Source: Lautropia sp. (GTDB lineage Bacteria > Pseudomonadota > Gammaproteobacteria > Burkholderiales > Burkholderiaceae_E). Taken from it: a DNA stretch of 64,000 nucleotides. Shown piece by piece: positions 1 to 64,000 of this stretch. Location of the stretch: the NCBI GenBank assembly GCA_030532895.1, contig JAUNKF010000002.1, positions 124,001 through 188,000 of the forward strand. Reading direction: 5' to 3'. The notes beneath the pieces were generated by a model that was not told the DNA's origin, did no database searches, and worked only from the letters and a program-made list of their open reading frames with translations. Each line of letters starts with the position of its first letter. Within the stretch, counting starts at the first letter, position 1. Both the position numbers and the translations under genes were made by a program.

Positions 1-105
1 CCCGAGCAGTGGGAGGCGCGCTGCCGTGAGGCCAGGGCTTTCTACGAAGCCAACTTCAGCAAGGCCGTGTTCGAGGCTGCCATTCAGGAGGTTTGTGATG
101 GGTGA
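1..105 (+). CDS. C-terminal end of a possible glycosyltransferase (partial)
   Basis: The first 34 codons are open from base 1 and end at a TGA that overlaps the next start by eight bases. The visible residues (EARAFYEANFSKAVFEAAI) resemble the last helix of group-1 glycosyltransferases, where an aromatic-Asn-Phe-Ser pattern is common. It lies head-to-tail with sugar-modifying genes, which fits. The fragment is too short to be certain of the family; the rest lies left of the window. Confidence 0.45.
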   Translation, partial: PEQWEARCREARAFYEANFSKAVFEAAIQEVCDG

Positions 106-1075
106 TGCTTGGGTTGTTCAGGCATATGAGCCTCGATGTGCTGATGAATGGAACCGTTTCATCGCAAGGTCACGTAACGGCGTCTTCCTGTTCGATCGAG
201 GGTACATGGATTACCACGCCGATCGGTTTCAGGATGCGTCGGTGATGGTGCGTGATGCCAGAAATGCTCGTTTGATGGCTGTCTTGCCTTTGCATCGGGT
301 GACCAGCGAGGGGCAATCGACGCTCATCAGTCACGGCGGTCTGACCTTTGGCGGGCTGGTGATGGATCCGAAGCTGGGCGGCAGTGCGGTGCTTGCCATT
401 TTCGAGGCCCTGGTCAGCCATTGGCGCCACCAGGGGGTGAGCCGTCTTGTCTACCGGCCTGTGCCACATATTTATCATCGCCTGCCCAGTGAAGATGATC
501 TGTATGCCTTGCACCGTCTCGGTGCAAGGCTGGGGGGAGTCCAGCTCTCCAGTACCTTGGATTTGGCACGACCCGTTCCAGCCTCGGAGGCACGGAATCG
601 GGTAAAGGCGAAGGCGAACCGTTTGGGGGTGACGGTTCGACCTGCTTGTTTCAGTGAGTATTGGCCCTTGCTTGAAAGCACGTTGGCCAGGCGTCATGGT
701 GTCAAACCTGTGCACAGCTTGGACGAAATTCGGTTGTTGAGTGATCGCTTCAAACAAATCGAGCTGAACTGTGCCGTTCAGGCGTCCGGTGGATCAGGAG
801 ACATATTGGCAGGTACGGTTCTTTACTGTTATGACGGCGTGATGCATGCACAGTACTTGGCGGCCTCTGAAGACGGTTATCAGGTAGGGGCCATGAATGC
901 GCTGATGGAGCATTGCATCAGGGATGCAAAGGAACGAGGCATGAGGTGGTTCAGTTTTGGAACATCGACCTATGACGGTGGCAAAGCCTTGAATGATGGT
1001 TTGTTGCGCCATAAGGAACAGTTTGGCGCCAGAAGCACCGTGCTGCAAAGCTATGAACTCGATATCGGAGGCTGA
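98..1075 (+). CDS. FemAB/GNAT-type acyltransferase
   Basis: A 325-residue protein of the FemAB-like GNAT group (Acetyltransf_6 type), expected to move an acyl group onto an amino group. The first half carries one degenerate acyltransferase fold. The second half (roughly residues 160-320) carries the clearer signature: a region starting RHGVKPVHS, an LAGTVLY strand, then FGTSTYDGG and LLRHKEQFGAR near the C-terminus, as in this family. The ATG at 98 is chosen over an in-frame start at 26 because CAGGAGG lies at 85-91. The gene sits in a run of nucleotide-sugar genes with an FdtA/FdtB pair, so N-acylation of the 3-amino sugar is an attractive role, but that is inference. It overlaps the preceding reading frame by eight bases and is followed within five bases by the methyltransferase. 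Confidence 0.7.
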   Translation: MGDAWVVQAYEPRCADEWNRFIARSRNGVFLFDRGYMDYHADRFQDASVMVRDARNARLMAVLPLHRVTSEGQSTLISHGGLTFGGLVMDPKLGGSAVLAIFEALVSHWRHQGVSRLVYRPVPHIYHRLPSEDDLYALHRLGARLGGVQLSSTLDLARPVPASEARNRVKAKANRLGVTVRPACFSEYWPLLESTLARRHGVKPVHSLDEIRLLSDRFKQIELNCAVQASGGSGDILAGTVLYCYDGVMHAQYLAASEDGYQVGAMNALMEHCIRDAKERGMRWFSFGTSTYDGGKALNDGLLRHKEQFGARSTVLQSYELDIGG

Positions 1076-1079
1076 TGAA

Positions 1080-1841
1080 ATGACGGACGCGGTTTTTGCT
1101 TCACGTGATATGGCCAGTTACGAGCGATCCTATGTGGCCTCCAGCTTCGAACCAACCCAGGCAGCCATGCGAAAGAAGGTGGTTGTGGAGCAGCTCAATC
1201 GTTGGCGGCCAAAGCGCTTGCTGGAGGTTGGGTGTGGGCAGGATGCCATCTTCAATCATTATCGGGGGTTTGAAGCATGCGTTGTCGTGGAACCCGGCGA
1301 AGGCTTTGCCAACACGGCCAGATCAATGGCCAAGGGTGATGCCCGTATTCGGATTGTGCAGGACTTTCTGGAAAGTGCCGCGCTCAATGGCGTTCTTGGC
1401 GAAAAGCCTTTTGATGTGATCCTGATTTCCGGGCTGCTTCACGAGGTGGGGGATCCGGTTGGGCTGATGGCTGCAGCTGCCATGCTGATGGGGCCGGGCA
1501 GTCAGTTGCATGTGAATGTGCCCAATGCGCGTTCATTGCATCGTGTGCTGGCCTTCGAGATGGGGCTGATCGATGACTTGCATCAGATCTCCGAGCGGCA
1601 GAAATCCCTGCAGCAACATCGCACGTATGACTTGAAGTCCTTGAAGGATTTCTGCACGCGCCTGGGTTTTCAGGTGACGGAGGCTGGATCCTTTTTCATC
1701 AAGCCTTTCACCCATGACCAGATGTTCCTCTTGTCCCAGGTTGGTCTGCTGGATGAGCGGATGCTGAACGGGTTGATGAAGCTGGAGAAGCATCTGCCGG
1801 GCCTGGGGTCTGAAATCTACGTGAACCTGAAACTGGCGTGA
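1080..1841 (+). CDS. class I SAM-dependent methyltransferase
   Basis: A 253-residue class I methyltransferase. Motif I is LLEVGCGQD at residues 47-55, followed by an acidic strand end (VVVEPGEG), a FDVILISGLLHEV motif IV region and the typical VNVPNARSLHR segment. Proteins with this last segment are frequent in polysaccharide clusters, where they methylate sugars or lipid-linked glycans. The substrate cannot be read from the sequence. The start at 1080 is preferred because CGGAGG lies at 1065-1071. The gap to the acyltransferase is four bases, so the two are almost certainly co-transcribed. Confidence 0.8.
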   Translation: MTDAVFASRDMASYERSYVASSFEPTQAAMRKKVVVEQLNRWRPKRLLEVGCGQDAIFNHYRGFEACVVVEPGEGFANTARSMAKGDARIRIVQDFLESAALNGVLGEKPFDVILISGLLHEVGDPVGLMAAAAMLMGPGSQLHVNVPNARSLHRVLAFEMGLIDDLHQISERQKSLQQHRTYDLKSLKDFCTRLGFQVTEAGSFFIKPFTHDQMFLLSQVGLLDERMLNGLMKLEKHLPGLGSEIYVNLKLA

Positions 1842-1889
1842 TGGGGTGGCCAGCCCTGTTTTCATTCTCTTTTGATCAAGGTGATTCCG

Positions 1890-3458
1890 ATGACATCCTC
1901 GCAAGCATGTCCTCTGCTGTTGGTTGGTAATTCGCTGTCGGTGCTGGTGGCCGCCACGGAAAGGGCGCGTTTGGGCTTGAAAACCGTCGTGTTGAACCCT
2001 GGCCGCGGATTGGGTGGCTACTTTGCGGGGGTACAGGTGATGGGGCGTCGGCGTGATGCGGGGATGGTGCTGTTCGAGGCCAGTGCCTTCAGCGAAGCAG
2101 GCAAGCCCCCGTCACTGGATGAATACAACCCGATGAAGCGCAATGATGTGGGCCGTTTCATGGGGGTGATTCGTGATTATGTCCGTTCGCAACAACCGAC
2201 GAGGCTTATCGACGCGCCACAGATGTGGCTTGAAGGCAGCTGGATGCCCGACATGATGCTGGGTAATGGCATCGAAGCCATGTCCTGCTTGTCTCAGGCC
2301 GACAAGATTCGCGAGGAGTTGACGGCGATTTCGGCCCGGATTCGGGTGGACAGCAGCCTGTGTCACCCGGCCAACAAGGCGGCCTGGCCGGTGGATGGCG
2401 CAGCCCCGGCTGACTGGCATCTGATGACGGCAGGGCGTTCGATACCCTTTGACTGTGACTCGATCTCTCGGCTGGTGCATGGTAATACCCTGCACGAGGC
2501 GATGTTCCTGCCCTATGCCAAGCAAGTGATGCACCGGGACGCCACGCATTTGTCTGCGCTCTACCATCGTTTGCCCTGGTTGCCCTTGTATTGGCCCGAA
2601 AGCCTGCTGGCCGTCCTCGATGGACAGCCGACAAAGCTGGCGCCGACCTTGCTCGCTCATCCGGATGGTTCCACCGTGGCCGATTTTTGCCAGCGTCTGA
2701 TTGCGAGGCTTCGTCAAGATCCTGCCATCACGTTGATCGAGGATCAGCCGCTTGGCATGAAGCGGGAGGCCGACGGCTTCAAGCTGGTGCTCGCCCACCA
2801 CGGTGAGTTGAAGGCAGCACGTCTTGCCTGGGCCATGACGCCGGGGCAGGGCTTGCAACTGGCCGGGCTGCCCTCGGCGCCGGCCAATGATGAACGCTTG
2901 CCGTTGGCACTGGGCTTTTTCCGTTTCCGGGAGGATCGGTTGGGACGTGCATTCAGCTTCGCTCACACCGTGGGTGATGCGGTCGGCACCTACCGTGTCA
3001 CGAACAGCACCGCTTGTGGTGCGCCGGCCGAGCCGGGCATGGTGAACCTCGTGGTTGAAGCCAATCCCCGGCGTCTGGCCAGCGTCCATCGGCTCGATGG
3101 CACGGCCACGGATGAAGCGGTGATTCAGGCCATGCTGACGGATCTTCAGCACACGGGCCTGATCCGCGCTTTGGGTGAGGCGCCGGCCGCGGAACTTCGA
3201 CGTTTCGATGGCGCGTTGCCGTTGCCCACTCACGAGGCGGTTCGTCACTTCCTCGCGGATCAGCGGGCGCTGCTGGCGGCATTCCCCGGCATCGAGTTGA
3301 TGAGTGCCAGCGCCGCGCCGTTTGCGATGGGTTTATCGGATCAGATGGTGCAGGGCTTGCAGGTGGCAAGCCGTGGCATCAGTGAAGACCATTGGCAATC
3401 GGCTCGCCAGCATGCCGCAGTGGTCGGCGCTGAATCGGATGCGCTGGTCGGCGTGTGA
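1890..3458 (+). CDS. putative FAD/NAD(P)-binding oxidoreductase-like protein of the glycan cluster
   Basis: A 522-residue protein. It opens with a dinucleotide-binding pattern: a hydrophobic strand (PLLLVG), a small-residue turn (NSLSVLVAA), a helix, then KTVVLNPGRGLGGYFAG, where the GG after the second strand is typical of amine-oxidase and UDP-galactopyranose-mutase-like flavoproteins. Near the end, SASAAPFAMGLSDQMVQGLQVAS resembles the FAD-capping end of that fold. No precise family was recognised, and the first Gly-rich loop is not canonical (G-N-S-L-S). Context implies a redox or mutase step on a sugar or lipid-linked intermediate. ATG 1890 is used; a TTG at 1872 is in frame but has no better ribosome site. 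Confidence 0.55.
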   Translation: MTSSQACPLLLVGNSLSVLVAATERARLGLKTVVLNPGRGLGGYFAGVQVMGRRRDAGMVLFEASAFSEAGKPPSLDEYNPMKRNDVGRFMGVIRDYVRSQQPTRLIDAPQMWLEGSWMPDMMLGNGIEAMSCLSQADKIREELTAISARIRVDSSLCHPANKAAWPVDGAAPADWHLMTAGRSIPFDCDSISRLVHGNTLHEAMFLPYAKQVMHRDATHLSALYHRLPWLPLYWPESLLAVLDGQPTKLAPTLLAHPDGSTVADFCQRLIARLRQDPAITLIEDQPLGMKREADGFKLVLAHHGELKAARLAWAMTPGQGLQLAGLPSAPANDERLPLALGFFRFREDRLGRAFSFAHTVGDAVGTYRVTNSTACGAPAEPGMVNLVVEANPRRLASVHRLDGTATDEAVIQAMLTDLQHTGLIRALGEAPAAELRRFDGALPLPTHEAVRHFLADQRALLAAFPGIELMSASAAPFAMGLSDQMVQGLQVASRGISEDHWQSARQHAAVVGAESDALVGV

Positions 3459-3496
3459 ACGGGATGTCTGGTTAACGAACACATCAGGGTGAAAAC

Positions 3497-3958
3497 ATGT
3501 TGACGGATTGCATCACGATGCAGTTGCCGAGGATTCAGGATCCGCGTGGCAACCTGACCTTTGTCGAAGGTGGGCGGCAGATTCCCTTTCAGATCGAGCG
3601 CGTGTATTACCTGTACGACGTGCCGGGTGGTTCCGAGCGGGGCGGGCATGCCCATCTGAATCTGCATCAGTTCGTGATCGCGATGTCGGGCAGTTTCGAC
3701 ATCGTGCTCGACGATGGCTTTGGTCGCAAGCGCTATCACCTGAACCGTTCTTATGAAGGACTTTACATTCCGCCGATGACCTGGCGTGAGCTGGACAATT
3801 TCTCATCTGGCAGTGTCTGCATGGTGCTGGCCTCGGCGGTGTACGACGAATCGGACTACTTGCGCAATTACAGCGACTTCATGCTGGAGGTGCATGGACG
3901 GCGCAAGGACGCCGAGCACCAGGATAGGGCACTCGGCACGCAAGGCGTCTCAGCCTGA
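3497..3958 (+). CDS. fdtA: dTDP-4-keto-6-deoxyhexose 3,4-ketoisomerase (FdtA/QdtA-type cupin)
   Basis: A 153-residue single-domain cupin of the WxcM-like/FdtA family. These enzymes shift the keto group of dTDP-4-keto-6-deoxyglucose from C4 to C3, giving the substrate for a 3-aminotransferase. The sequence has the family layout: PRGNLTFVEG, then FQIERVYYLYDVPGG, the histidine cluster GGHAHLNLHQF (H51, H53, H57) and LYIPPMTWREL. The length matches the family. The aminotransferase gene follows 156 bases downstream on the same strand. FdtA and QdtA differ in C4 stereochemistry (galacto versus gluco product), which cannot be assigned by eye. Confidence 0.88.
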   Translation: MLTDCITMQLPRIQDPRGNLTFVEGGRQIPFQIERVYYLYDVPGGSERGGHAHLNLHQFVIAMSGSFDIVLDDGFGRKRYHLNRSYEGLYIPPMTWRELDNFSSGSVCMVLASAVYDESDYLRNYSDFMLEVHGRRKDAEHQDRALGTQGVSA

Positions 3959-4114
3959 GGCGCCCAGGCCGAGCGTGGTCGGGTGTGGGGGCAGGGCCAC
4001 GGTTGATGGCCTTTCATCCTGCCCGGCTTCCGCTCATCGCGACGCGGGTGGGCTGGCTCGTGGTTGACCGAAGATCGTGAGTGAAGCCGAGTCCTCACGA
4101 ATGGAGCCGCTACC

Positions 4115-5395
4115 ATGACACTGCTTGTCGAGCCAGTTGCTCGCCCAGCCGATCAGCCCACTGCCGCGTTGCCTGGCATTCGCGAAGCCAGTCAACAGCC
4201 CAGGGAGGTTGTGCCGTTTCTGAACCTCAGGGCCATCAATGAGCGCCATCGGGCGGCGTTCCGCGAAGCGTTCGAGCGGGTGATGGATAGTGGGTGGGTG
4301 TTGCTGGGTGAACAGACCGAAGCCTTCGAGCAAGCCTTTGCGGCTTATTGTGGGGTGAAACACTGCATATCGGTCGGTAATGGGCTGGATGCCCTGCAAC
4401 TGGCGTTGAGAGGGTGGGGGATAGGTCACGGAGACGAGGTGATCGTGCCCTCGCACACTTATATTGCAACCTGGCTGGCCGTCAGCTACACCGGTGCAAC
4501 ACCCGTGCCGGTGGAGCCGAAGCCCGGCTCATACGATATCGACCCGGCACAGGTTGAGGCCGCCATCACTTCACGGACGAAAGCCGTGCTGGCCGTTCAC
4601 CTCTATGGCCGGCCAGCAGACATGCGTGTGCTGCGGGCGCTGGCCGCGCGTCGTGGCATTCATCTGCTGGAGGATGCTGCGCAGGCGCATGGTGCGCGGC
4701 GCGACGGAAAACGCTGCGGCAACCTGGGTGATGCGGCCGGATTCAGCTTTTACCCTGGCAAGAATCTGGGGGCGCTGGGGGATGCGGGGGCGGTGACGAC
4801 CAACGATGATCAGCTGGCCAAGCGGGTGCGCATGCTGCGAAACTACGGCTCCGACAAGAAGTATGTTCATGATCTGCGTGGCTTCAACTCGCGAATGGAT
4901 GAGCTTCAAGCCGCCTTCCTGTTGGAGAAGCTGAAGGTGCTGGATGACGACAATCGTCGTCGCCGTGAGATTGCCGAGCGGTATGGTCAGGCGTTGGCGG
5001 ATCTTCCGGATCTGGTGTTGCCGCCGCTGGATGAGGGGGAGGGCATCGTGCCGGCTGAACCGTGGTCTGGCTGGGAGACGGCTTCATCGGGCCAGTTGTC
5101 TGCTTCGGCAGACAAGGGCATTCAGTCTGCCTGGCATCTGTTCGTGGTGCGTCATCGCGAGCGCGATCGGCTGGCTGAAAAACTGGTGCAACATGGGGTG
5201 CACACGCTGATCCATTACCCGACGCCGGTGCATCATCAGAAAGCTTATCAGGATGACCCGGTCAGCCAGCTGCATCTGCCGCTGGCGGTGCAGTATGCCC
5301 GAGAGCTGTTGAGTCTGCCGATCGATCCGACCATGAGCGATGCCCAGGTTCAGCAGGTGATCGACGCAACCCGAGCGGCGGTCTTGTCCCTGTGA
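4115..5395 (+). CDS. fdtB: DegT/DnrJ/EryC1 (FdtB-type) sugar aminotransferase
   Basis: A 426-residue PLP-dependent sugar aminotransferase. With FdtA upstream, the expected reaction is transamination of dTDP-3-keto-6-deoxyhexose to dTDP-3-amino-3,6-dideoxyhexose. Family marks: VPFLNLRAINERHR near the N-terminus, GNGLDALQLAL, the cofactor loop LLEDAAQAHGA, and the Schiff-base lysine in FSFYPGKNLGALGDAGAV (K216). RNYGSDKKY and the C-terminal HYPTPVHHQKAY complete the pattern. About 30 residues rich in Gly, Glu and Ser (around 305-335) interrupt the domain where relatives have a short loop; its role is unknown. A roughly 25-residue N-terminal tail precedes the domain. It converges with the glycosyltransferase genes beyond the hairpin at 5513-5538. 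Confidence 0.88.
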   Translation: MTLLVEPVARPADQPTAALPGIREASQQPREVVPFLNLRAINERHRAAFREAFERVMDSGWVLLGEQTEAFEQAFAAYCGVKHCISVGNGLDALQLALRGWGIGHGDEVIVPSHTYIATWLAVSYTGATPVPVEPKPGSYDIDPAQVEAAITSRTKAVLAVHLYGRPADMRVLRALAARRGIHLLEDAAQAHGARRDGKRCGNLGDAAGFSFYPGKNLGALGDAGAVTTNDDQLAKRVRMLRNYGSDKKYVHDLRGFNSRMDELQAAFLLEKLKVLDDDNRRRREIAERYGQALADLPDLVLPPLDEGEGIVPAEPWSGWETASSGQLSASADKGIQSAWHLFVVRHRERDRLAEKLVQHGVHTLIHYPTPVHHQKAYQDDPVSQLHLPLAVQYARELLSLPIDPTMSDAQVQQVIDATRAAVLSL

Positions 5396-5512
5396 AGGGG
5401 CTGAGCAGGTTTGGGCCGGCAGGTGCTACAGGCAGGTGTAAAAAAGCCTGAGCAGTCGGGGGAGTTTGCCCAGGCTGCTTGATTGGCGCGCGTGATGCTC
5501 GCCTGGCGTGGC

Positions 5513-5538
5513 TCATGCGGGGACGGATCCCCGCATGA
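5513..5538. terminator. perfect 11-bp hairpin between convergent genes
   Basis: An 11-base arm starting TCATGCGGGGA, a four-base loop CGGA, and its exact complement. It lies between the end of the aminotransferase (+) and the end of the glycosyltransferase (-). There is no U-tract on either side, so it may be a transcription barrier or mRNA 3'-end stabiliser rather than a classical intrinsic terminator. Confidence 0.5.
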
Positions 5539-5562
5539 CAGGCATGAGGGTCAGGCAAGGGC

Positions 5563-6663
5563 TTAAGCCGGGTTGGTTTCACCGGCTTGGTCGTGTGAGT
5601 GCCGAATCGATGCCTGATATTCCTGATACAGCTTTTTGTAGAGCTTGTCGTACTTCGCGGCTTTTTCCACGTCGTTGCGGGCGTCGTACAGTGCCCAGAG
5701 CTGCTGGGCAGCAATGAAGCTGCCACGGCCGCTCAAGGATCCGGGCAGGTCGCTGGTATCGCCGATGGCCAGCGCTTTCAACCAGCATTCTTCCATCATC
5801 GGGAGCAGGTGCGGCCCTTGCTCGGGGCGGCGGTTCATCTGTTCCAGCAGCAACGAACCTACCGTCAGATGAAAATCAGGCGAGTGATCCCAGTGCGGCA
5901 TTTCATCGGAGGCGAAGATCATGGCGTCTTCGATCCGACCGATACTTTTCATGCATTCGATCATTCGGATCACCATGTCATGCAGCCAGGGCGGGCGCTG
6001 ATCGAAGAGCTTGTAAGCTCGTTCGTAGTATTCGACGGCCTTGGCCGGCTCGTTCTGAACGTCGTATTCCTTGCCCAGCTGGAAGTTGTAGTACGGCACA
6101 TCCGGGTCTTCCTTCAACTTCTCCAGCAGCAGCTCCATGTTTCGGCCGCGCTTGTTCTGCATCTGGGCCGGCATGTAACCATCATGTCGGGCAATGATGT
6201 CTGAATCGATGACGGGCAGGTTGTGGGCGGGCTGTTCGTGGATTTTTCCCCGATAGCGAACGCCTTTGGGCAGAATGCAGGCAATATGGTGTGAGGTGTT
6301 CAGGTGCGCCTGCTCGCTGCCCAGATCGCTATCGATCCGCACATTGAGAATGATGCGCCGGGTATCGTGCTTGAGCGCCTTCAGTTGCTCGCCGCCAGCC
6401 ACGATCCATTCATCCGCATCGAGCACCAGGTTCCAGTCAGCGTCCGATTTTGCGAGGGCGGCGTTTCGGGCTGCGGCAAAATCGTTCGTCCAGCGGCGTT
6501 CGTAGACGGTGGCGCCCAGTTCACGGGCGATTTCCTTGGTTCGATCGGTGGAGCCGGTGTCCAGCACGATCATCTCGTCCACCCAGGGCTTGACGCTTTC
6601 CAGGCAGCGGGCCAGGCAGCGCTCCTCGTTCTTGACGATCATCGTCAGCGCAACTTTTTTCAT
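5563..6663 (-). CDS. family 2 glycosyltransferase with TPR-like C-terminal half
   Basis: A 366-residue GT-A fold glycosyltransferase. The nucleotide-binding N-terminus (TMIVKNEERCLARCLESV, VLDTGSTDRT) leads to the metal-binding LDADEW motif at residues 81-86. The second half (about 190-350) is helical with recurring pattern residues (YYNFQLGKEYDVQ, AVEYYERAY) that look like tetratricopeptide repeats, a layout known in SunS-like and other protein- or glycan-modifying GT2 enzymes. The substrate is unknown. It is a close paralogue of the gene at 6757-7839, sharing the first 86 residues almost position for position. Both are on the minus strand, 93 bases apart, next to the dTDP-amino-sugar genes and the flagellar locus. 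Flagellin or surface-glycan modification is a reasonable inference. Confidence 0.8.
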   Translation of the reverse strand: MKKVALTMIVKNEERCLARCLESVKPWVDEMIVLDTGSTDRTKEIARELGATVYERRWTNDFAAARNAALAKSDADWNLVLDADEWIVAGGEQLKALKHDTRRIILNVRIDSDLGSEQAHLNTSHHIACILPKGVRYRGKIHEQPAHNLPVIDSDIIARHDGYMPAQMQNKRGRNMELLLEKLKEDPDVPYYNFQLGKEYDVQNEPAKAVEYYERAYKLFDQRPPWLHDMVIRMIECMKSIGRIEDAMIFASDEMPHWDHSPDFHLTVGSLLLEQMNRRPEQGPHLLPMMEECWLKALAIGDTSDLPGSLSGRGSFIAAQQLWALYDARNDVEKAAKYDKLYKKLYQEYQASIRHSHDQAGETNPA

Positions 6664-6756
6664 GCAAGCGTGTCCTCATCTGGTTGCATGCTTTGACGCC
6701 TCATTTTTTCATGGGCTCAAGGGCGCCATTCCCACGATAAAGCCGTGCTTGGCCGC

Positions 6757-7839
6757 TTATATCGCGGTCTGCGACATCGAAGCTTGCTGCCGCTGCTTCA
6801 GGTAGAGAGCTTCACAGAGGGACTGGGCCTCGCGGGCCTCTTCGGTTTTGCCCAGACGCTCATAGGTCTCCCAGAGGAGGTGGGCGGCCAGAAAGCTGCC
6901 GCGTCCCGATACGGCGCCGGTCAGTGTGGGAACATCCCCGAGCTGAAGGGCTTGCAGGCATAGCGCTTCCACCAGGGGCAGGTATTCGGCTTGCTGCTGC
7001 GGGTGCTGCTTCAGCTGCTCGGCCATCAGGGTGGCGGCCACATAGTGGAAGTCGGGGGAATGCTGCCAGTGTTCGAGCTCCATCGAGGCCAGCTCGATGG
7101 CCTGCGCCAGTTGTTCAGACCGCTTCAGGCATTCCAGCATCCGGATGATCAGGTCATGGCGCCAGGCAGGGTGGGTCCTGTCCAGTTGGTATGCCCGCTG
7201 ATAGTGGGTGAGTGCCTGCTGGGGGTGCTGGAGGCTGTCATGCTCTTTACCGAGTTGGTACTGATAATAGGCATCATCCGGATGTGCTTGCACCTCGGCC
7301 ATCAGCAAATCGAGGTTACGGGTGGCTTTGGTGGCGCGCTGAGCAGGTTGGTAGCCATCGTGGCCGATGACCAGGGAGGACATCAGCGTGGGCAGCTTGT
7401 GTACGGGTTGCTCGTGGATACGGCCCTGATAGCGGACGCCACGCGGCAGGATGCGGGTGATCATGCCGTGGTCGACCAGCGACGGGTCATCTTCGCTCAG
7501 CTGATTCTGCAGGCGAACGTAGTGGACGGCAGGCTGGGCAGCCTTGCGCAGGTCGTGCAGATATTCACCGCCGGAGATGAGCCACTCATCGGCATCCAGG
7601 ATCAGGTTCCAGTCGGCCTGGGATAGTGCCAGGGCTGCGTTTCTGGCAGCCGAGAAGTCGTGTGTCCAGCGCCGTTGATGCACCTCGGCGCCTTCTGCCC
7701 GAGCAATGGCCATCGTCTGATCCGTCGAGCCGGTATCGAGCACGATCATCTGGTCAACCCAGGGCCTGACGCTTTGCAGACATCGGGCCAGGCTACGTTC
7801 CTCGTTCTTGACGATCATCGTCAGGGCGATGGTTTTCAT
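6757..7839 (-). CDS. family 2 glycosyltransferase, tandem paralogue
   Basis: A 360-residue protein with the same plan as its downstream neighbour: TMIVKNEERSLARCLQSV, VLDTGSTDQT, LDADEW at residues 81-86, then a helical TPR-like half with YYQYQLGKEHDSLQ and ALTHYQRAYQLD. The two proteins stay alignable throughout, including GRGSFLAAHLLWETYERLGK versus GRGSFIAAQQLWALYDARND near the C-terminus, so this is a gene duplication. This copy is richer in Gln and His in its second half. It is first of the pair on the minus strand, so any promoter should lie in 7840-8286, a gap shared with the divergent motA. Confidence 0.8.
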   Translation of the reverse strand: MKTIALTMIVKNEERSLARCLQSVRPWVDQMIVLDTGSTDQTMAIARAEGAEVHQRRWTHDFSAARNAALALSQADWNLILDADEWLISGGEYLHDLRKAAQPAVHYVRLQNQLSEDDPSLVDHGMITRILPRGVRYQGRIHEQPVHKLPTLMSSLVIGHDGYQPAQRATKATRNLDLLMAEVQAHPDDAYYQYQLGKEHDSLQHPQQALTHYQRAYQLDRTHPAWRHDLIIRMLECLKRSEQLAQAIELASMELEHWQHSPDFHYVAATLMAEQLKQHPQQQAEYLPLVEALCLQALQLGDVPTLTGAVSGRGSFLAAHLLWETYERLGKTEEAREAQSLCEALYLKQRQQASMSQTAI

Positions 7840-8286
7840 GGGGCTTGCTCCTTGGCAGATGAGCGCGATCCAACGGGCGGGACGCGGGCTTGCGCCATTC
7901 TGTGCTTATTGCCCCTTGAGTGATCGGTAGAAAAGCAGGAGCTTTGTCTTCTGGTGCGGCGGCCATCAATAGACCCCGAGATGGCAGAGAAGCTGGACTT
8001 GTTGGCAGCGTTGTTCAGCGTCTCGATTCAAGCCGCTACAAGCCAGCGCTCGACGTTCATTGGCCCCCATCAGCCGTTGGGCAGCGCTCAGGGGCGTGCC
8101 GGGGGGCTTGGCTCAAGAATGCGCGGGATCGTCCGAAACAAGGGACAGCGCCATTGTCCAGGGCTTCATCGAACACGTCCTCAGTGCCAGCGTACCGGTG
8201 TGGCGACACACCCGGTTGCAGCCATAGCGGCATGAGGGGTTCGACAGGGGCCGGCTGGCAGGGGCCAACCAGTAGGGGAACGTCAG
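7840..8286. other. gene-free divergent gap between glycosyltransferase and motA
   Basis: 447 bases that should hold promoters in both directions. I found no sigma-28 consensus (TAAA-N15-GCCGATAA) and no convincing sigma-70 pair. Two direct copies of TGGCAG separated by 15 bases occur at about 7982-8008; their meaning is unclear. A good ribosome site (AGGGGAA) sits just before motA. Confidence 0.4.
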
Positions 8287-9144
8287 ATGTTTGTCATTAT
8301 CGGCTATGTGGTGGTGCTTGGCTCCGTGATCGGTGGCTATGCGATGGCGGGCGGCCATTTGGGGGCCTTGTTCCAGCCGCTGGAACTGCTGATGATCGGT
8401 GGTGGGGCGGTGGGTGCCTTCATCGTGGCCAATCCGGGCAAGGAGCTGAAGGCGACGCTGGGCGCGTTGCCGAGCATCTTCAAGGGATCCAAATACACCA
8501 AGGAGCGCTATCTGTCGTTGATGGCGATGCTCTACGACATCCTGAACAAGGCCCGAAAGGAAGGGCTGATGGCGATCGAGAACGATGTGGAGGCGCCCGA
8601 GAGCAGCCCGCTCTTCACGCGCTACCCGGATCTGGTGGCTGATCATCACTTGACGGAGTTCGTGACGGATTATCTGCGGATGATGATTTCCGGCAACCTG
8701 AACGCGCTGGAGATCGAAAACCTGATGGACAACGAGATGGAGACCCACCATCACGAGGCGATGGTGCCGGCGCATGCGATTCAGAAGGTGGCCGATGGCT
8801 TGCCGGCCTTCGGCATCGTGGCGGCGGTGATGGGGGTGGTGCACACGATGGGTTCGGTGGGGCAACCGCCGGCCATTCTGGGCCAGATGATCGCGCACGC
8901 GCTGGTGGGCACCTTCCTGGGGATTCTGCTGGCGTATGGCTTTGTGGCGCCGATTGCCGATCTGCTCACGCAGAAAACCAATGAGGCAGCCAAGGAGTTG
9001 CAGTGCGTGAAGGTGACGTTGCTCGCCAGCATGCAGGGTTATGCGCCAGCGGTGTGCGTGGAGTTCGGGCGCAAGGTGCTGTATTCGACCGAGCGGCCGA
9101 AGTTTGCCGAGCTGGAAGGCCACGTCAAGCAGAAGAGGGCATAA
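8287..9144 (+). CDS. motA: flagellar motor stator protein MotA
   Basis: A 285-residue stator subunit that forms the inner-membrane proton channel with MotB and transmits torque to FliG. It begins with a hydrophobic helix (FVIIGYVVVLGSVIGGYAMAGG) and a second one carrying GGGAVGAFIVANPGKELK, and has a large cytoplasmic loop. Two more membrane segments follow (LPAFGIVAAVMGVVHTMG and ALVGTFLGILLAYGFVAPI), matching the four-helix MotA topology. Length fits the E. coli-like long MotA class. The start has AGGGGAA seven bases upstream. motB follows after three bases. Confidence 0.97.
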   Translation: MFVIIGYVVVLGSVIGGYAMAGGHLGALFQPLELLMIGGGAVGAFIVANPGKELKATLGALPSIFKGSKYTKERYLSLMAMLYDILNKARKEGLMAIENDVEAPESSPLFTRYPDLVADHHLTEFVTDYLRMMISGNLNALEIENLMDNEMETHHHEAMVPAHAIQKVADGLPAFGIVAAVMGVVHTMGSVGQPPAILGQMIAHALVGTFLGILLAYGFVAPIADLLTQKTNEAAKELQCVKVTLLASMQGYAPAVCVEFGRKVLYSTERPKFAELEGHVKQKRA

Positions 9145-9147
9145 GCC

Positions 9148-10047
9148 ATGTCGGCCGCATCCGCCAAGAAGACGCAACCGATCGTCATCAAGCGTATCAA
9201 GAAGGGAGGCCACGGCCACCACGGGGGGGCATGGAAAATTGCCTACGCCGACTTCGTGACGGCGATGATGGCCTTCTTTCTGCTGATGTGGCTGTTGAGT
9301 TCTGCCAGTGAAAACGACCTGAAGGGGATTTCGGAGTACTTCCAGACGCCGCTGAAGATCGCGTTGACGGGCGGCAGTGGTGTGGGCGACCGGACGGCGG
9401 TGGTGCCGGGTGGTGGCATGGATCTGACGCGCAAGGATGGTCAGGTCAACAGCCGGGTGACGATGGCGCAGAAGCGGCGCAAGGAGCAGGAAAAGCTGAT
9501 GGCGCTGCAGAAGCAGCTGGAGGAGTCGATCATCAAGATTCCGGCGCTGGAAGCCCTGCGGGATCAGATCCGGATGGAGATGACGGTGGACGGTCTGTCG
9601 ATCCAGATCGTGGATGCGGGCAAGAAGCCGCTCTTTGCTTCGGGCAAGAGCACGGTGCTGGCGCCGGCGATGCGCGAGCTGCTGCGCACCATCGGCAAGA
9701 TGCTGAACGACGTGGACAACGCGTTGAGCCTGAGCGGCCATACCGATGCGATGCCTTATGCGGGTAAGGCCACCGGGGGCTATTCCAACTGGGAGCTGTC
9801 GGCCGAGCGAGCCAATTCGTCCCGTCGCGAGATGGTGATGGGCGGGCTGAATCCGGACAAGGTGCTGCGGGTGCAGGGCCTGGGGCCGGTGGTGCCGCTC
9901 GACAAGACGAATCCACGCGATCCGATGAATCGGCGCATCGCCATCGTGGTGCTGAACGAGGAGGCGAAGGCGCGCATCCTGTCAGGCTATGAGGTGTCGG
10001 CCTCGGATGAGACGAGTGCGGCCGAGGCGATCAGTGCGGCGCCATGA
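9148..10047 (+). CDS. motB: flagellar motor stator protein MotB
   Basis: A 299-residue partner of MotA. The cytoplasmic N-terminus is His/Gly-rich (GGHGHHGGAWKIAY). The single membrane helix follows, with the essential proton-accepting aspartate in YADFVTAMMAFFLLMWLL (D35). The plug region and an OmpA-like peptidoglycan-binding domain make up the C-terminus (LSGHTDAMPY, WELSAERAN, NPRDPMNRRIAIVVL). Length and layout are typical. It is co-transcribed with motA. A GC-rich hairpin after the gene (10108-10134) probably ends the transcript. Confidence 0.97.
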   Translation: MSAASAKKTQPIVIKRIKKGGHGHHGGAWKIAYADFVTAMMAFFLLMWLLSSASENDLKGISEYFQTPLKIALTGGSGVGDRTAVVPGGGMDLTRKDGQVNSRVTMAQKRRKEQEKLMALQKQLEESIIKIPALEALRDQIRMEMTVDGLSIQIVDAGKKPLFASGKSTVLAPAMRELLRTIGKMLNDVDNALSLSGHTDAMPYAGKATGGYSNWELSAERANSSRREMVMGGLNPDKVLRVQGLGPVVPLDKTNPRDPMNRRIAIVVLNEEAKARILSGYEVSASDETSAAEAISAAP

Positions 10048-10392
10048 GCTCGGGGGCAAGCCCTCTGCCTGTGTGCAACGGTTGATGCGTTGGTAGCAGA
10101 CGATCGAGGCGCCCGAAAGGGCGCCATTCCTTTTGATGAGCCGATGGGCTGATGAGCTGATAGGCCGACGGGCCGATGGCCCAGTCCGGGTGAGCCTGGG
10201 GCAGGTGGCAGCGTGAGCGGCAGGGGCCGGGGCAGGCAATGGTGTGGCCCGGCGGTTCCCGCCCGTCATGCGCGTCTGACCGCTTGTCCTGTCCGCCCTA
10301 AAGTGCGTCGTTTCCCCGCCTTTTTCCGGCTATTTCGGCGCCGAAGGGCTGGCCATAATCCTGTCATCTGAAGCAAAAGACGCGCGGAACAG
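10048..10392. other. motB-flhB gap with terminator and degenerate short repeats
   Basis: 345 bases without a gene. It holds the hairpin terminator at 10108-10134 and, at about 10135-10185, several imperfect copies of GCCGATGGGCTGAT. A CATAAT -10-like hexamer lies at 10354-10359, but the matching -35 (TATTTC) is poor, so the flhB promoter is not settled. Confidence 0.45.
10108..10134 (+). terminator. intrinsic terminator after motAB
   Basis: Stem GGCGCCC / GGGCGCC closed by a GAAA tetraloop, followed by ATTCCTTTT. The stem is strong and the loop a classic stable tetraloop; the U-tract is interrupted. It sits about 60 bases after motB. Confidence 0.65.
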
Positions 10393-11550
10393 ATGGCCGA
10401 CCAGCCCAGCAAAGAGGACAAGCAGTTACCTGCCACCGACACCCGCCTGAGACAGGCGGCCGAGGAAGGCAATGTGCCGCGGTCGCGTGATGCGGGGCAT
10501 TTGCTCGTGGTGGGCACGATGCTGGCCATGCTGGCAATGCTGGGGCCAGGGCTGGCCGAGGGCATCCAGCAGCTGCTGGCCCAGGCTTTTCGTTTCGATC
10601 ACCGGGCCAAGGGTGATGTCTTCGATGCGATGGTGCCCACGATGGGCCGGTTCATCGATGTACTGTGGCCGCTCTTTGCGGTATTGCTGGTCGTTTGCGT
10701 GGCGGCGCTGGCCGCTGGCGTGATTCCAGGCGGCTTCAACCTGGCCACGAAGGCGCTGGGTTTCAAGCTCTCGAAGATCAGCCCGCTCAATGGGCTGAAG
10801 CGGATCTTTTCGATCAAGAACTTTGTCGAATTTCTGAAGCTCTCGCTGCTCACGCTGATCCTGGGCAGCATCGGCAGCTGGTATGCCGCCAGCCGCTTTC
10901 CCGCCTTTGCCACGCTCTCACAGGGCACGTTCCGGTCGGCGCTGCCCGAGGCGGCCGGGCTGATCGGTATCGGCTTTGGCCTGATGATGGTGGTGTTGCT
11001 GCTGATGGCAGTGTTCGACGTGCCTTTTCAGTGGTTTCGCCATCGGGCCGATTTGCGGATGACGCGGGAAGAAGTCCGGCGTGAGAGCCGTGAGCAGGAA
11101 GGGGATCCACAGTTGCGCGGACACATACGATCCAGGCAACGTGAGGCCGCTCGTCGGCGCATGCTGACGGCCGTCCCGAAGGCGGACATCGTGGTCTCGA
11201 ATCCGACCCATTATGCGGTGGCGATCAAGTATGACGAGGCAGCCGGGGGGGCGCCACGCGTCGTTGCCAAGGGCATTGATGCCCTGGCGATGCGGATTCA
11301 GGCCATTGCACGGGAGTCGGGGGTGCCGGTGTTGCAGGCGCCGCCGCTGGCCAGGGCGTTGTATGCCCATGTGGAACTGGAGCAGGAGATTCCCCAGGCG
11401 CTGTACGTGGCGGTGGCTCAGGTGCTGGTTTATGTCTATCAGCTCAGGCACTGGGTGCCGGGCCGGAGCCTTGCGCCGGAGCCACCGGTCGATCTGCCTG
11501 TTCCTGACGAGATGGATCCGAAGAATACTGAGAAAGGTGAACGAACATGA
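10393..11550 (+). CDS. flhB: flagellar type III export apparatus switch protein FlhB
   Basis: A 385-residue export-gate component that switches secretion from rod/hook to filament substrates. Four membrane segments lie in residues 30-215. The cytoplasmic domain contains the autocleavage site NPTH (N270-P271) in SNPTHYAVAIKYD, so the switch should be functional. The C-terminus beyond residue 350 is a Pro-rich tail. The N-terminus (ADQPSKEDKQLPAT...RLRQAAEEGNVPRS) fits the family. The stop overlaps the flhA start (ATGA), indicating translational coupling. Confidence 0.97.
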   Translation: MADQPSKEDKQLPATDTRLRQAAEEGNVPRSRDAGHLLVVGTMLAMLAMLGPGLAEGIQQLLAQAFRFDHRAKGDVFDAMVPTMGRFIDVLWPLFAVLLVVCVAALAAGVIPGGFNLATKALGFKLSKISPLNGLKRIFSIKNFVEFLKLSLLTLILGSIGSWYAASRFPAFATLSQGTFRSALPEAAGLIGIGFGLMMVVLLLMAVFDVPFQWFRHRADLRMTREEVRRESREQEGDPQLRGHIRSRQREAARRRMLTAVPKADIVVSNPTHYAVAIKYDEAAGGAPRVVAKGIDALAMRIQAIARESGVPVLQAPPLARALYAHVELEQEIPQALYVAVAQVLVYVYQLRHWVPGRSLAPEPPVDLPVPDEMDPKNTEKGERT

Positions 11551-13688
11551 GCGCGCCATTGACGAATGTCCGCCAAGGGGCATTGGCCAAGGCGGGTGGC
11601 GGGCTTCGGCTGCCCTCGGCACTGAAGCTGGGCGGTCACGAGATTCCGCTGCCGCCGCTGTCTTCCTTGGCCGTGCCGGGGCTGGCCATCATGGTGCTGG
11701 CCATGATGCTGTTGCCGCTACCGGCACCGGTGCTGGATTTTCTGTTCACCTTCAACATCGCTTCGTCGCTGCTGGTGCTGCTGGTGGCTGTCTACACGGT
11801 GAAGGCACTGGATTTTGCCGTGTTTCCGACCGTGTTGCTGGTGACGACGTTGATGCGGCTGTCGTTGTCGGTGGCTTCGACGCGAGCCGTCTTGCTGCAC
11901 GGTCACACGGGCACGGATGCGGCGGGCAAGGTGATCGAGGCGTTTGCCAATTTCCTGATCGGTGGCAATTTTGCGGTCGGGATCATCGTGTTTGCGATTC
12001 TGACGGTCATCAACTTCATGGTGGTGACGAAGGGGGCTGGCCGGATTGCAGAGGTCTCGGCGCGTTTTGCGTTGGATGCCATGCCGGGCAAGCAGATGGC
12101 GATCGATGCCGATCTGAACACCGGGCAGATCGATCAGGAAGAGGCACGCCGTCGCCGGCAGGAGGTGAGCCGTGAGGCCGATTTCTATGGCTCGATGGAT
12201 GGTGCCTCGAAGTTCGTGCGGGGCGATGCGATCGCCAGCATCCTGATCCTGGTGATCAACCTGGTGGGGGGCTTGTCGATTGGCATGTTCCAGCACGGGC
12301 TGTCGGCCAGCGTGGCGGTGAACAACTATGTGCTGCTGGCGATCGGGGATGCGCTGGTGTCGCAGGTGCCGGCACTGGTGATTTCAGTGGCAGCTGGTCT
12401 GATCGTGTCCCGTGTGGGCGACGGTACCGACGACATCGGCAAGCAGATTGCGGCGCAGCTTTTCTCGCTGCCGCGCGCACTGGGGCTGGTGGCGATGATC
12501 GTCGGCGTGCTGGGACTGATTCCGGGCATGCCGCACCTGGCTTTTCTGTCACTGGCGGCGATGCTGGGCTATGTCTCGTTCAAGCTGAGCGTGATGGCCA
12601 GGCAGGCGCCTGAGCCGGTGGCCGATGAGGTGGTGCCGGTGAACGATGGCGATGCAACCTGGGATGATGTGCAGCCGGTGGATGTGCTGAGCCTGGAAGT
12701 GGGCTACAAGCTGATTCCGCTCGTGGACAAGGATTCGGGGGGGGATCTGCTGATGCGCATCAAAGGTGTTCGGCGCAAGTTTGCGCAGGAAATCGGTTTC
12801 CTGCCACCGCCGGTGCATGTGCGTGATCAGCTTGATTTGCGGCCGAACAGTTATCGGATCGGCCTGAAGGGCGTGACGGTCGGGGCCGGGGAGGCATTTC
12901 CCGGCTTGTGGCTGGCCATCGATCCGGGTCATGCCAGCATGCCGCTCAATGGAACGGCCACGAAGGATCCTGCCTTCGGGCTGCCGGCTTACTGGATTCA
13001 GGCGGCCGAAAAGGACATGGCGCAGGCGTCGGGCTACACGGTGGTGGATGCGTCCACGGTGGTGGCCACACATTTGCACCATCTGATGCAGATGCACGCC
13101 TGGCGATTGCTGGGCCGGGGCGAGGTTCAGCAGCTGCTCGACCATCTGACCCGCTTCATGCCGAAACTGGTCGAGGAAGTGGTGCCGAAGCTGGTGCCGG
13201 TGCCGGCTTTCCAGAAGGTGTTGCAAAACCTGCTGGAAGAGGGCGTGCATGTGCGCGACCTGAAGTCGATCGTCGAATCGTTGTCGGAGCATGGTGCGAA
13301 GGTGCAGGAGCCGGGTGAACTGACCCGCGAGGTGCGGGTGGCGCTGGCACCCGCCATCGTGCAGGGCATTTTCGGCTCGAATCAGGATCTGTCGGTGGCT
13401 GCGCTCGATCCGACGCTGGAGTCGCTGCTGATGCAGTCCTTGGCACCGGGTGGAAGTGCCGCGCTCGATCCGTCGGTGGCGGACTTCCTGGCAACGGAGG
13501 CGTCGAGAATCTGCCAGCAGCAGGAATCACTGGGGCTGCCAGCGTGCCTGCTGGTGCCTGACCGCATCCGGCCGCAGGTGGCAGCCATGATCCGCAAGGC
13601 CGCACCCCGGCTGCGGGTGCTGGCCCATGCCGAAATCCCCGACACCCACACCATTCGTATCGGTCATCTGATTGGGAGTAATCGATGA
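11547..13688 (+). CDS. flhA: flagellar type III export gate protein FlhA
   Basis: A 713-residue inner-membrane export gate. The N-terminal half has eight predicted membrane helices, beginning LAVPGLAIMVLAMMLLPLPAP. It holds the conserved FHIPEP-type loop (RFALDAMPGKQMAIDADLNTG) and EADFYGSMDGASKFVRGDAIA. The C-terminal half is the chaperone- and substrate-docking domain. Length matches FlhA (about 690-710). It overlaps flhB and flhF by four bases on each side. Confidence 0.97.
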   Translation: MSAPLTNVRQGALAKAGGGLRLPSALKLGGHEIPLPPLSSLAVPGLAIMVLAMMLLPLPAPVLDFLFTFNIASSLLVLLVAVYTVKALDFAVFPTVLLVTTLMRLSLSVASTRAVLLHGHTGTDAAGKVIEAFANFLIGGNFAVGIIVFAILTVINFMVVTKGAGRIAEVSARFALDAMPGKQMAIDADLNTGQIDQEEARRRRQEVSREADFYGSMDGASKFVRGDAIASILILVINLVGGLSIGMFQHGLSASVAVNNYVLLAIGDALVSQVPALVISVAAGLIVSRVGDGTDDIGKQIAAQLFSLPRALGLVAMIVGVLGLIPGMPHLAFLSLAAMLGYVSFKLSVMARQAPEPVADEVVPVNDGDATWDDVQPVDVLSLEVGYKLIPLVDKDSGGDLLMRIKGVRRKFAQEIGFLPPPVHVRDQLDLRPNSYRIGLKGVTVGAGEAFPGLWLAIDPGHASMPLNGTATKDPAFGLPAYWIQAAEKDMAQASGYTVVDASTVVATHLHHLMQMHAWRLLGRGEVQQLLDHLTRFMPKLVEEVVPKLVPVPAFQKVLQNLLEEGVHVRDLKSIVESLSEHGAKVQEPGELTREVRVALAPAIVQGIFGSNQDLSVAALDPTLESLLMQSLAPGGSAALDPSVADFLATEASRICQQQESLGLPACLLVPDRIRPQVAAMIRKAAPRLRVLAHAEIPDTHTIRIGHLIGSNR

Positions 13689-16231
13689 AAACCATGATTT
13701 TCAGTGGTCGTACCATGCGCGAGGCGATGGCGCAGGCCAAGCAGCGTTTTGGTGCCGACATCGACATTCTGAGCAGTGATCAGGTTGGTGATGAGGTTCA
13801 GGTGACCGTGGTGGTGCCCGAGGCCGGTGGTGGACGCCGTCGAAAGGCCGTCGAGCGAGTGTCGGCCAGCATCAAGGCACTGGCCGACGCACCGATGAAG
13901 GGTGAGCGGGCGAGCAACGCGGCGAAGGGCATCGAGACGGCCGACATGGTCGCGGCTTCCCCTGAGGCGTCGGCATCGGCGCCGGATGCACAGGCCGGCA
14001 CGCATGCCGGGACTGCCAGGGTCGAGGCGGATGAGGTCGTGCAGACGGCGGGCACAAAAGCCGGCAAATCGGCCAAAGAAACCAAGGACGCGAAGCAGGC
14101 CAAAGAGACCAGGACGGGCCGCACGACCCGACTGGCCAAAGGGGCGAAGACCGGTACACGCAAGACAGCCAGAAGTGCCAAGGCCGAAACATTGGCCGAG
14201 GCGGACGGTAGTTTGGGCGCGGATGCGTCCGTGTCCGATGCCGAGTGTCTGACAGGGGCAGGCAGCCGCGTTTCGCTTGAAGGTGATCAGCAGGCTAATG
14301 ATGTGGTCGGTCAGCAAGCCGCGTCGCCTGATGTGGTGGAGGGGGCAAACGAGCAGTCCACGGGGCCGCTCAGCACGCTGGATTTTGAGCGGCAGCGGCG
14401 CCTGCGGCAGGAGAAGCATGCACGTGCCGGAAGCGCCGGCGCAGCGGCTGGTGCCATGACAGGCGTTGCTTCAGGTGGCGTGGCGGGGTCGGGTGCTGAG
14501 ACCGCTGCGGCCGAGGCACCGTCAACCGCTGGCTTGCCAACACAGGCATCGTCGTTGGTGCATGCGCTGGTGGCTGCGCAGGCGGCACAGGCCGAAAAAG
14601 GAATGACTGGGCAGGCTTCGGCAGCCATGCAGCCGGGCGTGCCTGTTGGCATGGGGGCGGTGGCTGGCGTGCGCGTTGGGGTTGGCACCGGTGTGCAGCC
14701 AGGGGGCGTATTGGCTGACGGGGTCGCTGGCGCCACAGTGGCAGGCCAGGCCGTGCCGGTAGGTTCAAGCGCTGGTGGCTGGCGCATGGCGGGTCAACCG
14801 GTGGAGGCTTCGGCGGGGAGCAACCCGGCCGCGTCCTCCGGTGTGCTGACGGGCGTGGCAACTGGTGCTGCCGAGGCCGGGCAGGTGCCCGCCGCCTCGC
14901 GGCTGTCGCTGGTGCTGAACTCGGCCCGCCGGATGTTGAGCGGCACGCCGGGGCGTTGGCTGGGCAGATGGGGCAGTGCCGAGGCAGTGCTGGCTGCCCA
15001 CGTGGCGGCGCCCAGCGACGCAGCCGTCCAGGCAGCGACGGTGGCAGTGGGCACTGTCGCCGTGGGTGATGCGGATGCTGTGGCGCGCCCGGCCGGTTTT
15101 GGGCAGGAGGCGCCGATGCCGCTGTCGTCCTTGCTGCAATCGGATGCGGGCACCTCAGAGTGGCCGTCGTTGTCATTGCAGGCCGATGAAGGGACTTCGC
15201 AGGCGGGCAATCAGGCCGCGGTCGCGGATGCGCCTCCGTCGGCTGCACAGGCGGGGGCGCCCATGTTGGCGGCGGGGGGTGAGAGAGACGCCGCTCAGAT
15301 CATGGCGACACCGGTCGGGCGTGAGAGCCGTCTGACGGGGGTTGGCTGGTTCGAGACGGCCCGTCGTCGGCCAGGTCAGATGCGGTTGTTGCGCAACCTG
15401 TTGGCGTGTCAGTTTTCGCCGGCATTGGCCCGCACGCTGGTGAGCCTGTTGCCGGTGGATTACAGCGATGTGCAGGCCGATGAATGGCTGCGCCAGATGA
15501 TGTTGCGCGCGCTGGCGGGCGTCAATGGTCGGGCGGGCATCCTGCCGGGGAATACGGAACAGACGATTTTTGACAAGGGGGGCGTGTTTGCGCTGATCGG
15601 CCCCACCGGGGTGGGCAAGACGACGAGCATTGCCAAGATCGCGGCCCACCATGTGTTGCGGCATGGGCCAAAATCGCTGGCGCTGATCACGGCCGATGTC
15701 TACCGGATCGGGGCACAGGAGCAGCTTCGGGCTTTTGGGAAAATGCTCGGCGTGCCGGTGCAGGTGGCGCAGGATCGCGACGTGCTGCAAACGCTTCTGA
15801 AAGAGCATGAGTCGCGTGGGTTGGTGCTGATCGATACGGCCGGCATCAGCCAGCGTGACGAGCGTGTCTCAAAGCTGACATCGGCGCTGTCACTTGCGCA
15901 GGTCAAGCGTGTGCTGGTGCTGAACGCAGGCACGCAGCCCGGCGGCATCGAGGATGTGCTGCGCGCCTTCAGGGCGAGCGAGACGGCTGGTGTGCTGCTG
16001 TCGAAGGTGGATGAGGCGGTGGGGCTGGGCGCATGTTTCGATGCCCTGATCCGACACCGGTTGCCACTGGTCGGCTATACCGATGGGCAGCGGGTGCCGG
16101 AAGACTACCATCCGGCCAATTTGGGTCAGCTGATCGAGTCGGCACTGAGTGGTGAGGCAGCAAATCAGTATCCGTCGCTGTCGATGACCGACAGTGAGAT
16201 GCGTCATCTGTTCGAGGGCGCCCATGTTTGA
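13685..16231 (+). CDS. flhF: flagellar SRP-like GTPase FlhF with very long N-terminal insert
   Basis: An 848-residue FlhF, the SRP-type GTPase that sets flagellar position and number. The N-terminus is standard (MKTMIFSGRTMREAMAQAKQ...DIDILSSDQV). Residues from about 60 to 560 are low-complexity, rich in Ala, Gly, Thr, Val and Lys, with no recognisable domain. From about residue 545 the NG domain follows: IGPTGVGKTTSIAKIA near 638-652, ITADVYRIGAQEQL, LIDTAG, and the SKVDE guanine-specificity motif. All GTPase motifs look intact. Family members are usually about 400-550 residues, so the insert is unusual. The start overlaps flhA by ATGA. Confidence 0.95.
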   Translation: MKTMIFSGRTMREAMAQAKQRFGADIDILSSDQVGDEVQVTVVVPEAGGGRRRKAVERVSASIKALADAPMKGERASNAAKGIETADMVAASPEASASAPDAQAGTHAGTARVEADEVVQTAGTKAGKSAKETKDAKQAKETRTGRTTRLAKGAKTGTRKTARSAKAETLAEADGSLGADASVSDAECLTGAGSRVSLEGDQQANDVVGQQAASPDVVEGANEQSTGPLSTLDFERQRRLRQEKHARAGSAGAAAGAMTGVASGGVAGSGAETAAAEAPSTAGLPTQASSLVHALVAAQAAQAEKGMTGQASAAMQPGVPVGMGAVAGVRVGVGTGVQPGGVLADGVAGATVAGQAVPVGSSAGGWRMAGQPVEASAGSNPAASSGVLTGVATGAAEAGQVPAASRLSLVLNSARRMLSGTPGRWLGRWGSAEAVLAAHVAAPSDAAVQAATVAVGTVAVGDADAVARPAGFGQEAPMPLSSLLQSDAGTSEWPSLSLQADEGTSQAGNQAAVADAPPSAAQAGAPMLAAGGERDAAQIMATPVGRESRLTGVGWFETARRRPGQMRLLRNLLACQFSPALARTLVSLLPVDYSDVQADEWLRQMMLRALAGVNGRAGILPGNTEQTIFDKGGVFALIGPTGVGKTTSIAKIAAHHVLRHGPKSLALITADVYRIGAQEQLRAFGKMLGVPVQVAQDRDVLQTLLKEHESRGLVLIDTAGISQRDERVSKLTSALSLAQVKRVLVLNAGTQPGGIEDVLRAFRASETAGVLLSKVDEAVGLGACFDALIRHRLPLVGYTDGQRVPEDYHPANLGQLIESALSGEAANQYPSLSMTDSEMRHLFEGAHV

Positions 16232-16862
16232 TGGCACGACTGATCAGGCAGCCGGTTTGCGGCGGCTTTTCCGGACGCAGGAGCGTCGGTTGATTCCAGC
16301 CGGATCTCTGGTGGCAGAGCCGGTGGCGCACCGGTTCATCGCCCATCTGGCAGGCCGGATCGCTGGGCAAGGACATGTGCTGGAGCGACTGGATCGTCAG
16401 GGGTTGGGCCGAATGGTGCAGGCAGAGGCTGGCGGGGACGGGGATCTGGCCTGTCGACATTATCTGTGGCTGGATGAGCCGATCGAGATGGCACAGTGGG
16501 TCGATGCACAGGCGGGTGACCGGATGTTGCTGATTCTCAGCCATCGACGTGAGGCACGGATGATGCAGTATGCGCAGATCAAACGTATCGTCAGCAGTAC
16601 GGGTATTCGGCGTTTCGGGTTGATGTTTGCCGATCTGGAGCAGATCTCGGGGGGACGTCAGGCTTTTCTGGGGCTGGCGGCTTGTGCTGGCCGTTTCCTT
16701 GGGGTGCGGCTGGATGTGGTGCTGAGCGGTGGCGCCGATGCGGCAGAGCTGGCGTTGTGGTCGGGCTTGTCGACGGCGCCGCTGTCGGATTTCGAGTGGT
16801 CGTCCTGGTCAGACATGGGTTTGTCATCCTTGACCAATGTTTCCAAGGGGGTGGCGCATTGA
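16224..16862 (+). CDS. FlhG-like protein lacking the Walker A motif
   Basis: A 212-residue protein in the position where FlhG (FleN/YlxH), the MinD-type ATPase partner of FlhF, is normally encoded. No KGGxGKT-type P-loop is present. The N-terminal half (LIPAGSLVAEPVAHRFIAHLAGR) shows no ATP-binding signature. The C-terminal half keeps a MinD/FlhG-like pattern: DRMLLILSHRREARMMQYAQIKRI followed by IRRFGLMFADLEQ and LAACAGRFLGVRLDVVLSGG. I read it as a degenerate FlhG that has lost nucleotide binding, or a diverged protein that replaced it. It overlaps flhF by eight bases, and fliA starts within its stop codon. Confidence 0.6.
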   Translation: MFDGTTDQAAGLRRLFRTQERRLIPAGSLVAEPVAHRFIAHLAGRIAGQGHVLERLDRQGLGRMVQAEAGGDGDLACRHYLWLDEPIEMAQWVDAQAGDRMLLILSHRREARMMQYAQIKRIVSSTGIRRFGLMFADLEQISGGRQAFLGLAACAGRFLGVRLDVVLSGGADAAELALWSGLSTAPLSDFEWSSWSDMGLSSLTNVSKGVAH

Positions 16863-17599
16863 ACGGTCAGTCAAAATCGATGTATACCCCACGAGGCGTA
16901 CTCGACCGGGATACGGTTATTGAACGTTATGGCAAGATGGTGCGTCGCGTGGCGGTGCAGATGGCTTCTCGATTACCGGCCAGTATCGAGCTGGATGACC
17001 TGATCCAGGCCGGGTTGATCGGTCTGGTCGATGCCGTCTCACGCTACGACGTGAATGTGGGGGTACAGTTCGACACCTTTGCCATGCAGCGGGTTCGTGG
17101 GGCGATGCTGGATGAGCTGCGACATGCCGACTGGATGCCGCGGTCGGTGAGAAAAAGCCAACGCAGCATCGAGCAGGCCATTCATGCGGTGGAGCAACGT
17201 TTGCAACGGCCGGCCACGGAGCGTGAGATTGCAGCCGAGTTGCAGGTGTCGCTGGAAGACTATCAGCGCATGCTTTCATCGGCCAAGGGGGCACAGCTTG
17301 TGTATCTGGAGGATGTGGCCGGCGGGGATGAGGGGGATGACGGCCGGGCCGAACACCTGCTGCCCGATGAACAGCCTCTGCCTGATCAGCGGCTGGCCGA
17401 CAGCCGTTTTCGTGAGGCGCTGGTGGCTGGCATCGATGCACTGCCCGAGCGTGAAAAGCTGATGATGAGCCTCTACTACACCGAGAACCTGACGCTGAAG
17501 GAAATTGGTGAGGTGCTGGGCGTGACCGAATCGCGTGTGTCGCAATTGCACAGTCAGGCCGTGGCGCGGTTGCGCACGAAACTGGTGGACTGGCTTTGA
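16859..17599 (+). CDS. fliA: flagellar sigma-28 factor FliA
   Basis: A 246-residue sigma factor for late flagellar genes. Region 2 is clear (RYGKMVRRVAVQMASRLPASIELDDLIQAGLIGLVDAVSRY, with FDTFAMQRVRGAMLDELR). Region 3 (RQRSIEQA-like helices) follows. Region 4 ends ENLTLKEIGEVLGVTESRVSQLHSQAVARLR, a good HTH. The TTG at 16859 is chosen because AAGGGGG at 16845-16851 is well spaced for it and its codon overlaps the upstream stop. The ATG at 16880 (MYTPRG...), which resembles the usual FliA N-terminus, has no ribosome site of its own but remains possible. Confidence 0.95.
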   Translation: MNGQSKSMYTPRGVLDRDTVIERYGKMVRRVAVQMASRLPASIELDDLIQAGLIGLVDAVSRYDVNVGVQFDTFAMQRVRGAMLDELRHADWMPRSVRKSQRSIEQAIHAVEQRLQRPATEREIAAELQVSLEDYQRMLSSAKGAQLVYLEDVAGGDEGDDGRAEHLLPDEQPLPDQRLADSRFREALVAGIDALPEREKLMMSLYYTENLTLKEIGEVLGVTESRVSQLHSQAVARLRTKLVDWL

Positions 17600-17601
17600 A
17601 G

Positions 17602-17642
17602 CCGGCGCGGTGTGCGGGGTGGTGCATGCGCCACCGCGCCGG
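17602..17642. terminator. strong hairpin between convergent fliA and flgN
   Basis: Outer arms CCGGCGCGGTG and CACCGCGCCGG pair over 11 bases, with an internal GTGG/CCAC pairing around GCATGC. There is no U-tract. It begins three bases after the fliA stop codon and lies about 100 bases beyond the flgN stop, so it may serve both transcripts. Confidence 0.55.
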
Positions 17643-17747
17643 AGGCTGTGCAGCCGGGGCTGCATGTCGTCGGACATGGCCCGGTGAACAGGGTAAGGCT
17701 TCGGCAACCTGGTCTCAGGGGTGCCGAATGAGCAGGGCAGACGGCGA

Positions 17748-18062
17748 TCAGCGGCTGTAGACCAGTGGTTCGGTATTGAACAATACCTTCAGCGCCCGCT
17801 GGTTGTTGTCGGACAGCCGGATCATGATGTGGCGATTGTCGTTCAACAATTGGTGGATGCGCGCCTGTGTGGCGGAGTCTGCCGGCAGCGGTTGGCTGGG
17901 CATCCGGCCGCCGGTGAGCGGCAACAATCGTTGAAGCAGCGTCTGAAGCTCGGTGTTGATGTGCTCAAGCCGATCGACAGCGTCCCGCGATTGACTGGCG
18001 AGTGCCACCTGCTGTTGTTCGAGCAGGGTCAGGATGCGCTGTAGATCATTGGCGTGAATCAT
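17748..18062 (-). CDS. flgN: flagellar export chaperone FlgN
   Basis: A 104-residue helical protein matching FlgN, the cytosolic chaperone for the hook-junction proteins FlgK and FlgL. It has a heptad-like N-terminal helix (LQRILTLLEQQQVALAS) and a C-terminal segment (LSDNNQRALKVLF) that resembles the FlgK/FlgL-binding helix, although the overall similarity is low. Position directly after flgM, overlapping it by four bases, is the usual flgAMN order. It is shorter than the E. coli protein (138 residues). Confidence 0.8.
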   Translation of the reverse strand: MIHANDLQRILTLLEQQQVALASQSRDAVDRLEHINTELQTLLQRLLPLTGGRMPSQPLPADSATQARIHQLLNDNRHIMIRLSDNNQRALKVLFNTEPLVYSR

Positions 18063-18511
18063 GAGCTGTGTGGCCTGGGCTTCGGATAAACGTCTGCGAA
18101 GGAAGAGGGGGCTGGCTCGGCCTGGGGCTGTGTGCCATCCGTCCCATTGTCTTCGTTGGCTGCCTTGTCTTCCATGGGGTCGAGCGGAAAGCCGGTCAGC
18201 GTCTTCATCAGCTCGGAGGCTTCCTGAAGCAGTTTGTCGGCAATCTGGCGGCTGTTGACGTGATAGCGTTTTTCTTCAATGGCCTGTTTCAGTGCCTGGA
18301 TGCGTGCCTCACGGACGGCATCCTGTTCGTCGGCGCCTTGAGGCACCAGACTCAGACCAGGTTCGGACAGGTGAACCTTGTCCGAATTGGCAATGGGTTT
18401 GATGTCTTCTTCCGAGCCGGCTGCTGCGGACACAACTCCGGCGGCAGCCGTGGTGACGGGCCGACTCAGAAGGGACACGGTGCTGATGAAAGGTGTCTTT
18501 CCGGTGATCAT
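18059..18511 (-). CDS. flgM: anti-sigma-28 factor FlgM
   Basis: A 150-residue FlgM that holds sigma-28 inactive until it is exported through the completed hook-basal body. The C-terminal binding region is recognisable: DKVHLSEPG, then RIQALKQAIEEKRYHVNSRQIADKLLQEA. A tail of about 40 acidic and Pro-rich residues after this region is longer than in most FlgM (about 100 residues). ATG 18511 is chosen over an in-frame ATG at 18529 because AAGGAG sits seven bases before it. A near-perfect sigma-28 promoter lies upstream (18554-18580). Confidence 0.92.
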   Translation of the reverse strand: MITGKTPFISTVSLLSRPVTTAAAGVVSAAAGSEEDIKPIANSDKVHLSEPGLSLVPQGADEQDAVREARIQALKQAIEEKRYHVNSRQIADKLLQEASELMKTLTGFPLDPMEDKAANEDNGTDGTQPQAEPAPSSFADVYPKPRPHSS

Positions 18512-18553
18512 GGTGATACTCCTTGCCATGCACGAGATGTGTGCTTAGAGGCT

Positions 18554-18580
18554 TTATCGGAGACCGCCGGAAAAACTTTA
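18554..18580 (-). promoter_or_regulatory. sigma-28 (FliA) promoter of flgMN
   Basis: On the minus strand: TAAA, 15 bases, then TCCGATAA, against the consensus TAAA-N15-GCCGATAA. The wider -35 reads TAAAGTTT. It lies between the flgA stop and the flgM start, so flgM and flgN get a class III promoter in addition to read-through from flgA, as known in enterics. Confidence 0.88.
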
Positions 18581-18595
18581 GGGTGGATCTGCCGA

Positions 18596-19369
18596 TTATC
18601 GGAAAATTTTCACGTTTTTTCCTTCGACTTGGCCGGTGAGCACTTTGCCACTGGTCGTTTTGACGCGAACGCGCTGACCTTCGTTGGCGCTGGCCAAGGC
18701 AATGGCGTCAGTGCTGATTCTAAACCCGTTGCCCTCGGCGATGGCGGACACGACCTCGCCGGCGCGAATGGCGGGCAGGGTGCGCAGATGATCGGTGCGA
18801 AGTGGCTGACCGGCGGCAAGGGCCCGTTGCAATTGGTAGCCGGCAAGTTGGATGTCGAGCTTGGCCGGTGGGTTGGGGTGGCGGCTCCACTCCACTTCCT
18901 GCACCTGGAAGTCCTCCAACCGGGGCACCTGACCGGCGGCCAGCGGCTCACGGGCAACGAGTGCCGAGCCGAACACGCGGACATGGACAGGCTGCCACGC
19001 CGTCCAGCGTGCGCCCGCCACGCAACGGATGCCGATATTGAGTCTGCCCCACGGTCTGGCGCTGCCCGGCAGGAAAGCTTCGGCCTGTTGGCAGGGGGCC
19101 AGTTTTTGCCGGTGCTGGCTGGCTGGCCAGTCGATGTCGACGCGCAAGGCTTCACCTTGCGGAAAACCGGGCTGCTGTCGAAGCCAATCCGTCAGTTGGT
19201 CGATGGGCAGCAAGGTGGCTGGCGGGGTTTGCCGGGTTAAAGGGTCGGCAGCGTCCGCGATGCGCGGTGCGCTCTGGGCGTGCTCGCTCAGGCCGCTGGC
19301 TGCCAGTGCCACCAGAAGAATCAGCAGGCGGCCCAGTTTGCCGCGTCGGATCGGAAAAGCGCAATGCAT
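18596..19369 (-). CDS. flgA: P-ring assembly chaperone FlgA
   Basis: A 257-residue periplasmic protein that helps FlgI form the P ring. An N-terminal signal peptide is clear (GRLLILLVALAASGLSEHAQSA). The C-terminal SAF domain shows the family pattern: ARWTAWQPVHVRVFGSALVAREPLAAGQ, RALAAGQPLRTDHL and the end VRVKTTSGKVLTGQVEGKNVKI. Length is slightly above E. coli FlgA (219). It is divergent from flgB, with flgMN downstream, the canonical arrangement. Confidence 0.94.
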   Translation of the reverse strand: MHCAFPIRRGKLGRLLILLVALAASGLSEHAQSAPRIADAADPLTRQTPPATLLPIDQLTDWLRQQPGFPQGEALRVDIDWPASQHRQKLAPCQQAEAFLPGSARPWGRLNIGIRCVAGARWTAWQPVHVRVFGSALVAREPLAAGQVPRLEDFQVQEVEWSRHPNPPAKLDIQLAGYQLQRALAAGQPLRTDHLRTLPAIRAGEVVSAIAEGNGFRISTDAIALASANEGQRVRVKTTSGKVLTGQVEGKNVKIFR

Positions 19370-19645
19370 GGTTCGAGTCCTGTGTCTGGAGCGACAGCAT
19401 AGAGCAGGAGATGGGCGGTCTCAGGCAGAAGAAAGGGGGAATTTCCGCGCTTGTTCAAGCGATGGCGCGGCGAGCCAATCGGGATAATCGATGCCTGATG
19501 GTGGTGAGCTTGCGTCCCATCCGGTGGGCCTTGTTGGACCACCCGGGGGAGCGGCTGACCCGGTTTGTTAGAGCTGCCAGCCAGACAAGGATGGTGGCGG
19601 ATGCAGGGCCTGGGCTTGTCGAGGGCTGGGCCTTGCAGAGGATGA

Positions 19646-20104
19646 ATGATGCTTGATCGGTTGACGGAATCCATCGATTTTCATGGCACGGCGTTGAAGC
19701 TGAGAGCCAATCGACAGGAAACGATTGCTTCCAACATTGCCAATGCGGATACGCCCCATTTCAAGGCGCGGGATTTCGATTTCAGTGCGGCCTTGCGGCA
19801 GGCGAGCGGCATGCCGGAGGCGGCGCGGGGAGATTTCGATCTTCGGCCGGGCACCGGTGGCCTGTCGACGGTGTCACTCGCCCGCACGCGGGCAGGACAT
19901 CAGCAGTTGGGTGACCGGGTGATGTCGACGCAGGGGCCGGACATGAAATATGTGGTGCCGGAGCAGGCATCGATGGATGGCAATACGGTGGATCTGAATC
20001 GGGAACGGGCGCAGTTTTCGCAGAATGCCGTGGGATATCAGGCGAGCCTGCGTTTCATCAACGGCAAGGTGCGCACGATGCTGTCGGCGATCCGGGGTGA
20101 GTGA
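19646..20104 (+). CDS. flgB: flagellar proximal rod protein FlgB
   Basis: A 152-residue rod protein. The N-terminal helix carries LKLRANRQETIASNIANADTPHFKARDFDF, the rod-protein signature ANIANADTP-type motif. The C-terminal helix (VDLNRERAQFSQNAVGYQASLRFINGKVRTMLSAIRG) is typical. It is first in the flgBCDEFGHIJKL operon. ATG 19646 and ATG 19649 are both possible; AGAGG at about 19637 fits the second slightly better. Confidence 0.96.
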   Translation: MMLDRLTESIDFHGTALKLRANRQETIASNIANADTPHFKARDFDFSAALRQASGMPEAARGDFDLRPGTGGLSTVSLARTRAGHQQLGDRVMSTQGPDMKYVVPEQASMDGNTVDLNRERAQFSQNAVGYQASLRFINGKVRTMLSAIRGE

Positions 20105-20201
20105 AAGCGGCCTGGACGTGATGGGCCTGGCGGTGGATGCCATGAGCGGCAAACGGTCTGGGCGTGATTGAGATACCTCTGGCAACGAAACGGGGAAAAC
20201 G

Positions 20202-20645
20202 ATGTCTGTGATGAGAATCCTGCCGCTGGCCGGCAGCGCCATGTCGGCGCAGAGCCAGCGATTGAACACGGTGGCTTCCAACCTGGCCAATGCCGATACG
20301 GTGGCAGGCCCGGATGGTGAGGCTTACAAGGCACGACAGGTGGTGTTCCAACCGGTGATGGTCGATGCACGTCAGGCCGTGGGCGAGCGTCGGATCGGCA
20401 TGCGTGCTGGCAGCTCGCTGGGGGTACGGGTGGTGGATGTGGTGGAAGATCAGACGCCGGGCAAGGAAATTTTCGATCCGAAGCATCCGGCGGCGAATGC
20501 CGAGGGTTATGTCCGTCACAGCAACGTGAACGTGATCGAGGAAATGGTGAACATGATCTCGGCCTCGCGCTCATATCAGAACAACATCGAGATGATGAAC
20601 ACGGCGCAGCAGTTGGCCTTGCGGACGCTGCAGATGGGTCAGTAA
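20202..20645 (+). CDS. flgC: flagellar proximal rod protein FlgC
   Basis: A 147-residue rod protein with the signature LNTVASNLANADTVAGPDG near the N-terminus and the C-terminal VNVIEEMVNMISASRSYQNNIEMMNTAQQLALRTLQMGQ, which is diagnostic of FlgC. It follows flgB after about 97 non-coding bases that contain no obvious promoter. Length is close to the E. coli protein (134). Confidence 0.96.
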   Translation: MSVMRILPLAGSAMSAQSQRLNTVASNLANADTVAGPDGEAYKARQVVFQPVMVDARQAVGERRIGMRAGSSLGVRVVDVVEDQTPGKEIFDPKHPAANAEGYVRHSNVNVIEEMVNMISASRSYQNNIEMMNTAQQLALRTLQMGQ

Positions 20646-20661
20646 GCGGAGGGGCTTGGTG

Positions 20662-21456
20662 ATGATGGTGAAAGGTTTGAGCGGCGTGATGAGCTGGCCG
20701 GCGCCCGAGACGAAAAAGACTTCGGGCACGGACGAGAAAGCGGCTAACAAGCAGGGTTTCAAGACCACGGATGATGATAAGCAGGTAGGCACCAGTGCGT
20801 CGGCTGGTTTGATGGACAGCGTGAAGCACAACACCTCCAAGCTCGATGAGAGCACGGCTGATGGCACCGAAGACCGCTTCCTGAAGCTGCTGGTGGCACA
20901 GATGCGGCACCAGGATCCGATGAATCCGATGGAGAACGCGGAAGTCACGTCGCAGATGGCCCAGATCAGCACGGTGCGCGGCATCGAAGCCCTGAACAAG
21001 TCGATGGAAGGGGTGACGGCCTCGAACGCGCAAAGCTCGGTGCTGGCCTCGGTGGGCATGATCGGCAAGCAGGTGCTGGCGCCGGGTGAGCGTTTTGAAT
21101 ATCTGGGTGATCAGCAGGGTGAGGCCCGTCTGGGTTTCGAGTTGACCGAGCAGGCGACGCATGTCCGCGTGGATCTGATGACGGACAACGGGGCGGTGAT
21201 TTACAGCCAGTCGTTGGACAACCTGGAGGCGGGCACGCACAGCCTGGCCTGGGATGGCACGGATGGCAATGGCGACAAGGTGCCGGCAGGCATGTTGCGC
21301 ATGAAGGTGACGGCGGTGGATGGCAAGACGGCGGTGGAGTCGACGGGCCTCGTGCCGGTTCGGGTCACGGGCGTGGCGCAGACCGCGACGGGCGCCATGC
21401 TGGAGCTGGATCACGCCAAGCCGGTGTCGCCGGCTGATGCGCGGTTGATCATTTGA
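20662..21456 (+). CDS. flgD: hook capping protein FlgD
   Basis: A 264-residue scaffold needed for hook polymerisation and not part of the finished hook. The N-terminal part holds RFLKLLVAQMRHQDPMNPMENAEVTSQMAQISTVRGIEALN, the export and cap signature. The C-terminal part is a beta-rich FLG/FnIII-like fold (THSLAWDGTDGNGDKVPAGMLRMKVTAVDG). ATG 20662 is used because CGGAGGGG at 20647-20654 is well placed; TTG 20656 is too close. Confidence 0.95.
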   Translation: MMVKGLSGVMSWPAPETKKTSGTDEKAANKQGFKTTDDDKQVGTSASAGLMDSVKHNTSKLDESTADGTEDRFLKLLVAQMRHQDPMNPMENAEVTSQMAQISTVRGIEALNKSMEGVTASNAQSSVLASVGMIGKQVLAPGERFEYLGDQQGEARLGFELTEQATHVRVDLMTDNGAVIYSQSLDNLEAGTHSLAWDGTDGNGDKVPAGMLRMKVTAVDGKTAVESTGLVPVRVTGVAQTATGAMLELDHAKPVSPADARLII

Positions 21457-21483
21457 CGACGATTTTTCCTGGGAGTTTGATTC

Positions 21484-22728
21484 ATGGCGTTTCAACAAGG
21501 TTTGTCCGGGCTGAATGCGGCCGCACGTCATCTGGACACGATCGGTCACAACGTGGCCAATGCGAGCACGGTCGGTTTCAAGGCGTCGCGGGCCGAGTTT
21601 GCCGATGTCTATGCCACGACCGTCTACGGGGTCTCGAACGTGTCGCCCGGTATCGGGGCGAAAGTGGGCGCCATTGCGCAGCAGTTCTCGCAAGGGGCGC
21701 TCACCACCAGCAGCAACTCGCTCGACCTGGGCATCAATGGGGGCGGGTTCTTTCGCATGTCGCAAGACGGTGCCATCTCGTACACGCGTGAAGGGCAGTT
21801 CAAGCTCGACAAGGGCGGCTACATCGTGAATGCCTCGGGCATGCGGCTGACGGGCTATCCGGTGGATGAAAACGGTTTGGTCACGAATGGTGTGGCGCAG
21901 GAGCTGAAGCTGGAGTCCAGCGATGTGGCGCCGAAAGCCACGACGGAAGGGGCGGTTCGAGTGAACGTGGATGCACGGGCCAAGGTGCCGAATACCCCGT
22001 TCAACCTGATGGATGCGAAGACCTATGACGGGGCAACCTCGGTCAGCGTCTTCGATTCGCTGGGCCGCGAGCATGTGATGGCGCTGTATTTCCGCAAGAC
22101 GGCCGACAACGCGTGGGAAGTGCGTGGCACGGTCGATGGACAGCAGATGAACAATGGCGATCCGCTGGGCACGCTGAATTTCAGAACGGATGGTTCATTG
22201 GAAAACACGGGGGGCGCCGGCAACCCGGGCGGGCAGGGCGTGTCGCTGGACATCACGGTGCCGGTGGGCGCAGATGCGGGCGGCCAGCAGCAGGTGTCGC
22301 TGTCGTTTGCCGATACGACGCAGTTCGGCAATGCCTTCACCGTGGCGCATCAGGAGCAGAACGGCAACGGTTCGGGCAAGCTCGCCGGTTTTTCGGTGGG
22401 CCGTGATGGCTCGCTGATGGCACGTTACACGAATGGGATGACGGTTTCCAAGGGCCGGGTGGCTTTGGCCAATTTCACGAACCCGCAGGGGCTGCAGCCG
22501 CTGGGCAACAACCAGTGGGGCGAGACGGCTGAATCGGGCCAGGCGCTGGTGGGTTCGCCTTCGACCGGCACGCTGGGCGTGATCCAGTCGGGGGCGCTGG
22601 AGTCTTCCAACGTGGATCTGACACAGGAGCTGGTCAACATGATCACGGCGCAGCGCGTGTATCAGGCCAATGCGCAGACGGTTCGTACCAACGACCAGCT
22701 GCTGCAGACGATCGTGAACCTGCGTTGA
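21484..22728 (+). CDS. flgE: flagellar hook protein FlgE
   Basis: A 414-residue hook subunit. N-terminal: MAFQQGLSGLNAAARHLDTI then GHNVANASTVGFKASRAEF. C-terminal: ESSNVDLTQELVNMITAQRVYQANAQTVRTNDQLLQTIVNLR. These are the axial-family ends that pack in the filament core. The central variable domain includes GFFRMSQDGAISYTREGQF and the FlgE D2 region. Length is close to E. coli FlgE (402). Confidence 0.97.
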   Translation: MAFQQGLSGLNAAARHLDTIGHNVANASTVGFKASRAEFADVYATTVYGVSNVSPGIGAKVGAIAQQFSQGALTTSSNSLDLGINGGGFFRMSQDGAISYTREGQFKLDKGGYIVNASGMRLTGYPVDENGLVTNGVAQELKLESSDVAPKATTEGAVRVNVDARAKVPNTPFNLMDAKTYDGATSVSVFDSLGREHVMALYFRKTADNAWEVRGTVDGQQMNNGDPLGTLNFRTDGSLENTGGAGNPGGQGVSLDITVPVGADAGGQQQVSLSFADTTQFGNAFTVAHQEQNGNGSGKLAGFSVGRDGSLMARYTNGMTVSKGRVALANFTNPQGLQPLGNNQWGETAESGQALVGSPSTGTLGVIQSGALESSNVDLTQELVNMITAQRVYQANAQTVRTNDQLLQTIVNLR

Positions 22729-22773
22729 TGAGCAGCCTCACCACGAAATGATCTCGGATGAAAGGGTAGACGC

Positions 22774-23511
22774 ATGGATCGGATGATTTATCTGTCGATG
22801 ACGGGCGCCAAGGCGTTGATGGAACGACAGGATGCGCTGAGCCACAACCTGGCCAATGCGGCCACCGATGGCTTTCGGGCCGATCTGATGACGGCGCGCG
22901 CCGTGCCGATCCGTCAGGACGGTACGGCCACCACACGGGTCTTCAATGTGGAGACCAGTACGAGCTTCAACCCGGTGTCGGGGCCGATCCGGCAGACGGG
23001 CAACCCTTTCGATCTGGCGATTCGTGATCAGGGCTGGTTTGCCGTGCAGGCGGCCGATGGCTCGGAAGCCTATACCCGCGATGGCGGTTTGGTGGTGGAC
23101 GAGCAGGGCGTGCTGCGCACGCGCCGCGGCCAGACGGTGCTGGGCGATGGTGGCCCGATCAACATTCCGGTGGGCGCGTCGGTGACGGTGACGGACGATG
23201 GTGCGGTGATGGTGCAGCTGGGCCGACAGAAGGCGTCGCAGGCCGGACGGCTGAAGCTTGTCGATCCGCCGGCAGCCGAGTTGCAGAAGGGCGCCGATGG
23301 CCTGATGCGGATGAAGGATGGCGCACAAGCGCCGGCGGCCGAGCAGGTGCGCGTGGTGCAGGGCGCGGTCGAAGGCAGCAACGTGAATGTGGTTGAGTCG
23401 ATGGTGGGCATGATCGAGGTGGCCCGCCAGTTTGAAATGCAGATGAAGCTGTTGCAGAACGCCGAAGCCAATGAGCAGCGGGCCGCGCAACTGTTGTCCG
23501 TCAGACTGTGA
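22774..23511 (+). CDS. flgF: flagellar proximal rod protein FlgF
   Basis: A 245-residue axial protein: MDRMIYLSMTGAKALMERQD, then SHNLANAATDGFRADL, and the C-terminal VEGSNVNVVESMVGMIEVARQFEMQMKLLQNAEANEQRAAQLL. The order after flgE and before flgG, and the length (E. coli 251), identify it. Confidence 0.95.
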   Translation: MDRMIYLSMTGAKALMERQDALSHNLANAATDGFRADLMTARAVPIRQDGTATTRVFNVETSTSFNPVSGPIRQTGNPFDLAIRDQGWFAVQAADGSEAYTRDGGLVVDEQGVLRTRRGQTVLGDGGPINIPVGASVTVTDDGAVMVQLGRQKASQAGRLKLVDPPAAELQKGADGLMRMKDGAQAPAAEQVRVVQGAVEGSNVNVVESMVGMIEVARQFEMQMKLLQNAEANEQRAAQLLSVRL

Positions 23512-23586
23512 CGCGTGTGAAGCACGGCTTCATGCTGGCGTGGGGTTTTGAGCCGCGCCGGGATGACCGGGCCAAGGAGTATTGAA

Positions 23587-24369
23587 ATGATTCGTTCGCT
23601 TTGGATTGCCAAAACCGGCCTGGATGCGCAGCAGACACAGATGGATGTGATCTCGCACAACCTGGCCAACGTCAGTACCACGGGTTACAAGCGCTCGCGC
23701 GCCGTGTTCGAGGATCTGATGTACCAGAACATGCGGCAGGTGGGGGCGCAGTCGTCCACCGACACGCAGTTGCCCACGGGTTTGCAACTGGGCACCGGGG
23801 TGCGCACGGTGGCCACCTCCCGCCTTTTCTCGCAGGGCAACTTGCAGGAGACGAAGAGCAATTTCGACATGGCGATCAACGGCAATGGTTTTTTCCCGTT
23901 GCAGATGCCCGATGGCACGACGGGCTACACCCGTGATGGCAGCTTTTACCCGGATGCCAATGGGCAGTTGGTCAATTCCAACGGTTTGCCGTTGTCGCCG
24001 CCCATCACGCTGCCGCCAGGCACCACCGAGCTGACGATTGCCAACGACGGCACGGTGTCGGTGACGATTGCCGGGCAGACGGGCACGACGCAGATCGGAC
24101 AGATCCAGCTCGTGACCTTCCAGAATGCGGCCGGGCTGGATCCGAAGGGACAGAACGTGTTTCTGGAAAGCGATGTGTCGGGGGCACCGGTGACGACTTC
24201 GCCGGGGCAGAACGGGGCGGGTCTGATCGAGCAGCGTTATCTGGAAACCTCGAACGTGAACGTGGTGGAAGAGCTGGTGTCGATGATCCAGACGCAGCGC
24301 GCCTATGAGATCAACTCGAAGGCGATCCAGACCTCGGATCAGATGCTGGCACGGGTTTCGCAGCTCTGA
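23587..24369 (+). CDS. flgG: flagellar distal rod protein FlgG
   Basis: A 260-residue distal rod subunit, the same length as E. coli Flg[21 protein letters not shown] and [27 protein letters not shown] are near-identical to the family, as is the C-terminal [44 protein letters not shown] at about 23575-23581 fixes the start at 23587 instead of an in-frame start 39 bases upstream. Confidence 0.98.
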
Positions 24370-24521
24370 TCGTTGATGGCCTAATGAGTGAGCAGTGGGG
24401 GCGATTGATGGTGCCCCCTTGCTGAGTGGCTGGACGAATCGAGATGAACCGGGGTGGATAGACTTTCAGTGGTGTGTGCCGGGATGGCAAGGGGCCGGCT
24501 GGGATCGGATGGAGTGATGGG

Positions 24522-25238
24522 ATGAGGGCAGGGCAAATCAAGGGTACGGGCCAGGGTGTCGGTCGGGTTGTGACCAGCGGTTTGGCTGCGCTGTGGCTGG
24601 CCGGTTGCTCGACGGTGATGCCGCCATCGGCGCAGATCGACACGCCGGTGGTGGATCAGAACCGTCTGGCCGCCATGCGCAACCGGCCGATGCCGGTGGC
24701 CAATGGCTCGATCTTCCAGTCGGCTGCGCACCGGGGGCTGTTCGAGGACAGGCGTGCCAGCCAGCCCGGCGACATGCTGACGATTTTGATCGAGGAGCGG
24801 ATGGTGGCGCGACAGAAATCGAACAGTAGCGTCGATCGCAAGGGCGAGGGCTCTGCCAAGTTTGGTGCCGTACCGTTTCTGGGCGCGAAGACGCTGGGCC
24901 GGCTGGGGCTGGATGCGAGTACCTCGAACAGTTTTGAGGGCAAGGGCGCCACGGGCAGCGAAAACCAGTTTTCCGGCACGATCACGGTCACGGTGGTGGA
25001 AGTGCTGCCCAATGGCAACCTCGTGGTGAGCGGTGACAAGCAGCTGGGCGTGAACCAGGGGGTCGAGACGCTGAAGTTTGCCGGTGTCGTCGATCCGAGC
25101 ACGATCCTGCCGGGCAACCGTGTCAGCTCGACGCAGGTGGCCGATGCACGGATGCAGGTGCGCGGACACGGGGATATCGACAAGGTGCAGACCACGGGGT
25201 GGTTGACGCGCTTTTTCCTGTCGTTCATGCCGATTTGA
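24522..25238 (+). CDS. flgH: flagellar L-ring lipoprotein FlgH
   Basis: A 238-residue outer-membrane L-ring subunit. A lipoprotein signal with lipobox LAGC (C29) follows SGLAALWLAGCST. Family motifs: SIFQSAAHRGLFEDRRASQPGDMLTILIEE, GSENQFSGTITVTVVEVLPNGNLVVSGDKQLGVN and VSSTQVADARMQVRGHG. The ATG at 24522 is favoured over a start at 24474 because it gives the expected short basic n-region. Confidence 0.96.
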   Translation: MRAGQIKGTGQGVGRVVTSGLAALWLAGCSTVMPPSAQIDTPVVDQNRLAAMRNRPMPVANGSIFQSAAHRGLFEDRRASQPGDMLTILIEERMVARQKSNSSVDRKGEGSAKFGAVPFLGAKTLGRLGLDASTSNSFEGKGATGSENQFSGTITVTVVEVLPNGNLVVSGDKQLGVNQGVETLKFAGVVDPSTILPGNRVSSTQVADARMQVRGHGDIDKVQTTGWLTRFFLSFMPI

Positions 25239-25441
25239 GTGACATGCAGGTATTTCTCGCCGCGAACACGCTGGGCAGGGCATGTGTGAAGGTGCCCCTT
25301 GCGAGGGCGCCGAAGAGGTTGGCGGTGGGGTGCTGCCGCTGGCGATGTGAGTCAGCGTTCAGTCGTGGTACAGGGATTTTGTTGAATGGCCCGGCAGCAG
25401 CGGCAGACGCGGCTGGCGGGCTTTGTCTTGAAGGAATGGCG

Positions 25442-26611
25442 ATGAAGGGAAATGTACCCGCACGGCAAACGGGCAGGCGTCGCAAGGCTGCGTTGCTGAT
25501 GGCGATCGGTTTTGGTCTGGGCGTGTTGCTGGGCGCAGCGGCCCCGGTGAAGGCTGAGCGGCTGAAGGAAGTGGCGAGCATCCAGGGCGTGCGGACGAAC
25601 CAGTTGCTCGGCTATGGGCTGATGGTGGGGCTGGATGGCACGGGTGATCAGACGACGCAGGCGCCGTTCACGGCCCAGAGCATGAACTCCTTGCTCTCGC
25701 AGCTGGGCATCCAGCTGCCGCCGGGCGTCACGCCACAGCTGAAGAATTCGGCCGCCGTGATCGTGACGGCACAGTTGCCGGCCTATGCACAGCCGGGGCA
25801 GGTCATCGATGTGACGGTGTCGTCGGTGGGCAATGCGAAGAGCCTCCGAGGCGGCACCTTGCTGCTCACGCCGCTACGCGGGGTGGATGGGCAGGTGTAT
25901 GCGGTGGCGCAGGGCAACGTCGTGGTGGGCGGGGCTGGCGCCTCGGCCGGTGGCAGCAAGGTGCAGATCAATCATCTGAGCGCGGGTCGCATCCCGAATG
26001 GTGCGACGGTGGAGCGCACGGTGCCGAACGATACGTTGGCGGGTGACTCGATCCGCATCGAGCTGAAGCAGACGGACTTCTCGAACGTGCGGGTGGTGGC
26101 CGAGGCGATCAACCGCCGGATTCGGAACGCACCAGGCGCCGATGGCCGACAGGCGGTGGCGCTGGATGCGCGGGTGGTGGAGGTGCCGCTGCCGCGCAAC
26201 CCGGCGCAGCGGGTGGGCTTTCTGGCGGAGCTGGAGTCGATGGAGGTTTCACTTGCCGCGCCGCCTGCCAGGGTGATCGTCAATGCCCGTACGGGGTCGG
26301 TGGTGATGAATCAGGCCGTGAGCCTGTCGCCGAGTGCGGTGGCGCACGGCAACCTGTCGGTCACCGTCTCGTCGACGCCGTTGGTCAGTCAGCCGGCGCC
26401 ACTCTCTCAAGGTCAGACGGTGGCGACCGAAATGGCTGATATCACCGTTCGCCAGGAAGGGGGGGCCGTGATGATGTTGCCGAAGTCGGCCCAGTTGAAG
26501 GATGTGGTTCGTGCACTGAATTCGCTGGGGGCGACGCCGCAGGATCTGATCGCCATCCTGCAAGCCTTGCAGGTGGCCGGCAGTCTGAAAGCCGAGCTGG
26601 AGATCATTTAA
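25442..26611 (+). CDS. flgI: flagellar P-ring protein FlgI
   Basis: A 389-residue periplasmic P-ring subunit. Signal peptide: a basic n-region (ARQTGRRRKAALL), then MAIGFGLGVLLGAAAPVKA. The mature start, ERLKEVASIQGVRTNQLLGYGLMVGLDGTGDQ, is the family hallmark, and the C-terminus AQLKDVVRALNSLGATPQDLIAILQALQ is typical. The frame is open far upstream, but AAGGA at 25431-25435 points to ATG 25442; ATG 25436 is too close. About 200 bases separate it from flgH, longer than elsewhere in the operon. Confidence 0.96.
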   Translation: MKGNVPARQTGRRRKAALLMAIGFGLGVLLGAAAPVKAERLKEVASIQGVRTNQLLGYGLMVGLDGTGDQTTQAPFTAQSMNSLLSQLGIQLPPGVTPQLKNSAAVIVTAQLPAYAQPGQVIDVTVSSVGNAKSLRGGTLLLTPLRGVDGQVYAVAQGNVVVGGAGASAGGSKVQINHLSAGRIPNGATVERTVPNDTLAGDSIRIELKQTDFSNVRVVAEAINRRIRNAPGADGRQAVALDARVVEVPLPRNPAQRVGFLAELESMEVSLAAPPARVIVNARTGSVVMNQAVSLSPSAVAHGNLSVTVSSTPLVSQPAPLSQGQTVATEMADITVRQEGGAVMMLPKSAQLKDVVRALNSLGATPQDLIAILQALQVAGSLKAELEII

Positions 26612-27622
26612 GTGTCTGTGCTGTCCAACAACCTGATGCGTGCAAGAAGCGCCGAAACTGCCCAGGGGCTGGCCATCGATGGCCGTACGCTCGACGGGCT
26701 GAAGACGGCTGCACCCGGCGACCGGGAGGCCATCCGTCAGGTGGCGCAGCAGTTCGAGGCGCTCTTCATGCAGCAGATTTTGAAGAGCATGCGGGATGCC
26801 ACGATGAAAAGCGGCATGTTCGATGGGCCGGGCATGGATGTGTTCAACGGCATGCTGGACAGTCAGCTGGCAACCAAGGCCACCGGCAAGCCGGGTGGTC
26901 TGGCGGCCATGATCGAGCAGCAGTTGTTGGGTAACCCTGACGTGGTCAGTCATCCGCGGCAGGCCAGCCGGCAGGTGTCGGCAGCGCAGCCCTTTCAGCC
27001 GCGGCCGGTGTCGCTCGGGCAGGTCACGGCGATGGGGCGGGGTGAGGCCGGTGCTGTCGGGCAAGGGCGTTCACTGGCTGACGTGGCCGAGCTGGCGGGT
27101 CTTGCCCGGCAGATGCGGGCCGAGAAGGTGTCTGTGGGCCGGCTTGGGCCCGTGCAGGCAGCTTTTGTGGAACGGATGTGGCCGCATGCACGTGCGGCTC
27201 AGCGCCGAACCGGTATTCCGGCAGCCTGGGTGGTGGCGCAGGCGGCGCTGGAATCGGGCTGGGGCCGACGGGACATCCGGGATGCGGATGGCCAGCCCAG
27301 TCACAACCTCTTCGGCATCAAGGCGGGGGGAAAGTGGCAGGGCAAGACGGTGGCCTCGCTCACGACCGAGTATGTGGATGGGGTGGCGCGCAAATCGGTG
27401 GAGCTGTTCCGCCGTTACGGCAGCTATGCGGAAGCCTTCGAAGACTGGGCTTCGCTGATGGCGGCCAATCCGCGTTATCAGAAGGTGATGCAGGCGCGTA
27501 GCGCACGGGAGTTTGCCGATGGGCTGGCTGAGGGGGGGTATGCGACCGATCCGGCCTACCGGCAGAAGTTGCTGCGCATGATCGGTTCGATGTCGGCCTC
27601 GATGGCTGCGCGGCCATCGTAG
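26612..27622 (+). CDS. flgJ: flagellar rod assembly muramidase FlgJ
   Basis: A 336-residue two-domain protein. Residues about 30-100 are the rod-cap domain (REAIRQVAQQFEALFMQQILKSMRDATMKSGMFDGPGMDVFNGMLDSQLA). A Pro/Gln-rich linker follows. Residues about 185-330 form a glucosaminidase-type peptidoglycan hydrolase, with catalytic Glu in AAWVVAQAALESGWGR and SHNLFGIKAGGKWQGKTV. It opens a hole in the cell wall for the rod. The GTG start is directly after the flgI stop; a second GTG six bases on is possible. Confidence 0.95.
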   Translation: MSVLSNNLMRARSAETAQGLAIDGRTLDGLKTAAPGDREAIRQVAQQFEALFMQQILKSMRDATMKSGMFDGPGMDVFNGMLDSQLATKATGKPGGLAAMIEQQLLGNPDVVSHPRQASRQVSAAQPFQPRPVSLGQVTAMGRGEAGAVGQGRSLADVAELAGLARQMRAEKVSVGRLGPVQAAFVERMWPHARAAQRRTGIPAAWVVAQAALESGWGRRDIRDADGQPSHNLFGIKAGGKWQGKTVASLTTEYVDGVARKSVELFRRYGSYAEAFEDWASLMAANPRYQKVMQARSAREFADGLAEGGYATDPAYRQKLLRMIGSMSASMAARPS

Positions 27623-27702
27623 CAGGCAGAAGGTGGGGTTGGTGATGGCCGGTGTGATGGCGTCCTGACAGCACCCATAACCAGGGAAGGTGAAAAACGA
27701 TT

Positions 27703-29583
27703 ATGGCTGGTCTGGTCGGAATAGGACAAAGCGCGCTGGCGGCAGCTTATGCGCAATTGCAGACGGCGGGGCACAACATTGCCAATGTGCACACGCCGGG
27801 CTTCGTGCGGCAGGACACGATCCTGGGCACGGCAGTGGGTCAATATCATGGGGCGGGCTACATCGGCAACGGCGTTAACGTGCTCGACATCCGCCGCAAT
27901 TATGATCAGTTCATGGCGCAGGAAGTGACACGGAACACGGCGTTGGCCGGGGCCGACAAGGCGCGTTCGGCTTCCCTGGAGCAGATCGATCAGTTGCTGT
28001 CCGACACGGGCAGCGGCATTGGCACGGCGATGGATGAGTTTCGGGCGGCGATGGCCGATCTGGTGAATTCACCGAGCGATGACAGTGCCAGAACCGTGAT
28101 CGTTCACCGGTCGGCGGAAGTGGCGGGGCGGTTTTCCGAGACGGCTTCGGCGATCGACACGATCCTGACGGACACGAACCGCAAGATCGATGAGGCCGCA
28201 AGCTATGTGAACACGCGGCTTTCTCATATTGCGCTGTTGAACCAGCAGATTTCGGAGTCGAAGATCAACGGGCACCAGCCCAATGATCTGCTGGACCAGC
28301 GGGACATGCTGATCGACGAGGTGGCCTCGCGCATTCAGGTGAGCCGTGATGATCAGCCCGATGGCACGGTGGACGTGTATACGGCCAGTGGTCATGGACT
28401 GGTGATCTCGACGCGGGCCGGCTCGCTGGTGTCCTATGCGTCGGAAGATGATCCTTCCCGGCCCGAGTTGGCGCTCGAAGTGAACGGCACGAAGGTGATG
28501 CTCAATGCCGGTGCGCTGGGGGCGGGCGAGATCGCGGGGCTGGCCCGTTTTCGTGACCAGGATCTGGCGGCGGTACAGACGCGCCTGGGGCAGTTGGCGG
28601 CCGCTTTTGCCGGCGCCTACAACCGCCAGCAGGTGATGGGGGTGGATGCCAACGGCAAGAAGGGTGAAGCCATGTTCTCGTTGGGCGAGCCACGCACGCT
28701 GGCTGGGCAGGGCAATACCGGAGACCTGAAGCTGACGGTGACGCTTGATGATGCGAGGGCGGTGAAGGCGGCCGATTACCGGCTGTCTTTCGATGGGAAT
28801 GTGTACCGGATCGAAAACTCGATCGACCAGTCGGCTCAGGAGTTTGCCCAGTTGCCGCAGAGCTTCGAGGGCTTGCGCCTGACGGTGGACAGCGGGGCGA
28901 TGGCGGCGGGCGACGTGATCAAGATCCAGTCGGCCTCGGCCTTTGCAGGCCGGATGAGCAGCAATCTGGTGACAGGGGGGCAGATTGCATCGTCCTTCGC
29001 GCTGGCGGCAGCGCCGGCGCCTGGCAACCAGGGCACGGTGAAGGTGGCGCAGTTCTCACAGCGTGAGCCGCATCCACGCTCGGATGAGGCGATGCAGATC
29101 GAGTTCACGGCACCGGATCGGCTCAGCATCAAGGACCAGAACGGGGCCGTGTTGCGCTCGCAGGTTTATCTGCCGGGGCAACCGATCGAGGCCAATGGCT
29201 GGTCGGTGGTGCTCGATGGGGTGCCGCAAGCCGGGGACATCGTGTCGGTCGATCAGTTGGTGCCGCCGAAGCGGGGCAATGGCAATGCGCGCGAGATGCT
29301 GCAGCTGCCGGATCAGGCGTTGGTCGATGGCAGCACGTTCAACCAGAGCTTTGCGTCGTTGCTGTCGGATGTGGGCAGCCGGGCGTTGCAGGCCCGAACT
29401 TCGAGCAAGTCGGCTTCGGCGATGCTCGAAGGTGCCAAGGCGGTGGTGGCGCGAAGTAGCGGTGTGAACCTGGATGAAGAGGCGGCGCGACTGCTGCAGT
29501 ACCGGCAAGCCTATCAGGCAGCGGCCAAGGTGATCCAGACTGCCGATGAAATGTTCAACTCGATCCTGGCGCTGGCGAGGTAA
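27703..29583 (+). CDS. flgK: hook-filament junction protein FlgK (HAP1)
   Basis: A 626-residue junction protein. N-terminal: GIGQSALAAAYAQLQTAGHNIANVHTPGFVRQD. C-terminal: SGVNLDEEAARLLQYRQAYQAAAKVIQTADEMFNSILALAR. Both match the axial-family ends of FlgK. The middle (about 340-500) is the larger variable domain, longer than in E. coli (547 residues). GGGAAGG at about 27684 supports the start. flgL begins three bases after it. Confidence 0.96.
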   Translation: MAGLVGIGQSALAAAYAQLQTAGHNIANVHTPGFVRQDTILGTAVGQYHGAGYIGNGVNVLDIRRNYDQFMAQEVTRNTALAGADKARSASLEQIDQLLSDTGSGIGTAMDEFRAAMADLVNSPSDDSARTVIVHRSAEVAGRFSETASAIDTILTDTNRKIDEAASYVNTRLSHIALLNQQISESKINGHQPNDLLDQRDMLIDEVASRIQVSRDDQPDGTVDVYTASGHGLVISTRAGSLVSYASEDDPSRPELALEVNGTKVMLNAGALGAGEIAGLARFRDQDLAAVQTRLGQLAAAFAGAYNRQQVMGVDANGKKGEAMFSLGEPRTLAGQGNTGDLKLTVTLDDARAVKAADYRLSFDGNVYRIENSIDQSAQEFAQLPQSFEGLRLTVDSGAMAAGDVIKIQSASAFAGRMSSNLVTGGQIASSFALAAAPAPGNQGTVKVAQFSQREPHPRSDEAMQIEFTAPDRLSIKDQNGAVLRSQVYLPGQPIEANGWSVVLDGVPQAGDIVSVDQLVPPKRGNGNAREMLQLPDQALVDGSTFNQSFASLLSDVGSRALQARTSSKSASAMLEGAKAVVARSSGVNLDEEAARLLQYRQAYQAAAKVIQTADEMFNSILALAR

Positions 29584-29585
29584 TC

Positions 29586-30485
29586 ATGAGAATTGCAACC
29601 AATCAGTTTCGTAACCAGGCCGTCACGACGATGATGGCGCACGAGGCCGAGCTGTCGCGCCTGCAGGAGCAGGCGTCGACAGGGCGCAAGGTGAACCGTG
29701 CCAGTGATGATCCGCTGGCAGTGGCCGAAGCGGAGCGTCTGCGCTCTTCGCAGGCGCGCTTCGACATCGAGAAGCGGATGATGTCCTATGCGCAGAACCT
29801 GATGGCGCAGGGTGAGAGCGTGGTCGGCAGCAGCATCCAGTCGATGCAGGAGGCGCGCGATATCGTCATCAGCGCACGCAATGGCATTCGCAGCAAGGAT
29901 GACTGGCATTCTTTGGCCGAGAAAGTGACGCACATCCGCAATGAGCTGTTCTCGCTGGCCAACCACCAGGATCATGAAGGGGGTTATCTGTTCGGTGGCC
30001 CTGGCAGCGAGCGTCCGCCTTTTGCGCCGGAGAAACACCCCGAGTACGTGGCAGCGCCCGGCATTCGGCAGAATGGCCTTACCGTGCCGTTCACGCTCAG
30101 CCTCGATGGTGGGCGGATCTTCATGGGCTTTGGTCAGAACGGAGATCGAAGCGTCTTCGAGGAGCTGGACAAAATCGCCGATGCGCTGGCCAATCCGACG
30201 CCCGATACCGATGCTGTGCTCAGCGAGGGCCTGGAGGCCATCGACAAGGGGCTGGCCCAGCTGGAAGTGGCTCGTAGTTCCTTGGGTGAGCAGATGCGCA
30301 TTCTGAGTTCACGTGAGCGCGTGTTGACCTCGGGCGAGATGGGCACGGCGCAGCGTCGTTCGGATCTGGTCGATACCGATTATGCCGAAGTATTGTCCGA
30401 TACTCAGTCGAGAAGCCTCGCTCTGCGCGCCGCGATGCAGACTTACTCGCAGGTGTCGCAGCTGTCGTTGTTCAACTATCTCTGA
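29586..30485 (+). CDS. flgL: hook-filament junction protein FlgL (HAP3)
   Basis: A 299-residue junction protein related to flagellin. The N-terminus (MRIATNQFRNQAVTTMMAHEAELSRLQEQASTGRKVNRASDDPLAVAEAERLR) and the C-terminus (TDYAEVLSDTQSRSLALRAAMQTYSQVSQLSLFNYL) show the flagellin-like D0/D1 helices. Length is close to E. coli FlgL (317). It ends the flg operon; no clear intrinsic terminator follows. Confidence 0.96.
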   Translation: MRIATNQFRNQAVTTMMAHEAELSRLQEQASTGRKVNRASDDPLAVAEAERLRSSQARFDIEKRMMSYAQNLMAQGESVVGSSIQSMQEARDIVISARNGIRSKDDWHSLAEKVTHIRNELFSLANHQDHEGGYLFGGPGSERPPFAPEKHPEYVAAPGIRQNGLTVPFTLSLDGGRIFMGFGQNGDRSVFEELDKIADALANPTPDTDAVLSEGLEAIDKGLAQLEVARSSLGEQMRILSSRERVLTSGEMGTAQRRSDLVDTDYAEVLSDTQSRSLALRAAMQTYSQVSQLSLFNYL

Positions 30486-30647
30486 TCAGTGGCGGGCTGG
30501 TGGCCCGGTGCGTGTTCAGGCATTCATGCGTGCCGGTGCCGATCCGTTGCTGATCTGGCTGGTCTGACACAAGACTGCCATGCGGGGATGACGATGACGT
30601 GCCGGCCGATCCCCGTCTGATGAATTCTCCCGTTCTGGAGCTTCCCG

Positions 30648-31835
30648 ATGTGTTTTTCCAGCCTGTTGATGGGTTACGGGCCATTGATCGACCGTGATCG
30701 TCGCATTCTGGCTTTACAGTTGCGTTTTTCCACGCTGAATGGCAAACCGGTCGCGTTGTCGTGGCTGTATGCGAAAGTGGCCGGAGACAGGCCCATTCAG
30801 GGGCAGACCCTGCTGATTTCTGCTCCGTGGGCGGATTTTGATCCAGGCATGGTGGCGATCGAACCCGTGCCGGGGCTCTGGATCGAGGTGCCGGCCTGGG
30901 TGGCGGAGCAGCCGGCCTATGAAGCGATGCTGCTGGATCTTCATGAGCGCGGCATGGGACTGGTGCTGCAGGGGCGGCCGTCGGTGAACCTGCCGGCGTG
31001 CTTGTTGCCGATCTTCCGGCTGGCGATGGTGGATGTGGCGGAGGAACGACGCCTGCAGAGTGGGGGGCTTCGGGGTGCGGTGGCCAGTGAGAGTCCGGCA
31101 CGGCGCAACATGGCCATCGTGCAGACCGGCGTCAACACGGTGGCCAGCATGGAGCAGGCGTTCGAGGCCGGCGCGTATGCGGTGGCAGGGTGGTTGATGC
31201 CCGAGCCGGTGGATGCCGGGGCCGTGGTGGGCAGCGCTGATTATGCTGGCGTGCTGAACTTGCTGAAGATGGTGGAGAAGGATGCGGCACTGCGCGACAT
31301 CGAGGCCGTGATCCGTCAGGAGCCGGAGATTGCATTTCGCTTGCTGCAGCACATCGATTCGGTCGGCTTCGGGCTGTCAGTGCCGGTGCAGAATTTTCAG
31401 CATGCCGTGATGTTTCTTGGCTATCAGGGCCTGAGGCGGTGGCTATCGATGATGCTGGTAAGCGTCAGCCCTGACGAGAACCGCCGGCCGTTGATGCTGG
31501 CCTCGGTTCGGCGGGGGCTGGTGCTGGAGCGGCTGGCTGGCCGTGGGGCCGAGTCGGAGGTGCGTGAAGAACTCTTCCTGCTGGGGGTGTTCTCACTGCT
31601 TGACCGCGCGTTGGGGCAGTCCTTCGAGCAGCTGCTGGCACAGGTGTCGGTGCCGGAGTCGGTGGCCGAAGCGCTGGTGTTGCGCACCGGCCCCTATGCG
31701 GCACTGCTCGAAATCGTCGAGGCCATCGAATATGGGCCAGACCCGGCGTTGCTGGCTTACCTCGACAACTGCCATATCAGCTTGGAGGAGTGCAACGCGG
31801 TGGTGCTGGACACCCTTCGGGTGACGACGCTCTGA
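30648..31835 (+). CDS. EAL-HDOD (YuxH-like) signalling protein with degenerate EAL part
   Basis: A 395-residue protein. The first about 190 residues have the shape of an EAL domain (LQLRFSTLNGKPVA, LLDLHERGMGLVLQGRPS, AGAYAVAGWLMPEPVDAG) but lack the EAL signature and the metal-binding acidic residues, so phosphodiesterase activity is unlikely. Residues about 195-395 form an HDOD domain (LLKMVEKDAALRDIEAVIRQEPEIAFRLLQHIDSVGF and QHAVMFLGYQGLRRWLSMML), a protein-interaction relative of HD hydrolases. Such proteins act in c-di-GMP-linked or stress signalling without catalysis. It follows flgL on the same strand after 162 bases, so a role at the motility-to-sessile switch is plausible but inferred. 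Confidence 0.85.
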   Translation: MCFSSLLMGYGPLIDRDRRILALQLRFSTLNGKPVALSWLYAKVAGDRPIQGQTLLISAPWADFDPGMVAIEPVPGLWIEVPAWVAEQPAYEAMLLDLHERGMGLVLQGRPSVNLPACLLPIFRLAMVDVAEERRLQSGGLRGAVASESPARRNMAIVQTGVNTVASMEQAFEAGAYAVAGWLMPEPVDAGAVVGSADYAGVLNLLKMVEKDAALRDIEAVIRQEPEIAFRLLQHIDSVGFGLSVPVQNFQHAVMFLGYQGLRRWLSMMLVSVSPDENRRPLMLASVRRGLVLERLAGRGAESEVREELFLLGVFSLLDRALGQSFEQLLAQVSVPESVAEALVLRTGPYAALLEIVEAIEYGPDPALLAYLDNCHISLEECNAVVLDTLRVTTL

Positions 31836-31845
31836 GCGCCCTGGG

Positions 31846-32400
31846 TCAGGCCGTTTTGCGGCGTGTGCCCACCGAGCGGACGGTGGCGGCCGCTTCATTG
31901 AATTGTGCTTCGGCCATGTCGACGATCTGACGGCTGTTCTTGTTGTACTGGTCGACGACATCGTTGGCCGAGTCGACGGCTTGACGGAACATCGGCATGA
32001 TGCCGTCGAAACCCTTTGGCATGGACTTGCCCATCTGCTCGACGACGGCCTGGATCTGGCGGCCCTGCTCACCAAATTGCTTCTCCAGCACCTTCTGCAT
32101 CTCGGTGGCTGTCTCCTGCGAGATGTTGAAGAGATGCTGGGTGTAAGCGGCCAGTTTTTCGTTGGCGGGCGTGGTGCCTTGGGTGAGGGCTTCGTTCAAG
32201 GATTGGGCGCCTCGTGCTTCCAGCAGCGCGGCAGAGCGGGACACCTGCTCTTCCCAGTTGGCCTTGATGGCTTGGGTATTGAGCTGCACCAGCTTTTCGA
32301 GACTGCTGAAGGCGATCTGGCTGAGCTGGTGGGCGGTCTCGATGGCCTGGTGGTTCAGGTCGAGCAGCGTTTGTGCTTGAGGGGCTAAGGGTTGGGTCAT
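31846..32400 (-). CDS. phasin family protein
   Basis: A 184-residue helical phasin that would coat polyhydroxyalkanoate granules. It has the family core: AQTLLDLNHQAIETAHQLSQIAFSSLEKLVQLNTQAIKANWEEQ, then TAYTQHLFNISQETATEMQKVLEKQFGEQ and VDQYNKNSRQIVDMAEAQFNEA. The start at 32400 (MTQPLAPQAQ) is chosen because AGGAG lies eight bases upstream; in-frame starts further up do not fit. It is read from a strong sigma-70 promoter at 32525-32553. It converges with the EAL-HDOD gene, only ten bases apart. Confidence 0.92.
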   Translation of the reverse strand: MTQPLAPQAQTLLDLNHQAIETAHQLSQIAFSSLEKLVQLNTQAIKANWEEQVSRSAALLEARGAQSLNEALTQGTTPANEKLAAYTQHLFNISQETATEMQKVLEKQFGEQGRQIQAVVEQMGKSMPKGFDGIMPMFRQAVDSANDVVDQYNKNSRQIVDMAEAQFNEAAATVRSVGTRRKTA

Positions 32401-32931
32401 GGTCATGGCTCCTGAGAATAAAGATAAAGAAGGGGCAAGTGTGGGGAGGATCACGCCGCCGACGGCTCAAGCTCCGTCGCATCTGGCGTTGGGTGGCATC
32501 AGCATGTTGCGATGCACAAGCTTCAGTGTAGGGGTGGCGCGCTGGGGTGTCAAACTATTTAACGAGTGCCTGAAAGGGTTAATGCGGGTCGTTCGCGTGT
32601 TAGGGATCGAGGCAGGATGACGGTGGGACAACGACAACACGCGGGCCGAGATGAGGTTGAAAGTGTTGGAAAAATGGGGGTGTTTCGTGTGTTTTTGGAA
32701 ACATTTTCCTGGAACTTTTGTCAGTTGTAATCAGCCGTTAATCGGTTGATCCCTGCAAGCGTAGACCTGGAACCAAGCTCAACCGGTTGTTGGCGCGGGA
32801 TGAGCGGTATTTCGGTGGCAAAGCGCGTGGAACAATCTTGACACGAAACTGTAGGCTGGGAAGGTAAGATATTGAATTATATCTAGATTGGCCGTTAGAA
32901 TCCGTCGCGTGAATGGGAGGTCTTGGCAGAT
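32401..32931. other. divergent regulatory gap, phasin / pbpG-like
   Basis: 531 bases with no gene. The phasin promoter occupies 32525-32553 on the minus strand. On the plus strand TTGACA at 32838-32843 is followed at a long spacing (21) by TAAGAT at 32865-32870, then an unusually AT-rich patch to about 32890. It ends with GGGAGG (32915-32920), the ribosome site of the peptidase gene. The middle part (about 32560-32830) shows nothing I can name. Confidence 0.5.
32525..32553 (-). promoter_or_regulatory. sigma-70 promoter of the phasin gene
   Basis: On the minus strand: TTGACA, 17 bases, TACACT. The -35 is perfect, the spacing optimal and the -10 five of six. It lies about 125 bases upstream of the phasin start, leaving a leader of roughly 120 bases. 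Confidence 0.82.
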
Positions 32932-34434
32932 ATGGGTGTGGTGAATTGGATGTCCAGGCTGTTGCTGGGCGCGGTGTTGCTGGGAGGCATGGCGCATGTC
33001 GATGGGGCGTTTGCGCAGAAAACTTCGAGCAACGCGGGCGTCGGGACATCTGCTGCCAAGCAAAAATCTTCCATTAAATCAAAGGGATCTAACAAGGTTT
33101 CTAAAGCCTCTTCTTCAAAAGCAGCTGTAAAGGCTTCATCTGGCAGGAAAGCGGCTGCCAGTGCCGCAACCGCGAGGATGGTCAAGGCGTCTACCGCTGG
33201 TGTCAAAGGCACCAGGACAGGTGGTGTCAAGCGTCGTGCCCAGGGGAGTGTTGCAGCCAGCGGTGCGCAGACTTCGACGTCGAAGGCGGCGGGGGCTGCC
33301 GGCCCCAGGAAGGCTGCTGTCACGAAGTCCGCGGCGGTCAAAACGTCGGCCGGGGCAGCCAGGAAGGGGATCGTCGCGAAGGGCAAGGGCGCTGAGCGCA
33401 AGGTATCGAAAGCGGCCGTGTCGCCGCAGTCTGTCAAGACGGCTACGGCGGGTCGTGTCAAGTCTCGTCAAGGCCGTGCAGGTGTGGCGGTGGCAACCTC
33501 TTCATCTGCCACGCGCATTGGCAAGGGCGTGGCCAAGGCGACACGTGCCACTGTGACAGCTCGTCAGGTGTCGGTGGCAGCTTCCGATCGGGTGCGTGCT
33601 GCGCCGCGCTCGGCGGCGGCTGCGGTGGCGCCAGCCGCCGTGATGCCAGCAGTGGCCAGCGGGTCGCTGGGCGATGCCATCGGTCTGAATCGAATTCCTG
33701 ATCCCCTGTCGTTGCGCTCCAGCGTGGCATTGGTGGTCGATCCGCGCAGTGGTCGTATCCTCTATGACAAGAATTCGTCGGCCGTGTTGCCGATCGCCTC
33801 GGTCACCAAGTTGATGACGGCGATGGTCGTGCTCGATGCGGGTCAGCCACTGGATGAGAAGATCCGGATCGAGTCGGCTGACCGGGATGTTGAGCGTTTC
33901 AGCAGCTCACACCTGCCGGTGGGTTCCGAGCTGACACGGGGTGAGCTGCTTCAGCTGGCGCTGATGTCGTCGGAAAACCGTGCAGCCAGTGCGTTGGCGC
34001 GTACCTATCCGGGCGGGTTTGCAGCCTTTGTGGCTGCTGCCAATCGCAAGGCGCGCGACATCGGCATGTGGGATTCGGTGTTCATGGATGGCACGGGCCT
34101 CTCCGCGGCCAATGTGTCGACTGCCCGTGATCTGGCCGTGCTGGTGGCACGTGCTTCGCGGTATCCCGAGATTGCCCGCTATTCGGTGGCGCCTGAACTC
34201 AACGTGCGCACGGCCTATGGGGTTCGCACGTTCCGCACGACGAACCCGATGGTGGGTAACCCGCAGTGGGGGCTGACCCTGCAGAAAACGGGCTTCATCA
34301 ACGAGGCAGGCAACTGCCTCGTGATGCAGGCCAAGGTTGATGGCCGTCAGCTGATCATCGTGCTGCTGGATTCCCAGGGCCGCTATTCGCGAGTGAGCGA
34401 CGCGTATCGGCTTCGCCGCTTCATCGAAGGCTGA
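32932..34434 (+). CDS. pbpG: D-alanyl-D-alanine endopeptidase (PBP7/PbpG-like) with long basic spacer
   Basis: A 500-residue serine peptidase of the S11 family that cuts D-Ala-meso-DAP cross-links in peptidoglycan. A signal peptide (LLLGAVLLGGMAHVDGAFAQ) opens it. The catalytic motifs are intact: S-x-x-K as SVTK (S290, K293), S-x-N as SEN (about 347-349) and KTG (K452). Between the signal and the domain, residues about 30-245 are an Ala/Lys/Ser/Thr-rich stretch like histone H1 or AlgP tails, far longer than in E. coli PbpG (about 310 residues total). Codons in the first part of this spacer are AT-richer than nearby. ATG 32932 is used over TTG 32923 on ribosome-site spacing. Its stop abuts the stop of the convergent iclR gene. 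Confidence 0.92.
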   Translation: MGVVNWMSRLLLGAVLLGGMAHVDGAFAQKTSSNAGVGTSAAKQKSSIKSKGSNKVSKASSSKAAVKASSGRKAAASAATARMVKASTAGVKGTRTGGVKRRAQGSVAASGAQTSTSKAAGAAGPRKAAVTKSAAVKTSAGAARKGIVAKGKGAERKVSKAAVSPQSVKTATAGRVKSRQGRAGVAVATSSSATRIGKGVAKATRATVTARQVSVAASDRVRAAPRSAAAAVAPAAVMPAVASGSLGDAIGLNRIPDPLSLRSSVALVVDPRSGRILYDKNSSAVLPIASVTKLMTAMVVLDAGQPLDEKIRIESADRDVERFSSSHLPVGSELTRGELLQLALMSSENRAASALARTYPGGFAAFVAAANRKARDIGMWDSVFMDGTGLSAANVSTARDLAVLVARASRYPEIARYSVAPELNVRTAYGVRTFRTTNPMVGNPQWGLTLQKTGFINEAGNCLVMQAKVDGRQLIIVLLDSQGRYSRVSDAYRLRRFIEG

Positions 34435-35265
34435 TCAGGTCGGCCGGGTTTCGTAGCCGAGCGAGGTCGAGATTTGTGCGGCGGTGTGGCAGAGCTGCTC
34501 CACCCAGCCGTTTTGCAGGAAATCGGCTGGCGCCGAGATCGACAGGCCGGCAATGAGCTGGCCTGCATCATCCCGGATGCCGGCGGCGATGCAGCGTACC
34601 CCCAATTCCAGCTCTTCGTTGTCTCGTGCGTAGCCGCTCAGACGTACCTGGGCCAACTCCCGTTCCAGTTGGGTGGGGTCGGTGAGACTGTTGCGGGTCT
34701 GGCCGGCCAGCCCGGTTCGGGTGATGTAGTTCTGTAGCGCGCGGGGCGTGTCGCTTGCCAGAAAGAGCTTGCCAACCGAGGTCAGGTGCAGGGGGGCGCG
34801 ACCACCGACGGCGCGCACGACCTGCATGCCGCTTCGCTCGGACAGCGCGCGTTCGATGTAGACGATTTCATCGCCCTGGCGGATGGAGAGGTTGATGGGT
34901 TGGCCGGTGAGGCGGTGCAGCTCACGCATCGGCCCCATCGCGGCATCCCGGACGTTCAGACGGGTCTTCACCAGGTTGCCAAGCTCCAGCAGGCGAAGGC
35001 CGAGCTGATAGCTACCGGTTTCCACACGATCGACGAAACGGGTCGTGACGAGGTCGTTCAGGATCCGGTGGGCAGTGGATGGGTGAAGGCCCGTACGGGC
35101 AGCCAGCTCCTTCAGGCTGACGGCCTGAGGTTGCTGGGCCAGGATGTCCAGGAGTGAAACCATGCGATCCAGCACCTGGACAGTGGTCTTGCCTCCCGTG
35201 GTGCGCTGCTGGGTTGCGCCGTTGTGTCGAGAGGAATGGGATGCGGGTGTCTGTTTTTCTTGCAT
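34435..35265 (-). CDS. IclR family transcriptional regulator
   Basis: A 276-residue regulator. A Gln/Thr-rich tail of about 25 residues is followed by the winged HTH (VQVLDRMVSLLDILAQQPQAVSLKELAARTGLHPSTAHRILNDLVTTRFV, about 28-80). The IclR effector-binding domain follows (MGPMRELHRLTGQPINLSIRQGDEIVYIERA, LHLTSVGKLFLAS, ARDNEELELGVRCIAAGIRDDAGQLIAGLSISAP). The effector is unknown. It is unlinked to a catabolic operon on its own strand; pyrD ends nine bases upstream. No terminator can fit between this gene and the convergent peptidase. Confidence 0.93.
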   Translation of the reverse strand: MQEKQTPASHSSRHNGATQQRTTGGKTTVQVLDRMVSLLDILAQQPQAVSLKELAARTGLHPSTAHRILNDLVTTRFVDRVETGSYQLGLRLLELGNLVKTRLNVRDAAMGPMRELHRLTGQPINLSIRQGDEIVYIERALSERSGMQVVRAVGGRAPLHLTSVGKLFLASDTPRALQNYITRTGLAGQTRNSLTDPTQLERELAQVRLSGYARDNEELELGVRCIAAGIRDDAGQLIAGLSISAPADFLQNGWVEQLCHTAAQISTSLGYETRPT

Positions 35266-35273
35266 CTCGGCGA

Positions 35274-36422
35274 TCAGGGAACGGATGCCCGCGTAGGGCG
35301 AGCATCGGCGTCTGAGTTTAGCGCATCGTCCAGATGCTGACGAACGGCACGGCCCGCACTCGTAACAAGGGATGGGCCGCGGTAGATGAGTCCGCTGAAG
35401 AGCTGAACCAGGTCGGCGCCTGCTTGCAGTTTGGCCACGGCATCCTCGGCCGACACGATGCCGCCAACCCCGATGATCGGGTAGCCCTGAGGCAGGCCGC
35501 GTCGCAGCGCCCGGATGACCCGGTTCGAGGCTTCAAACACGGGGCGGCCCGACAGCCCGCCGCTTTCCTCGGCATGGGGCAAGCCTTGGACGGCCGTGCG
35601 GGAGAGTGTCGTGTTCGTGGCGATGACGCCGTCGATCCCGTGTTTCAGCAAGGCCGCCATGATGGCCTCGATTTGCGCCTCATCCAGGTCTGGCGCGATC
35701 TTCACGAGCAGGGGCGGGTTCCGGTTCAGTGTGGCCGCAAGCTGCTGGCGCTCGGCCGCCAGTGCGCCCAGCAGGCCGTCCAGCTCCTCGCTGCCCTGCA
35801 GCTGACGAAGATTGGCCGTATTCGGGGAAGAGATGTTGATGGTGATGTAATCGGCCAGCGGCATGACGGCCCGCAGGCCGATCAGATAATCCTCTGTAGC
35901 CGATTCGATGGGCGTTTTGGCATTTTTGCCGATGTTCAGGCCCAGCAGTGGTGCGTTCGATGCTTGTCCATGCTGGCGGGCCTGTTCACGTTGTTGCCAG
36001 ATTGTGGAACTCTTTACATTTTGTATGAAAGTTTCCAGCCCTTCGTTGTTGAAGCCGAAACGGTTGATCAACGCCTCGGCTGCCGGCAGGCGGAAGAGGC
36101 GGGGCTGCGGGTTGCCTGGTTGCGGCAGGGGGGTGACGGTACCCAGCTCCAGAAAGCCGAAACCGAGGGCTGCCAGACCGTCGATGTGAGCAGCATTTTT
36201 GTCCAGTCCGGCCGCCAGTCCGATCCGGTTGGGAAAACGCAGGCCCATCAACTCGATGGGTGAGGCGGGTTGCTGATGAGCGGGGCGCATCAAGGCCGGC
36301 AGCCGGCCGATCAGATCCACGACTTTCAGGCCCAGATGATGGGCGGTTTCCGTCGGCAAGCGAAAGAGCAGCGGCTTGATCAGCTCGTAGCTGGCGGCTC
36401 TCAGTTTGTCAGGGTGCTCCAT
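35274..36422 (-). CDS. pyrD: dihydroorotate dehydrogenase (quinone)
   Basis: A 382-residue class 2 dihydroorotate dehydrogenase, the membrane-associated, quinone-linked FMN enzyme of pyrimidine synthesis. The N-terminal helical membrane part ([28 protein letters not shown]) is followed by [41 protein letters not shown], the catalytic-Ser loop [24 protein letters not shown] and [11 protein letters not shown]. The segment around 36000-36040 ([10 protein letters not shown]) is unusually AT-rich and appears as a short insert relative to E. coli. The start at 36422 lies inside the end of bpt, overlapping by 22 bases. Confidence 0.96.
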
Positions 36423-37129
36423 TGTCCGTCGATGAGTTGTTGGAGGGGGCGGAAATTGGTCTTGTAGCGCATCGCGCGGGCTTCCTCGATCCAGTAGCCC
36501 AGATAGAGATAATCCAGCCCGAGGTGTTGGCAGAGTGCAATCTGCCACAGGATGCCATAGGTGCCCAGGCTGGCGCCGGGCAGCTCGGGTTCAAAGAAGG
36601 TGTAGACGGCCGACAAGCCGTCATCGAGGTAGTCGATGACGGACACCATCATCAGTTGGCCGTCTTCGGCGCGGAATTCTGCCAGTCGAGTGTCCACCCG
36701 CGAGTTGAGCAGGTACTCCTTGTATTGGCTTTCGTCATCCTGATCCATTGCGCCGCCGCTGTGGCGGTGATGCTGGTAGCGGATGTACAGCTCGTAGTGA
36801 TCCTGGCGGAATTGCAGCGGCAGGAAGCGTGCTTGCAGCGTGGCGTGGCGTCGCATGGTGCGGCGCTGGCTGCGGTCGGGGCGGAACTGCTGGACGGGCA
36901 CGCGCACCGGTATGCAGGCCCGGCAGTTGTCGCACCGGGGTCGATAGGTGAAGAAACCGCTGCGTCGGAAACCCTTGCGAACCATTTCGCCATAGTTGTC
37001 GGCGTTGATGTTGAGCGAGGGCTCGGCCACCTGGGAACGTGCAAAGCGGTCGGGCAGGTAGCTGCACGGGAAGGCAGCCGTCACATAGAGCCGGACGAAA
37101 GGGGGCTTGGGGGGGCTGGATTCGTTCAT
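36401..37129 (-). CDS. bpt: aspartate/glutamate leucyltransferase (Bpt/ATE family)
   Basis: A 242-residue aminoacyl-tRNA-protein transferase of the arginyltransferase fold. In proteobacteria this group puts Leu on N-terminal Asp or Glu, feeding ClpS/ClpAP degradation. The cysteine-rich N-terminus [13 protein letters not shown] and the conserved [20 protein letters not shown] and [30 protein letters not shown] are present. The start at 37129 is chosen because its ATG overlaps the aat stop (ATGA). It sits with aat, so both known N-degron tagging enzymes are made together. Confidence 0.94.
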
Positions 37130-37968
37130 GGTGCCGATGCAGCCCCGGATGAAGACGCGCACGTGTTCCCGGTGATGGTGGCCTCGGGCGGATGGACGCG
37201 CGATGGATCGACCGATGGTGTGGCCGGTGGCAAGGGCCAGTCATGCGGCCAGCTCAGACGTAGCGTCGACCAGTCGGGGGTGGGTTGTGCCAGTAAGGCT
37301 GGCAGTCTCGCCAGGAAATCCGGGCGGGCCAGCTCCTGCCCACCCAGGCTGCGCAGATGTGCGGTGGACTGCTGGCAGTCGACCATGTGGAAACCCTGCT
37401 GCCGCAGCAGGTGCATCAAGGCCGCAAAGGCGCATTTGGAGGCATTGGGCCGACGGGTGAACATGGATTCGCCATAGAACATCCGCCCGAGGCCGACACC
37501 GTAGAGTCCGCCGATCAGCGTGTCGCCCTCCCAAACCTCGACGGAATGGGCGTGACCATGCTGGTGAAGGGCCGTGTAAGCCCGAATGATGTCTTCGGTG
37601 ATCCAGGTGCCACCGCCGTCCGCCTCACGCGGGGCAGCGCAGGCGCGCATGACGCGTTCGAAGGCCCGATCGAGGCTGAGCCGCCACGGCGCCTGATCTG
37701 ACAGTGATTGCCGATGCAGTTGCTTGAGCAGCTGTCGCAACGAGCGTGGCGGTCGGAAGGTGTCGACGAAGACGACCATGCGGGGATCGGGCGACCACCA
37801 GAGCACGGGTTGCCCGTCGCTGTACCACGGGAACATGCCTTGTCGGTAGGCTTCGAGCAGTCGTTCGGCGCTGAGGTCGGTACCCAGGGCGATCAGCCCC
37901 GGATAGCCCGGTACATCCTGATCGGGCGGGGGCAGAGGTGTGTGCGGATCGACCCAATGCTGTCTCAT
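37126..37968 (-). CDS. aat: leucyl/phenylalanyl-tRNA-protein transferase
   Basis: A 280-residue N-degron enzyme that adds Leu or Phe to N-terminal Lys or Arg. Signature segments: GLIALGTDLSAERLLEAYRQGMFPWYSDGQPVLWWSPDPRMV, GTWITEDIIRAYTALHQHGHAHSVEVWEGDTLIGGLYGVGLGRMFYGESMF and VDCQQSTAHLRSLGG. About 40 extra residues rich in Pro, Ser and Thr extend the C-terminus past the family end. The internal ATG at 37968 begins the conserved region; the frame is open further upstream, but that stretch lies over the NUDIX gene. Confidence 0.95.
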   Translation of the reverse strand: MRQHWVDPHTPLPPPDQDVPGYPGLIALGTDLSAERLLEAYRQGMFPWYSDGQPVLWWSPDPRMVVFVDTFRPPRSLRQLLKQLHRQSLSDQAPWRLSLDRAFERVMRACAAPREADGGGTWITEDIIRAYTALHQHGHAHSVEVWEGDTLIGGLYGVGLGRMFYGESMFTRRPNASKCAFAALMHLLRQQGFHMVDCQQSTAHLRSLGGQELARPDFLARLPALLAQPTPDWSTLRLSWPHDWPLPPATPSVDPSRVHPPEATITGNTCASSSGAASAP

Positions 37969-37993
37969 GGCTGGCGTGATGGCAGGCGGCGGT

Positions 37994-38599
37994 TCAGGGC
38001 AGGGGCGGCGGCGTGTGAACCGGGCCTGATGCCGTGCCACCGCCTGTATGCGGGCTGGCGGCAGACTGACCAGGGTGGATGGCCGCTTCATGAACCGCAA
38101 AGCGGCCCTGTCGGCGGTCGGCCAGGAACCACCGCAATGTGGTTTCGACGGTGGTGAAGGCCAGCTCGTGCCAGGGAATGTCGGCCTCGTCGAAAAGCCG
38201 GGCTTCCAGACTTTCGACGCCCGGATCCAGTTGGGGGGTGTTGAGCTGGGCCAGGTAGAAGACATGCACCTGCTCGGCGTGGGGAACGTCGATCAGGGAG
38301 AAGAGCTGTGTGACGCTGGCGTCGGCGCCCGCTTCTTCCATCGTTTCACGCACGGCACCCGCAGAAACGGTTTCGCCGATTTCCAGAAAACCCGCGGGCA
38401 GTGTCCACTTGCCATGACGCGGTTCGATGGCACGACGGCACAGGAGGATCTTGTCTTCCCATGTGCAGACGGCCCCGGCCACGATGCGGGGGTTCACGTA
38501 ATGAATGGTGTGGCAGACGGTACAGACCAGGCGCGGGCGGTTGTCGCCTTCAGGCACGCAGGTCTGGGCAGGGCTGCCGCAGGTTGAGCAATATTTCAT
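37994..38599 (-). CDS. NUDIX hydrolase with N-terminal zinc ribbon
   Basis: A 201-residue NUDIX pyrophosphohydrolase. The N-terminus has a CxxC...CxxC zinc ribbon (YCSTCGS and CTVCHT) as in NudC-like and YjhB-like proteins. The NUDIX box is complete (GFLEIGETVSAGAVRETMEEAG). The C-terminal 30 residues are a Gly/Pro tail of no known function. The substrate is not evident. The start at 38599 (MKYCSTCG) matches the ribbon. It is first in the NUDIX-aat-bpt-pyrD run. Confidence 0.9.
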   Translation of the reverse strand: MKYCSTCGSPAQTCVPEGDNRPRLVCTVCHTIHYVNPRIVAGAVCTWEDKILLCRRAIEPRHGKWTLPAGFLEIGETVSAGAVRETMEEAGADASVTQLFSLIDVPHAEQVHVFYLAQLNTPQLDPGVESLEARLFDEADIPWHELAFTTVETTLRWFLADRRQGRFAVHEAAIHPGQSAASPHTGGGTASGPVHTPPPLP

Positions 38600-38743
38600 G
38601 GGCTTGAATGTACGCCAACCGACAGGAGTTGCAAGGGGGGCGTGCAACCCGCGAGGCTCTGGGGGGCTTCCCCTATGGTGGCGGGCCGCGGGTGACGCAT
38701 CGAGCCGGCCAAAAAAATTTTTGGGGGTAGGGGTTGGCAGGGC

Positions 38744-38773
38744 TTGCATTTTGGAAATCGTTGGGGTTATACT
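38744..38773 (+). promoter_or_regulatory. sigma-70 promoter of the initiator tRNA gene
   Basis: TTGCAT at 38744-38749, an 18-base spacer and TATACT at 38768-38773, seven bases before the mature tRNA 5' end. The spacing to the gene suits a short pre-tRNA leader. Confidence 0.75.
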
Positions 38774-38779
38774 TCTTTT

Positions 38780-38856
38780 CGCGGGGTGGAGCAGTCTGGC
38801 AGCTCGTCGGGCTCATAACCCGAAGGTCGGAGGTTCAAATCCTCCCCCCGCAACCA
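38780..38856 (+). tRNA. initiator tRNA-Met (CAU)
   Basis: A 77-base tRNA ending in encoded CCA. It shares with E. coli tRNA-fMet the 5' CGCGGGG with the initiator C1:A72 mismatch, the anticodon stem TCGGGCTCATAACCCGA with three G:C pairs, and the anticodon CAT at 38814-38816. These marks distinguish it from elongator tRNA-Met. Confidence 0.97.
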
Positions 38857-38872
38857 TCGACATATCATCTAT

Positions 38873-38903
38873 GCCCCTGAGCATTACTCCGGGGCTTTTT
38901 TTT
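38873..38903 (+). terminator. intrinsic terminator after tRNA-fMet
   Basis: Stem GCCCC..GAG / CTC..GGGGC with loop CATTA, one internal mismatch, followed by eight T residues. It lies 16 bases past the tRNA end, so the tRNA is a single-gene transcription unit. Confidence 0.88.
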
Positions 38904-39149
38904 GCCCTTTTCTTTTGTTGGCCCTTTGTGGGCCTGTTGTCCATTGACGCACGATGAGCCGCTGGTGGCGGCATGGCGCGTGGTCTTGCGTTAGTGTGTA
39001 ACGCTCTTGCGCCCATTCTGCTGGAAAGCCCTGATGGGAATGACGATCATTGCCTGGGGCTGACTCGTTTTGATGCACCGCATCTGTGTTACTTTGGCGT
39101 TTTCTTATCTAAAAAAATCATGAGCTGACACCTTGGGGGAGGGGCTAAG

Positions 39150-41240
39150 GTGCTTAAAGTCCAGAAAGCGTGGGAGCGATTCGTCAGTGACGGCAAGTTG
39201 CTGGAATCGCAGATACGTCCTGTCATCGCACAATCGTGGCGGCGGTCGGCCCAGATGAATATCGGGGCGGGGCGTCGTCAGGCACCGCTGTTGAGTGAAG
39301 CCGAGCTGCATCAGAAACGGGTGCAGAATGCGCGGCTGTTGAATGCGGCAGGCAAGGCGCTGGAGCGCTCGCGCATGATGCTGTCCGGTTCCCAGTCGAT
39401 GCTGATCCTGACCGATCCGCAGGGTCTGATCGTCGCCACCGAGGGCGACCGGCGGGTGATCGATCATGGCCGAGAAAATCATCTGGAGCCGGGGGGTAGC
39501 TGGCACGAAGACCAGATGGGCACCAATGCCATCGGCACGGCATTGGCCGAGCGTGCTGCGGTGCAGATTCACGGCAAGGAGCATTTCTGTTCGGGTGCAC
39601 AGGGCTGGACTTGTGCGGCAGTGCCGATCATCCATTCAGCCAACGGCCGTGTGCTGGGGGCTGTCGACGTGTCGAGTCGGGCCGTGTCGTTCAACCCTCA
39701 AAGCATGGCATTGGCAGCCTCCATCGGGCATGAAATCGAACGCGAGCTGGATCGGCTGCTGCGCATGGAGCATGAGCAGCTGTTGCGTCATTTTCTGACG
39801 ATGCGGGTCGACACGATGCTGCAGGACACGTTGGTGCTGGATCGGCACGGGGCACTCGTTCACACGACGAAGGAGCCGGGCCAGCGCGGTGTCTGGGAGG
39901 AAAGCGGCATGCACGAGCTGGTTCAGCAGTGCGCGATGCATGACTGGCAGGCAGAGCTTCAGCGGCGCCATGTGCAGGCCGAGATCGAGCTGGTGCAGCA
40001 GGATGGCGAAGACATCGGTGCGGTGGTGTTTCTTAGCCGTGCCTCATCGTATCGGAAGCGACAGGGGGGGCTGTCAGGCAACGCCGCGGGTGCTGGCCCA
40101 ATGGTGGGCGTATCGAGGTCTCGTGCCGTCCGTGCTTTCGACGAGGTGCGGGGCGAGAGCGAACCCATCGTGCAGGCGCGGGAGCTGGCCCTCAACCTGG
40201 CTGGGGCCGGGTTGCCGATTCTGGTCGAGGGGGAAACGGGCACCGGCAAGGAGTTGTTCGCCCGTGCCGTGCATCGTAGCTCACGCGGGGAGGGGCAGCC
40301 TTTCGTGCCGGTCAATTGTGGTGGCATTGCCCGTGATCTGATTGCCAGCGAGCTGTTCGGCTACAGCAAGGGGTCGTTTACTGGCGCGGATGAGCGGGGC
40401 AGAACCGGCAAGATCGTGGCGGCTCATGGCGGCACGCTGTGTCTGGATGAAATTGGCGAGATGCCGATGGAGTTGCAGCCCTATCTGCTGCGAGTGCTCG
40501 AGGACGGAATCGTGTATCCGATCGGATCACAGCAGGGGCGGCGGGTGGACATTTCGCTGGTATCGATGACGAACCGTTCCCTGCTGGGTGAAATTGCCCA
40601 GGGGCGTTTCCGGCGGGATCTGTATTACCGCATTGCGGCTGCGACGGTCAGGATTCCACCGCTGCGCGAGCGGGGCGAGGATGTGTTGCTGTTGGCCGAG
40701 CATTTTGCGTGGCAGGCAGCTGAACGGCTTGGCAGACCGGTGCCGAGCCTGGCGCAGGAGGCGGTCGAGATGCTGCTTGCCTATGCGTGGCCGGGCAATG
40801 TGCGGCAGCTTCGCAACGTGATGGACATGGCCGTGGCGCTGGTGAGTGACGGGGTCATCCGTCGCGAGAATCTGCCGGCCGAGCTGTGGGATGGCGGGGA
40901 TCGCCTGCTGGTATCAGGGGCCGAGATGCATGACGGGCCGGGGCTGAGCGACATGCAGCATCTGTTGCGGGGGCGCTGGCTGGCTGACGGTGGCTCGGCA
41001 TCGGTACCGATGTCCGAGCTGTGGGTTCCTGCGGTGCGGGAGGCGCCGATGACGGGTAGGGCGTTGAAGCCGGTGGCGGCTGACACCCAGGCGCGCACGT
41101 TGCGCCAGAGTCAGCGGGAGGCCATCGTGGCGGCAATCGAGGCGAGCCGGGGCAACATGACGGAGGCCGCCCGGCGTCTGGGGATTGCACGTTCGACACT
41201 GTATGTCCGGCTGAACGAATACGGGATTTCTCGCGGGTAG
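39150..41240 (+). CDS. acxR: sigma-54-dependent activator of acetone metabolism (AcxR/AcoR type)
   Basis: A 696-residue enhancer-binding protein. The N-terminus has the AcoR-type sensory region with GAF domain (RPVIAQSWRRSA, MLSGSQSMLILTDPQGLIVATEGD, GTNAIGTALAERAAVQIHGKEHF). The AAA+ domain carries Walker A GETGTGKE (about 360-367) and Walker B-type GGTLCLDEIGEM. The C-terminal Fis-type HTH is REAIVAAIEASRGNMTEAARRLGIARSTLYVRL. The sigma-54 contact loop reads GSFTGA (408-413), not the usual GAFTGA. It is encoded just upstream of acxABC with dyad operators and a sigma-54 promoter between, so acxR is its likely identity. The start is GTG with GGGGGAGGGG five bases upstream. Confidence 0.88.
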   Translation: MLKVQKAWERFVSDGKLLESQIRPVIAQSWRRSAQMNIGAGRRQAPLLSEAELHQKRVQNARLLNAAGKALERSRMMLSGSQSMLILTDPQGLIVATEGDRRVIDHGRENHLEPGGSWHEDQMGTNAIGTALAERAAVQIHGKEHFCSGAQGWTCAAVPIIHSANGRVLGAVDVSSRAVSFNPQSMALAASIGHEIERELDRLLRMEHEQLLRHFLTMRVDTMLQDTLVLDRHGALVHTTKEPGQRGVWEESGMHELVQQCAMHDWQAELQRRHVQAEIELVQQDGEDIGAVVFLSRASSYRKRQGGLSGNAAGAGPMVGVSRSRAVRAFDEVRGESEPIVQARELALNLAGAGLPILVEGETGTGKELFARAVHRSSRGEGQPFVPVNCGGIARDLIASELFGYSKGSFTGADERGRTGKIVAAHGGTLCLDEIGEMPMELQPYLLRVLEDGIVYPIGSQQGRRVDISLVSMTNRSLLGEIAQGRFRRDLYYRIAAATVRIPPLRERGEDVLLLAEHFAWQAAERLGRPVPSLAQEAVEMLLAYAWPGNVRQLRNVMDMAVALVSDGVIRRENLPAELWDGGDRLLVSGAEMHDGPGLSDMQHLLRGRWLADGGSASVPMSELWVPAVREAPMTGRALKPVAADTQARTLRQSQREAIVAAIEASRGNMTEAARRLGIARSTLYVRLNEYGISRG

Positions 41241-41409
41241 GCACTGGATCCCGACATGGACGCAACTGATCGCAACAGCTTCTGCGGCATGGGCACAGGG
41301 GCTGTTTTTTTGTGCCCTTTCATGTCCCCGCGTGCCACGTGCTCAAACACTGAGTGTCCAAAACATGCCGGCTCAATGCGCCGATTGTCCGGCGTGTCCG
41401 TCCGATCGT

Positions 41410-41427
41410 CTGTCCGGTGTCGGACAG
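41410..41427. promoter_or_regulatory. upstream activator dyad 1 for acx
   Basis: Perfect dyad CTGTCCG-GTGT-CGGACAG. It lies about 95 bases before the -24 element, a usual distance for an enhancer-binding protein. Confidence 0.78.
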
Positions 41428-41432
41428 ATGAG

Positions 41433-41449
41433 TGTCCGATGTTCGGACA
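41433..41449. promoter_or_regulatory. upstream activator dyad 2 for acx
   Basis: Perfect dyad TGTCCGA-TGT-TCGGACA. Its centre lies about 22 bases from dyad 1, two helical turns, so two activator dimers would bind on the same face. Half-sites TTGTCCGG and GTGTCCG at 41386-41400 may extend the array. Confidence 0.8.
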
Positions 41450-41521
41450 ATGGCCCGAACACCCTGGTCGGCAAAAAAATAAATCCTTGTTTTTCAAGCA
41501 TCTGTCATGTTGCGCTGCAGA

Positions 41522-41537
41522 TGGCACGGAGATTGCT
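41522..41537 (+). promoter_or_regulatory. sigma-54 promoter of acxABC
   Basis: TGGCAC-N5-TTGCT, a perfect match to the -24/-12 consensus core (TGGCAC-N5-TTGCW). It is 53 bases upstream of the acxA start. Confidence 0.93.
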
Positions 41538-41590
41538 CATAAGAGGGTACGGTCTGTCCGTCAGATCGCCTACCAAATCAGGAGGAGCAA

Positions 41591-43744
41591 TTGAATACGC
41601 AGAACAAGAACGTGCGCAGCGTTCAGGTGCTTGGCATCGATGCAGGCGGCACGATGACTGATACGTTCTTCGTCGATTCCAACGGCGAATTCGTTGTGGG
41701 CAAGGCCCAATCCACGCCACAGAATGAGGCCATCGGCCTGATCAATTCGAGCAAGGACGGCCTGGGCTTGTGGAACATGGATCTGGCCGAAGCGCTGGGC
41801 CAGCTGCAAACGGGTGTGTATTCAGGCACCGCAATGCTGAACCGTGTGGTTCAGCGCAAGGGCTTGAAATGCGGTCTGATCGTCAATGCCGGCATGGAGG
41901 ATTTTCACCGGATGGGCCGGGCGGTACAGAGCCACCTCGGCTTTGCCTACGAGGATCGGATTCACCTGAACACCCACCGCTATGATCCGCCACTCGTCCC
42001 CCGCAACCTGACCCGTGGTGTGGTCGAGCGTATCGACATGTCCGGTACGGTGGTGATTCCGCTGCGTGAAGAAAGTGCACGTGAAGCGGCGCGCGAGTTG
42101 ATTGATCTGGATGTCGAGGGCATCGTGATCAGTCTGCTCCACTCCTACAAGAATCCGACGCATGAGCGCCGGGTGCGCGACATCGTGGTCGAAGAGGTCA
42201 AGAAGAGCGGCAAGAACATCCCGGTTTTTGCCTCGGCCGACTACTACCCGGTTCGCAAGGAAACGCACCGCACGAACACGACCATCCTGGAAGGTTATGC
42301 GGCTGAGCCATCGCGCCAGACGCTGAAGAAGATTTCGGATGCGTTCAAGGAGCAGGGCACCAAATTCGACTTCCGCGTGATGGCCACGCACGGTGGCACG
42401 ATCTCGTGGAAAGCCAAGGAGCTGGCACGGACGATCGTGTCGGGGCCGATCGGTGGGGTGATCGGCGCCAAGTACCTGGGTGAAGTGCTGGGCTACAAGA
42501 ACATCGCGTGTTCGGACATCGGTGGCACCTCATTTGACGTGGCGCTGATCACGCAGGGCGAGCTGACCATCAAGAACGACCCTGACATGGCCCGTCTGGT
42601 GTTGTCGCTGCCGTTGGTGGCGATGGACTCGGTGGGTGCCGGTGCCGGTTCGTTCATTCGCCTGGATCCGTACACGAAGGCGATCAAGCTCGGTCCCGAT
42701 TCGGCCGGTTATCGCGTGGGCGTGTGCTGGGCCGACAGCGGCATCGAGACCGTGTCGATTTCCGATTGCCACGTCGTGTTGGGCTACCTGAACCCGGACA
42801 ACTTCCTCGGTGGTGCAGTCAAGCTCGATCGTCAGCGTGCCGTCGACGCGATCAAGAAGCAGATTGCCGACCCGCTGGGCCTGAGTGTCGAAGATGCCGC
42901 GGCCGGCGTGATCCAGCTGCTCGATTCCGATCTGCGTGACTACCTGCGTTCGATGATTTCGGGCAAGGGCTATTCGCCGTCCTCCTTCGTCTGCTTCTCC
43001 TACGGGGGTGCCGGCCCGGTTCACACCTATGGCTACACCGAAGGGCTGGGCTTCGAGGACGTGATCGTGCCTGCCTGGGCCGCCGGTTTCTCGGCCTTCG
43101 GTTGCGCGGCTGCCGACTTCGAGTATCGCTACGACAAATCGCTCGACATAAACATTGCGCCAGATGCCTCGGATGAGGAAAAGGCCAAGGCGGCCAAAGT
43201 GCTGCAGGATGCCTGGGAAGAGCTGACGAAGAATGTGCTGGAGGAGTTCAAGCTCAACGGCTACGAAGCTGACAAGGTCACGCTGCAGCCCGGCTACCGG
43301 ATGCAATATCGTGGCCAGCTGAACGACCTGGAAATCGAAAGCCCGATCAATTCGGCCAGCACGGCGCAAGACTGGGATAAGATGGTCGAAGCCTACAACG
43401 ACACCTACGGTCGCGTGTATTCGGCCAGTGCCCGCTCGCCCGAGCTGGGTTATTCGGTGACGGGCGCCATCATGCGCGGTACGGTGCCAATTCCGAAGCC
43501 GAAGATTCCGAAAGAAGAACTGCAGGGTGAAACGCCGCCTGAAAGCGCCAAGATCGGCACGCGCAAGTTCTATCGAAAAAAGCGTTGGGTGGATGCGCAG
43601 CTCTACAAGATGGAGGCGCTGCTCCCTGGCAACCGCATCACCGGCCCGGCCATCATCGAGTCGGATGCCACGACCTTCGTCGTGCCCGATGGTTTCGCGA
43701 CCTGGCTCGATGGGCATCGCCTGTTCCACCTCCAGGAAGTCTGA
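41591..43744 (+). CDS. acxA: acetone carboxylase beta subunit
   Basis: A 717-residue protein of the hydantoinase A/oxoprolinase family, the beta subunit of the heterohexameric acetone carboxylase, which uses ATP and bicarbonate to turn acetone into acetoacetate. It has the ATP/phosphate fold start LGIDAGGTMTDTFFVD, MLNRVVQRKGLKCGLIVNAGMEDF, ATHGGTISWKAKELARTIVSGPIGG, CSDIGGTSFDVALITQGEL and CFSYGGAGPVHTYGYTEGLGF. Length matches the known subunit. The start is TTG with a perfect AGGAGGAG site at 41580-41587. Confidence 0.94.
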   Translation: MNTQNKNVRSVQVLGIDAGGTMTDTFFVDSNGEFVVGKAQSTPQNEAIGLINSSKDGLGLWNMDLAEALGQLQTGVYSGTAMLNRVVQRKGLKCGLIVNAGMEDFHRMGRAVQSHLGFAYEDRIHLNTHRYDPPLVPRNLTRGVVERIDMSGTVVIPLREESAREAARELIDLDVEGIVISLLHSYKNPTHERRVRDIVVEEVKKSGKNIPVFASADYYPVRKETHRTNTTILEGYAAEPSRQTLKKISDAFKEQGTKFDFRVMATHGGTISWKAKELARTIVSGPIGGVIGAKYLGEVLGYKNIACSDIGGTSFDVALITQGELTIKNDPDMARLVLSLPLVAMDSVGAGAGSFIRLDPYTKAIKLGPDSAGYRVGVCWADSGIETVSISDCHVVLGYLNPDNFLGGAVKLDRQRAVDAIKKQIADPLGLSVEDAAAGVIQLLDSDLRDYLRSMISGKGYSPSSFVCFSYGGAGPVHTYGYTEGLGFEDVIVPAWAAGFSAFGCAAADFEYRYDKSLDINIAPDASDEEKAKAAKVLQDAWEELTKNVLEEFKLNGYEADKVTLQPGYRMQYRGQLNDLEIESPINSASTAQDWDKMVEAYNDTYGRVYSASARSPELGYSVTGAIMRGTVPIPKPKIPKEELQGETPPESAKIGTRKFYRKKRWVDAQLYKMEALLPGNRITGPAIIESDATTFVVPDGFATWLDGHRLFHLQEV

Positions 43745-43809
43745 TCTGAACATTTGTCTGACCAGGGTTGGCGACGACACTGGTTCAACACCGAATTAGG
43801 AACATCACC

Positions 43810-46122
43810 ATGAATGCAACTGTGCAGGAAAAGCGCGGTATCGTGCGCGGCGGTGAAACGCTGAAGCAGCACCGTGACCGCATCATCGCAGCCACCAAAG
43901 AGAGCAAGCACTATGCGGGTCTGAAGAAGATGGAGCTGCGTGACAGCGATCCGATCATGTACAACAAGCTGTTTTCACGTCTGCGGGCCGGTGTGGTCGA
44001 TGCACGTGAAACGGCCAAGAAGATTGCTGCCTCGCCGATCGTGGAGCAGGAAGGCGAATTGTGCTTCACGCTGTACAACCCGGCGGGTGACTCGATCCTG
44101 ACCTCGACCGGCATCATCATCCACGTCGGTACGATGGGTGCGGCGATCAAGTACATGATCGAAAACGATTGGGAGAGCAATCCCGGCATCCAGGACAAGG
44201 ACATCTTCTGCAACAACGATTCGCTGATCGGCAACGTTCACCCTTGCGACATCCACACCATCGTGCCGATTTTCTGGGACGGTGAGCTGGTGGGTTGGGT
44301 TGGTGGCGTGACCCACGTGATCGACACCGGTTCGGTCGGCCCCGGCTCGATGTCCACCGGTCAGGTTCAGCGCTTCGGCGACGGCTACTCGATCACTTGC
44401 CGCAAGATCGGTGCCAATGACACGCTGTTCCGCGATTGGCTGCATGAAAGCCAGCGGATGGTTCGTACCACCCGTTATTGGATGCTCGATGAGCGTACCC
44501 GCGTGGCCGGTTGCCACATGATCCGCAAGCTCGTGCAGGAAGTGATCGCCGAGGAAGGCATCGAAAACTACATGAAGTTCGCCTACGAGGCGGTTGAGCA
44601 TGGCCGTGTGGGTCTGCAGAACCGGATCAAGGCGATGACCATTCCGGGCAAGTACCGTCAGGTGGGCTTCGTCGACGTGCCCTACAACCACGAAGACGTG
44701 CGTGTGCCGTCCGACTTTGCCAAAGTGGACACGATCATGCACTCGCCCTCGGAAATCACGATTCGGGCCGATGGCACGTGGCGGATCGACTTTGAAGGCT
44801 CCAGCCGTTGGGGTTGGCACACCTACAACGCCCACCAGGTGAGCTTCACCTCGGGTATCTGGGTGATGATGACGCAGACGCTGATTCCGTCCGAGATGGT
44901 GAACGATGGTGCTGCTTACGGCACGGAATTCCGTCTGCCGAAGGGCACCTGGATGAACCCGGATGATCGTCGGGTGGCTTTCTCCTACGCCTGGCACTTC
45001 CTCGTCTCCACCTGGACGTCGTTGTGGCGCGGCCTGTCGCGCGCCTACTTCGGCCGTGGCTATCTGGAAGAGGTCAACGCCGGCAACGCCAACACCTCCA
45101 ACTGGCTGCAGGGCGGTGGTTTCAACCAGTACGATGAAATTCACGCCGTCAACTCCTTCGAGTGCGCGGCCAATGGTACCGGTGCCACGGCTGTCAGCGA
45201 TGGTCTGTCGCACGCCGCCGCCATCTGGAACCCGGAAGGCGACATGGGCGACATGGAGATCTGGGAGCTGGCCGAGCCGCTGGTTTACCTGGGTCGTCAG
45301 ATCAAGGCGTCGTCGGGGGGTTCGGGCAAGTACCGCGGTGGTTGCGGTTTCGAGAGCCTGCGGATGGTCTGGAACGCCAAAGACTGGACGATGTTCTTCA
45401 TGGGCAATGGCCACATCTCGTCCGACTGGGGCCTGATGGGGGGGTATCCGGCCGCGTCGGGCTACCGCTTCGCTGCTCACAAGACGAACCTGGCCAAGCT
45501 GATCGAGTCGGGTCAGAAGATTCCGCTCGGTGGCGACACCGATCCGCAAAACCCGGTTTGGGACGGCATGCTGCCTGATGCACAGATCAAGCGCGACAAG
45601 CAGGCCATCACGACCGAGGAAATGTTCGCCGACTACGACCTGTATCTGAACTACATGCGTGGTGGCCCCGGTTTCGGTGATCCGCTCGATCGTGAGCCGC
45701 AGTCGGTGGCCGATGACGTGAACAACGGCTATGTGCTGGAGCGTTTTGCCAAGCAGGTCTACGGTGTCATCCTGAAGAAGGGGGCCGAAGGCTTCGAGGT
45801 GGATGCAGCTGCCACGGAAGCCGAGCGCAAGGCGGTTCGCAAGGCCCGTGTGGCCAAGGCCGTGCCGGTGCGTGAGTGGATGAAGGGAGAGCGCGAGAAG
45901 ATCCTGTCGAAAGTGGCTGGTACCCAGGTGCAGCAGATGTATGCCGCCTCGTTCAAACTGGGGCCACGCTTCGAGAAGGAGTTCCGCGAATTCTGGAACC
46001 TGCCTGACAGCTGGGTGCTGACCGAAGAGGAGCTGGACATTCCGACCTACGGTTCCAAGTACTCGATGGATCTGTCGGAGCTGCCGGATGTGAAGACCGT
46101 GCAGTTCGTGGCCGAAGAATGA
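43810..46122 (+). CDS. acxB: acetone carboxylase alpha subunit
   Basis: A 770-residue hydantoinase B-family protein, the alpha subunit, which provides much of the active site. It contains DSILTSTGIIIHVGTMGAAIKYMIEND, DIFCNNDSLIGNVHPCDIHTIVPIFWDGELVGWVGGVTHVIDTG and a C-terminal GGPGFGDPLDREPQSVADDVNNGYV. Start 43810 is chosen for AGGAA seven bases upstream. The reading frame uses few rare codons and looks well expressed. It lies 65 bases after acxA. Confidence 0.94.
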   Translation: MNATVQEKRGIVRGGETLKQHRDRIIAATKESKHYAGLKKMELRDSDPIMYNKLFSRLRAGVVDARETAKKIAASPIVEQEGELCFTLYNPAGDSILTSTGIIIHVGTMGAAIKYMIENDWESNPGIQDKDIFCNNDSLIGNVHPCDIHTIVPIFWDGELVGWVGGVTHVIDTGSVGPGSMSTGQVQRFGDGYSITCRKIGANDTLFRDWLHESQRMVRTTRYWMLDERTRVAGCHMIRKLVQEVIAEEGIENYMKFAYEAVEHGRVGLQNRIKAMTIPGKYRQVGFVDVPYNHEDVRVPSDFAKVDTIMHSPSEITIRADGTWRIDFEGSSRWGWHTYNAHQVSFTSGIWVMMTQTLIPSEMVNDGAAYGTEFRLPKGTWMNPDDRRVAFSYAWHFLVSTWTSLWRGLSRAYFGRGYLEEVNAGNANTSNWLQGGGFNQYDEIHAVNSFECAANGTGATAVSDGLSHAAAIWNPEGDMGDMEIWELAEPLVYLGRQIKASSGGSGKYRGGCGFESLRMVWNAKDWTMFFMGNGHISSDWGLMGGYPAASGYRFAAHKTNLAKLIESGQKIPLGGDTDPQNPVWDGMLPDAQIKRDKQAITTEEMFADYDLYLNYMRGGPGFGDPLDREPQSVADDVNNGYVLERFAKQVYGVILKKGAEGFEVDAAATEAERKAVRKARVAKAVPVREWMKGEREKILSKVAGTQVQQMYAASFKLGPRFEKEFREFWNLPDSWVLTEEELDIPTYGSKYSMDLSELPDVKTVQFVAEE

Positions 46123-46209
46123 TCCACTGAAATCCGCGGGGTGCGGGCCTGATCAGACCTGCACCCCCTTCCAGACACTTTCCCGAACCAGACATGGGAG
46201 AAGCATAAA

Positions 46210-46719
46210 ATGGCTTATCAACGTGCCAAGATCGTCGACCTCGTCGACGGCAAGATCGACCAGGACACCCTGCACCAGATGCTTTCGACGCCGAAGGATC
46301 CGGAGCGTTTCGAGATGTATGTCGAGGTGCTGCAGGAGCGGATGCCTTGGGATGACAAGATCATCCTGCCGCTGGGGCCGAAGCTCTACATCGTGCAGAA
46401 GAAGGACACGAAGCAGTGGGTGGTTCGTTGCGAGTGCGGTCATGATTTTTGTGACTGGCGTGAAAATTGGAAGATGCATGCACTGATCCACGTGCGTGAC
46501 ACGCCCGAGAAGATGGAGGAGATCTATCCCCGTCTGATGGCACCCAGCACCAATTGGCAGGTGATTCGCGAGTTCATTTGCCCCGAGTGCGGCTCGGTGC
46601 TTGATGTGGAAGCCCCCACGCCTTGGTACCCGATCATCCGCGACTTCGAGCCGGATATCGACACCTTCTACAAGGAGTGGCTGGGTCTGCCGATTCCGGA
46701 GCGTCGCGACGCCGCTTGA
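46210..46719 (+). CDS. acxC: acetone carboxylase gamma subunit
   Basis: A 169-residue third subunit with cysteine groups that look like zinc-binding ribbons (CECGHDFC and FICPECGSVLDVE). The start MAYQRAKIVDLVDGKIDQDTLHQML and the tail DIDTFYKEWLGLPIPERRD match AcxC. It follows acxB after 87 bases. Beta-alpha-gamma is the order in the known acx operons. Confidence 0.94.
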   Translation: MAYQRAKIVDLVDGKIDQDTLHQMLSTPKDPERFEMYVEVLQERMPWDDKIILPLGPKLYIVQKKDTKQWVVRCECGHDFCDWRENWKMHALIHVRDTPEKMEEIYPRLMAPSTNWQVIREFICPECGSVLDVEAPTPWYPIIRDFEPDIDTFYKEWLGLPIPERRDAA

Positions 46720-46728
46720 TCCGTGACG

Positions 46729-46777
46729 TGCAGGTTGCCCGCCCGTCTGTCGTGAGGGGCGGGCAGGGCAACCTGCA
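46729..46777 (+). terminator. strong hairpin after acxC
   Basis: Outer 12-base arms TGCAGGTTGCCC and GGGCAACCTGCA pair perfectly and enclose a GCCCG/CGGGC stem. No U-tract. It begins ten bases past the acxC stop, so it probably protects the 3' end of the operon mRNA or acts as a terminator. Confidence 0.6.
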
Positions 46778-46781
46778 GGCT

Positions 46782-46875
46782 GCTCAGGGAAGTCCACTCG
46801 GGCCCCTCCAACCCCCAGCCGTGAACGGCATTGCTCAGGCAGTGTCCGTCACACCCCGAGTGGACTTCCCTGAGC
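46782..46875. repeat. 21-bp perfect inverted repeat
   Basis: The left arm (46782-46802, starting GCTCAGGGAAGTCC) and right arm (46855-46875) are perfect complements over 21 bases, separated by 52 bases. Outside the flanking hairpin it is one of the longest dyads in the window. No coding sequence is inside. Confidence 0.8.
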
Positions 46876-47103
46876 GGTGGGAAACATGCCTCGATAGCCG
46901 CTGCCTGCCATGGCGTGTTGGCCTGACATGCGGGGACGAACACGTTCATCACACGCGCTCTAGGCCCCGTTGGGCTGATGTCTCGCAGCCAATGTTGTGA
47001 GACTGACACGACCGGTTGCCATCAGGCCGCCGGTAACTGACCTGGATTTGGGCTTTGTCCACAATCGGATGCACGATGTATTGATTCCGTGCGGAGGCAT
47101 CCG

Positions 47104-48459
47104 ATGACGACCGAGACAGGCATGACCGTCGAGACGACGGCTGAGGTGCCAACAGCCGGGGCGGAGAACCTGGCCCTGTTCACCCAGATTCAACCGTGGT
47201 TCGAGCAATATCCGTGGCTTCAGGGCACGATCGGGCTGCTCGCCCTGATTCTGTTGGCGCTCCTGGCCCGTTTTGTGGCTGCCCGCGTCATCCGGCGCTT
47301 GATCAGTGGCATTCAGGATCGTTTTGCGGCCACTGCGAAGGGGCGGATGCTGATGGATGGGGAATTCCTGTCACGCAGTGCCCAGATCCTGCCGGCCTTG
47401 GTCTTGCAATTGGGGATCGATCTGGTGCCAGGCTTGAATCCGGCCGTCTCGACGGTGGTGCGCAATGTGGCCATTGCGATGACGGTTTTTCGGGCTGTCC
47501 GGGCCGTTGATGCGCTGTTGAGTGCTTTTCTGAATGCGCGTGAGCATAGCGGCAAACGGGCCAAATCCATCAAGGGTTATGTGCAGCTCTTGAAGTTGCT
47601 GCTTTATTGCCTGGCTGCGGTCGTGATCGTGGGCGTGCTGATCGACCGTTCGCCACTCATTCTGCTCTCCGGTCTGGGGGCCATGTCGGCGGTGCTGCTG
47701 CTGGTGTTCAAGGACACGTTGCTGAGTTTCACCGCTGGCGTTCAGCTGACCTCATCCGATACGCTGCGGGTGGGCGACTGGATCGAGATGCCGCAGGTGG
47801 GGGCCGATGGTGATGTGATCGACATTGCGCTGCATACGGTGAAGGTGCAGAACTGGGACAAGACGATCACGATGATTCCCACATGGCGCCTGATGTCGGA
47901 GAGCTTTCGCAATTGGCGGGGTATGTCAGAATCCGGTGGGCGGCGCATCAAGCGCACGCTGAGACTGGATGTGACCTCGGTGCGCTTTCTGGAGGCTGAC
48001 GATATTCGACGGCTGGCCGATATCGAGTTGTTGACCGATTATCTGGCTCGCAAGTCGAAGGCACTTGAACAGAGCAACGAGGCCCGTCGTGAGCGTCTGG
48101 GGCTAAGGGCCGAATGCCTGGCCAACCAGCGGCGGCTGACGAATATCGGTACGTTCCGGGCCTATGTGGATGCGTATCTGCGCGCCAATCCGGGCATTCA
48201 TCAGGGCATGACGCTGATGGTGCGGGTGCTGGAGCCGACGCCTGAAGGGGTGCCGATGGAGTTGTATTGCTTCACCAATACCACGGTATGGGCGGTGTAC
48301 GAGGGCATCCAGTCGGATATTTTCGATCATTTGCTGGCGATCATGCCAGTGTTCGGTCTGCGCTTGTATCAGCAACCAAGTGGTATGGACATGCGCATGG
48401 GATTGGGAGAAAGGGCTGCCGCACCGACGGTGCTGGTGCCGATGCCGGATGGGAAGTGA
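47104..48459 (+). CDS. MscS-family mechanosensitive channel (YbdG-like)
   Basis: A 451-residue channel with several N-terminal membrane helices (LQGTIGLLALILLALLARFV, LPALVLQLGIDLV, LLLYCLAAVVIVGVLI). The pore helix region is LLSGLGAMSAVLLLVFKDTLLSFTAGVQLTSSD, then the beta domain GDWIEMPQVGADGDVIDIALHTVKVQNWDKTITMIPTWRLM. The long C-terminal cytoplasmic domain and total length are closer to YbdG, a miniconductance channel, than to MscS (286). ATG 47104 has GGAG seven bases upstream. The next gene begins directly at its stop. Confidence 0.92.
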   Translation: MTTETGMTVETTAEVPTAGAENLALFTQIQPWFEQYPWLQGTIGLLALILLALLARFVAARVIRRLISGIQDRFAATAKGRMLMDGEFLSRSAQILPALVLQLGIDLVPGLNPAVSTVVRNVAIAMTVFRAVRAVDALLSAFLNAREHSGKRAKSIKGYVQLLKLLLYCLAAVVIVGVLIDRSPLILLSGLGAMSAVLLLVFKDTLLSFTAGVQLTSSDTLRVGDWIEMPQVGADGDVIDIALHTVKVQNWDKTITMIPTWRLMSESFRNWRGMSESGGRRIKRTLRLDVTSVRFLEADDIRRLADIELLTDYLARKSKALEQSNEARRERLGLRAECLANQRRLTNIGTFRAYVDAYLRANPGIHQGMTLMVRVLEPTPEGVPMELYCFTNTTVWAVYEGIQSDIFDHLLAIMPVFGLRLYQQPSGMDMRMGLGERAAAPTVLVPMPDGK

Positions 48460-49572
48460 ATGGGGTTGCAGCTGACGTGGGGTTTGGGAAGCATGATGAT
48501 GGCCTGGGCCGTGGCAGCCTCGGCGACTGGTGTGGCGGTGCCGCCGCCGATGGTGCCGCTGGATGAGTCGGACACCACGGCCGGCATCGAGGCGATGGCT
48601 TCGCCGGTGCTGGCCAGGCGCTCGCCAGGTGGCTCGGGTTGCCGCCCGGTGATGGCCTCGCAACTGCGCTTCAAGATCGACAACGACCTGGCCTCCGGGC
48701 AGGATCATGGCTACAGCAGTGGCCTGATGCTGGAGGTGGCCGGCCAGTTGCCCACGGATGAGCAGCTGATGTCGGCCGAGGAAGAAGGCTGGCTCTGTCC
48801 GCTCTGGCGTTTCATGGGCGGTGGGGCATTGCCCGAGAGCGTGTCCTTTCGCCTGGATCAGAGTCTCTACACGCCGAAGAACAGCCGTGCCCGCTATCTG
48901 GTGACGGATGATCGGCCCTATGCGGCGGTGCTGATGGCGGGGGTTGCCGCCGAGCGCCGCTCGGGCGACGCGCAGGTGCGCAACGAGATCCGGCTGGGTT
49001 GGGTGGGGCCGTCGGTGCATGGTGAAGCCTCGCAAAACGCCGTCCACAAGCTGATCAACGCCCCGCATTTTTATGGCTGGGATCATCAGCTGGGCGATGA
49101 ACCGTTGATCGAGCTGGCGCAGTATCGGGTGCGGCGTTGGTTGTCGGGGCGGTCGTCGGATGTGTTGCTGCACTGGGGCGGACGTCTGGGTAATCTGCAG
49201 ACCAGTGCTTATGGCGGTGTCGAATGGCGTTTTGGCGAGGGTTTGCGCTCGGATGGTGGCTCGGCCCCGGTACGGCCAGGGGCGGGTGAGCCGTCCTCGA
49301 TCAACTGGGCCGACACGGCCGAGGCGCGCTGGACGAGCTTTCTGACCTTGGGGGCGCGCTGGGTGGGCTGGGATCTGACCCTGGACGGCAACATCAGTCG
49401 GGACAGTCATTCGGTCGAGCGCCGGGCACTGGTACTGGATGCGGGGGCTGGTGTCATGGTGCAGAACGGGCCTTGGGCCGGGCAGCTGATGTGGGTGCTG
49501 CGCAGCAAGGAGTTCAAGGGGCAGCAGACCTTGCCTTCTTATGGGTCGTTGCAACTCAGCTATCGCTTTTGA
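48460..49572 (+). CDS. LpxR-like outer-membrane lipid A deacylase
   Basis: A 370-residue protein with a signal-like N-terminus and the LpxR pattern: LRFKIDNDLASGQDHGYSSGLMLEV (N75, D76), DDRPYAAVLMAG, RLGWVGPSVHGEASQNAVHKLI, and a C-terminal beta-strand ending in SYRF, as in outer-membrane proteins. In Salmonella LpxR the Asn-Asp near the N-terminus, a Ser and a His form the active site and remove the 3'-acyloxyacyl group of lipid A. The corresponding N, D and H are seen here. The gene begins the base after the channel stop, so they share a transcript. Confidence 0.85.
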   Translation: MGLQLTWGLGSMMMAWAVAASATGVAVPPPMVPLDESDTTAGIEAMASPVLARRSPGGSGCRPVMASQLRFKIDNDLASGQDHGYSSGLMLEVAGQLPTDEQLMSAEEEGWLCPLWRFMGGGALPESVSFRLDQSLYTPKNSRARYLVTDDRPYAAVLMAGVAAERRSGDAQVRNEIRLGWVGPSVHGEASQNAVHKLINAPHFYGWDHQLGDEPLIELAQYRVRRWLSGRSSDVLLHWGGRLGNLQTSAYGGVEWRFGEGLRSDGGSAPVRPGAGEPSSINWADTAEARWTSFLTLGARWVGWDLTLDGNISRDSHSVERRALVLDAGAGVMVQNGPWAGQLMWVLRSKEFKGQQTLPSYGSLQLSYRF

Positions 49573-50307
49573 CGGATACTGGCCACTGTTGGCCCCGAGG
49601 CGCGTCGCGGTGGCGGGCCGGGCCTGTCAGGCGCGGCCGTGACGGCCCTGAGGCCATCCCCGGACATGGTCTGGTGGTGTTCCGGCTTCAAGGAACGGGC
49701 TGGCCCGTGTGTGCACGGGGATGCTGGTTTCGGTCGTGGGCAGGTGGCAGGCAGCATGGGGACGCCTCACGCTGTTGCATTTGTCGCGCGGGTTATGCCA
49801 TCTGGTTCAGTTGGGGTAGAATGTGGCCACTCGCCGGTTGGCAGGTTTGAGTGGGCGTTCCGGGTTGTTGGTCAGGTTCGCCATGAAGTGGCCCGTGTAT
49901 CACGCCCGATCGGGTAGCCAGCCGGTTGTCGATGGTGGCAGCAGCTGAGCGATGTTAGACAGCGCGAGCTGGCCCGATGAATGGCCTGCTTTCAATGATG
50001 GCTGTCAGTCAAATAAAGCGCTGATGTTGCCTTCAGCCAGTGACCCGTTTCCGCAAGCGGGGCTGCTCTTGGAGCCAGTCTTGCCTTGGATGAGGTCGTT
50101 TCGGCTTGTTCCTTGTTCTGAGATGGCTGCTGTGCAGGCGCCGTCGGGCATGCCTTCGTGGGTGTCCGGTGTCGGCGTTTCCGTTCGCACATGCATCCTG
50201 CTGGTGTGAGGGAATGACCATCCCTGTTGATGGGCTTATCGCTTCCTCCTGATGTTTTTGCCTGCTGTGTCGGCCTTTTTGTTTCCTGTCATCCCAGTGT
50301 CGGCTTG
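49573..50307. other. 735-base gap without a recognised gene
   Basis: The longest gene-free stretch here. It contains no tRNA. A TAGAAT at 49817-49822 is a possible -10 with a poor -35 (TTATGC, 18 bases upstream). Small open frames of 60-90 codons exist on both strands but have no ribosome site or family resemblance. CCCG/CGGG near 50043-50060 can form a short hairpin. Confidence 0.5.
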
Positions 50308-51078
50308 ATGAATACCTCCGAGGTGAAACGGGTCATCGAAGGCGCGTTGCTATGTGCCAACAAGCCGCTGACCATACCCGAGCTGCGCCAGTTGTTTGCC
50401 GGTGATGTCGATATCGGTGCGGATTCCGTGCGCGACATTCTCGATACCTTGCGTGGCGAGTGGGTCGAGCGTTCGCTGAATCTGGTCTCGTTGGCGTCGG
50501 GGTGGCGCTTTCAGAGCGCACCGGACATTGCGCGTTTCGTCACGCGCCTGAATCCCGAGAAACCGCCGCGCTACTCCAGGGCCGTGATGGAAACGCTCGC
50601 CATCATTGCCTATCGTCAGCCCGTCACACGCGGGGATATCGAGGAAATTCGCGGGGTGACGGTGTCCTCCCACATCATCAAGACGCTGGAAGACAGGGGC
50701 TGGATCGACCAGATCGGCGTGAAGGACGTGCCCGGCAGGCCGGCCCTGTTTGGCACCACCCGACAGTTTCTCGACGACCTGAACCTGAAGGCTTTGGCCG
50801 AATTGCCCAAACTCGACGACGATGCCTTGCCTGCCGATGTGTTGCAGGCACTGGTGCCACCGCCTGAAGCGGGCGAGGGCGAAGCCGGGGAAGACAACTC
50901 GGCGGTGGTGTCCGAGCCGCCCGATGGCACGGGCGACGAGGGCAGTCAGGCGTCTTCGCAGCAGGGGGCGCAGAAGGTGGATATGGCGGCGCAGCTTGCG
51001 CCAGAGCGCGTCGAGGTGCCGCAGGCGGCCGAGACGACGGAAGAACATGCTGCGGTGGCTGCCGCAGACAACGCTTGA
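50308..51078 (+). CDS. scpB: segregation and condensation protein ScpB
   Basis: A 256-residue subunit of the SMC-ScpAB condensin. It has paired winged helices (residues about 1-180: [86 protein letters not shown]). The last 60 residues are acidic and Gln-rich without known fold. ScpA is not in the window. ATG 50308 begins the conserved region; the frame is open to 50227. The stop overlaps the following rluB-type gene by TTGA. Confidence 0.93.
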
Positions 51079-53222
51079 GTAAATGTGGCAGTTGCATGAA
51101 TAGCACGCACCAGGAAGACAATGTTGTGGTGAACGGTATGCATGAAGGTGATTCGTTGCCAGATGATTCGTTTGCGTCTGATGTGGATGGCGCAGGCGAA
51201 GGTGGGGGTGAGGGGCGTCCACGAGGCCGCAGGCGTGGCTTCATGAGGCGTCAGGGCGCTCCCCGTGCTGCGGCGAGGCGACGGCGGGCAGAGCGGCCCG
51301 ATGGTGATGGGCTGCTTTCTTCTGCGGCGGATGCCGACCCGACGGCAATGTCGTCAGCCGGCTTGCCTGCGCAAGCTCAGCCGCGAATGCCTGCACGCGC
51401 GCGGGCAACGGGCGAGGGCAAGCGGATGCCCGGTGATGATGAACGCGTGCCCTTCTTTGCCCGTGAGGCTGCCATTGGCCTGCGTTCGGGCGCTGCCCGT
51501 GGTGGAAAGCGTGCATCGTCGCCAGCAGCGGAGGCCGAGAAGCTGCACAAGATTCTGGCGGATGCCGGGATTGGTTCACGCCGCGACATGGAAGAGCTGA
51601 TCATTTCAGGCCGGGTGTCGGTGAACGGCATGCCGGCCCATGTGGGTCAGCGTGTGGGGGCCAATGACGTCATCCGTGTCAACGGCAAGCCATTGCCCCG
51701 CAAGCGTGTGGCGACGTCGGCCGTGCCGCAGGTGCTGCTCTATCACAAGCCCACGGGCGAGCTGGTGACGCGTGATGATCCGGAAGCACGTCCGAAAGTG
51801 TTCGATCGGCTGCCGAAGTTGCGCGGTGCACGCTGGATAGCCATCGGTCGTCTCGATCTGAACAGCGAGGGCTTGCTGATCTTCACCACGTCGGGGGATC
51901 TGGCCAACCGGCTGATGCATCCCCGCTATGGGTGGGAGCGTGAATATGCGGTTCGTGTCCTCGGCCGTGTCGATGATGAGGCCAGGCAGCGCCTGTTGAG
52001 TGGTGTGAGCCTGGAGGATGGGCCGGCCATGCTGAAGTCGATCGAAGACATCGGCGGCGATGGGGCCAACCATTGGTACCGGGTGGTCATCCTCGAAGGT
52101 CGTAATCGGGAGGTTCGGCGCCTGTTCGAGGCGGTCGGGTTGACGGTCTCGCGTCTGGTGCGCATTCGCTTTGGTCCGGTGGCCTTGCCGCCGCGTCTGG
52201 TTCGGGGGCGTTTTCACGCGTTGACCGATGACGAGGTGCGTCAGTTGCAGCAGCAGGTGCGACGCAATACCGGTGCATCGGTCGAGCCGGGCGCCGCGTC
52301 GGCCTCGAAACCGGCTGCCAAGGGACGTGTTGGTGCAGCGGTCGGGTCATCGCGTCATCCCACACGACGCCGGCTGTTGCGTGGGGCGGCCCGAGCTGCC
52401 CAGGCTGGCGACCTGCCGGGCATGCCGGCCGGGGTGTCGGGCGCTGAGCCGGCTGCGGAGCGCGTCGATCCGTTGCAGTCGCCCCGGCGGGGCAAGGCTG
52501 GTGCGCGTCGGAAGGTGGCCGATGGGGCGGAAGCCGCCTCGGCCCATTCACCGCGCCGTCGTGCGACGGGCAAGCGAGTGGGTGATGCAGCGGGGGCTGA
52601 GGGCGACGCACCGAAGAAACGGGCGGCGGGGCGTCGGACTCGTGCCCAAGGGCGTGCTGCGACCGAGCAGGTCGAGGCACCCCGCATGGTGTCGGTGAAG
52701 GTGCTGGAGCCCACGGCCGAGAAACGCACGCTGACGGTGAGCGAGCGTCGAGGCTGGACGGAAACCCGTTATCTGCCACAGGCGGTGTCTTACAGTGGTG
52801 ATACGGACTGGTCGAAGGTGGCGCGTGAAAGCGTCTTGCCGGATCGTCGTCCGCGTCGCACGAAACCGAAGGAGCGTAATGGCAATGTAGCCCCCCGCAC
52901 GCGGGTGGCACAGCCGGCGCGTCGGGTGAACTACGATGACGACAACTGGCAGCCGACCTCGGACACGGCGCATATGGAGGGCATCACCCGCTCGATGCGT
53001 CGTGATGGTCGCCAGGCGCGTTATGGTGCCGCCCCCGGTTTTGCTGCCCGGCTGGGTCAGCCTTGGGATCCCAATGCCGGCATGGCGAGCCAGTGGCCGG
53101 GCCAGTCTCGTGGCGCGGCTGCTCGGGGTGAGCGGGTGGGGCGTGGCAAACGCAACGCCGCGACCGGGGGGGCAGGTGGCGCCGCCCGGCCTCGTCGCAA
53201 GCCGGCTGTCAAGGGGCGGTGA
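51075..53222 (+). CDS. rluB: 23S rRNA pseudouridine synthase, RluB type, with long tails
   Basis: A 715-residue protein for a family of about 250-300. The catalytic core (about residues 150-395) has an S4 domain ([33 protein letters not shown]), the catalytic motif [15 protein letters not shown] (D261) and the C-terminal [33 protein letters not shown]. It modifies U2605-type positions of 23S rRNA in the E. coli counterpart. The N-terminal 150 residues and the C-terminal 320 are low complexity, rich in Arg, Ala and Gly. The start is not certain: TTG 51075 overlaps the scpB stop, and ATG 51096 is possible. Confidence 0.9.
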
Positions 53223-53300
53223 GCGTCGGGAGAACGCCTTGGTGCCTGCTTTCCTGGCATGTTGGCATCCGGTGAACGGGTCGGCTCGATCCGGTGATCC

Positions 53301-53329
53301 TTGAGTCTTTTCCGTCCATCGGTTATCAT
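53301..53329 (+). promoter_or_regulatory. sigma-70 promoter of the rimP operon
   Basis: TTGAGT at 53301-53306, 17 bases, then TATCAT at 53324-53329. Five of six at -35 and four of six at -10, with optimal spacing. Confidence 0.75.
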
Positions 53330-53335
53330 GGCCCT

Positions 53336-53586
53336 CTTGGCAAGACTTGCATTTTGAGTCGGTCGGGCGCCTGTCAGTGGCAGCTGTCCGGTCGGAGCCA
53401 TCGATGAAGGGCTTGCCGTGGTTCGGAGCTGCTCGTTTCGCTTCGTCGTTTGAGGCGACAGGGTCTGCTTCCGGCAGCTCCCAGTGGCTGATGCGCGCTG
53501 TAGGGCGGCATGCAACCGCGCGCTGGCGCTGCCTGGTCAAGGGTGGCTGTTGTGCGAAATGGGCTGGCAATAGCCCATTTTTTTTT
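53336..53586 (+). ncRNA. putative structured leader or small RNA upstream of rimP
   Basis: From the expected start of the promoter to the terminator is about 250 bases. It folds by eye into a long hairpin (GGAGCTGC at 53425-53432 with GCAGCTCC at 53474-53481, enclosing GTCG/CGAC), a GCGCGC pair (53493-53498 with 53518-53523), and the terminator. No Rfam family is recognised. In E. coli the rimP-nusA-infB leader is controlled by premature termination involving NusA; a similar role here is inference. Confidence 0.5.
53557..53586 (+). terminator. intrinsic terminator (attenuator candidate) before rimP
   Basis: Arms AAATGGGCT and AGCCCATTT with loop GGCAAT and nine T residues at 53578-53586. A textbook intrinsic terminator pointing toward rimP, 105 bases ahead of its start. 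Confidence 0.88.
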
Positions 53587-53690
53587 ACCGGATCGAGGCG
53601 CTGTCCACCGTGCGGTGGCAGCGTGCCGATGGCCTTGCCCTGCTCGGGGGCAAGCTGGCCATGTCATGAAGGGCAGTGTTGAACAGGGCA

Positions 53691-54353
53691 ATGAAGGTGG
53701 GAGCCAATCCAGAAGCGGGCGGTGGCCTGGAAGCGTTGGTGGAGCCGGTCGTTCAGGCGATGGGCTATCAGATGGTGGATGTGGAGTTTGCCGCTGGCGG
53801 CCTGCTGCGCATCACGATCGAGCAGGCCGATCATGACACACCGATCACGCTGGATGATTGCGAAAAGGTCAGTCACCAGCTGTCTTACCTGTTCACGGTG
53901 GAAGATGTCGATTACGACCGGCTGGAAATTTCCTCACCGGGTCTGGATCGGCGCTTGCGCAAACCGGCCGATTTCGAACGGTTTGCCGGTGAGGAGGTGA
54001 AGTTGTGGCTGCGCTTGCCGGTGGCAGGGCGGCGACAGTTTCAGGGCGTGCTGGTGCCGGCCGTGCCGGCGCTGGCACGTGCGACAGAATTGCTTGGGCC
54101 AGAGGCTGAGCCACCGGTGGTGGTTCAGGCTGGTGGTGCCGCGCCAGCCGACACCGACTGGCTGCTGTTGTGGCGTGAGCAGGCGCCGGCGGCCGGTCGC
54201 TCGCGTGGCGTGCCGGGGCGTCGTCCGCCCAAGGTCAGGCCCGTGCCGGCCGACCCCGTCGAGGCGGCTTTGCAGGCAGCAGATTGTCATTGGCTGCGAT
54301 TTGGATTTGAGCAAGTGGACCGGGCGCGTTTGGTGCCGAAGCCGGTTTTCTAG
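53691..54353 (+). CDS. rimP: ribosome maturation factor RimP
   Basis: A 220-residue 30S assembly factor. N-terminal domain: [21 protein letters not shown]...LLRITIEQ, then [56 protein letters not shown]. About 70 residues rich in Ala, Pro and Gly (135-190) split the C-terminal SH3-like half, making it longer than E. coli RimP (150). GTG 53676 and TTG 53679 are alternative starts with AAGGG just ahead. It opens the rimP-nusA-infB-rbfA-truB operon. Confidence 0.93.
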
Positions 54354-54362
54354 GGAGTCATT

Positions 54363-55853
54363 ATGCAGGGACGTGAATTGTTGCTGATGGTCGATGCGCT
54401 GGCGCGCGAAAAGAACGTCAGCCGCGACGTGGTGTTTGCCGCGCTCGAAAGTGCGCTCGCCTCGGCAATGAAGAAGCGTTACACGGATGAGGTCGATATT
54501 CGTGTCGCGATCAGCCGTGAGGATGGCAGCTACCGCAGCTTCCGTCGCTGGCAGGTGGTGCCCGATGGTGAGCTGGATGATCATGATCTGCAAATCATCC
54601 TGACCGAAGCGCGCAAGCAGTCGCCCGACATCGAGCTCGACGCGTACATCGAGGAAGAGCTGGAGCAGGTGGAGTTCGGCCGCATCGGGGCGCAGGCTGC
54701 CAAGCAGGTGATTCTGCAAAAAATCCGTGATGCGGAGCGTGAGCAGATCATCAACGATTTCCTGTCGCGGGGCGATTCATTGCTGTCGGGCACGATCAAG
54801 CGGATCGACCGTGAGGGCGCAATCGTCGAGTCGGGGCGTATCGAGGCCCGTCTGCCGCGCGACCAGATGATTCCGAAGGAAAACCTGCGCAACGGCGATC
54901 GCGTCCGTGCCTGGGTCTCGAAGATCAACCGTGAAGGCCGGGGCCCGCAGCTTTTCCTGTCGCGTACCGCGCCCGAGTTCATCATGAAACTCTTTGAGCT
55001 CGAAGTGCCGGAAATCGAGCAGGGTCTGCTGCAGATTCGGGCGGCTGCACGCGATCCAGGGGTGCGGGCGAAAATCGCGGTGCATACGGAAGATCGTCGG
55101 GTCGATCCGATCGGTACCTGTGTGGGGGTACGCGGTTCGCGCGTTCAGGCCGTCACGCAGGAGCTGGCAGGTGAGCGCGTGGATATCGTGCTGTGGTCGG
55201 AAGACCCGGCGCAGTTCGTGATCGGTGCGCTGGCACCGGCCAACGTCTCCTCGATTCTGGTCGATGAAGAACGTCATGTGATGGACGTGGTGGTCGATGA
55301 GGACAACCTCGCGCTCGCCATCGGTACGGGTGGTCGCAACGTGCGTCTGGCGTCCGAGCTGACGGGCTGGCAGATCAACCTGATGTCGGCCGAAGAAAGC
55401 GAGAAGAAGCAGGAAGACGAGCGCAACGCGATTCGTGAGGTCTTCATGGGTCATCTGGATGTGGATGCCGAAGTGGCCGATATCCTGATCGATGAGGGCT
55501 TCACCAGTCTGGAGGAAATCGCCTATGTGCCGCTCGACGAGATGCTGGAGATCGAGGCTTTCGACGAGGAAACGGTCAATGAGCTGCGCGAGCGGGCACG
55601 CAATGCGCTGCTGACGCAGGCGATCGCGACCGAAGAGAAGTTGAACACGACGGCAGAAGACCTGCTGTCGCTTGAGGGCATGGATCGCGAGCTGGCCGTG
55701 AAGCTGGCTGAGGCCGATGTCCGCACCCGTGATGACCTGGCGGAACTCGCGGTGGATGAATTGATTGAAATCACGGCGCTCGACGAGGAGCGCGCCAAGG
55801 CTCTGATCCTGAAGGCGCGCGAGCATTGGTTCGTCGATGATGCCGGTGCGTAA
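54363..55853 (+). CDS. nusA: transcription termination/antitermination factor NusA
   Basis: A 496-residue NusA, almost the E. coli length (495). Order: N-terminal RNA polymerase-binding domain, S1 domain ([37 protein letters not shown]), KH1 and KH2 ([62 protein letters not shown]), and two acidic C-terminal repeats. It binds RNA polymerase and modulates pausing, termination and antitermination. Start GGGAGTCATTATG. Confidence 0.98.
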
Positions 55854-55955
55854 GACGGTGTGGCTCGGGCAAGCCTGGAGCGCGCCGGAATCCTGTCCCC
55901 GAGTGGACGTATCAGGATGGCGCGCATGATGAATTGGTAGTAGCGGAAGGAACTA

Positions 55956-58900
55956 ATGGCCAGTACGAACGTTGAGACATTTGCTGCGGAACTGAAAGTA
56001 CCTGCTGAGGTGCTGCTGGAGCAGTTGCGCGCGGCAGGTGTGGACAAGAAACATCCTTCCGATTCCCTGACGGAATCGGACAAGGAGCGTTTGTTGTCGG
56101 CACTGCGCGCCTCGCATGGTGGCGCTGAGACGCAAAAGCGTCAGAAGATCACGGTGGTTCGCAAGCAAACGTCTGAGATCAAGCAGGCGGATGCCACCGG
56201 CAAGGCACGAACCATTCAGGTGGAGGTTCGCCGCAAGCGCACGTTCGTCAAGCGTGATGCAGCGGGTGCCGCGCCTGGCGGTACGCCCGTGGTCGAGCAG
56301 GTGCCCCCACCGCCGGTGGCGCCGCCACCCGTTCAGTCGGCCAGTTCCGTCATCGATGAAGAGCAGCGTCGGCTGCGCGAGGAAGAGGCCCGCCGTCAGC
56401 AGGCGCTGATGGAGCGGCAGGCCCGTGAGCTGCAGGAAAAGACGGCCCGCCTCGAACGCGATCGTCAACGTGAGAACGAAGCCGCTGCCGAAGCCTCGCG
56501 TCGCGAGGAGGCGGCACGCGCCGAGCGCGAGCGCCTGGCGAAGATGCAGGCCGAGGCCGAGCGTGAGGCGGCTGCTGCCCGTGAGATGCAGCGCAAGCTC
56601 CGGGAGCAGCAGGGCGCCGATCAGGCGGCCCGCCAGCAGGCCGAGGCGCAACGCAAGGCGGCCGAAGAGAAGGCGGCTGCCGAGCGGGCCGCTGCCGAAG
56701 AGGCTGCGAGGGTGGCGGCCGAGAAGGCTGCCGAGGCGGCCCGCCGCGCGAAGGAAGAGGCCGAAGCTTCGGCGGCGGCGCGCCGGCGTGCCGAGGCCGA
56801 GGTGGCGGCCATCAACCGCTTGCTGGAAGCGAGCCGTCGTCCGCCACCACCGCCGCCGCCGCCGGCACCGCCCGCACCTGCTCAGGCGGCTGCCCCGGGG
56901 GCTGCTTCGGGTGACAAGGCCCGCCGTGGCGGCACCTTGCATCGGCCGGCCACCGGTGCGCAGCCTGCTGGCCAGGGAGCTGGCAGTGGCGGTGATTCGG
57001 CTGGCTCACGCAACAAGAATGCGAAGGGCGAGAAGTCGTCGTCGTGGCAGGATGATGCGTCCAGGCGTCGTCGTCCGGCCAAGGGCGGCCGCAACGACAG
57101 TGCGGGTGGTGCCGGGGCCGGTAGCGGCTGGCGTACCCGCGGTCCGCGCCGGGGCAATGATCGGGGCGGGCGTGGCGGTCATCATCAGCCGGCTCAGCCC
57201 GAGACGCCGATCGTGCGCGAAGTGCATGTGCCTGAAACCATCACGGTGGCCGAGCTGGCCCACAAGATGGCGGTGAAGGCCACCGAGGTGATCAAGCAGC
57301 TGATGAAGCTTGGCCAGATGGTGACGATCAACCAGGTGCTGGATCAGGAAACGGCCATGATTCTCGTCGAGGAAATGGGCCATACGGCGATTGCGGCCAA
57401 GCTCGACGATCCGGAGGCAATGCTCGATGAAGTGGCGGCAGAAGATGTAGGCCCGCTGTTGCCCCGTCCGCCGGTTGTCACCGTGATGGGTCACGTCGAC
57501 CACGGCAAGACCTCGCTGCTCGATTATCTGCGTCGCACGAAAGTGGCGTCGGGCGAGGCAGGTGGCATCACGCAGCACATCGGCGCTTATCATGTCGAGA
57601 CGCCGCGTGGTGTCGTCACCTTCCTCGACACGCCGGGCCACGCGGCCTTTACGGCGATGCGTGCTCGCGGTGCGAAGGCCACCGACATCGTGATTCTGGT
57701 GGTGGCTGCCGATGACGGCGTGATGCCGCAGACGATCGAGGCGATTTCGCACGCTCGTGCGGCCGAGGTGCCGCTGGTGGTGGCGATCACGAAGGTCGAC
57801 AAGCCTGAAGCCAATCCGGATCGGGTGCGTCAGGAGCTGGTCGCCCAGAGCGTGGTGCCCGAAGAGTATGGCGGCGACGTGCCCTTCGTGGGCATCTCGG
57901 CCAAGACGGGTGAGGGGATCGACGATCTGCTGGAGAACGTGCTGCTGCAGGCCGAAATTCTGGAGTTGACTGCGCCCGAGAAGGCGCCGGCTCGTGGTCT
58001 GGTGATCGAGGCGCGTCTGGACAAGGGTCGTGGCCCGGTGGCGACCGTGCTCGTGCAGTCCGGTACGCTGTCGCGTGGCGACACGGTGCTGGTCGGCTCG
58101 ACCTGGGGCCGGGTGCGGGCGATGATGGACGAGGCCGGCAAGGCTGCCACGTCTGCCACGCCGTCGATTCCGGTCGAGATTCAGGGCTTGAACGATGTGC
58201 CGCAAGCCGGTGAGGAGCTGGTGGCGCTGGCCGACGAGCGCAAGGCGCGCGAGATCGCGCTCTTCCGTCAGGGCAAGTTCCGCGATGTGAAGCTTGCCCG
58301 CCAGCAGGCCGCCAAGCTGGAGAACATGTTCGACCAGATCGGTGAGGGCGAGGTTCAGACGTTGCCGCTGATCATCAAGGCCGACGTGCAGGGTTCGCAG
58401 GAAGCGCTGGCGCATGCCTTGCTCAAGCTCTCGAATGACGAGATCAAGGTGCAGATCGTGCATGCTCAGGTCGGTGGCATCACCGAAAGCGACATCAACC
58501 TGGCGATCGCCTCGAAGGCCGTGGTGCTGGGCTTCAACGTGCGGGCCGACATGCCGGCACGCCGGATGGCCGAGTCCAATGGCGTGGACATCCGCTACTA
58601 CAACATCATTTACGATGCCGTGGACGATGTGAAGTCGGCGATGGAAGGCATGCTCTCGCCCGAGAAGCGCGAGACGGTCATCGGGCTGGTCGAGATCCGT
58701 CAGGTCTTCCGTGTCACGAAGGTTGGCACGGTGGCGGGCTGCTATGTGATGGAAGGTCTGGTGCGTCGCGATGCCGAGGTTCGCCTGTTGCGCGACTCCA
58801 CCGTCATCTGGTCAGGCCGCATCGATTCGCTGAAACGCTTCAAGGACGATGTGAAGGAAGTGAAGTCCGGCTTCGAGTGCGGCATTTCGCTGGTGAACTA

Positions 58901-58988
58901 CAGTGATATCCAGGAAGGTGACCAACTGGAAGTCTTCGAGGTGAAGGAAGTGGCACGTACCTTGTCGCTGCCGACCTCGGCGGTCTGA
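55956..58988 (+). CDS. infB: translation initiation factor IF-2
   Basis: A 1010-residue IF-2. The N-terminal 400 residues carry two parts: the conserved IF2N subdomain and a highly charged Ala/Glu/Arg helix (about 130-280), then a Pro-rich and Gly/Arg-rich linker. The G domain starts near residue 510 with G1 GHVDHGKTS, then [16 protein letters not shown] and [12 protein letters not shown]. Domains III-IV carry [40 protein letters not shown]. Longer than E. coli (890) because of the N-terminal region. AAGGAACTA precedes the ATG. Confidence 0.98.
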
Positions 58989-59187
58989 AGGCTGGTCTGA
59001 GCTTGAGTTGAGGCGGGTTTCAGGGGGGCCGGTAACAACGCGCTGGCCCTCGCCCTTGTGCCTGTCGTGTGCTTATGTCGACCAGGTGCCGGGTGGCTGC
59101 GTGTCGTACCGGCTTGGGCTGGTGTGGAGCAAGCCCTGTGTGCAGGACGCCTCGAAGGCACTTCGTTGATGTTGGATTGAATACGGG

Positions 59188-59583
59188 ATGAAACGAAAAC
59201 CAGGAGCAACCCCAGGACGGGCGTTGCGTGTGACGGAGCTGCTGCATCAGGAGCTGGCCGAGATGATCCGCTCGGAAGTGAAGGATCCTCGGTTGGGGCT
59301 GGTCACGATCACGGGTGTCGATCTGACACCCGATTACGCGCATGCCACGGTCTGGTTCTCGGTGTTGCCCGATGATGCCGAGCATGTGGCGCAGACCCTG
59401 GAAGGTCTTCGGGCTGCGTCGGGCTTTCTGCGCTCGCAGATTGGCCGTCGGGTGCGCATCCACACAACGCCGGCGCTGCGCTTTGCGCATGATGCGTCGA
59501 CGAAGCGTGGCATGGACATGAGCCGCCTGATCGACGAGGCCAATGCCCGCCGTGCGGCCGATGACCCGGTAGATCCCGCTTGA
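59188..59583 (+). CDS. rbfA: ribosome-binding factor A
   Basis: A 131-residue KH-like 30S maturation factor. LRVTELLHQELAEMIRSEVKDPRLGLVTITGVDLTPDYAHATVWFSVL and LRSQIGRRVRIHTTPALRFAHDASTKRGMDMSRLIDEA match the family throughout. It follows infB after about 200 bases without an evident terminator. Its stop overlaps the truB start by TTGA. Confidence 0.97.
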   Translation: MKRKPGATPGRALRVTELLHQELAEMIRSEVKDPRLGLVTITGVDLTPDYAHATVWFSVLPDDAEHVAQTLEGLRAASGFLRSQIGRRVRIHTTPALRFAHDASTKRGMDMSRLIDEANARRAADDPVDPA

Positions 59584-60488
59584 AGGTTCACGGTCTGCTG
59601 TTGCTCGACAAGCCGGTGGGTTTGTCCTCGAACACGGCGCTGCAAAAGGTGCGTCGTCTGCTTTCGGCTGACAAGGCTGGCCATGGTGGCACGCTTGACC
59701 CCATGGCCAGTGGCGTGTTGCCCCTGATGTTCGGCGAAGGCTGCAAGCTGGCGGGCGCGTCGCTCACGCACGACAAGGCGTATGAAGCCGAGGTGCAGTT
59801 CGGTGTGCGCACGACCACCGATGATGTGGAGGGCGAGGTGCTGAGCCAGTCCGATCGTCGTCCCTCGAAGGCTGAACTGAGTGCCGCGCTTGGCGCTTTC
59901 GTCGGTCTGATCATGCAGGCACCGCCTGTGTATTCTGCCTTGAAAGTGGGGGGCAAGGCGATGTACCGCCACGCTCGTGAGGGCGCCCCGATCGAGGCCC
60001 CCCCGCGCCAGGTGCGCGTGGATGCGATCGAGTTGCTGGCCTTCGATGGTGACAAGGCCAGGCTGAAAATCGATTGCGGCAAGGGGACTTACATCCGTTC
60101 GATTGCCCGCGATTTGGGTGAGGCATTGGGCTGTGGTGCCCATCTGTCGGGTCTTCGTCGTACACGAGTGGGCGATTTCGAGGTGCGCCACGCGGTGCCG
60201 TTGCAAACCTTGCTCGATGGCGGCCCCGAGGTGGCGGCAGCACACCTGCAAGGCTTGCTGAAACTGGTTGATGGCTGGCCGACGCTCACGCTGGGGGCGG
60301 CCGAGGCTGCCCGTTTTGCCCAGGGGCAGGGGGTGCCGGCAGACCGTTTTGATGCGGCCAAAGGATTCGGGCCGGCTGCCGGGCAGCTGGCCGTGTTGCA
60401 TGATGGACGCCTGCTCGGGCTGGCCAGATATGGTTTGTTGCCAAACGGTGCGGCGGCTGCCTTGCCCGTGCGGGTCATCGTGGATTGA
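59580..60488 (+). CDS. truB: tRNA pseudouridine(55) synthase TruB
   Basis: A 302-residue enzyme that makes pseudouridine 55 in the T loop of tRNA. VHGLLLLDKPVGLSSNTALQKVRRLL, the catalytic D40 in KAGHGGTLDPMASGVLPLMFG, QAPPVYSALKVGGKAMYRHAREG, and GTYIRSIARDLGEALG are conserved. A C-terminal PUA-like region ends the protein. The start is TTG overlapping the rbfA stop. Confidence 0.97.
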   Translation: MKVHGLLLLDKPVGLSSNTALQKVRRLLSADKAGHGGTLDPMASGVLPLMFGEGCKLAGASLTHDKAYEAEVQFGVRTTTDDVEGEVLSQSDRRPSKAELSAALGAFVGLIMQAPPVYSALKVGGKAMYRHAREGAPIEAPPRQVRVDAIELLAFDGDKARLKIDCGKGTYIRSIARDLGEALGCGAHLSGLRRTRVGDFEVRHAVPLQTLLDGGPEVAAAHLQGLLKLVDGWPTLTLGAAEAARFAQGQGVPADRFDAAKGFGPAAGQLAVLHDGRLLGLARYGLLPNGAAAALPVRVIVD

Positions 60489-60519
60489 TATCAACCTCTT
60501 TTTTGTTTTGAGATAGCGC

Positions 60520-62385
<1,866 letters not shown>

Positions 62386-62621
62386 TCCGCTCAGATGGAT
62401 GGAGGCAGCAGATCCTGATGCATCCATGATGCCGATGGCGCCTGCAGGACGGGCGTCGTCGTGCAGGAAGAAAGGGCGTGCGAGGTGACGGCGCGCCCAT
62501 CATGCCGGCCATGCGCATGTCAGTCTTGCTGACCGACAGGCGTGTGGCTAGGCCGAGCAGGGACCATGGGCGGTGAGTCTGCCGCCTGACCCATCAACCG
62601 ATTCAATAACAAGGAAAATCG

Positions 62622-62936
62622 ATGACGAACACCACCAAGTCGGCTGCATCCGACCAGGCGGACAAAAAGCCGGCTGCCAAACGCGCACCCAGCGCCGCGT
62701 TCATGAAGGCGTTGAAGCCCAGCGAGGCGCTGGCAGCCGTCGTGGGCGCTGACGCCTTGCCCCGCACGGAAGTGACGAAAAAGATCTGGGCATACATCAA
62801 GCAGCACGACCTGCAGAACCCGCAGAACAAGCGGATGATCCGTGCTGATGACAAGCTTCGCGCCGTATTCGGCAAGGATGAGGTCTCGATGTTCGAGATG
62901 ACGAAGCTGGTCAATCAGCATCTGTCGGCTGTTTGA
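62622..62936 (+). CDS. SWIB/MDM2-domain protein
   Basis: A 104-residue protein. A Lys/Ala-rich tail of about 25 residues is followed by a SWIB domain (SAAFMKALKPSEALAAVVGADALPRTEVTKKIWAYIKQHDLQNPQNKRMIRADDKLRAVFGKDEVSMFEMTKLVNQHL). Stand-alone SWIB proteins occur in many betaproteobacteria and chlamydiae. Their bacterial role is unclear, with chromatin or topoisomerase association proposed. AAGGAAAA precedes the start. Confidence 0.93.
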   Translation: MTNTTKSAASDQADKKPAAKRAPSAAFMKALKPSEALAAVVGADALPRTEVTKKIWAYIKQHDLQNPQNKRMIRADDKLRAVFGKDEVSMFEMTKLVNQHLSAV

Positions 62937-62983
62937 ACGGGTTTGTCCCGGTTTTGCCACCTGGTTTGATGAACCCTTACAAG

Positions 62984-63018
62984 AAAGCCCCTGATCGTCC
63001 ACGGACGACAGGGGCTTT
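62984..63018. terminator. bidirectional terminator
   Basis: Arms AAAGCCCCTG and CAGGGGCTTT with a second CGTCC/GGACG pairing inside and an A/T-rich flank on each side. It separates the convergent SWIB and cytochrome genes and could end both. Confidence 0.85.
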
Positions 63019-63034
63019 TGGCCACTTCAGTGGC

Positions 63035-64000
63035 TTATTCGCCGTTGCCCACTTCCCGAACGTAAGCGCTCAGTTGCTTCACTTCGTCATCACTCAGCGT
63101 GATGTCCTTGTGGGCCTTGATGGCGTCAGACAGGGTGAGTGCCGAGCCGTCATGGAAATACGGGCCGGTGTACCAGGCGTCACGCAATCCGGGGGTGGTG
63201 ATGCCCGTGAGCGTTTCACCCAGCACCTTGCCGCTCACGCCAGGGTCGGCTTTGAGGGTGCCGATGTCATCGAGCTTCGTGCCATCGCCGCCCAGATCAG
63301 GACTGCTGTGGCAGGTGGCACAGGTCTTGGTGGTGAACAGGGCTTCTCCGGCCTTGGCGTCTGCGCTGAAGCTGCGATCCGGCGCGCGCCAAGGGCTGGG
63401 CGCGTAGGTGCTGAGGCTGTTCACATAGGCGGCCAGCGCATCAAGGTCTTCCGAGAGGCCAGCCTTGGCCGCGCCCAGTGGCGAGCGCCGTCTGCCCTGG
63501 AACTGCGCGTCGTCCATCAGCCCCGAACCGCCCGAGAGGATGCGGATCTGCTGCTCGAAGTCCTGCACCTCGTCGAAATTGCCGCTCCAGTGCAGGCGTT
63601 CCTTCTTGCCGCCGTGGCCACGCAGCGAGATCGTCTTGCGTAAACCCTCACCAAAGCCGCTCATGTCCCAGACCCGGCCGTCACCATAGCCATCGTTGTG
63701 GCAGGCGGCACAGCTCATGTAGCGGTCTCGGGCCAGACGGATGTCGAAGGCATCGTAGAAGAGCTGTTTGCCCTTGAAGATCTGGGCGGGAAGTTTTTCC
63801 GGGGTGGTGAGGGTGCTCACGCGCACATGGGCCGGAATGCCGTAGACATCGGGTTCAGCGCCGGTGAGTGCGCTCAGATCGAAGAACGTGACATCGCGGC
63901 TCATGAAGTTGGCGATGGCGGCCTGCTTGCCATCGGCCGAAATGGCGACGCCCTGCGGGGCGAAACCGGCGCCCATGATGATGCGCCGAATCTCTCGGCC
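63035..64000 (-). CDS. c-type cytochrome, di-haem peroxidase-like (partial; N-terminus outside)
   Basis: The last 321 residues of a protein that is open past the right edge. Residues at the edge (GAGFAPQGVAISADGKQAAIANFMSRDVTFFDL) look like a beta-propeller blade. Two haem sites follow: CAACH (in RYMSCAACHNDGYGDGRVWD) and CATCH (in TKTCATCHSSPDLGGDG), with candidate ligand methionines in between. The region after the second site (TPGLRDAWYTGPYFHDGSALTLSDAI) is the MauG/cytochrome c peroxidase signature. A propeller fused to a di-haem peroxidase domain is known in several proteobacterial families. It should act in the periplasm. The haem domain looks complete. Confidence 0.85.
   Translation of the reverse strand, partial: GREIRRIIMGAGFAPQGVAISADGKQAAIANFMSRDVTFFDLSALTGAEPDVYGIPAHVRVSTLTTPEKLPAQIFKGKQLFYDAFDIRLARDRYMSCAACHNDGYGDGRVWDMSGFGEGLRKTISLRGHGGKKERLHWSGNFDEVQDFEQQIRILSGGSGLMDDAQFQGRRRSPLGAAKAGLSEDLDALAAYVNSLSTYAPSPWRAPDRSFSADAKAGEALFTTKTCATCHSSPDLGGDGTKLDDIGTLKADPGVSGKVLGETLTGITTPGLRDAWYTGPYFHDGSALTLSDAIKAHKDITLSDDEVKQLSAYVREVGNGE

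Follow-up and report, generated by a model that had tools for sequence, protein, structure and literature searches.

What is the role of a promoter, a leader and an intrinsic terminator placed ahead of rimP-nusA-infB, the operon that encodes NusA? This question arises from a 64,000-nt stretch of DNA from an oral Lautropia, analyzed at its full length and referred to here as the window, for which the initial annotation offered two answers: an attenuated leader under NusA feedback, or an independent small RNA ending just before rimP. The evidence favors an attenuator, to which we assign a probability of about 0.72; here, the hairpin would terminate a fraction of polymerases, most likely under stimulation by NusA, and thus autoregulate the operon. 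Judged by its sequence, the element belongs to a known class, the rimP-leader attenuator, all of whose testable defining features were found in the window. A described but little-studied attenuator is thereby placed in Burkholderiales with strong conservation evidence, and the hairpin, not the surrounding leader, emerges as the conserved unit, its distance from the predicted promoter varying roughly tenfold.

Organization of the locus

All genes concerned lie on the forward strand. An rluB-like pseudouridine synthase gene (51075–53222, from ORF translation) precedes rimP (53697–54353), nusA (54363–55853; encoding the proposed feedback regulator), infB (encoding IF2; 55956–58988, from ORF translation), rbfA and truB. 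The start of rimP is more likely the GTG at 53697 than the ATG at 53691, to judge from an SD-like AGGG at 53685, 8 nt ahead of the GTG; in several relatives, GTG alone is available. Both termini of the rluB-like ORF are extended by long stretches of low complexity. Repeats of this kind may explain why, in many draft assemblies from the order, contigs break off a few hundred bases ahead of rimP.

The sigma-70 promoter proposed in the initial annotation is well supported. TTGAGT-17-TATCAT (53301–53329, forward strand) is the sole sigma-70-like site in 52800–54200, a region in which shuffles give 0.2, and the pattern TTGnnn-17-TAtaAT is kept, with its 17-nt spacing, in all eight readable Lautropia genomes. 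These eight members share the context TCGGyTAtaAT, located 188–254 nt ahead of GGGC. Reckoned from the −10 element, transcription would start near 53336. Across 97 loci of the order, the top promoter score ahead of the hairpin averaged 13.5, compared with 10.2 in dinucleotide shuffles, and reached at least 13 in 64% of loci versus 7% of shuffles; these figures are descriptive, because the scoring weights are simple ones of our own and the sampled loci are related.

The terminator hairpin

The rimP-leader intrinsic terminator (53557–53586, forward strand) consists of AAATGGGCTG-gcaa-TAGCCCATTT followed by a T-run, its GGGC...GCCC stem forming the core that is invariant in relatives. A generic terminator scan of 52800–54200 found one site (counted as 53556–53581) against 1.2 expected and was thus not significant, whereas GGGC(N3-9)GCCCNTTTT occurs as a single site in the 64 kb window, with a chance mean of 0.07. 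The terminator therefore stands out by sequence rather than by generic shape. Sites of this kind are also rare genome-wide, loose matches to the terminator pattern numbering five in 3.6 Mb, with three for the reversed control. In folding calculations, the hairpin dominates the predicted ensemble (P 0.99–1.0, −12 to −14 kcal/mol). Given this strong stem and nine T residues, the hairpin might terminate without NusA, in which case NusA would tune termination rather than permit it. By analogy with known systems, partial termination would occur at 53580–53586.

The T-run, placed just before rimP by the initial annotation, ends at 53586, about 105–110 nt short of the start codon. No second promoter-like site was seen in the intervening spacer (53587–53690, forward strand) in the scan of 52800–54200. 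On the other side, a scan from 52800 revealed no terminator belonging to rluB ahead of 53301; thus, the attenuator hairpin may also halt rluB transcripts.

Conservation and locus specificity

To survey this element across Burkholderiales, the sequence preceding nusA, at most 2 kb of it, was collected from 100 relatives in 31 families; with the window included and one truncated locus (L010) left out, 100 loci were readable. The GGGC...GCCC stem and T-run precede rimP in 99 of them. The search pattern itself finds the motif in 97, two further loci (L093 and L097) carry a longer loop or a bulge, and L100 is the only one devoid of a GGGC/GCCC terminator. The terminator is likewise kept in all eight readable Lautropia genomes. 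Among 90 distinct copies, GGGC and GCCC are invariant and at least four T follow in every case; the fifth pair, the next one inward, varies with pairing mostly kept (TA in 37, TG in 18, GC in 15). Four metagenome-assembled genomes (L116, L121, L129 and L173) are labelled "Bordetella parapertussis", a label that looks doubtful; their NusA is about 70–82% identical to that of the window, and they appear among environmental Burkholderiales records.

The exact motif is also nearly restricted to this locus. Of 150 Burkholderiales genomes, 91 contain ATGGGCN{3,9}GCCCATTTTTT, and 88 of its 97 matches fall 461–790 nt ahead of nusA in the same orientation; the reversed-pattern control gave 0. One of the nine remaining matches (G046) probably represents this very site, interrupted where a contig ends. 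Outside Burkholderiales, 12 genomes in a sample of the phylum have the motif directly before rimP-nusA.

These data bear on the notion that the hairpin is a constitutive terminator insulating the operon from rluB transcripts, or an attenuator of fixed ratio, with no sensing of NusA. The strength of the hairpin and the lack of a separate rluB terminator before the promoter would suit such a device, but an insulator has no need for GGGC and GCCC to be invariant across the order, nor for a position behind the operon's own promoter, which the hairpin nonetheless occupies in all eight readable genus members. We thus regard this explanation as unlikely.

The leader body

The predicted leader body (53336–53556, forward strand, its start placed from the −10 element) is not conserved. 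Leader bodies in the genus range from 176 to 242 nt, and only those of the window, L003 and L004 can be aligned with one another. The initial annotation described several stems in this interval; however, the predicted fold in the window is barely, if at all, better than that of shuffles (z −1.55 for the whole leader, −0.54 for the body), and its minimum free energy pairs, kept at 0.77 and 0.62 in the two nearest relatives, do hardly better in the others (0.51–0.56) than slid controls (0.29–0.58). The consensus fold of the leader body is likewise non-significant (25 of 200 column shuffles were as good). Conservation of the stems in relatives, on which the annotation had been made to depend, thus holds for the terminator and fails for the leader.

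Several classes of regulatory leader were considered. The leader pairs with the 5′ arm of the terminator more than shuffled sequence does in the window (0.86 vs 0.50) and in L009, but not in most relatives; no consistent sequestration of this arm, as expected of an antiterminator, was seen. A leader-peptide attenuator was rejected, as no SD-led short ORF is common to the genus leaders. A riboswitch, T-box or known ribosomal protein leader was likewise rejected, with no described RNA family matched in Rfam; searches at gathering and permissive thresholds returned nothing useful, and one match to an unrelated lncRNA model (E = 2.3) represents chance. To judge from these comparisons, the leader body is a lineage-specific spacer without a conserved fold.

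The alternative offered at the outset, a trans-acting small RNA of about 250 nt delimited by the promoter and terminator, with rimP transcribed by other means, would draw on precisely this interval. A complete promoter-terminator unit does exist, and the average genus leader body has a somewhat better fold than its shuffles: all eight fall on the negative z side, with L007 (z −3.4) and L008 (z −2.8) strongest. Even so, no structure common to L007, L008 and the other genus bodies was seen, and the body lacks conserved sequence or stems even inside the genus. The empty Rfam search and the lack of a second promoter-like site for rimP also count against a small RNA, as does the want of room for one in many families, where the best −10 element sits only 18–45 nt before the hairpin. 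A small RNA is therefore highly improbable, and of the two original answers it is the attenuator, with its conserved, locus-specific terminator and its match to the rimP-leader, that is well supported.

Variation in promoter-to-hairpin distance

The distances discussed here rest on predicted start sites; a search of the literature on Burkholderia and Ralstonia found neither mapped start sites nor small RNAs at rimP or nusA. Across the order, the hairpin lies a predicted 18 to 254 nt beyond the −10 element; of 62 strong cases, 19 have a distance of 18–32 nt. Named loci (Zoogloea, Sulfuritalea, Ralstonia and LSUCC0115, for example) show about 30–80 nt. In short-distance lineages, the hairpin begins some 5–20 nt past the predicted start, and rimP often starts 22–26 nt after the stem. 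Because the predicted distance varies from about 20 to about 250 nt, the long leader is lineage-specific and the hairpin is the conserved core. If anything here is new, it may be this variable and often minimal predicted spacing.

It is tentatively conceivable that, in many betaproteobacterial families, NusA feedback operates at such a promoter-proximal stop with release of an RNA of only about 30 nt, and that Lautropia with its long leader departs from this rule; if true, NusA would be subject to a very early, sequence-specific termination checkpoint. Whether ordinary termination could take place where the hairpin nears the predicted start, as in many relatives, is uncertain. The range of distances in any case supplies natural variants for probing how NusA senses its own level.

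The same geometry invites another explanation, in which the hairpin is chiefly a sequence-specific 5′ mRNA element (governing stability or pausing, or serving as a protein- or RNA-binding site) and its terminator shape is secondary. Sequence invariance does exceed the needs of termination, and in many families the hairpin would open the predicted mRNA, and rimP would begin about 22–26 nt after it. However, T-run and stem are equally conserved, which points to termination, and the hairpin of the window itself sits well away from the start site and from the gene. This explanation is quite improbable.

Proposed mechanism

For the attenuator, the following sequence of events can be envisaged. RNA polymerase would initiate near 53336 and synthesize a leader of about 250 nt. 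Some polymerases would stop on reaching the GGGC...GCCC hairpin and U-run (53557–53586) and the remainder would enter rimP-nusA-infB; termination would most likely be stimulated by NusA through its binding to polymerase and hairpin. Excess NusA would consequently lower transcription of its own operon, and a shortage would raise it. Such feedback on the window's operon is likely by analogy. Sequence and conservation establish the promoter and the hairpin, whereas Escherichia coli and Bacillus subtilis are the basis for inferring that termination is partial and depends on NusA. The sensor could also be another protein of the operon, for example RimP.

Several lines of evidence support the attenuator: all eight readable genus members keep the promoter and terminator around a divergent interval; across the order and beyond, the terminator is conserved in sequence and specific to rimP-nusA; and the element matches a published one.

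Relation to described attenuators

That published element, the rimP-leader, was described by Naville and Gautheret (2010; PMC2965389) as a short, highly conserved GGGc...gCCC terminator 4–130 nt before rimP. It was the most widespread predicted attenuator, had no antiterminator, and NusA was proposed as its sensor (PMC2965389). The window agrees with its general form (PMC2965389, Fig. 2b) throughout: an intrinsic terminator upstream of rimP-nusA-infB, a GGGc...gCCC stem with a U-stretch, a terminator-to-gene distance within the 4–130 nt range, specificity of the motif for the rimP-nusA locus, and no larger conserved element or antiterminator. Nothing essential differs; the window adds a non-conserved spacer of about 220 nt between promoter and hairpin.

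The gammaproteobacterial tandem form (Rfam RF01770; PMC2965389, Fig. 2a) precedes the same operon. In E. coli, a hairpin resembling that of the window, CTGGGCtttaGGCCCTTTTTTT, lies just before rimP, behind a CCCCGA...TCGGGG terminator; the upstream CCCg...cGGG terminator/antiterminator of the tandem form is absent from the window. Membership in RF01770 was rejected, with no cmscan match in the window and none of 61 genomes over the gathering cut-off. A sub-threshold RF01770 match (5.1e-4) at G050:C1:2331696-2331791, in the genome of L002, is far from that genome's rimP-nusA and probably arose by chance.

Regulation by NusA itself is reported elsewhere. A 2025 review (PMC12288461, its ref. 34) has B. 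subtilis NusA autoregulated through NusA-stimulated termination in a leader; there, too, a terminator lies ahead of the same operon, and the window's leader is proposed to act in a similar way, with NusA dependence reported for B. subtilis and only inferred for the window. For the E. coli metY-rimP-nusA-infB operon, PMC6511841 describes terminators t1 and t2 before rimP and a rise in operon transcripts when NusA termination is impaired. Pre-rimP terminators are thus common to E. coli and the window, and in E. coli NusA represses the operon. The E. coli operon is headed by the initiator tRNA gene metY, whereas the initiator-like tRNA of the window lies 14 kb upstream; this tRNA-Met gene (38780–38856, forward strand) closely resembles E. 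coli metY in sequence.
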